Virus record (IMG/VR): IMGVR_UViG_3300032246_000707
Span: 1-24,290 of that record
Reading direction: 5' to 3' (one strand)
Length of the DNA stretch: 24,290 nucleotides
Source: a virus
This document shows, piece by piece, positions 1 to 24,290 of the stretch (the first letter of the stretch is position 1; each line of letters starts with the position of its first letter). The notes below the pieces were generated by a model. It had not been told where the DNA came from. It was given only the letters and a program-made list of their open reading frames with translations, and ran no database searches. A program made the position numbers and the translations under genes.

Positions 1-1
1 C

Positions 2-100
2 ACTATTGAATATGTTAAAAACCAACCAACTCAAACAGCAGTACAAGGATTTTATGTCAAACAACCATCCGATCTCACAATTCTTAATCCCAACAAATAA
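2..100 (+). CDS. C-terminal end of an unidentified upstream gene (partial)
   Basis: An open frame enters from the left edge and ends at TAA 98-100, giving the last 32 or so residues of a protein that ends ...LTILNPNK. It is in the same direction as the genes that follow, and about 70 bases of A/C-rich leader separate it from the next start. The fragment is too short to assign a family, and nothing in it resembles a motif I know. It could also be a chance open frame, but the codon use looks normal. Confidence 0.4.
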   Translation, partial: TIEYVKNQPTQTAVQGFYVKQPSDLTILNPNK

Positions 101-172
101 GAATCTATTTCCAGTCCTAGTCCAACTTACCCCTGAAACAAAAACCAAAACAAAAAGAAAGGTACGAAATAA

Positions 173-817
173 ATGAGCCTAACACTAAGTGAATCGGCAA
201 AAGCAACGGAACGTCAGCTGCCTGAGGCAGGGACGACGATTGGAGTATTGGTCAGCCTAGTTGATCTTGGCTGCCAGAAAACCAACTGGGATGGTGAGGA
301 GAAGTGGTCGCCCAAAGTGCGATTAACCTTCGAATTGCCTGACCAGGTGATTGATGGAGAAGTGGTGGAGAATGGCAAAACCACAAAGGTTACCAAGCCT
401 ATGATGGTGAGTCTTGAGTTGACTCGTTCGCTAGGTGAGCGTGCAACACTCCGCAAGCATCTTGAGTCTTGGCGCGGTGCAGCTTTCACAGCGAAAGAAC
501 TGGCCTCGTTCAGCCTCAAGAATCTGCTTGGCAAGGCAGCTCTCCTGACCTTGATGCACAAAACATCGCAGGCTGGCAGGCAATATTGTGCGATCAATGC
601 GATCAGCAAATTGCCGAAGGGAATGACTGCTCCGAAAGAATCAGTCAACTCGCAGATGTTCTATGAGATTGAAAATGGCCAGAACGATGTCTTTGCATCT
701 ATGCCAGAATGGTTGCAGGACAAAGTTCGCGCCAGCAAGGAATTCTTGATGGCAACAGGCAAGCTTGCGTCTGCAAAGACTGAACTTGACGCAGATGGAA
801 ACCCAATGCCGTTCTAA
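173..817 (+). CDS. Phage single-strand DNA-binding/recombination-like protein
   Basis: A 214-residue soluble protein. The N-terminal half has alternating strand-like segments (GVLVSLVDLG, then VRLTFELPDQ) typical of an OB-fold. The middle matches a phage family I recall next to RecB-like exonucleases (LTRSLGERATLRKHLESWRG, then LKNLLGKAALLTLMHKTS, then ISKLPKGM). The last residues are short and end DADGNPMPF, which recalls the short tails of phage ssDNA-binding proteins, though it is not strongly acidic. The start has an AGAAAGG ribosome-binding site about 10 bases upstream. The exonuclease gene begins 5 bases after the stop, so the pair looks like a replication/recombination unit. The role is inferred from that pairing and from family memory, not from a catalytic motif. 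Confidence 0.6.
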   Translation: MSLTLSESAKATERQLPEAGTTIGVLVSLVDLGCQKTNWDGEEKWSPKVRLTFELPDQVIDGEVVENGKTTKVTKPMMVSLELTRSLGERATLRKHLESWRGAAFTAKELASFSLKNLLGKAALLTLMHKTSQAGRQYCAINAISKLPKGMTAPKESVNSQMFYEIENGQNDVFASMPEWLQDKVRASKEFLMATGKLASAKTELDADGNPMPF

Positions 818-822
818 ATTGT

Positions 823-1644
823 ATGGCTCTTACAATTAAATCAAAAGAGCCATCGACAGCTAGACTTGTTCAAACCGAGTCTAGCGGTCATTGGTATACC
901 GCTGATGGCGAATCCGCCCATACTATTATGGGCAAGAATGGAAATTTCAGGAATACAACTGTTGCCGATGCAAGGAAGATGCTTCTTTACCCTAGCGTCA
1001 CGTCGATTCTGTCCATCCTAGATAAACCGCAACTTACAAGTTGGAAGATTGAGCAAGCGATTATGGCATCGCTGACGCTTCCAAAGGAGGAAGGTGAAAC
1101 ACTCGAAGAGTACGCAAAGCGTGTTGTCCGCGATTCCAAAGAATCCACAAGTAAGGCTGCCGAACACGGAACCAATATGCATGAGCAGATGGAGCATGTG
1201 CTATTGGGAAGACCTCACTCGCAGGATGAGACGATCCAGCCATACATTACGACATTCAAGAAGTGGGCAGAAGAAAACGTAGAGAAGACGTACTGGTGTG
1301 AGAAGGCTCTTGTTGGTGCAGGGTACGCTGGTCGCTGTGACGCATATGTGAAGTTGAAGGGGATTGGTGACGCGATCATCGATTTGAAGAACCGCAAGGT
1401 GAATCCAAAATATGATCCGTTCTATGAAACCTCAGACTGTCCGCAATTGTGGGCTTATAGAACCGCAAGCGAGAATCCAAAGGCAACGTGCGTATCCATC
1501 GTTCTTGCATCGAATGATTCGAGCAAGCTGATGACTAGGGTATGGGAAGATGATGAGCTGTATCAGGCTGGGATTGCGTTTAACGCGCTCTTGAAAGTGT
1601 GGGCTTGGGTTAAGGGTTATACTCCTCCTGGGATGAAGTTGTGA
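823..1644 (+). CDS. RecB/Cas4-like PD-(D/E)XK exonuclease
   Basis: A 273-residue nuclease of the PD-(D/E)XK superfamily, probably the phage recombination exonuclease. The motifs appear in order: a helix with HG..MHEQMEH (about 115-125), Glu160, GRCDAY with Asp173, IIDLKNRK giving D187-x-K189, and Gln208 in DCPQLWAY. This is the H...D...DxK...Q order of RecB-type nucleases. In such enzymes the Asp and Glu bind metal, and the protein trims one strand of duplex ends. It lies directly after the binding-protein gene and overlaps the next start by four bases (GTGA). The subfamily and polarity of digestion cannot be told from the sequence. Confidence 0.8.
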   Translation: MALTIKSKEPSTARLVQTESSGHWYTADGESAHTIMGKNGNFRNTTVADARKMLLYPSVTSILSILDKPQLTSWKIEQAIMASLTLPKEEGETLEEYAKRVVRDSKESTSKAAEHGTNMHEQMEHVLLGRPHSQDETIQPYITTFKKWAEENVEKTYWCEKALVGAGYAGRCDAYVKLKGIGDAIIDLKNRKVNPKYDPFYETSDCPQLWAYRTASENPKATCVSIVLASNDSSKLMTRVWEDDELYQAGIAFNALLKVWAWVKGYTPPGMKL

Positions 1645-2273
1645 TTGTAATGCCAACAAATAATACTGGCTTTATGATTGGATACTTAGCTGGTAAATTC
1701 AAGGATTCAATTGGACTGCTAATTTCTCCAAATGGTTGGAGGTATCTTCCAGAGGTGATTCCATATGCACTCGATAATGGGGCTTATTACGCATTCACAA
1801 ATAAAACAGAGTGGGACGAGAAAGAGTTTTATAAAATGCTGGATAAGGTTCCATGCTGGAATAAGCCGCTGTGGGTTGCCTGTCCAGATAAGGTAATGGA
1901 CAAAAATGAAACTCTAAAATTATGGGACAAGCATTATGAGAAAATTTCTGAATGGAAATATCCAGTTGCATTTGTTGCGCAGGATGGGATGACTCCGAAC
2001 GATGTTCCTAGCGAGGCTGAAATTATTTTTATGGGTGGATCTTTTGAGTGGAAGTGGAAGATGCTTCCAGAATTTTGCTCCATAGGCAAAAGAGTTCATT
2101 GCGGAAGAGTCAATTCGTATGAGGGATTGTGGATATGTGATGAAAATAATGTTGAAAGTTGCGATGGAACTGGTTGGGTTAGGGGTGGAATGAAAAGATT
2201 GCAACCTCTTATAAAATATCTAGAAGAAAAATATGGAAACGGAAGGAGTCAAAAATGTTTGCTAAAGACCTAA
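1641..2273 (+). CDS. dpdA-like: DpdA-like 7-deazaguanine DNA transglycosylase (TGT superfamily)
   Basis: A 210-residue protein that looks like a compact phage member of the tRNA-guanine transglycosylase fold. ALDNGAY (44-49, Asp45) is in the place of the TGT DSGGF base-binding loop. ACPDKVMD (80-87) follows it. VAQDG (112-116) and MGGSFEWK (131-138) resemble the GG substrate loop. HCGRVNS (153-159) precedes ESCDGTGW, whose Asp175 is the candidate nucleophile. In DpdA proteins this chemistry swaps guanine in DNA for preQ0 or a derivative. The next gene is queD, which makes a precursor of preQ0, and this strongly supports the call. The start is GTG 1641, overlapping the previous stop; ATG 1650 is an alternative. 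The exact DpdA subgroup and the final base are not visible. Assignment to TGT-like is firm; DNA rather than tRNA as target is inferred. Confidence 0.72.
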   Translation: MIVMPTNNTGFMIGYLAGKFKDSIGLLISPNGWRYLPEVIPYALDNGAYYAFTNKTEWDEKEFYKMLDKVPCWNKPLWVACPDKVMDKNETLKLWDKHYEKISEWKYPVAFVAQDGMTPNDVPSEAEIIFMGGSFEWKWKMLPEFCSIGKRVHCGRVNSYEGLWICDENNVESCDGTGWVRGGMKRLQPLIKYLEEKYGNGRSQKCLLKT

Positions 2274-2692
2274 ACAAAACAAAGTTAGGTGGAGTCAAAT
2301 ATACTGTTATACAGTCTTTCAAATTTGATGCTTCACACAATTTGAGAAAGGAAGATTTTTCATATTTGCATCACAACTCATTGGTTGGTCTTATGAAATG
2401 TTTTCATAATCACGGCCACACCTACTCGCTTGATGTCGAGTGGGAGGGTTTCCCAACTGACCAAGAGCCTATGATTTATCCATTTGGAGAGCTTAAGGAC
2501 TACACAAAAACACTTGTTCGGTGCTGCGACCACAGCAATTTGAATGAGGTATTTGATTTTCCAACTACCCTAGAAAATGTTGGGAACTGGTTCTTTAAGA
2601 GACTCAAAACATTTGAATGTGAAAAGCTAAAATTGAGAGCGATTGTTTTGCGTGAAGGCTCAAACAATAGAATAAGGGTAGAAAATATATGA
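2255..2692 (+). CDS. queD: 6-carboxytetrahydropterin synthase (QueD)
   Basis: A 145-residue PTPS/QueD-family enzyme. It converts 7,8-dihydroneopterin triphosphate to 6-carboxy-5,6,7,8-tetrahydropterin, the first committed step of preQ0 and queuosine synthesis. The family signatures are all visible: FDASHNL (zinc ligand His28), C49FHNHGHTY (catalytic Cys49, zinc ligands His53 and His55), DHSNLNE (Asp92-His93), PTTLENV (103-109) and VLREG (Glu134). A stretch of about 15 residues between the first His and the Cys is longer than in short bacterial enzymes. A strong GGAAGGAG site precedes the ATG, which lies inside the end of the transglycosylase-like gene. The stop overlaps the next start by ATGA. 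No QueC, QueE or FolE is in this window. Confidence 0.88.
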   Translation: MFAKDLNKTKLGGVKYTVIQSFKFDASHNLRKEDFSYLHHNSLVGLMKCFHNHGHTYSLDVEWEGFPTDQEPMIYPFGELKDYTKTLVRCCDHSNLNEVFDFPTTLENVGNWFFKRLKTFECEKLKLRAIVLREGSNNRIRVENI

Positions 2693-3102
2693 AACCAAAA
2701 GTATATCTTGCTGGCGCAATCTACGGCACAACCAACGAAGAGCAGGAGTGGCGCAGGATTGCATCCGAAAGCTTGTCCGAGATTTATGATGTTTTAAATC
2801 CTCTGGATAGGGATTATCGTGGTACAAAATTTGACACAGTAAACAGTTCAATAATAGTAAAGGAGGATATGATGTGTGTAGATAACTCAAGTGTGGTTCT
2901 GGCAAATTGCGATAAACCAGGCTGGGGAACTAGTATGGAAATTTTTTACGCACACATGAAGGGCAAGCCAGTTCTATTTTTCACATCAAATGACAATCCA
3001 TCGCCATGGTTGTTAGCTAGGGCAAGGAATGTTGGGACGTTGGAAAATGCAATTAAAGAACTTAAAGATTTTGCTGAAACAATTATTAGGTGCGGAAAAT
3101 GA
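2689..3102 (+). CDS. Nucleoside 2-deoxyribosyltransferase-like protein
   Basis: A 137-residue protein of the nucleoside 2-deoxyribosyltransferase/DUF4406 group, which has a Rossmann-like fold. The N-terminus has the typical KVYLAGAIYG strand and loop, followed by W..R (EWRRIASESL), VLNPLDRDYRG (about 36-46), a stretch with VLANCDKPGWGTSMEI (about 72-87) in which the Glu is the likely nucleophile, and KPVLFFTSNDNPSPW. Such enzymes exchange bases on deoxyribose or hydrolyse deoxynucleotides. It is coupled to queD by an ATGA overlap, so it may work on nucleotides linked to the deazaguanine pathway; that link is inferred only from position. Confidence 0.68.
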   Translation: MKPKVYLAGAIYGTTNEEQEWRRIASESLSEIYDVLNPLDRDYRGTKFDTVNSSIIVKEDMMCVDNSSVVLANCDKPGWGTSMEIFYAHMKGKPVLFFTSNDNPSPWLLARARNVGTLENAIKELKDFAETIIRCGK

Positions 3103-3395
3103 CCGCACCAACAATCCAAGAAATGGGCAACGCTGCGCAAGAGATTGTGTGGCGCGTTATGGGCAAAGGATCAGATAAATCTGGCTATGGAGATTGGCTT
3201 GAGAAGGATCGGCCTACCCACGATTACCATATCGCCAGAGCTATTCGCCACCTAGCCACGGCGCAGATGCAACTCCACAAGTCAACGCCATGCCCTGATT
3301 CCAACGGAGAAACAAGTATTGACCATCTTGAGCGCGCTCTGGTAAGATCCCTATTCGTATTAGCACAAATTAAAAAGGAGGTTCCGAGACTATGA
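3099..3395 (+). CDS. Hypothetical phage protein
   Basis: A soluble protein of about 98 residues from ATG 3099, which overlaps the previous stop (ATGA); a GTG at 3090 would add three residues. It is mostly helical. HDYHIARAIRHLATAQMQLH around residue 45 resembles the helix-rich phage proteins that keep paired His residues, and HLERALVRSLFVLAQIKK follows. I do not recognise a family with confidence. It lies in a tightly packed early operon downstream of the deazaguanine cassette. Confidence 0.6.
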   Translation: MTAPTIQEMGNAAQEIVWRVMGKGSDKSGYGDWLEKDRPTHDYHIARAIRHLATAQMQLHKSTPCPDSNGETSIDHLERALVRSLFVLAQIKKEVPRL

Positions 3396-3574
3396 GATGG
3401 ATCAAGAAAGAATTGGATGAGGATGGCAAACCAGAGTGGGCTGTTTACATAGACGAAACTGGTGAGGGTAGGGAAGAGGACTGGTCCCATTTTGATACTT
3501 ACAAGACACGAGATGAAGCAATCGATGGCTGCAAGCATATCACTTGGGAAGACTACGATTGTAGCAATCGTTGA
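3392..3574 (+). CDS. Small acidic hypothetical protein
   Basis: A 60-residue acidic protein rich in Asp, Glu and Trp, without signal peptide or membrane segment. The start ATG overlaps the previous stop (ATGA) and has an excellent AAAGGAGG site about 10 bases upstream, so it is very likely translated. No family is recognised. Its size and charge are like those of small phage proteins that bind host factors, but nothing in the sequence shows a partner. Confidence 0.6.
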   Translation: MRWIKKELDEDGKPEWAVYIDETGEGREEDWSHFDTYKTRDEAIDGCKHITWEDYDCSNR

Positions 3575-3577
3575 GTC

Positions 3578-3976
3578 ATGCTGAAGGCAGTTTCTGCTAT
3601 ATTGCTGCTGACGACAGCATCAGCAATAAATCTTAATGTAGATACGGAGCCACCAAAGAAGAATATTAGGGTTCGCGTCACTGGCTATTGGCCAGGAGAG
3701 GATAGTTACACCAGTAAGTTTCAGAGTAGCGAGGGCGTGCGCTTAAAGGCTGGCAGGCATTGTGCGACAGACCATAGGATCATACCAGCATGGAGCAAGG
3801 TTAAGATAGTCGGCTCGCAGCAGGAGTGGGTCGTTGTGGATACAGGCACAGCTGTCATTCAAAGAAAAGCGAGTGGGTCAAGCAAATTACCTGTTTTAGA
3901 TTTATTTTTTAAATCACAAAAAGATTACGAAAAAGCTAGACTGCCTAAATACGCTACAGTAGAAGTTTCGAAATGA
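3578..3976 (+). CDS. Secreted 3D-domain (double-psi barrel) protein
   Basis: A 132-residue exported protein. Residues 1 to about 16 form a signal peptide (MLKAVSAILLLTTASA, with an A-x-A-like end). The rest matches a 3D-domain/RlpA-like double-psi barrel: RVTGYWPGEDSYTSKF, GVRLKAGRHCATDHRIIPAWS, WVVVDTGTAVI and VLDLFF, with the conserved Asp residues of ATDH, VVDTG and LDLFF. In MltA and related proteins this domain acts on peptidoglycan glycan strands. In a phage it may help lysis or entry. The start is only 3 bases after the previous stop, and the next gene overlaps its stop. It is well away from the other lysis-type genes near 16.7-17.2 kb. Confidence 0.72.
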   Translation: MLKAVSAILLLTTASAINLNVDTEPPKKNIRVRVTGYWPGEDSYTSKFQSSEGVRLKAGRHCATDHRIIPAWSKVKIVGSQQEWVVVDTGTAVIQRKASGSSKLPVLDLFFKSQKDYEKARLPKYATVEVSK

Positions 3977-4653
3977 AAAGAGCATTAGTCACTCAGGCGT
4001 TTGGAGATAAGTGGGAAGAGCTACTTAAAGTAACGCAGCCAAGGATGGAGGCGTACGCAAAGAAGTACGCAATTGATTTCATGGCGATCACGAAGCCAAT
4101 CACGCAGCCAGTCCAATATTCCAAATTGGCAATTGGTAACATCATGCTCGCTCGTGGTTATGAGCAGGTGACGTTCCTAGACGCAGATGTGCTGGTTACA
4201 TCCGACTGCGAGGATATTGGAAATCCTGATTCGGAAGGCAGTCAGCATTACTTTTGCGCCTTGGATGAGGGCGAGTTCCTAGACAGGAAGAACGGAATGG
4301 TCGAGTTGGCCAAAGGATTTGGAGGAAAGATCACGCCGAGGTTCTACGTCAATACTGGTGTATTCGTAGTGAGCAATAAGTTCCTAGGCTTATTCTCATG
4401 CCCACCATTTGGATGTTACCCAAACCATTTTGGCGAGCAGACATGGATGAACGTGCAGGCCCATATATGGGGAATGGAGCTGACTCCGCTAGATCCAACC
4501 TACAACTGTATGACAAGCGTCGAAGCGCACTTTGGATTGGATAGGTATAAGGATGCCTATATCATCCATTACGCTGGGCAGTCTGCTGATATGGACAAGT
4601 TGATCGAGATGGTTAAGGCCGACGATGCAAAGTTAAAAGAGGCAGGGCGATGA
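3973..4653 (+). CDS. GT8-like (glycogenin-type) glycosyltransferase
   Basis: A 226-residue single-domain glycosyltransferase of the GT-A fold. TFLDADVLV (68-75) carries the DxD metal and nucleotide-sugar site (Asp70, Asp72). FYVNTGVFVVS (124-134) is the acceptor loop common in GT8-type enzymes. GEQTWMN (154-160) and YIIHYAG near residue 195-201 complete the expected set. It would transfer a sugar from a nucleotide-sugar donor; the acceptor (modified DNA base, host surface sugar or virion protein) cannot be read from the sequence. It overlaps both neighbours by ATGA. With the GT9-like gene at 7383 this makes two glycosyltransferases in the early region. Confidence 0.75.
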   Translation: MKRALVTQAFGDKWEELLKVTQPRMEAYAKKYAIDFMAITKPITQPVQYSKLAIGNIMLARGYEQVTFLDADVLVTSDCEDIGNPDSEGSQHYFCALDEGEFLDRKNGMVELAKGFGGKITPRFYVNTGVFVVSNKFLGLFSCPPFGCYPNHFGEQTWMNVQAHIWGMELTPLDPTYNCMTSVEAHFGLDRYKDAYIIHYAGQSADMDKLIEMVKADDAKLKEAGR

Positions 4654-4871
4654 CTTTCGTTAAGGTTGTTCCAGAATGCGGACGCTGGAGGATTCACACT
4701 CTGGCAGGCAACGTGATTGGTCCGCGCCTGCATGGTGCTGTTCCTCCAGGTGGGTTGCCTCCTCTGGAAGATTTGTTTGACAATAAGGATGACGCACAGG
4801 CTGCTGCTTTACTTTGGAATACATACGCTCATTGGGTTGCCTCGACACGCAAGAAGAAGAAGCGTCGATGA
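4650..4871 (+). CDS. Small hypothetical protein with basic tail
   Basis: A 73-residue protein that overlaps the glycosyltransferase stop (ATGA). It has a Gly/Pro-rich middle (GAVPPGGLPPLEDLF) and ends in a run of Lys and Arg (KKKKRR), which suggests contact with nucleic acid. No family recognised. Confidence 0.55.
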   Translation: MTFVKVVPECGRWRIHTLAGNVIGPRLHGAVPPGGLPPLEDLFDNKDDAQAAALLWNTYAHWVASTRKKKKRR

Positions 4872-5185
4872 TATCCACTCAATTCACTAAGGGCGATTAT
4901 GACGAAAGGTTGCAGCAGCTGGCAGGTGAAGTTGCCATACAAGCTATTCGCGATTTACGCATGCTCAGGAGGAGGGGGATTGTTATGGGAATGAAGCTTG
5001 CACCTGGAGCCAAGCACAAGACGATTAACGATGCATGGGAGTATCGGAATACTTCCGAGATAAAACGATTGTTGCGAGACTTTAAGAATGGAACAGTCGG
5101 ATGGTGGTGCAGGGCTGCTGGGATAAGGATTGACAATAAAACTCTGCTACGAAGAATGAACGAGGAGAATTATGGGATTGCTTGA
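4868..5185 (+). CDS. Hypothetical phage protein
   Basis: A 105-residue basic protein. The frame is open from 4814, but ATG 4868 overlaps the previous stop (ATGA) as at most junctions here and is the better start. The N-terminal part is helical (DERLQQLAGEVAIQAIRDLRML) and the C-terminal part contains INDAWEYRNTSEIKRLLRDF, also helical. It overlaps the next small gene by 14 bases. Function unknown. Confidence 0.55.
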   Translation: MISTQFTKGDYDERLQQLAGEVAIQAIRDLRMLRRRGIVMGMKLAPGAKHKTINDAWEYRNTSEIKRLLRDFKNGTVGWWCRAAGIRIDNKTLLRRMNEENYGIA

Positions 5186-5315
5186 AACTATAGGCGACAT
5201 GATCTGGGTTGTGACTTGGCTTATGTTTATGCTTGGCGTGCTTGTATCGATTGCACTCGCTGGAGTTTTTATTGTTTGCAAGTTAATTGAATTCATTAAG
5301 GAAAATGTGCTGTGA
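5172..5315 (+). CDS. Single-pass membrane peptide, 47 residues
   Basis: A short gene from ATG 5172 to TGA 5313-5315. The product has one long hydrophobic segment (about residues 11-35, WVVTWLMFMLGVLVSIALAG) and a short tail with Lys and Glu. A GAGGAGAAT site sits just upstream. The stop overlaps a GTG start for the next gene, so it is part of the operon. It could be an inner-membrane accessory or holin-like peptide; nothing proves either. Confidence 0.55.
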   Translation: MGLLETIGDMIWVVTWLMFMLGVLVSIALAGVFIVCKLIEFIKENVL

Positions 5316-5728
5316 GAAGTTCCAGCGGATTGCACGAAACATATGAAGATATGGCCAATGAAAAGCGAATTGTGTTGGAGTTTGCCAAGCATTGTGGTGG
5401 CAAGGCAAAGTACATGCCGAAAGCCTACCCATTCGACGCAATGATCCTGAAGGGTGACAAGTACGCATTTGTTGATGTAAGGAAGACTGGATACGAAATA
5501 GGTAGGTTCCCAACGCGATGCCTGTCGTTGCAAAAGTATATATCCCTAAAGTTATATGCTGCATTCGCCCCAACGTTCTATGTGATCGAGTGGGCAGATG
5601 CTATGGGGTATTATGAAATCAATGAGAACAGCAAGCTTCCATTGTTCTACATGTCGAGGGATAGTGGCGACTCCCGCGATAACGAGCCGTGTGTTGAGAT
5701 TCCGATTGCAGACTTTAAAAGGTTTTGA
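5312..5728 (+). CDS. PD-(D/E)XK nuclease/resolvase-like protein
   Basis: A 138-residue protein starting at GTG 5312, which overlaps the upstream stop. The layout resembles small phage nucleases of the VRR-NUC/Holliday-resolvase type: an N-terminal helix with a Glu (KRIVLEFAKH), YPFDAMIL with the metal-binding-type Asp, then YAFVDVRKTGYEIGRFPTR, followed by a helix (SLQKYISLKL). In active enzymes the middle motif is usually E-x-K; here it reads D-V-R-K, so the lysine is shifted or replaced. It may be a diverged or inactive member. The nuclease call is therefore tentative, though the fold resemblance is fair. Confidence 0.5.
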   Translation: MRSSSGLHETYEDMANEKRIVLEFAKHCGGKAKYMPKAYPFDAMILKGDKYAFVDVRKTGYEIGRFPTRCLSLQKYISLKLYAAFAPTFYVIEWADAMGYYEINENSKLPLFYMSRDSGDSRDNEPCVEIPIADFKRF

Positions 5729-5946
5729 TGCTCCAGCTGAATCCAGAGTTATGGGTGATGACACCCAAGGGAGAGGGGTTGGCATTCATTGTCACCGACT
5801 ACGGAATGGATCATAACAAAATATTCACTGTCATGCTGAATTGTGGTGACATCCTAGATTTTGACATTAAAGATTGCAGGCGATGCGAGAATCCCTCATT
5901 CTGCATTAAACCAAATAAGCCACCAATCCCACACTATGAGCCTTAA
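5728..5946 (+). CDS. Small hypothetical protein
   Basis: A 72-residue protein from ATG 5728, sharing one base with the preceding stop (TGATG). It has a beta-rich start (ELWVMTPKGEGLAFIVTDYG) that resembles small barrel domains, then a CRRCENPSFC cluster that could bind a metal. It ends inside the start of the next gene. No family assigned. Confidence 0.55.
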   Translation: MLQLNPELWVMTPKGEGLAFIVTDYGMDHNKIFTVMLNCGDILDFDIKDCRRCENPSFCIKPNKPPIPHYEP

Positions 5947-6109
5947 TGAAAATCAGCATATCACAATTGACGGACACAATGTTGCTCCTGGTGATTGGTT
6001 CGCCTGTATTGACGATACTCCTGAAACTAGCGCGTTGTATTATCTTGGGAATGATGGCAGGCAGTATGCCTCCTATTTATCAGAAGCAGTCTTCGTCGGT
6101 AAACCATAA
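5936..6109 (+). CDS. Small hypothetical protein, 57 residues
   Basis: The frame is open further upstream, but ATG 5936, in the last codons of the preceding gene, gives a compact 57-residue protein with alternating short strands (ITIDGHNVAPGDWFACIDD). No recognised motif, signal peptide or membrane segment. Likely a small beta protein of the same early operon. Confidence 0.5.
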   Translation: MSLNENQHITIDGHNVAPGDWFACIDDTPETSALYYLGNDGRQYASYLSEAVFVGKP

Positions 6110-6128
6110 ACAGAAAGGAAACTAAAAC

Positions 6129-6308
6129 ATGCCATTAGGTAAAGACGTATCAAAAAACATGCATGAATTGGCGATGGACAATAAGAAGAAGGGTAAGGCT
6201 CGCGGTGCTGGTGGAGTACCTCGGTCCCGCAATCAGATGATTGCTATTGCCTTGTCGGCTGCTGGTAAAAGCAAGCCACGCAAGTTCAAAGCTAAGTCTG
6301 GAATGTAA
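6129..6308 (+). CDS. DUF6496-like small basic protein
   Basis: A 59-residue basic protein from ATG 6129 with an AGAAAGGAA site upstream. The core (GGVPRSRNQMIAIALSAAGK) matches a pattern I recall from the small phage family DUF6496, whose members are short, Lys/Arg-rich and often encoded near replication or packaging genes. The role is unknown; the charge suggests DNA contact. The next start shares its stop codon (TAATG). Confidence 0.6.
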   Translation: MPLGKDVSKNMHELAMDNKKKGKARGAGGVPRSRNQMIAIALSAAGKSKPRKFKAKSGM

Positions 6309-6487
6309 TGACTAAAGAGGCAAAATCACGCCTCCAGTGGTCGCGCGATATCCTTCTCATTGCTCGCGGAAAGCTGGCAGTTGAGAGGGATCGCGTGAGC
6401 CATGGCCATGCCATAGATATGATTCAGATCATAACCATGGTGGATGCTGCTGCCCTGATAGCGAAGGAGATTATTGAAGGTGAATGA
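6308..6487 (+). CDS. Small helical hypothetical protein, 59 residues
   Basis: A short gene from ATG 6308 to TGA 6485-6487. The product is almost entirely helical and charged at the front (KEAKSRLQWSRDILLIARGK), with a more apolar C-terminal helix. It shares one base with the previous stop and its end overlaps the methyltransferase start. No family recognised. Confidence 0.55.
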   Translation: MTKEAKSRLQWSRDILLIARGKLAVERDRVSHGHAIDMIQIITMVDAAALIAKEIIEGE

Positions 6488-7386
6488 AAAAACACACCTC
6501 GACTTATTTAGTGGGATCGGAGGATTTGCCTTGGCAGCAAAGTGGAATGGATATAGAACCGTTGGCTTCTGTGACAACGAACCCTACGCACAAGCAGTCC
6601 TCAAAAGGCATTGGCCAGAAGTCCCATGCCACAAAGACATCCGAGAAGTACGAGGCGAGCTATACGCAGGAGTCACTCTTCTCACAGGTGGATTTCCATG
6701 CCAGCCGTTCTCCAATGCTGGGAAGCAAAGAGGCAAGAACGATGACCGTTATCTCTGGCCAGAAATGCTTAGGGTCATACATGAAGCAAGGCCAACTTGG
6801 ATCATTGGTGAGAATGTTGCTGGGATCGTCAATATGGAACTCGACCAAGTGCATATTGACTTGGAAGCGGAAGACTACGAAGTCGAATCGATCATTATTC
6901 CAGCTTGCGGTGTCGATGCCCCGCACAGGAGGAACAGAGTCTGGATTATCGGACGTAACAAAAACAACAATGTGGCCAACTCCGAGGGCCTGCGACTTGG
7001 AGGGTGGAGTGAGTCAAGCAACCAATATGGGGGGGGGGATGGTACAGAGAGAATCAAAAGGGAGAAAGGTGGGGAGTCAAGTTGAAGGATGCTGTCCATT
7101 CTGCGGAGAGACTATGGCCGACTCCGAGCAGTCGAGACGGCAAGGGTGGGTACAGGGGGGGGCGAGTGAGGAATGGAAAGATTTCCAGAGACACGCTCGA
7201 TGTTGCTGTGCAGCACGAGGAGAATCATGGGAAGCAGTCTGGCCAGCTGAACCCAGAGTGGGTCGCTTGGCTCATGGGGTATCCAATAGAGTGGCTAAAC
7301 TGCGTGGACTCGGAAATGCCATCGTCCCGCAAGTCGCGTCAGAAATCATCAGATGCATCAACAAAATAATGGAGGATAACAAATGA
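6480..7386 (+). CDS. dcm-like: C5-cytosine DNA methyltransferase, split by a G10 run (frameshifted)
   Basis: This would methylate cytosine at C5 in DNA. The N-terminal frame, from GTG 6480 (AAGGAG 10 bases upstream), shows the motifs in order: DLFSGIGG (I), the catalytic GGFPCQPFS with Cys74 (IV), GENVAG (VI) and PHRRNRVWIIG (VIII). The frame then stops at 7085. The expected C-terminal motif (RVAKLRGLGNAIVPQV, motif IX-X) sits in another frame that ends at 7384-7386 and overlaps the next start by ATGA. The two frames meet in a run of ten G (7029-7038): with nine G the gene reads through for about 301 residues. As written, the enzyme lacks motif X and is probably inactive. The cause may be phase variation, a natural mutation or a homopolymer sequencing error. 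Confidence 0.8.
6484..7369 (+). CDS. Second reading frame overprinted on the methyltransferase
   Basis: The +1 frame relative to the methyltransferase is open from ATG 6484, which overlaps the previous stop (ATGA). Its product contains CILTWKRKTTKSNRSLFQLA, PRTGGTESGLS and MWPTPRACD, and after the G run, in the third frame, ERWGVKLKDAV, LWPTPSSRDGKGG and GQLNPEWVAWLMGYPIEW. I recall this set of motifs (TWK...FQL, WPTP.a.D, LNP.WV.WLMG.P) from phage proteins often annotated as DNA methyltransferase-associated. Losing one G from the G10 run would join the two parts into about 294 residues. So one base change repairs both overlapping proteins. Function unknown. That the frame is really translated is inferred from the motif match. 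Confidence 0.5.
7029..7038 (+). repeat. Run of ten G inside the methyltransferase locus
   Basis: A ten-base G homopolymer at the junction where both overlapping reading frames change. A second run of eight G at 7155-7162 is consistent with the frames on both sides and needs no correction. Long G runs are prone to slipped-strand mispairing in replication and to errors in some sequencing methods. Confidence 0.9.
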
Positions 7387-8522
7387 AACTATGGAAAAAC
7401 AACACACCAGCAGTCCACGTTGTGGACGATAATAAACTGTGGCCACGCTGTAGCTACATCCTGCCAGACGAGCTGACCAACGCTCCGTTCAACGAGGCGA
7501 TCCCTGTTCCGCACAAGATCAAGCCATACTATCCAGGCAGAGCTGAGGGTGGATCGACTGCCTTATACCGAGCTGGGGCAATCGGTGACGCAATCATGGC
7601 GACTGGGATTGTTCGCTATTTGGTGGATACATCTGGTGGGAGCGTGGACATTTACTGTCCTGCTCGGAACATGTCGCTGTTCGCTGGCCTAGGTGCGAAT
7701 GTATATCCACTACCACCCACCGAGGAAGCATGGGATTCCTACGATGCGCACGTTGTGCTGGATGATTTATTTTCAGGCAAAGTTGGCGGAACGGAGCTAG
7801 GCACTGGACCTGGTTGTCACTACGATAGGATTTATAACTGGATGGGTGCAGAGGGGATTGTTGCTGATATCACTGGAAGGGCTGGAGATGTTAAGCTTGT
7901 CGATCCTAAGTACAAACGTCCGCACCTCTACGTTGTCCAGCCTGACCATGAGGAGTTGGTTAAGAGTGGACGCTGGCCTTTGCCTAATCCTTACTTCGTC
8001 TATCACGTTTCGTCATCTGGTCCAACCCGCACCTATCCACCGCAGCTAGGTAAGTTGGCAGTGCAGGCGTTGCTGGAAGAGTTTCCAAAACATCATGCGG
8101 TCATCATGGGGCTGGACAGGTCAATTGACTTTAACATCCAGCATCCGCGCATATATGATTTGTTTAACTCAACTGCAAATGTTCGCACGTTATTCCCAGT
8201 CGTGAATGGTGCTGACTTCGTTGTCGCACCTGACAGCAGCGTGAACCACATGGCAGCTGGCTTGGATACGGCGTGCATATCGTTATGGGGATCGTACGAC
8301 CCAATGGATCGTTGCAAGTATTATCCAAAGTCATATCCAGTGTTTGTTCCTGAGGTTTGTCCGCATGCTCCTTGCAGACCCCACGGCGCGCTACCACAAG
8401 CCAAGTGCAAGGACGCGAGCAATAAGACCAAAGGCACGCAATACTGGTGCAACGCTCTTCGTAACATCACGGCTGAGATGATTGTGGATAAAGCAAAGAA
8501 GGCGATGGAGGAAGAGGGGTAA
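7383..8522 (+). CDS. GT9-like (heptosyltransferase-type) glycosyltransferase
   Basis: A 379-residue protein with the GT-B layout of glycosyltransferase family 9. RAGAIGDAIMAT (63-74) is the N-terminal G-D motif that follows strand 1. FVYHVSSSGPTRTYPP (about 205-220) is at the start of the donor domain. FVVAPDSSVNHMAAGLDT (279-296) is the nucleotide-sugar site, followed by SLWGSYDP. Family 9 enzymes add heptose or other sugars to lipopolysaccharide core in bacteria. A phage copy may alter host surface sugars or modify another acceptor. The C-terminus has several Cys (near 330-360) that could bind a metal. Its ATG overlaps the methyltransferase stop (ATGA). Confidence 0.75.
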   Translation: MKLWKNNTPAVHVVDDNKLWPRCSYILPDELTNAPFNEAIPVPHKIKPYYPGRAEGGSTALYRAGAIGDAIMATGIVRYLVDTSGGSVDIYCPARNMSLFAGLGANVYPLPPTEEAWDSYDAHVVLDDLFSGKVGGTELGTGPGCHYDRIYNWMGAEGIVADITGRAGDVKLVDPKYKRPHLYVVQPDHEELVKSGRWPLPNPYFVYHVSSSGPTRTYPPQLGKLAVQALLEEFPKHHAVIMGLDRSIDFNIQHPRIYDLFNSTANVRTLFPVVNGADFVVAPDSSVNHMAAGLDTACISLWGSYDPMDRCKYYPKSYPVFVPEVCPHAPCRPHGALPQAKCKDASNKTKGTQYWCNALRNITAEMIVDKAKKAMEEEG

Positions 8523-8527
8523 AAATA

Positions 8528-8752
8528 ATGCTTGCGTTGGTTTTGGTAACCTGCCAAAACTCAAATATGAAAAACACACTACCAAATAAGACTGCAAGTA
8601 AAGACAGAGAGAACCTTCGGAAGGCAATGATCCTAATATGTAGGATGCTTCCACATATGAGTTGGTATGACGAGGCGGACAAAGAAGCATTCAAGGCTCA
8701 TATCGATGGTGAGAAGTTTGTTAAAAAGATGAGGAAGGAGTGGAACAAATGA
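8528..8752 (+). CDS. Small hypothetical protein
   Basis: A 74-residue protein six bases after the glycosyltransferase gene. The first residues (MLALVLVTCQ) are hydrophobic but too short for a firm signal peptide; ATG further in (at MKNTLP) could be the true start and would remove them. The rest is charged and helical. The stop overlaps the next start by ATGA. Confidence 0.5.
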   Translation: MLALVLVTCQNSNMKNTLPNKTASKDRENLRKAMILICRMLPHMSWYDEADKEAFKAHIDGEKFVKKMRKEWNK

Positions 8753-9315
8753 GCGACAAGGCAGTCACAAAGCATAAGTTCCGCTGGGGCGAGGAAACTT
8801 ACACGCTATGCGTAACCCAGGACGATTGTTGGCTTGAGGATGGACCTTCTGATATTTCGGATAGAATGCTGAAGGGCATGGACGAGCTTGCCATTGAGAA
8901 TGGGATGCTCCCGCCTAAGGGCTTGTGTGCCGAATGCTGGAAAGGAACTTATGAGGATATAGTTGAGGACTACCACATAGGAGGGGCAACAATTAAAGAC
9001 CTAGACCTACACAGATGCCATAAGTGCGGACACACTACCTTGCCTTGGACTTCTGTTGAGAAAGTTGACAAGGTATTGGAGGCTTTGAAGAAGTCAGCAG
9101 AGCTATGCCCTACTTGTCGCAAGTCAAACACGATTGAGTTTACTGGCGATCTCAAGATGGATTCGGTTTGCAAGCTGAACGGCGAGCCTTTCACCGCACC
9201 CAACATAACCAGAACACAATGCCCTGCGTGCAAGGATGAGTTCTTCACTATGTCCGAATGTAAAAAGATTGACGCTGCTATAAAGGCAGAGCAGGAGAGG
9301 CGTAATCTAAAATAA
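8749..9315 (+). CDS. Zinc-ribbon protein with YgiT-like repeats
   Basis: A protein of 188 residues from ATG 8749 (ATGA overlap; an upstream GTG at 8740 is also open). Four CxxC pairs are visible: CAEC, CHKC, CPTC and CPAC, with an extra Cys before PFTAPN. Twice a cluster is followed by a short helix (TSVEKVDKVLEAL and MSECKKIDAAI), as in YgiT/MqsA-type zinc fingers, in which a CxxC ribbon leads into a helix. It probably binds zinc in two domains and may regulate transcription or bind DNA. It is the last gene of this block; a non-coding stretch follows. Confidence 0.6.
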   Translation: MSDKAVTKHKFRWGEETYTLCVTQDDCWLEDGPSDISDRMLKGMDELAIENGMLPPKGLCAECWKGTYEDIVEDYHIGGATIKDLDLHRCHKCGHTTLPWTSVEKVDKVLEALKKSAELCPTCRKSNTIEFTGDLKMDSVCKLNGEPFTAPNITRTQCPACKDEFFTMSECKKIDAAIKAEQERRNLK

Positions 9316-9317
9316 AC

Positions 9318-9388
9318 AATCCCCGCATGGTGCGCAGGGAGAGCCTGCGACTGAGGTCTGTTGTGGCTCACATGAAACAAAGGGGATT
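9318..9388 (+). ncRNA. Possible structured RNA or leader element, unknown family
   Basis: About 70 non-coding bases can fold into a closed structure. The outer stem is AATCCCC (9318-9324) with GGGGATT (9382-9388), 7 pairs. Inside it, CATGGTG (9326-9332) pairs with CACATG (9369-9374), leaving one bulged G. An inner hairpin CGCAGG/CCTGCG (9333-9338 and 9344-9349) has a GAGAG loop. About 19 bases (9350-9368) are left unpaired. It has the size of a tRNA but no T-arm or anticodon arm. It could be a cis-regulatory leader for the replication genes or a free RNA. The pairing is visible; function is not. Confidence 0.35.
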
Positions 9389-9462
9389 TGATTTGACATT
9401 TGTTATGGCTCCAAGAATATATGAATTGTCTAGACTCACACCTAGCCTAAATAACGACGGAG

Positions 9463-9494
9463 TAGGCGGACGAGGCGAAAGTCTTATCCGCCTA
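9463..9494 (+). repeat. Inverted repeat before the primase gene
   Basis: TAGGCGGA (9463-9470) and TCCGCCTA (9487-9494) form a perfect 8-pair stem around a 16-base loop. The stretch after it is T-rich (TTTCGTGTTT, then ATATTTTTTAAG), so it may end transcripts from upstream, or serve as a protein-binding site for replication. The rest of 9389-9559 holds a TTGACA hexamer at 9393-9398 with only a poor -10 after it and nothing else I can support. Confidence 0.45.
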
Positions 9495-9559
9495 TTTCGT
9501 GTTTAGATATTTTTTAAGATTGTTGTTGCACTTTCATTTTTTATCAGGACAATGCCGAA

Positions 9560-10501
9560 ATGATCACACTACAACAAAAAGCAGAATCGGTAGTTGGTAA
9601 GGTAGAATGGCAATCGGAGAATCACGGATTGTGCCGATGCCCAGGAGAACACTTCCACACCAGCAACACGCGAGTCAGGGATACAACTGTATTCGTTGAC
9701 TCAGTCCCAACGATCTTCTGTTGGCACACCAGCTGTCAGACGGTTCGCGGTGAGGCTAATTATAAGTTGCGGAAGCTAATTCTAAACGATCCGCTTTACA
9801 GGCCGATGCTTGCACCGATGTCGACGAGTGGAACTAACCCAATGAAACTCGTAATCGAACGTGATGTTGAGAGTGATATAATCCAGCGAATTGGAGTGAT
9901 TGCACAATCTAACCGAGCAAGATATCTGGCACATTATAAGTGGGATCCAGCCGATATGTTCGAGCAATCACCTATTCGTATTGGTGACGCAGTATCCGAT
10001 CAGTACAAGATGCTACTTTCGCTATTCCAACTTGACGACATTGTCTGGATCGGTGCGGTCAAGGATAGTGGCAATCATCCGCAAAACTTCCGCGCTGCAT
10101 CCGAATGGCTGGAGATGAGTGATCCAGTCGGCCAGTTCATTACTGGATCCGCATTCAAGGTTGGTACGATCAGCAGGGCGAACGAAAACGTGGAGGTGAG
10201 AAGATTCCTTGTAGTCGAGAGTGATGAGTTGTCGAAGGCTGAGATCGGCGCGGTGTTCCAGCTTATGCGCGATTTATTCAAGATGAGGCTTTACGCTGTG
10301 GTCGATACGGCAGGCAAGAGTCTGCATGGATGGTTTGATCCGATGCCTAATCCAGAATGGGAGAAGCAATTAAAAGCGTTCCTAGTTCCGATGGGATGCG
10401 ATCCAGCGACATTTAAACCCAGCCAACCTGTGAGGGTTGCTGGAGCAATGAGGGAAGAGAAAACGCAAAGCCTGCTTTGGTTTTGCAAGGAGGGGAAATA
10501 A
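9560..10501 (+). CDS. Phage DNA primase (AEP/PrimPol-like) with N-terminal zinc finger
   Basis: A 313-residue replication protein. Residues 25-59 form a finger-like cluster (CRCPGEHFH, then CWHTSC). The later half resembles the archaeo-eukaryotic primase fold: RRFLVVESDE (215-223, metal-type acidic pair), VVDTAGKSLHGWF (247-259, the S-x-H site that binds nucleotide) and PSQPVRVAGAMRE (287-299, the Arg of the third motif). Such enzymes make primers on single-stranded DNA. It is followed after one base by a helicase gene, which is a common primase-helicase pairing in phages. AGGA lies 10 bases upstream of ATG 9560. I am fairly sure of a primase role, less so of the exact subfamily. Confidence 0.68.
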   Translation: MITLQQKAESVVGKVEWQSENHGLCRCPGEHFHTSNTRVRDTTVFVDSVPTIFCWHTSCQTVRGEANYKLRKLILNDPLYRPMLAPMSTSGTNPMKLVIERDVESDIIQRIGVIAQSNRARYLAHYKWDPADMFEQSPIRIGDAVSDQYKMLLSLFQLDDIVWIGAVKDSGNHPQNFRAASEWLEMSDPVGQFITGSAFKVGTISRANENVEVRRFLVVESDELSKAEIGAVFQLMRDLFKMRLYAVVDTAGKSLHGWFDPMPNPEWEKQLKAFLVPMGCDPATFKPSQPVRVAGAMREEKTQSLLWFCKEGK

Positions 10502-10502
10502 T

Positions 10503-11519
10503 ATGATCGAGCCTGCTGTAGCATTAGGGCTGAAGCCTTCGGTTGACCAATGGCCACCGATTAAAACGTATAGTGAATTGCTTACCGATAACTTGAAGGA
10601 GCCTGATGTGCTTATCGATGGCATCCTGCACCAGGGGGGTAAGTTGCTCCTTGGTGGTGGCAGCAAGGCGTTTAAGAGCTGGAGTCTGATTGATCTTGCG
10701 CTGTCGCTTCACTCAGGCACTCCTTGGTGGGGTCAGAAGTGTACCAAGGCAAAGGTGCTGTTCATTAACTTTGAGATTCAAGAATGGTCGTTCCGCTCAC
10801 GACTTGCTGACGTAATCCACGCCAAAGAACTACAAGGCAAGGTGGATGACTTCGATGTGTGGACGCTCAGAGGTTACGCTGCCGACTTGACATTGATTCG
10901 CCCAATCATTGAGAAGCATATTGAGGGGCGCGGATATCAGGCGATTATACTTGACCCTAACTACATGCTGATGGGTGACCGAGATGAGAATAGTGCTGGC
11001 GATATGGGCGCACTTATGAATGAGTTTGAGTATCTTGCCACGCGCTACAATCTGTCCGTAATCCTGTCACATCACTTCAGCAAGGGTAACAAGTCCAGCG
11101 CAGAGGCGATTGATAGGTTCAGTGGCAGCGGTGTCTTTGCTCGAAATCCAGACAGCTTGGTCGTACTTACAGCACACGAGGAGGACGAGAAGACGTTCAC
11201 CTGTGAGATGACCCTTCGTAACTTCCCACCTGTCGATCCGTTCGTAGTGCAATGGAAGTACCCAATGTTCAGCGTCAACTATAACCTGAACCCTGATGAG
11301 CTGAAGCAGACTGGTGGAAAGAAGAAGCTGGTGGGCGATGCAAGGCTCCTAAAAGAGATGGGTTCACGTGAGTTCACGGCCTGCGACCTGTTCCGATTTG
11401 TGCAGGAAAAGTTCCAAGTTTCGGAGTCAACCGCCAAAAGACATGTAAAACGCATGTCTCAGGCTGGCAAGATACTGAAGGAGAATGGGTTATATACCGC
11501 TAACCAGTCTGTTTTTTGA
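10503..11519 (+). CDS. RepA-like AAA ATPase (replicative helicase)
   Basis: A 338-residue RecA-fold ATPase of the RepA/AAA_25 type. The phosphate loop is GGGSKAFKSW (51-60), which has the K-S/T pair but lacks the usual Gly before Lys, as in many phage members. VLFINFEIQEWSFRSR (85-100) and AIILDP (147-152, Walker B Asp151) follow, then ILSHHFSKG (187-195) with the sensor His. The last 60 or so residues look like a winged helix (DLFRFVQEKFQVSESTAKRH), likely for DNA or partner binding. It should unwind DNA at the fork or load at the origin together with the upstream primase. The gene ends at TGA 11517-11519, and repeats start directly after it. Confidence 0.78.
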   Translation: MIEPAVALGLKPSVDQWPPIKTYSELLTDNLKEPDVLIDGILHQGGKLLLGGGSKAFKSWSLIDLALSLHSGTPWWGQKCTKAKVLFINFEIQEWSFRSRLADVIHAKELQGKVDDFDVWTLRGYAADLTLIRPIIEKHIEGRGYQAIILDPNYMLMGDRDENSAGDMGALMNEFEYLATRYNLSVILSHHFSKGNKSSAEAIDRFSGSGVFARNPDSLVVLTAHEEDEKTFTCEMTLRNFPPVDPFVVQWKYPMFSVNYNLNPDELKQTGGKKKLVGDARLLKEMGSREFTACDLFRFVQEKFQVSESTAKRHVKRMSQAGKILKENGLYTANQSVF

Positions 11520-11520
11520 G

Positions 11521-11565
11521 GTGTCAATTCGCGGTGTCAAAATGGGTTCTTCTACACTAGTGTCA
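11521..11565 (+). repeat. Three GTGTCA repeats on a 13-base step
   Basis: GTGTCA occurs at 11521, 11534 and 11560, so the spacings are 13 and 26 bases; an inverted copy (TGACAC) is at 11698-11703. An A/T stretch (11569-11580) follows. Short regularly spaced repeats next to a helicase gene recall iterons or operator sites. The repeats are only six to eight bases, so chance cannot be excluded. Confidence 0.35.
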
Positions 11566-11606
11566 TTCCTATATATATAAAGAACCAGAACCCACGGAGG
11601 AACCAA

Positions 11607-11645
11607 GGGAAAGGGGGACTCCTTAGTCCGTCCCCCTTCCCCTTT
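11607..11645 (+). terminator. Strong hairpin after the helicase gene
   Basis: GGGAAAGGGGGAC (11607-11619) can pair with GTCCCCCTTCCC (11630-11641), about 12 pairs with one bulged A; the inner part can also form GGACT/AGTCC with a CCTT loop. The tail (CCTTTCACC) has few T, so if it stops transcription it may do so weakly. It sits about 90 bases after the helicase stop in a 250-base stretch (11520-11769) without a recognisable gene. Confidence 0.5.
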
Positions 11646-11735
11646 CACCTGCGGTGTTCCGTAGTGAATTTTCAAACGAGCGGTACCAGAAAATAAATGA
11701 CACTGCACCGCTTCCACCGCCTCACCTGCCAAGGC

Positions 11736-11763
11736 TTGGTGCTGGGGTGGGATGTGGTACAAT
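11736..11763 (+). promoter_or_regulatory. Possible promoter of the small-gene block
   Basis: TTGGTG (11736-11741) and TACAAT (11758-11763) are 16 bases apart, and ATG 11770 follows 6 bases after the -10-like box, so the transcript would start almost at the start codon. The -10 matches five of six consensus bases; the -35 matches only three. Confidence 0.3.
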
Positions 11764-11769
11764 CAGCAA

Positions 11770-11913
11770 ATGAACAATTCTAAACCTGGTCTGTATGCAA
11801 ATATCAATGCTAGGCGTAAGGCTGGCACTAGTCGTACTAAATCCAAAAGCACGATCTCTCCAAGAGTGTATCGAGTGATGAAAGCGAAAAAGGGTGGATT
11901 CGCGCCACGATAG
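11770..11913 (+). CDS. Small basic phage protein, 47 residues
   Basis: A short gene from ATG 11770 to TAG 11911-11913. The product is very basic, beginning MNNSKPGLYANINARRKAGT and continuing with a Ser/Thr/Lys stretch. I recall this KPGLYANI..RR..G.SR pattern in small proteins of aquatic phages, where the role is unknown; the charge suggests nucleic-acid contact. There is no good ribosome-binding site, but a -10-like box lies 6 bases upstream. The next gene starts inside its end. Confidence 0.6.
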   Translation: MNNSKPGLYANINARRKAGTSRTKSKSTISPRVYRVMKAKKGGFAPR

Positions 11914-12169
11914 AGATCTTCTAAAGCAGGCGCATGTTTTCATTGGCCTGCTACAGAAAGAGAATGCCCAGCTGCACGCAGTGCTTAGGCAGTTGGGTCA
12001 GTTGGTGGATGACATGGATAACAATTGCTCATACGAGGTGTTTGAGCATGAATGGGCTGAGATAGCGTTGTCTATGGCCAAGCTATCGAGATTCTTTGCC
12101 AAGCATCAAGAAGACCTTGCTGCCCTAAAGGATTCAAATATATTCGAAGGAGAGATCGACGAGACATGA
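11894..12169 (+). CDS. Coiled-coil hypothetical protein
   Basis: A 91-residue helical protein starting at GTG 11894, inside the end of the previous gene; no ATG is available near the N-terminus. KENAQLHAVLRQLGQLVDDM (about 23-42) has heptad spacing of apolar residues and probably forms a coiled coil. The tail is acidic. It is coupled to the next gene by ATGA. No family recognised. Confidence 0.55.
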   Translation: MDSRHDRDLLKQAHVFIGLLQKENAQLHAVLRQLGQLVDDMDNNCSYEVFEHEWAEIALSMAKLSRFFAKHQEDLAALKDSNIFEGEIDET

Positions 12170-12402
12170 GTACACAAGACTTACCTTGTAATAGTCCGAG
12201 GCGGACTCCAGGTGCAAACAAGAAGTTTGTGGTGAGAGCCTGTCAGAATGGGCAGTCTAAGACCATTAGGTATGGTGACCCTGAAATGACTATTAAGAAG
12301 GGTAACCCAGACCGTAGGCGTAGTTTCAGGGCTAGGCACAAGTGTGACTCAGAGAAGCCTAGCAAGATGACCGCTAGGTACTGGTCATGCAAGAACTGGT
12401 AG
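12166..12402 (+). CDS. DUF5754-like small basic protein
   Basis: A 78-residue Lys/Arg-rich protein. KFVVRACQNGQSKTIRYGDP, then TIKKGNPDRRRSFRARH and KPSKMTARYWSCKNW match a conserved phage family I recall as DUF5754, with Cys residues (C29, C60, C75) that may bind a metal. Members are common in phages but have no proven function. The start overlaps the previous stop (ATGA). Confidence 0.68.
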   Translation: MSTQDLPCNSPRRTPGANKKFVVRACQNGQSKTIRYGDPEMTIKKGNPDRRRSFRARHKCDSEKPSKMTARYWSCKNW

Positions 12403-12406
12403 TGGA

Positions 12407-12568
12407 ATGAAAAATAAAGGCACTAGGATGCCACGCAATCGAGCGAGGATGCCTCTAAAACGCGTCGATTCAGACAATCAAGTAGGGGATAGCTGGATAG
12501 TTAAGAAAAAACCTATTATTGATCGTCCGCTTGGGAACAGGGCTTGTTGCTGTTTTATTGGCAAGTAA
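12407..12568 (+). CDS. Small basic hypothetical protein, 53 residues
   Basis: A short gene from ATG 12407 to TAA 12566-12568, starting four bases after the previous stop. The product is basic at the front (PRNRARMPLKR) and ends RACCCFIGK, with three adjacent Cys. It is the last gene before the strand switch. The Cys run is unusual and could bind metal or be lipid-modified. No family recognised. Confidence 0.45.
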   Translation: MKNKGTRMPRNRARMPLKRVDSDNQVGDSWIVKKKPIIDRPLGNRACCCFIGK

Positions 12569-12595
12569 TTTGAATTTCTATCCCTTATGGGACAT

Positions 12596-12628
12596 AATTC
12601 AAAATTTGTAAATCCTAAATTTTGAATT
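12596..12628. terminator. Twelve-base inverted repeat between convergent genes
   Basis: AATTCAAAATTT (12596-12607) and AAATTTTGAATT (12617-12628) are perfectly complementary around a 9-base loop. The stem has almost only A-T pairs and lacks a clear T run on either side. Its place between the ends of two converging blocks suggests a two-way transcription stop, or a protein site. Confidence 0.45.
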
Positions 12629-12630
12629 TC

Positions 12631-12688
12631 GGATTTTACATCCTTATGGGGCAATTTCTGGATTTTCCATCCTTATAGGGGCTTTCTC
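12631..12688. repeat. Two tandem 29-base repeats at a gene end
   Basis: Units at 12631-12659 and 12660-12688 share GGATTTT.CATCCTTAT and GGGGC.. and differ at a few bases. A degenerate copy of the core (ATCCCTTATGGG) lies at 12580-12591, and a partial one (GGATT) at 12689. The minus-strand gene ends inside these units: the stop TAA at 12644-12646 arises in the outer unit. Two units without a spacer do not make a CRISPR array. Confidence 0.65.
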
Positions 12689-12853
12689 GGATTCAATAGA
12701 CTCATTCTTTGCGAGTCGGTATTTTTCCCATCGCGCCATGACCGCGCGCTGCGCTTGTTCCCTGGTTCGAGCCTTGCTAGATCCCTTTACGCTTCCCCCC
12801 TTCTTCCCCATTGCTGAGAAGTAGGCGCGCACATGTTCGGTGAGTTCACTCAT
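12644..12853 (-). CDS. Small basic hypothetical protein
   Basis: A 69-residue protein read on the minus strand from ATG 12851-12853. AMGKKGGSVKGSSKARTREQ followed by AQRAVMARWEKYR resembles the short KGG-type proteins common on phages and plasmids, with a basic helical core that probably binds nucleic acid. The last 12 or so residues come from the 29-base repeat and so may be a recent extension. GGAAAGAG lies upstream of the start. Confidence 0.55.
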   Translation of the reverse strand: MSELTEHVRAYFSAMGKKGGSVKGSSKARTREQAQRAVMARWEKYRLAKNESIESEKAPIRMENPEIAP

Positions 12854-12902
12854 TTAACTATTCTCTTTCCAATTATGACTAGGTCAAGATAATAAAAATC
12901 CA

Positions 12903-12941
12903 TCCTCCGTTCCCCTCCGTTACGAGGGGAAACGAGGAGGG
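12903..12941 (-). terminator. Rho-independent-type terminator for the minus block
   Basis: CCTCCGTTCCCCTC (12904-12917) and GAGGGGAAACGAGG (12924-12937) pair over about 12 of 14 positions with a 6-base loop. Read on the minus strand the hairpin is followed by ATGGATTTTTATTATC, a T-rich tail. It lies right after the stop of the gene at 12944-13153, so it should end that transcript. Confidence 0.65.
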
Positions 12942-12943
12942 AC

Positions 12944-13153
12944 TTATTTGCCCTCAATCTCCTTTATCTTTCTAGAAAGCAGAGCGTGAAACTCTTCAGC
13001 TTCCGCATATAAAGCGAAAGCACGATCCACGATCTTCTTTATTCCCCTTACACGATCCAATTTGCTGTAAACATCGTGAGCCGAACAATGCACTTCGTGC
13101 AGACTGAATTCCGCACTAATCAATCTTTGTAACTTTTTAGATACCTTTATCAT
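12944..13153 (-). CDS. Helical hypothetical protein
   Basis: A 69-residue helical protein on the minus strand. It begins MIKVSKKLQRLISAEFSLHE and has the charged helix RVRGIKKIVDRAFALYAEAE near the middle. GAAAGGAAC sits upstream of the ATG. It lies between two hairpins (12903-12941 and 13206-13232), so it may be a separate transcript or the end of the larger block. No family recognised. Confidence 0.55.
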   Translation of the reverse strand: MIKVSKKLQRLISAEFSLHEVHCSAHDVYSKLDRVRGIKKIVDRAFALYAEAEEFHALLSRKIKEIEGK

Positions 13154-13205
13154 TGTTGTGTGTTCCTTTCATTTTGTTTTTGTTTAGGTTCCGCTATCGC
13201 GTCAC

Positions 13206-13232
13206 CTCTCCTCCCCTGCGCTACCAGGAGAG
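13206..13232 (-). terminator. Hairpin after the chained minus-strand genes
   Basis: CTCTCCT (13206-13212) and AGGAGAG (13226-13232) form 7 pairs around a 13-base loop; flanking C- and G-rich bases add further pairing options. It follows the end of the 28-residue peptide gene. The sequence resembles the terminator at 12903-12941 (both rich in CCCCTC/GAGGGG), but no T run follows, so its strength is unclear. Confidence 0.4.
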
Positions 13233-13243
13233 ACGAGGGGAAG

Positions 13244-13330
13244 CTAATCTTTTCCCAAGATGGAAACCATAACAAGGCTCAATATTGATCCTAGTACTAT
13301 CCCGCAGCAGAATGTATAAAGTTCACTCAT
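13244..13330 (-). CDS. Membrane micropeptide, 28 residues
   Basis: A very short gene on the minus strand from ATG 13328-13330 to TAG 13244-13246. The product (starts MSELYTFCC, then GIVLGSILSLVMVSIL) is one hydrophobic helix with a short charged end. Its start overlaps the previous stop by ATGA, which is the main reason to think it is translated. It could modulate a membrane protein or be a toxin-like peptide; nothing shows which. Confidence 0.4.
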   Translation of the reverse strand: MSELYTFCCGIVLGSILSLVMVSILGKD

Positions 13331-13467
13331 TTTTGAATATCCATTTCTTTCTTAATAATCGCGGTCCACTCCATTCCATTGCGAATCGTCCACAAGGACG
13401 CTCGGCGGAACGTAGTGAACCGCGCGAAAAACTGCCCTACCGAATTGTATACTGCGTAATACGTCAT
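13327..13467 (-). CDS. Small hypothetical protein, 46 residues
   Basis: The frame is open from 13602, but ATG 13465-13467 overlaps the stop of the preceding gene (ATGA) and gives a neat 46-residue protein, MTYYAVYNSVGQFFARFTTF followed by a Trp-rich basic part. The size and overlap fit the pattern of this block. No family recognised. Confidence 0.5.
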   Translation of the reverse strand: MTYYAVYNSVGQFFARFTTFRRASLWTIRNGMEWTAIIKKEMDIQK

Positions 13468-14168
13468 AACGCGCTCGCAATCTGCGCCACTCGCTTTTTC
13501 GACATGCCATGAGGAATGAACCCCACGATGACGGAACGATCCCCACGCGAGCAGAGTTTGCAACTTGCGCATGTCACCCCTTCGCGTTTCTGCGCAGGAC
13601 AAACGACAACGCGCCTACCTTGCGGGGTTTGCGTATTGTCTTCAGTTCCTGCTGGTAGGATTGTAACTACAGGAGCCACGCCAAGGGCTGCGAGTTTATC
13701 GGCATGCGCTAGACCGTTCGCTGAAAGGTTAATCACAAACCCTTCCCTATTCGCTGCGCCTATCGCGTCACGATTCTTTTCCGCGTTCTTATCCTGTTCA
13801 TCTAGTACTGGTTTGTGGGTATAAGTGAATCCCCTTCTTCCGAGATTCGCTTTCGCAAGCTTGGCCAATAGATCGCTGTCAACGTAGTTATTGTCTCCAG
13901 GAAGATCTCCAACCTGATTATGTCTCCAAAGTTGACCGCTTGGCAACTTGGCGATTGATTCACACAATCCGTCAAACGTGATACCACGATCTGCGCGGTT
14001 TACCGCGTTCCAGTGAAAACGCAGGTTTCCGCCTAATCCATAGCAGCCCTTTTCTTTTAAAGGGCATGCATCAGGACAAGTGCTGCTTCCGCTTGTCGAG
14101 ACTGGTATATGGCCAGTCTTAACATTGGAGGAAGATAGGGTGAGGTGAACCAGGGGAGGTAAGTTCAT
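13464..14168 (-). CDS. Cys-rich phage protein, DUF7227/Gp88-like
   Basis: A 234-residue protein on the minus strand. An N-terminal Cys cluster (CPDACPLKEKGCYG, about 31-44) is followed by QLWRHNQVGDLPG (about 79-91), a strand-like FTYTHK and FVINLSANGL, then VAPVVTILPAG and a second Cys cluster (VCPAQKREGVTCASCKLC, about 189-206). The repeated strand-helix pattern suggests a TIM-barrel-like fold. I recall an uncharacterised phage family with this layout (DUF7227; related in style to Gp88). The Cys sets could hold a metal or an iron-sulfur cluster. Function unknown. It is chained by ATGA to the genes on both sides. Confidence 0.6.
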   Translation of the reverse strand: MNLPPLVHLTLSSSNVKTGHIPVSTSGSSTCPDACPLKEKGCYGLGGNLRFHWNAVNRADRGITFDGLCESIAKLPSGQLWRHNQVGDLPGDNNYVDSDLLAKLAKANLGRRGFTYTHKPVLDEQDKNAEKNRDAIGAANREGFVINLSANGLAHADKLAALGVAPVVTILPAGTEDNTQTPQGRRVVVCPAQKREGVTCASCKLCSRGDRSVIVGFIPHGMSKKRVAQIASAL

Positions 14169-14245
14169 TTAATCTTCCCCATCAGGAATCCGAAGCAGAT
14201 TCCAGCGAAAAAGATAATGCCGATGGTTTGGGGTAGGTTGTTCAT
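14165..14245 (-). CDS. Membrane micropeptide, 26 residues
   Basis: A tiny gene on the minus strand from ATG 14243-14245 to TGA 14165-14167. The product is MNNLPQTIGIIFFAGICFGF and a short tail ending GKIK: one membrane-spanning helix with a positive end. It overlaps both neighbours by ATGA, so it sits exactly between two genes of the same block. Too short for a family call. Confidence 0.45.
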   Translation of the reverse strand: MNNLPQTIGIIFFAGICFGFLMGKIK

Positions 14246-14466
14246 TTTGTGTTCTCCTGAATAATCTCTTTAAACTTTAAAGCGTAAAGATTGGTAGCAG
14301 CATTCAATATTTTAAGAGCGTCGAGTACGTCGAGCGTCTCTAATCTCAAAATAATTTTCTTCAGATCTTCTGGAATATAAGGGTTGTTAAGTTTATGCCT
14401 TACGCGATCAGCATGGGTGCGAGCGGCTTTGACCGCGCTCACTTCGGTGCGTGTTGTGTTGTTCAT
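14242..14466 (-). CDS. Helical hypothetical protein, first gene of the minus block
   Basis: A 74-residue helical protein on the minus strand. KAARTHADRVRHKL and DLKKIILRLETLDVLDALKI are charged or amphipathic helices. No family recognised. There is no ribosome-binding site; a promoter-like TTGACA/TATGTT pair ends six bases before the ATG, so the message may be leaderless. Confidence 0.55.
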   Translation of the reverse strand: MNNTTRTEVSAVKAARTHADRVRHKLNNPYIPEDLKKIILRLETLDVLDALKILNAATNLYALKFKEIIQENTK

Positions 14467-14472
14467 ACGTTC

Positions 14473-14500
14473 AACATACGCTAACGGCTTGTGATGTCAA
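14473..14500 (-). promoter_or_regulatory. Likely promoter for the minus-strand block
   Basis: On the minus strand a perfect TTGACA (14495-14500) is followed after 16 bases by TATGTT (14473-14478). Transcription should start about at 14466, the first base of the ATG. It lies back to back with a possible plus-strand promoter, so one regulator could act on both. Confidence 0.5.
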
Positions 14501-14516
14501 GGGGTTTTTTTAAAAT
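14489..14516 (+). promoter_or_regulatory. Possible promoter of the packaging/structural block
   Basis: TTGTGA (14489-14494), 16 bases, then TAAAAT (14511-14516), in front of the small terminase gene. It overlaps the minus-strand -35 box, making a divergent arrangement. The -35 is a moderate match. Confidence 0.35.
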
Positions 14517-14547
14517 ATTTTCATGCTAAAATATGAGGATGGAAGCA

Positions 14548-15207
14548 ATGCCAAGCGATGCGCCACTCGCGCAGGATAAGGGGAAGAATGGCAAATCTTC
14601 CCTATATAACGATCAGATCGCGCAGGAGGTGATCGATGCGTGCCGTAGCGGATTTACGATAGAAAAGGCTGGCGCGCTTGTTGGCCTATCGCCTAGCACT
14701 ATAAAATCCTGGTGCACTCGCAAACCTGATTTCGCGCGCAGAGTGGAGACTGCTAGAAAAAAGCACGAACTGGCACTACTGCGCGACATAGAGCTAGCAG
14801 GTCAAAAGAGTTGGCAAGCGAAAGCCTGGATGGCGGAAAGGATCTATCAATACGCGCAGCCTAGCGCGCGTCTCCAGGTTCAAGGCAGCGTGGAGCATGG
14901 TTTAGGCGCAGGTTTGGCGCAGATTTTAGCAGGCTCTCTCTCAAAAAAAGAAAAGCTTGCGCAAGTAATTGATACGCAATCGGTAACAGAACGCATTAGT
15001 GATCTTAATACTAAATACAATACTTATTGTGCGACAAACCAAACCGCTCCAAAACTTGAGGATGCAAAGCCGAAAGATCCTGACCTGGTAACGCTGCCAA
15101 AACGCACGCGCCATGTTCCAATGCGCAGGAGGGTTCCGCGAAAAGTTAGGGCAGTGGATACGACCACACCCCCTCCTACCCCCCCAATCCCCATAAAAAA
15201 TCCGTAA
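14548..15207 (+). CDS. terS: Terminase small subunit
   Basis: A DNA-packaging protein that recognises phage DNA and hands it to the large subunit. Near residues 35-60 (ACRSGFTIEKAGALVGLSPS, then TIKSWCTRK) is a clear helix-turn-helix for DNA binding. A helical middle with WQAKAWMAERIY follows, and the tail is Pro/Arg-rich. The frame is open from ATG 14533, but GAGG at 14535-14538 is well placed for ATG 14548, so I chose that start (219 residues). The next gene begins 43 bases later and is the large terminase, which confirms the assignment. Confidence 0.78.
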   Translation: MPSDAPLAQDKGKNGKSSLYNDQIAQEVIDACRSGFTIEKAGALVGLSPSTIKSWCTRKPDFARRVETARKKHELALLRDIELAGQKSWQAKAWMAERIYQYAQPSARLQVQGSVEHGLGAGLAQILAGSLSKKEKLAQVIDTQSVTERISDLNTKYNTYCATNQTAPKLEDAKPKDPDLVTLPKRTRHVPMRRRVPRKVRAVDTTTPPPTPPIPIKNP

Positions 15208-15250
15208 ACCTCCCCAAGTATTTGCGACACAAAATAAAAAGAGGTCTATA

Positions 15251-16687
15251 GTGGGCAAAACAACCAAGCCTCCAAAACGCACGCCAGAGGAGATTTTAGC
15301 AGAAGTACAATCACCATCAGGATTCGCAAAACATGTACTTGGACTTGAGCTATATGATTGGCAGCGAAAGGTTTTACGCGACCTGCAAGACAAAGATTGT
15401 CGAGTTGCACTCAAAGCAGCGAACGGATCAGGCAAGACCAGCACAGTCATCGCCTCCATTTTAATTTGGCATGCGTTCTGTTTTAAGGGAAGCATAGCTA
15501 CGACAACCGCTGGCGTTTGGAGGCAGGTCGAGAAACAATTGTGGCCTAGCCTTCGCAAACACATTGCGCGAGTGGGCGGAAATTGGGAAGTCACCTCAGG
15601 CGAAATCCGATACATATTTCCAGATGGAACGATGAGCAGGATCGTTGGATATAGTGCGACAGATCCAGGTCGAGCGGAAGGGTTTCATGCCGACGACCAC
15701 GACACCATGCCATTGCTAATTGTGGTGGACGAAGCCAAGTCAATTCCTGATCCGCTCTTCGAAGCCTTGTGGCGTTGCCAACCAACTCGCGTATTGCTCG
15801 CTTCCAGCCCTGGTGCAAGCACAGGCGCGTTCTATCGCGCATTCACCAAGGAATCTGCGATGTGGAAGAAGCACACAGTGACAGCATTCGACTGCCCTCA
15901 CATCACTAGGCAACAGATCGACGAGGTGCTACAGCGATATGGCGAGAAACATCCACTCACTCGTTCCATGGTCTACGGCGAGTTCGTGGATATCGGATCG
16001 GAAAGCTTGGTTATTAATTACAACTCACTCCAGGGATGCCAGAACAGCCCACCTGACTTTAAGCCTGGTAGCAGGACCGCTGGAGTAGACTTTGCAGCAG
16101 GTGGCGATTGCAACGTCCTGTGCATTCGAGATGGCAACAAGATCTTGCCGATCATCGCATGGCGCGATAAGGACACGATGGCAGCGGTTGGCAAGTTCAT
16201 TGTGGAGTTCAAGAAAGCTGGATTAAAGGCAGAGGACATCTATGCGGACGCGAGTGGTTTGGGCATGCCGATGTGCGATGCTTTGGCCGAGGCTGGGTGG
16301 AGAGTGAACAGGGTAAACTTTGGTGGCACGCCGAACGATGCGGATGCCTATACAAATAAGTCAGCAGAGATGTGGTTTAACATGGCCAAGAAGATTGGGG
16401 ATCGCGAGATCATCCTTCCAGAGGACGACGACGAACTTATGGCTCAATTGACATGTCGCAGGACTGTGACCAACAGCAGGGGCAAACTTGGGGTGGAATC
16501 TAAGGATTCCCTGCGAAGCAGGGGCATTGCCAGCCCTGACCGAGCGGATGCATTGGCATTGTGCCTAGATGGTGGTAATATCCGCTGGGACTTGACTTTC
16601 CCTACAGAACGTCCAACTTGGAAGACGTTAAACCAAATGATGGAGTCGCACGACCCTGTCATGGCAGGTTTTGACGCAGGAGGATAA
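15251..16687 (+). CDS. terL: Terminase large subunit
   Basis: A 478-residue packaging motor with ATPase and nuclease domains. Walker A is AANGSGKT (56-63); Walker B is LLIVVDEA (155-162) with Asp160 and Glu161. The RNase H-like nuclease has GVDFAAGGD (278-286, Asp280), YADASG (331-336, Asp333) and ASPDRADAL (427-435, Asp430 and Asp433). The length is normal for the family. It starts at GTG 15251 with AAGAGG about 8 bases upstream. It drives DNA into the prohead at the portal and cuts the concatemer. No broken motif is seen. Confidence 0.92.
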   Translation: MGKTTKPPKRTPEEILAEVQSPSGFAKHVLGLELYDWQRKVLRDLQDKDCRVALKAANGSGKTSTVIASILIWHAFCFKGSIATTTAGVWRQVEKQLWPSLRKHIARVGGNWEVTSGEIRYIFPDGTMSRIVGYSATDPGRAEGFHADDHDTMPLLIVVDEAKSIPDPLFEALWRCQPTRVLLASSPGASTGAFYRAFTKESAMWKKHTVTAFDCPHITRQQIDEVLQRYGEKHPLTRSMVYGEFVDIGSESLVINYNSLQGCQNSPPDFKPGSRTAGVDFAAGGDCNVLCIRDGNKILPIIAWRDKDTMAAVGKFIVEFKKAGLKAEDIYADASGLGMPMCDALAEAGWRVNRVNFGGTPNDADAYTNKSAEMWFNMAKKIGDREIILPEDDDELMAQLTCRRTVTNSRGKLGVESKDSLRSRGIASPDRADALALCLDGGNIRWDLTFPTERPTWKTLNQMMESHDPVMAGFDAGG

Positions 16688-16690
16688 ACT

Positions 16691-16861
16691 ATGAATATTT
16701 GGAACTGGATTACCGCAAACTGGACTAGCATCGTTGCTGCTATTGGTGGCATCGTTTTGTCCGCTCGTATTATTGTTAAGCTGACACCAACCCCAGCTGA
16801 TGATTCGATTCTCGAAAAGATTGTAAACTTCTTAAAGTCTGTCGGTTTAAAAATCGACTAA
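16691..16861 (+). CDS. Single-pass membrane protein, holin-like candidate
   Basis: A 56-residue protein from ATG 16691, three bases after the terminase. Residues 11-30 (WTSIVAAIGGIVLSARIIVK) form one membrane helix, and the rest (SILEKIVNFLKSVGLKID) is an amphipathic helix. I recall this family from other phage packaging operons directly before spanin-type genes. A holin or pinholin role is possible by position; the sequence does not prove it. Confidence 0.6.
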   Translation: MNIWNWITANWTSIVAAIGGIVLSARIIVKLTPTPADDSILEKIVNFLKSVGLKID

Positions 16862-16867
16862 TTATTT

Positions 16868-17056
16868 GTGCTGCGTGCGCTCCTTGAGATCATCGCAGCT
16901 GTCTTTCGCATCATTCCAAGCTGGAAAGAAAAGCGAGTTCAAAACATCGAAGGTGAATGGAAACATAACCGCGATGCTATTGAGCGTGATCTTCGCGGTG
17001 AATCTTGGTGGTTGCGCAACAACGACACCAGTAACCCACACAACAGGGATAGTTGA
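16868..17056 (+). CDS. Inner-membrane spanin-like protein (Rz type)
   Basis: A 62-residue protein starting at GTG 16868. A hydrophobic N-terminal segment (LRALLEIIAAVFRII) is followed by a charged helix (EGEWKHNRDAIERDL). This is like a very short i-spanin: membrane anchor and a periplasmic coil. The gene for a lipoprotein begins inside it in the next frame, the arrangement of Rz/Rz1. It would help disrupt the outer membrane at lysis. The length is short for the family and no ribosome-binding site is obvious, so this is a moderate call. Confidence 0.5.
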   Translation: MLRALLEIIAAVFRIIPSWKEKRVQNIEGEWKHNRDAIERDLRGESWWLRNNDTSNPHNRDS

Positions 17057-17186
17057 GGAATTGATGAAAGATCCTACCTATACTGAAATTCGTCGCGGAA
17101 CTCCTGGTACTCGCGAATGGGCAAGGAAAGCCTTGAATGCTGTGAATGATCTTTCATACGAACTGAAGACCGAGAGGAACAAATAA
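16974..17186 (+). CDS. Lipoprotein nested in the previous gene (o-spanin, Rz1 type)
   Basis: The frame is open from 16866, but the likely start is ATG 16974 (GTG 16953 is the alternative), inside the i-spanin-like gene and in its other frame. The product has a short hydrophobic leader (MLLSVIFAVN) that ends in a lipobox-like LGGC, then a polar mature part of about 58 residues with TREWARKALNAVNDLSYELK near the end. After lipid attachment it would sit in the outer membrane facing the inner spanin. The leader lacks early positive charge, which is a mild oddity. It ends one base before the portal gene. Confidence 0.55.
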   Translation: MLLSVIFAVNLGGCATTTPVTHTTGIVEELMKDPTYTEIRRGTPGTREWARKALNAVNDLSYELKTERNK

Positions 17187-17187
17187 G

Positions 17188-19065
17188 ATGCCGATTACTG
17201 AAGACAAATACAATCGTCGCGCGGATTACCATAAGCGGATCATTGACTGCTTGAACCAGCGCGAGACTTGGGAGAACCGCCAGCGGTTGTTCTACCAAGC
17301 TCGCTACTTTGGGGTTCGTCGTAAGACCAAGCCATGGCCTACAGCTGCCGACCTGCACGTTCAGTTGATCGACACATCTATCGAGCGTCTCAAGCCTTCC
17401 TTTGTCAACAGTGCGATTGGCAACGACATTCTTTCAAGTTTCGTTCCAATGCGCGCACAGCTGACTCCGATTACTGTGACAGCCGAGCGTTGGTTTGACT
17501 ACAAGATGCGCGAACAGACAAATTTCCAGAAAGAGATTGTTTCAGTCATAGACAACCTGCTGCTCTATGGTCGTGGTGTTGCAAAAGTAATTTGGGACGA
17601 TCAAACCAAGCGGATTAGCTTCGAAGCCATCGATCCTTTTCATTTGATTGTTCCTCAGTACACAAAGGAATTGAAAGATGCTGACTTCATTGTCCACATC
17701 ATCTCGACATCAGTCGACACCTATAAGACAAATCCTCTCTACAAGCAGGACGAGAACTTCATCAAGCGTATCGCTGGAAAGCCAAACAACTCGGTTGGAC
17801 TACGCAGCGAGATTCAAGATGAGATCTATCGTCGCGAGGGAATCACGCAAGAAGCCGAGAATGATAGGATTATCTTGTGGGAAATGTACACTCCGTCGAA
17901 GGACGGATGGTTAGTTGAGACGTTCTCCCCTCTCGCGGTTGACGAGAACGTAAGAAAACCATTCACTCTCCCATACGAACACGGAGAACCTCCGTTTGTT
18001 GACTTCCCCTATGAAATCACAGGTGGCGGTTGGTATAGTCCAAGAGGCGTGGCCGAGATCCTGCTCCCCAGCGAGAACCTCTGTAATAAGCTCAAAAATT
18101 CCCTAAGCGACTACGTGGAGCTTGCCAACCGCCCTGTTTTCGAAGCGCAGAATCCGATCTCGCTCAACACAGCGAATCTGAAAATGCAACCTGGTCAGAT
18201 TCTTCCGCAAGGATTGAAACCTGTTCAGTTCAGCCAACCTCCATTTGACTTCCAGCGATTGATGCTCGAAGAGCGTCAGCTGGCAGACAATCGGATGGGA
18301 AGCAATGATTTTGGTTCTGGCTCGCAGTTTAATTCTCAAGACAGGAAGACAGCTGCCGAGATTCAAGCGATGCAGGGTCAGGCTGCTGCTTCTGGTGATT
18401 TACGGAATCGTATATTCCGAATGAGTTTGGCTCATCTATTCCGTCAGTGCTGGGCATTATACGTCCAGTACGCGAAGGAAGATTTGATGTTCCGCTATGC
18501 TGACGATACTGGCCAGATGGTTCCTGAAGGAATCCATGAGCAGTATTCGATTGAGCCGAAGGGTGGATTGGACTTTGTAAATCGTCAATTCGCATTGCAG
18601 AAATCTGTGGCTCGGATGCAGATGTTCCAAAATAATCCTTACATCAACCAAGGCGAGCTGGTAAAGTCAGTGCTTGAACAGGACGATCCGAGTCTGGTCA
18701 GAAAGCTATTTACAGACCCGCAAGCTGGATCAGGCGATCAGGCTGAAGATCAGGCGACAGAAATTGCGACCATGTTGGCCACAGGATTCCCTGTCGCGAT
18801 TAAGCCTAGCGATGACCACAAAGCGCACATATCGGTTCTATTCGCGTTTAATCAGGCTGCACAAGTTAGGCAGCAGCCAGTAGACCAGAGTGCAGTGCAG
18901 GTTCTCATGGACCACTTGCAACAGCATTTAGCTGCGCTAGAACAAACTGATCCGAATACCTCTAGGGCTATTCAGAAACAACTTCGTGATGCAGCTGCTG
19001 GGCAAGCTAAACAGCAAGAACAGATGGCAGCACAACAACAACAACTCCAACCACAGGTAATGTAA
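17188..19065 (+). CDS. Portal protein
   Basis: A 625-residue head-to-tail connector. Typical features are a helical N-terminus (RRADYHKRIIDCLNQRETWE), the KPWPTAADLHVQLI region (48-61), LLYGRGVAKVIWD (about 128-140), a central ITGGGWYSPRGVAEILLPSE and a long helical end. The last 60 or so residues are Gln-rich (QQQQLQPQ), which is common in podovirus-type portals. It forms the ring through which terminase pumps DNA and on which the tail is built. It starts one base after the lipoprotein gene and has a GAGAGGAAC site upstream. The assignment follows from sequence pattern and its place between terminase and scaffold. Confidence 0.85.
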   Translation: MPITEDKYNRRADYHKRIIDCLNQRETWENRQRLFYQARYFGVRRKTKPWPTAADLHVQLIDTSIERLKPSFVNSAIGNDILSSFVPMRAQLTPITVTAERWFDYKMREQTNFQKEIVSVIDNLLLYGRGVAKVIWDDQTKRISFEAIDPFHLIVPQYTKELKDADFIVHIISTSVDTYKTNPLYKQDENFIKRIAGKPNNSVGLRSEIQDEIYRREGITQEAENDRIILWEMYTPSKDGWLVETFSPLAVDENVRKPFTLPYEHGEPPFVDFPYEITGGGWYSPRGVAEILLPSENLCNKLKNSLSDYVELANRPVFEAQNPISLNTANLKMQPGQILPQGLKPVQFSQPPFDFQRLMLEERQLADNRMGSNDFGSGSQFNSQDRKTAAEIQAMQGQAAASGDLRNRIFRMSLAHLFRQCWALYVQYAKEDLMFRYADDTGQMVPEGIHEQYSIEPKGGLDFVNRQFALQKSVARMQMFQNNPYINQGELVKSVLEQDDPSLVRKLFTDPQAGSGDQAEDQATEIATMLATGFPVAIKPSDDHKAHISVLFAFNQAAQVRQQPVDQSAVQVLMDHLQQHLAALEQTDPNTSRAIQKQLRDAAAGQAKQQEQMAAQQQQLQPQVM

Positions 19066-19066
19066 T

Positions 19067-19741
19067 ATGGCAACCAAGAAAAATCTTAAATTAAGCAAAC
19101 CACAATTGAAACAGCCTGATATGGCTCCGATTGATGCAGTGCGCAATCCTAATTTTGATGCAGCTATGGCGCAAAAGAATTATGATAATTTTATTGCAGA
19201 TCAACGCGCAAGAATGGAAATGGAGCGCGGTAGTGTGCCTCTAACTCAAAGTGAAATTGACAAAAAATATATTGATGATGGCCAAGGTGGCAGAGTATTA
19301 AATCCAGTAGATGCAGCGAATCTTCAATTACAATTTGACCAACTTCGAGCTAATATAGCAGCAAATCCAGGTCCTTCACGCAATTTAGGAATTGATTATA
19401 TTGAAGGAGGCCAAAGATACGCACCTGTTAATCAAGGCCCACAAGTTGGGGGAGGCATGGGTGGAGCAATCCCATCATCAATGGTTGGATACGGATCACA
19501 ACAGCCTGGAAATATGCCAATTCCAAATATGCCACAAAACAAAATGGCAGATTTCAATAATTTGCTTCAGCAAGGCATGCAACGGAATCAAGATTTCAAC
19601 CAAGCAGTTCAAAACTTTGCAGGCATGGGTGGACCACAGAAAAGCTTTTCGCAGGTAGCTGGCGGAATTGGAAAGCTGAACCGAATGCCTAAGCAGCCTA
19701 GTCCGAATTCAATTTCACCTAGCAATCAGAAGTTAATTTAA
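19067..19741 (+). CDS. Low-complexity structural-region protein
   Basis: A 224-residue protein directly after the portal gene (one base between). It is rich in Gln, Asn, Gly, Pro and Met, especially from about residue 120 on (QVGGGMGGAIPSSMVGYGSQ). The N-terminal 110 residues are more ordered and contain QLQFDQLRANIAANPG. It is probably a virion or assembly protein. Its DNA is more A/T-rich than that of its neighbours. No family recognised. Confidence 0.55.
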   Translation: MATKKNLKLSKPQLKQPDMAPIDAVRNPNFDAAMAQKNYDNFIADQRARMEMERGSVPLTQSEIDKKYIDDGQGGRVLNPVDAANLQLQFDQLRANIAANPGPSRNLGIDYIEGGQRYAPVNQGPQVGGGMGGAIPSSMVGYGSQQPGNMPIPNMPQNKMADFNNLLQQGMQRNQDFNQAVQNFAGMGGPQKSFSQVAGGIGKLNRMPKQPSPNSISPSNQKLI

Positions 19742-19744
19742 GCT

Positions 19745-19773
19745 TTGACTTTGTCGGTATAGTCGCTTGTATT
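19745..19773 (+). promoter_or_regulatory. Possible promoter inside the structural block
   Basis: TTGACT (19745-19750), 17 bases, then TGTATT (19768-19773), ending six bases before ATG 19780. No ribosome-binding site precedes that ATG. Weak to moderate match. Confidence 0.28.
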
Positions 19774-19779
19774 CATGGG

Positions 19780-20310
19780 ATGGAAGTCCCAGTAATGCGC
19801 GATGCATTTCAGGCTGAAGGATTAGCCAAACTTTGTAAGTGGGCAAACCAGAATGGTGCAGTTGGAAAGTGCGTTGAAATTGGTTCTTATAGCGGAGAGG
19901 GTACTGTCGTACTGGCTGATCACTTCAAAGAAGTATTTGCAGTAGATCCATGGGAGAATGGGTACGATCCAAATGATGTGGCAAGCCACCAATGCCCAAT
20001 GGAAGATGTTTTTAATGCTTTTACAGAAAGAACAAAGGCTAAAGGCAACGTAACATTTTCTCGCGGTAAAAGCCTAGATGCACTTGAGTTTATTTCCGAT
20101 GGATCGCTTGACATGGTTTATGTGGATGGTGACCACAGGTACGAAGGTGTGCGTGCTGACATAGATTTCTGGTTACCCAAGCTAAGAAAGGGTGGATGCA
20201 TGACAGGTCACGACTTTAGCTTTTCAGCAGTAAGACAGGCACTCTCAGAGACTTTCAAAGGCGATTACCTGGCCTTATTCCAAGGCGATAGCTGGGGGTA
20301 CATAGTATGA
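19780..20310 (+). CDS. Class I SAM-dependent methyltransferase
   Basis: A 176-residue Rossmann-fold methyltransferase of the Methyltransf_24 type. CVEIGSYSGEGTVVLA (about 32-47) is motif I, the SAM loop. VFAVDPWENG (about 53-62) has the acidic residue after strand 2. DMVYVDGDHRYEGV (about 110-123) is the post-II motif with Asp and His, and LRKGGCMTGHDF follows. Enzymes of this group act on sugars or small molecules, more rarely on proteins; the substrate is unknown. It sits between virion genes and may modify the virion or a surface sugar. The next gene overlaps it by ATGA. Confidence 0.72.
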   Translation: MEVPVMRDAFQAEGLAKLCKWANQNGAVGKCVEIGSYSGEGTVVLADHFKEVFAVDPWENGYDPNDVASHQCPMEDVFNAFTERTKAKGNVTFSRGKSLDALEFISDGSLDMVYVDGDHRYEGVRADIDFWLPKLRKGGCMTGHDFSFSAVRQALSETFKGDYLALFQGDSWGYIV

Positions 20311-20630
20311 GAAAACTACGTGCAATCCTTGCCTTTATCCGCCACCAGGAGTGGGTAGACGAACCCAAGTGGGAATCTGAGGACGAGCGAGCATTAACAG
20401 GATTCCTTAGTACGCTTGCTGGCAAGAAACTCAGCCTTATTTTGCTTAACCTTATTTTACGCCAAAATGCCTCTGCTGTAGAGAAAGATGCGAACTCACT
20501 TGCAGAGGCTTGTGGATATGCTAAAGGTTTCCGTGGTTGTGTATCGACGATTGAGTCGTTATGCAGCCCCAAACAAAACTCGCCCATCCTCGACAGCAGG
20601 GATGGGGTCGATGAATCTGCTGTCAACTAA
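20307..20630 (+). CDS. Hypothetical helical protein
   Basis: A 107-residue protein overlapping the methyltransferase stop (ATGA). Helices around KLSLILLNLILRQN (about 41-54) and AVEKDANSLAEACGYAKGF (about 57-75) carry it; the tail is polar. Small proteins of this kind often lie between portal and scaffold in phages, but I do not recognise this one. The last 40 bases of the gene contain a pseudoknot. Confidence 0.55.
   Translation: MRKLRAILAFIRHQEWVDEPKWESEDERALTGFLSTLAGKKLSLILLNLILRQNASAVEKDANSLAEACGYAKGFRGCVSTIESLCSPKQNSPILDSRDGVDESAVN
20583..20624 (+). promoter_or_regulatory. H-type pseudoknot before the scaffold gene
   Basis: Stem 1 pairs CCCATCC (20583-20589) with GGATGGG (20600-20606), 7 pairs. 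Stem 2 pairs GACAGCAG (20592-20599), which lies in the loop of stem 1, with CTGCTGTC (20617-20624), 8 pairs. Loop lengths are 2, 0 and 10 bases, which is ideal for a coaxial pseudoknot. It ends six bases before the stop of the upstream gene and about 55 bases before the scaffold start. It could affect RNA stability, ribosome movement or translation of the next gene. No good slippery site precedes it. Confidence 0.5.
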
Positions 20631-20679
20631 CCTACGCCATAGAATGACTCCCTGTGGCGCGGTGTAAGAAAGGGTCAAC

Positions 20680-21645
20680 ATGGCTGATTCCAAAGAACCG
20701 ACTGAACTTGACATGCTGAAGATGGCTGCAGCATTTGACGCTGGGTTAACTGAAGTACCAGAAGATAATGCTGAAACTACTGAGGCGGTTGAGCAGGAGG
20801 TTGAAAGCAGTGATAACTCGGAGACACCTGCGACTCCAGAAGATGCCGAAACTAAATCCTCATCGAACGATGGGGTGGTAGATGAAGTCCCTAAGACTGA
20901 AACTACATCAACAAGCTCTTTAACAACGCAATCTGATGAACCCAAGTCAGAGTCAGCTTCCGAAAAGAAGCAAAGCAAGTACCAAAAGGCACAATCTCGA
21001 CTCGCAAAAGAGTGGGAAGATGTCAAAGCGGAACGTGCAAGACTCCAAGCCGAAAGGGAATCTATTGAAGCAGCCAAGACTGCAAGGTCTAGTCAAGAAG
21101 CTGCTCCAACAGAAGCAAAGGCAAGTTCTAGCAAGTTTAGCGCGGATGACTATCGCGAAGCAGCAAAAAGCTATCGTGACGAAGGCCGTGATGATCTTGC
21201 AAAACTCGCTGAAAGCAAAGCCGAAGAAATTGAGACTGCTGGCAGGAAAGAGAACGAACATAAGGCTCAGGCAGAATGGAAAAATGCCTGGGATCAAAAC
21301 CTTTTGCGAGAAGTCGAAGCGAATCCAGAATTAAAGGATTCTTCGACAAATCTCTATAAAGCTGTCTCAACTCTACTACAGCAACACGCGATTCTTAGGA
21401 ACTATCCTAACGGAATCAATGATGCGGTAGGATTGGCAAAGCTTAAACTCAAAGCGGACGCTGCCTCTGACTTGGAAAAGAAGATTGCAAAGTATGAGTC
21501 CGAAGTGACTCAACTTAGAAAGGCAACGACACCTGCAAGCGGTCAACCTTCTGGCCCTGCTCGCGTCAAAGCTTTCCACGAACTCTCCTCGGAGGAGCAA
21601 GGACGTGAACTGCTTCGGATGGCAGCAGAGGCGGATAGATCGTAA
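20680..21645 (+). CDS. Capsid scaffolding-like protein
   Basis: A 321-residue, highly charged protein with no globular core. Residues 20-90 are acidic and Ser/Thr-rich; 95-135 (KYQKAQSRLAKEWEDVKAER and on) and 180-215 are long helices likely to form coiled coils; a second coil lies near 255-285; the end is short and helical (SEEQGRELLRMAAEADR). That composition, together with its place directly before the major capsid gene, is what scaffolding proteins show. It would shape the prohead and then leave or be cut. AAAGGG lies upstream of the ATG. No protease domain is seen. Confidence 0.75.
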   Translation: MADSKEPTELDMLKMAAAFDAGLTEVPEDNAETTEAVEQEVESSDNSETPATPEDAETKSSSNDGVVDEVPKTETTSTSSLTTQSDEPKSESASEKKQSKYQKAQSRLAKEWEDVKAERARLQAERESIEAAKTARSSQEAAPTEAKASSSKFSADDYREAAKSYRDEGRDDLAKLAESKAEEIETAGRKENEHKAQAEWKNAWDQNLLREVEANPELKDSSTNLYKAVSTLLQQHAILRNYPNGINDAVGLAKLKLKADAASDLEKKIAKYESEVTQLRKATTPASGQPSGPARVKAFHELSSEEQGRELLRMAAEADRS

Positions 21646-21676
21646 CAGACTAGTTGTTTAAAAGGAAAATAATACA

Positions 21677-22708
21677 ATGGCTTATGTAACTACTGGCGGA
21701 TCTGTGTCCTCACAGTTCCAGACGTACTTCTCCAAGATGCTCTTGGAACGTGCGCTCCCCCTGCTCCAGATGGAGCAGTTTGCAATGAAGGTGGCGTATC
21801 CTTCGAAAACTGGCGGAAATAAAACCATCAAATTCTTCAAATTTGATAATCCTAATATCAACAGCATTGTTGGTCTTTCTGAAGGCACCACTGTTAGCGA
21901 TGGATCTGATCAGCGTCAACTGACTCTGTCCACTGTTGACGCGACTCTTCAGCAGTACGGCAGCCAGATCGTTCTCACGGACGTTCTCTTGGCCACCGAA
22001 TTGTTTAACCACCTCGCCCAGGCCACCAAGCAGTTGGGTGAAGACGCTGCTCTGCACGCCGACACTCTGTGTCACCGCGCGCTGATCCAAGACTCTTCCA
22101 CCTCGACTGGAACCAACGTAGCCACGAAGAGCTATGCTCGTTACGCGCAGAACAGCACGAACGGAACTACCTTCGCAACCAGCTCTGTTGCTAACAGCGC
22201 AATCACCTCCACCGACTTGCTCGATGGTGTGACCGCATTGTTCATCAACCGTGCTCCTAAGATCAAGGATTCTTACGTCCTTGTCGCTCACCCTGCGGTC
22301 ATTCGTGACCTCCAGCAGGATGACGATTGGTTGAAGGTTTCGAGCTATTCCAACCCTGATGCAATTTTTAAGGGAGAAATTGGTTCTCTCTTTGGTTGCA
22401 AGGTTGTAAGCAGCACCAACGTCCAGACGTTCGCAACCGCTACTGCGGGTGTGGCTTCTGCCTCGACTGCTGGTCAGGCTGTGTATGGCAACTTGCTCTT
22501 GGGTGGAAACGCTTTCGGCGTTCCTAACCTCAGTTCAATCGTTGCAAATGGATCGCCCTTCTCACCGAAGGTCACCATTCTTGATGCTGCTGATAAATCC
22601 GATCCGTATGGACAGCGCGTTGTTGCGTCCTTCAAGACGTTCTATGCTGCCAAACAATTGGATACTACGTTCTTCCGCGCGATCTTCGCGAAGTCGAACT
22701 ACAGCTAA
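21677..22708 (+). CDS. Major capsid protein, N4-gp56 family
   Basis: A 343-residue shell protein. The start (SVSSQFQTYFSKMLLERALP, about 9-28) and the following KTGGNKTIKFFKFDNP (about 44-59) are as in the N4-gp56 capsid family; then STVDATLQQYGSQIVLTDVL (about 85-104), a helix LFNHLAQATKQLGEDAALHA and YVLVAHPAVIRDL around 200-212 match its core. Codon use is richer in C-ending codons than in its neighbours, as expected for a highly expressed gene. AAAAGGAAAA lies upstream of the start. The 10-pair hairpin after it (22753-22778) may protect or end its message. Confidence 0.85.
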   Translation: MAYVTTGGSVSSQFQTYFSKMLLERALPLLQMEQFAMKVAYPSKTGGNKTIKFFKFDNPNINSIVGLSEGTTVSDGSDQRQLTLSTVDATLQQYGSQIVLTDVLLATELFNHLAQATKQLGEDAALHADTLCHRALIQDSSTSTGTNVATKSYARYAQNSTNGTTFATSSVANSAITSTDLLDGVTALFINRAPKIKDSYVLVAHPAVIRDLQQDDDWLKVSSYSNPDAIFKGEIGSLFGCKVVSSTNVQTFATATAGVASASTAGQAVYGNLLLGGNAFGVPNLSSIVANGSPFSPKVTILDAADKSDPYGQRVVASFKTFYAAKQLDTTFFRAIFAKSNYS

Positions 22709-22752
22709 ACAATTAAATGGGAACCCTAGTAATCGCTATGGGTCCTCGGAAA

Positions 22753-22778
22753 GCTGGGGAGGATAAAACCTCCCCAGC
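22753..22778 (+). terminator. Perfect 10-pair hairpin after the capsid gene
   Basis: GCTGGGGAGG (22753-22762) and CCTCCCCAGC (22769-22778) pair fully around an ATAAAA loop. The tail (CTCTTCC) is only moderately T-rich. It lies 44 bases after the capsid stop, so it could stop part of the transcripts or shield the 3' end of the capsid message. Confidence 0.65.
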
Positions 22779-22797
22779 CTCTTCCAACGGAGGTCAA

Positions 22798-23088
22798 ATG
22801 CACGAAGGAATGAATAATAGCGGTGACATGAAAATGCCACAAGGCATGGTCATGTTGCCTGTATCGATGCTTGAAGTTAATGATGGCGGAGATGCTGTTC
22901 CTCCTTCTGAAGGTGATCACGTTGAACTCAGCGGTGTTGTCCATATGGTTAAGAATGGAGTCGCTCACATCAAAGTTAATGACGCTATGATGGAAGGTGA
23001 ATCCGACAATAATCAGCAAGACAACATGTCTGAAGAGGACAAAATGCGCGCTTTGGCTCAGAAGGCCGACGAGGAGAACTACAGCTAA
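22798..23088 (+). CDS. Small virion-region protein, possible head decoration
   Basis: The frame is open from 22717, but that start would run through the hairpin and has no binding site. ATG 22798 has a GGAGG five bases upstream, so I use it (96 residues). The N-terminus is rich in Met, Gly and Asn; the middle (GDHVELSGVVHMVKNGVAHI) has the look of a small beta barrel; the tail is acidic and ends EENYS. A head-stabilising or decoration role is possible from its place after the capsid gene. Confidence 0.55.
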   Translation: MHEGMNNSGDMKMPQGMVMLPVSMLEVNDGGDAVPPSEGDHVELSGVVHMVKNGVAHIKVNDAMMEGESDNNQQDNMSEEDKMRALAQKADEENYS

Positions 23089-23369
23089 TGCCGATTTACC
23101 AGTACACCGATACCAGAAATGGTTCAGTCGTTGAACTGGAAAAGTCAGTAGCTGAAAGGGACTCAGTCCCAAAGTATCTCAAGCGGTTTACTGTACCACA
23201 GCGTTTGGCTCTTGTTGGTGTTGGCGAACCCCTCGACAACCCGCTTGGGACAAATAAAACAAATATTATGAAGGGGTACTACAAACAAGAACAAAAGCTT
23301 GGGAGTAGATTTAAAAGCGAGTTCAGCGCGGATCAGGTGAAACGTGCTTGGAGTCGAAAAGGAGATTAA
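23088..23369 (+). CDS. Hypothetical protein with FmdB-like start
   Basis: A 93-residue protein sharing one base with the previous stop (TAATG). MPIYQYTDTRNGSVVELEKS resembles the start of FmdB-type ribbon proteins, but the CxxC pairs are absent, so no metal site is expected. The tail (FSADQVKRAWSRKGD) is basic. Similar proteins lie after capsid genes in some phages. Role unknown. Confidence 0.5.
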   Translation: MPIYQYTDTRNGSVVELEKSVAERDSVPKYLKRFTVPQRLALVGVGEPLDNPLGTNKTNIMKGYYKQEQKLGSRFKSEFSADQVKRAWSRKGD

Positions 23370-23373
23370 GAAT

Positions 23374-23574
23374 ATGGCAAATGAATTTGCACGAAGCCCA
23401 CGGAAGGCAAAAGGTAAAGCTTTAAGGCTTGATACCTCAACTCAATCCGTGGTTTGGGATATTACAACCCTAGCAACAACTGGAACCTTTGGTTCTGCTG
23501 CCTCAACAGCAAATGGCTTGACCATTACTGTTAACGGCACGAACTACAAGATTCCATTGTTTACATCACCCTAA
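23374..23574 (+). CDS. Small beta-rich hypothetical protein
   Basis: The frame is open from 23344, but ATG 23374, with AAAAGGAG upstream, is the better start (66 residues). It has a basic beginning (FARSPRKAKGKALRLD) and then Thr/Ser-rich strands (TITVNGTNYKIPLFTSP). Probably a virion protein. The next gene shares the final base of its stop (TAATG). Confidence 0.5.
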   Translation: MANEFARSPRKAKGKALRLDTSTQSVVWDITTLATTGTFGSAASTANGLTITVNGTNYKIPLFTSP

Positions 23575-23813
23575 TGTCACGCGCATTAGATAAATTCCAA
23601 GGTCAATACGGATTCTCCGTAGGGACACAAGGAACAGCTCCTGCTGGCTACTGGGCGATCCAGATGCTTGCAGATACCACGTTTAGCACGATTAGTGGTA
23701 AATTCGATGGTACTCTGACAGGCGTTACGATTGGCTCTGGCAACATCATCTACGGCGAGTTCAACAGCTACACGGCTGGAACTGGCCGAGTGATCGGCTA
23801 CATAGCTGGTTAA
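23574..23813 (+). CDS. Small Gly-rich structural-type protein
   Basis: A 79-residue protein, all short strands and Gly turns (GYWAIQMLADTTFSTISGKF, then GTLTGVTIGSGNIIYGEF), typical of small capsid or tail beta proteins. Coupled to the gene before by TAATG. A strong hairpin follows the stop by about 10 bases. No family assigned. Confidence 0.55.
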   Translation: MSRALDKFQGQYGFSVGTQGTAPAGYWAIQMLADTTFSTISGKFDGTLTGVTIGSGNIIYGEFNSYTAGTGRVIGYIAG

Positions 23814-23823
23814 TGATTAAAGT

Positions 23824-23877
23824 AATCACATCGCCAAAGGTTCTATCCCTTGGCGGGTGATTGCATTGTTATTTTAT
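23824..23877 (+). terminator. Rho-independent terminator of the capsid block
   Basis: AATCAC (23824-23829) pairs with GTGATT (23857-23862), and inside that CGCCAA (23832-23837) pairs with TTGGCG (23850-23855), with a small internal loop. The tail TGTTATTTTAT is T-rich. This is the clearest terminator in the window and separates the head genes from the tail gene. Confidence 0.75.
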
Positions 23878-24290
23878 GCCTTCGTTAAGTCTTAATATTG
23901 GATTAAACAATGGAAGAAAACTTCCATTTGGTGGCTTTGATGCAAATGCTTCTGCATATTTCACAACCGCAGGTGTTACAGATGCAACTGCTAAAAAACA
24001 AATCAATGATTTTGTCGTAGGAATAAAAGGACTTGGCCTTTACAACAGCATGGTCTGTTGGCCTCTTCGTTCTGCTCAAAACGCTGGAACTGGCACGACT
24101 GCGTATAGCCTGGGTGGGTTGGGAACTTATAATGGCACTCTTACCAACGGCCCAACTTGGACTGCAGATGGAGTTACAATAGATAATACAAACGATTTTA
24201 TTTCTACATCTTTTTCCGTAAATCAACCAGACTCTATATTTGCCGTTTACTATTCAAATACAGTAGTGGGAAGTATAAATGCAGTCGATG
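23876..24290 (+). CDS. Tail/fibre-type protein with LamG-like part (cut by window end)
   Basis: An open frame from ATG 23876 to the right edge with no stop, at least 138 residues. SLSLNIGLNNGRKLPFGGFD is at the start; then YNSMVCWPLRSAQNAGTG and GLGTYNGTLTNGPTWTADGV, followed by DNTNDFISTSFS and SIFAVYYSN. This order (short strand, then the NGTLTNGPTWTADG turn, then a strand) matches concanavalin/LamG-like lectin domains found in phage tail and virion proteins. It probably binds a host sugar. No ribosome-binding site precedes the ATG, and the terminator tail overlaps it; TTG 23861 in the same frame is an alternative. Confidence 0.6.
   Translation, partial: MPSLSLNIGLNNGRKLPFGGFDANASAYFTTAGVTDATAKKQINDFVVGIKGLGLYNSMVCWPLRSAQNAGTGTTAYSLGGLGTYNGTLTNGPTWTADGVTIDNTNDFISTSFSVNQPDSIFAVYYSNTVVGSINAVD

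Follow-up and report, generated by a model that had tools for sequence, protein, structure and literature searches.

A cytosine methyltransferase gene (MT) in a phage fragment from IMG/VR (IMGVR_UViG_3300032246_000707, positions 1 to 24,290; this whole stretch of 24,290 nucleotides is referred to as the window) is overlapped in the +1 frame by a second protein-coding frame, here named ALT. The overprinting of MT and ALT is very secure. We consider it highly probable that the two proteins form a split C5-methyltransferase, a heterodimer in which the frame-0 protein MT is the alpha subunit and ALT, the proposed beta subunit, determines specificity; translation of beta, its binding to alpha, its role in specificity and the methylation activity are inferred, and no expression or activity data are available.

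Organization of the methyltransferase locus

The features of the locus are listed in Table 1. The joined MT protein matched PF00145 (E=2.7e-41) and phrog_363 (E=3.8e-74), and all of the C5-cytosine DNA methyltransferase motifs I, IV (PCQ), VI (ENV), VIII, and X are present, with PC, ENV, R.R, and GN invariant across 100 MT homologues. In the window, where the tract at 7029-7038 is a G10, MT runs into an in-frame stop at 7083-7085 and its C-terminus follows the frame of the ORF at 6484-7386. The ATG of ALT lies 4 nt past the GTG of MT. A preliminary description of this DNA, made from the letters alone, had followed the +1 frame from 6484 to the G run and then in the third frame to 7369, and these coordinates were confirmed. 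It had also taken the ordered motifs of ALT for those of a real phage family and not of a shadow frame, which is borne out by the match of joined ALT to phrog_1008 (E=7.6e-36; residues 37-280 on profile positions 11-289 of 329). The joined translations agree with its proposal that the loss of one G joins both proteins, and the long overprinted pair with a tract common to both frames that it described is found naturally intact in the relatives L002, L003, and L004. Two glycosyltransferase-like genes are located near the methyltransferase, at 3973-4653 and 7383-8522 of the window (Glyco_transf_8, 3.4e-07; Glyco_transf_9, 1.3e-05).

Table 1. Coordinates of the MT and ALT features in the window, and of the separate gene pairs in two actinophages (TRD, target-recognition domain).
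Feature	Positions	Strand	Remarks
59-aa ORF 5' of the pair	6308..6487	+	stop TGA 6485-6487 overlaps ALT ATG 6484-6486, just 3' of MT GTG 6480
MT N-terminal frame, catalytic domain	6480..7085	+	GTG start 6480; PF00145 and phrog_363 matched by the joined protein
MT motif I	6507-6524	+	
MT motif IV	6696-6710	+	
MT motif VI	6810-6824	+	
MT motif VIII	6924-6938	+	
MT C-terminal part past the G run, with motif X at 7309-7332 (LGNAIVPQ)	7039..7386	+	joined in frame to the N-terminal part in L002, L003, L004
ALT N-terminal part, +1 frame	6484..7038	+	phrog_1008 match; selection
ALT N-terminal motif GSKEAR..MT.ISG		+	
ALT N-terminal motif CILTWK	6850-6867	+	
ALT N-terminal motif SLFQLAVSMPRT	6892-6927	+	
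ALT N-terminal motif WPTPRACD	6973-6996	+	
ALT C-terminal part, third frame	7029..7369	+	88-89% identical and unbroken in L002 and L003
ALT second WPTP module, WPTPSSRD	7115-7138	+	
ALT motif-IX-like LNPEWVAWLMGYP	7247-7285	+	
G10 tract in both frames	7029..7038	+	
Second tract, G8, in both frames	7155..7162	+	equal length in L002, L003, L006, L007
Streptomyces phage Samy (L430), adjacent genes for catalytic half / TRD half	1351-1881 and 1943-2692		no long overlap
Arthrobacter phage Tophat (L432), adjacent genes for catalytic half / TRD half	586-1443 and 1406-2683		no long overlap

Selection on both reading frames

Among the first 63 full-length homologues tested, the open stretch of the +1 frame was longer than in all 200 synonymous shuffles in every case (63/63). 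When stops were counted in up to 121 non-redundant MTs against synonymous, codon-matched shuffles, the +1 frame contained none between motifs IV and VIII (155 expected) and 11 in the TRD (125 expected), while no depletion was seen upstream (196 vs. 156 expected), past motif X (119 vs. 75 expected), or in the +2 frame. Canonical methyltransferases without ALT, taken from the same bacterial genomes, had stops at chance level (26 vs. 27.8 and 42 vs. 42.2). Four-fold third-base identity across 140 MTs was 0.457 (motifs IV-VIII) and 0.624 (TRD), compared to 0.284 and 0.306 outside the ALT span and about 0.27 throughout in the shuffles; the synonymous sites of MT are frozen only within the ALT span.

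Overlap-aware rates were obtained from 39 independent close pairs by classing each substitution according to its effect in both frames. In the upstream part, these 39 pairs showed no constraint on ALT (SN 0.243, SS 0.247). Omega in the catalytic part was 0.30-0.38 for ALT and about 0.10-0.13 for MT; in the TRD it was 0.22-0.31 for ALT, and MT was relaxed to 0.56-0.78. As the SS counts are small (12-27), ratios that use them are rough. The rates indicate that both frames are selected, MT being dominant over the catalytic part and ALT over the specificity part. The comparison of synonymous and non-synonymous change that the preliminary description had suggested thus gave purifying selection in MT and ALT alike.

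Distribution of the ALT family

ALT matched 213 INPHARED phage records by tblastn, including phages of Paenibacillus, Escherichia, Klebsiella, and Salmonella. Across viral contigs, at least 600 stretches matched in a scan, 471 of which encode ALT relatives. Among bacteria, ALT is carried by genomes of more than 12 phyla, including Bacillota, Pseudomonadota, Acidobacteriota, Verrucomicrobiota, Planctomycetota, Actinomycetota, Patescibacteria, and Synergistota; the genome scan used the tighter ALT alignment A2 because A1 was too diverse. ALT is +1 relative to MT nearly everywhere in phages, prophages, and bacterial genomes (hundreds of cases). Since sampling based on ALT would bring ascertainment, a further set of loci was selected on MT only, and ALT was present in 80/80 of these, with one whole ORF per frame in 76/80. 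The two samples overlap, many of the 80 contigs being also in the ALT-based scans. The viral and bacterial sets that were searched contained no stand-alone ALT without a methyltransferase, and the separate ALT genes of the phages Samy and Tophat adjoin a catalytic half.

Some annotators have recorded both overlapping ORFs, as 'Mte8-like protein' in K1 phages and as 'g55 internal gene' in Paenibacillus phage Shelly. These belong to the same family as ALT, as does phrog_1008 ('DNA methyltransferase'), and the records seen give the second frame no function or mechanism. There is no ALT family in Pfam or NCBIfam. A literature search with partial coverage did not find a paper on this overlap with a cytosine methyltransferase, or on the overlap as a general phage feature.

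Tandem arrays of two overprinted methyltransferase pairs were observed in L230 (133-1952) and L288 (1786-3850), and five identical copies of the pair (L252-L256) are located at different sites of one Roseovarius MAG chromosome. The ALT module RxCDLEGGVVKN..RxGVKLKDAV is nearly unchanged between distant families (A1 columns 325-400; e.g., L003, L061, L065, L074, and L079). Judged from the alignment, this recurrence looks as if specificity cassettes had been exchanged.

ALT as the putative target-recognition subunit

The AlphaFold model of MT is confident for residues 1-166 (catalytic) and 270-300 (motif-X helix) and leaves residues 174-265 unstructured (pLDDT under 50). Foldseek matched only the catalytic part of HhaI/HaeIII, over about 165-175 columns. 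A monomeric enzyme is expected to combine a TRD and motif IX in one chain, which MT does not do. Canonical methyltransferases of the same bacterial genomes retain motif IX (RRLTPRECARLMGF) ahead of motif X; at this position MT has EPxVGRVAxGVPxR, and the +1 frame reads LNPxWVEWLMGYP. The only profile match of ALT was that of LMGYPTEW to canonical motif IX, which is weak (8 columns, P 0.02-0.08). The AlphaFold model of ALT alone is likewise weak (pLDDT 61, pTM 0.29); Foldseek with this low-confidence model gave no PDB match, and neither did PDB sequence searches with ALT or ORF2 of L224.

Among actinophages, the probe motif LNPxFxEWMMGxPxGWVTD is followed by motif X in one frame in 568 records. 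The in-frame location ahead of motif X in actinophage single chains favours the reading of the ALT segment as motif IX. The single-chain prophiGD91-2 gp27, for example, contains motif X together with a catalytic domain (MT profile, 1.5e-56) and a TRD with ALT-type PTP modules (ALT profile, 8e-16 in a small database). In Samy and Tophat (Table 1) the TRD halves are encoded by separate genes, gp50 and gp82, respectively, and many PTP modules are found in Tophat gp82. Homologues of ALT outside an overlapping frame, which the preliminary description had proposed to look for, thus exist both as these separate genes and within mycobacteriophage single-chain enzymes. In L172 (2293-3595) and L224 (2290-3469), frame 0 keeps only MT motifs I-VIII and decays past VIII, and the ALT ORF stays open and runs in frame into motif X. 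On sequence grounds this layout is an apparent M.AquI-like split derived from the overprinted layout. The absence of motif IX and a folded TRD from MT, the fused and separate TRDs of the actinophages, and L172 and L224 together make ALT best read as a subunit carrying the TRD and motif IX. Rather than being unrelated to MT, the second protein is thus probably part of one enzyme with it, as the target-recognition subunit.

A single in-frame stop in the MT linker between motifs VIII and X, with ALT intact, was observed in L181 (2035-3147), L166 (94-951), and L259 (2266-3246). It could represent a split alpha, stop readthrough, or decay.

Translation start of ALT

In families in which ALT opens inside MT, an ATG located 10-25 codons before motif IV is preceded by a Shine-Dalgarno sequence of at least 6 nt (e.g., AAAGGAGTTAGCAA-ATG) in 33 of 118 loci, compared to 4.95 expected. 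The window clade has no strong ribosome site for ALT, and its ATG shares bases with the stop codon of the preceding ORF (ATGA, 6484-6487). From this overlap we infer that ALT may be translationally coupled. With no strong ribosome site, and with little constraint on the N-terminal extension of ALT before motif IV in this clade, the true start of beta is uncertain.

The G tract in near relatives

The window contains only two G runs of at least 8, the G10 and G8 tracts of Table 1. Both frames shift at the G10, MT into the frame of the 6484 ORF and ALT into the third frame, and one base fewer joins both. In the window and L007 the tract is G10+A and both frames are broken. Both proteins are naturally joined in L002 and L003 (G9+A) and in L004 (G10+T), and the MT N-terminal part is fused to the ALT C-terminal part in L006 (G9+T). 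A tract length that differs between near copies and changes the frame, as expected of a phase-variable gene, was thus observed (G9/G10; joined, +1 or -1; six close relatives). Other switched copies include L041, with a (GA)19 / (AG)19 repeat in the specificity region (2522-2559) and the MT N-terminal part fused in frame to the ALT C-terminal part, L264 with an (AG)7 repeat, and L138 with a G10. No repeat was found in L120, where the same in-frame fusion occurs, or in L355; the disruption of L138, L265, and L355 resembles simple decay by frameshift. Runs of G or C of at least 8 are about 5.7x denser in the overlap than in the flanks (p 8e-7, relatedness uncorrected), and we estimate that this excess is weaker once the window clade is counted once.

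That the G tract is a phase-variation switch common to both frames is plausible and unproven, and we would give it at most an even chance. For the common switch suggested in the preliminary description, the only support comes from differing tract lengths in six near relatives, and within-population data are lacking. Our wider suggestion, that overprinted phage methyltransferases with a slippage-prone tract are a widespread three-state switch (joined, broken, or a fusion of catalytic domain and TRD subunit as in L006), is tentative. If true, one slip would alter both subunits together.

Comparison with known two-polypeptide methyltransferases

The small gene of M.EcoHK31I is reportedly contained within the large one, in a different frame, and M.EaeI is also a two-polypeptide C5-methyltransferase of this kind. 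If the nesting is as reported, the window pair resembles M.EcoHK31I in having a second polypeptide inside the first gene in another frame, and by analogy, with no sequence comparison behind it, the pair may be said to work like M.EcoHK31I in layout. The two-polypeptide C5-methyltransferases reported are M.AquI (CYCGRG) and M.EcoHK31I (YGGCCR); in M.EcoHK31I motif IX is on the small polypeptide, and motifs I-VIII and X, together with a predicted TRD, are on the large one, whereas in M.AquI motifs IX and X are both on the small subunit (PMC3404938, which cites Lee, Kam and Shaw 1995 for M.EcoHK31I). Unlike in M.EcoHK31I, the TRD modules of the window are in the +1 protein, the MT/ALT pair occurs in phages of many phyla, and a homopolymer is common to both frames. 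As in M.AquI, the catalytic half and the TRD half are on separate polypeptides, but the M.AquI pattern, with motif X on the TRD-bearing subunit and genes that are not nested, is not met in the window clade, where motif X is in the MT frame; among the relatives its motif pattern is found only in L172, L224, and phage Samy. The locus also resembles phase-variable bacterial methyltransferases, which switch by slippage in simple repeats, in having a hypermutable-type coding tract whose length differs between near relatives. It differs from them in that one tract lies in two overlapping frames, so that one slip breaks or joins both, and in that within-population variation has not been shown.

Discussion

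In the proposed mechanism, alpha would contribute an AdoMet-binding catalytic domain with motifs I-VIII, a poorly structured linker and then motif X, and beta would contribute the TRD, with its tandem WPTP modules, and motif IX. In many families beta would be translated from its own internal ATG with a Shine-Dalgarno sequence, and the two subunits would assemble into an active enzyme analogous to the two-polypeptide M.EcoHK31I. With G10 in place of G9, both subunits are out of frame in the window and the enzyme is predicted to be OFF; a slippage event within the G run would toggle both subunits at once.

Other readings of ALT have to be considered. A shadow frame, open and alike among relatives only through MT conservation and codon bias, can practically be dismissed: any frame looks conserved where MT is nearly identical, but this leaves unexplained the complete lack of +1 stops between motifs IV and VIII when neither the +2 frame nor the sequence beyond the ALT span is depleted of them, the chance level in canonical enzymes, an ALT constraint exceeding that of MT in the TRD, and the existence of separate ALT genes. 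Programmed ribosomal frameshifting out of MT could instead produce ALT as part of a fusion of catalytic domain and TRD, without a start of its own, as the in-frame fusions of L006, L041, and L120 and the single chains of actinophages might suggest. We regard this as very improbable, given the excess of internal ATGs with a Shine-Dalgarno sequence and the constraint on ALT over motifs IV-VIII, well upstream of any shift point; a single frameshift would also leave out motif X, since this lies in the frame of MT. Only slightly less improbable is a genuine overprinted protein with a function apart from methylation, such as anti-restriction or host interaction. Its N-terminal segment (GSEEARKMT.TSG, LTWK, PS.PRT), conserved over the catalytic motifs of MT and absent from the single-chain actinophage enzymes examined, would fit such a function; however, the TRD/IX half of ALT shares homology with the TRD that actinophage methyltransferases carry in frame, an MT N-terminal half overlapped or adjoined ALT wherever it was found in the sets searched, and TRD and motif IX are exactly the parts that MT is without.

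For the tract, as distinct from ALT, the competing explanation has real weight. The G10 of the window may be a sequencing or assembly error, or mark a dying gene, and not a switch, which we hold to be a serious possibility if somewhat short of an even one. Homopolymers are error-prone, and three copies (L138, L265, and L355) resemble plain frameshift decay. Against this, G10+A is also found in the independent contig L007, the tract differs in other relatives, long G/C runs are concentrated in the overlap (with the reservation on relatedness given above), and repeats occur in other switched copies, (GA)19 in L041 and (AG)7 in L264.

To our knowledge, long same-strand overprinting with measurable selection in both frames has rarely been documented in bacteria or phages. 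The overprint of MT and ALT occurs in hundreds of phages and across more than 12 phyla, and has clean internal controls, as selection begins and ends with ALT. Read as a split methyltransferase, it provides a predicted function for phrog_1008 and would explain why a target-recognition domain is absent from many phage methyltransferases. Standard annotation keeps one of the two genes, and both are probably needed. The relatives represent natural intermediates, fused, separate, overprinted, and split, through which the origin of an overprinted enzyme may be studied directly.
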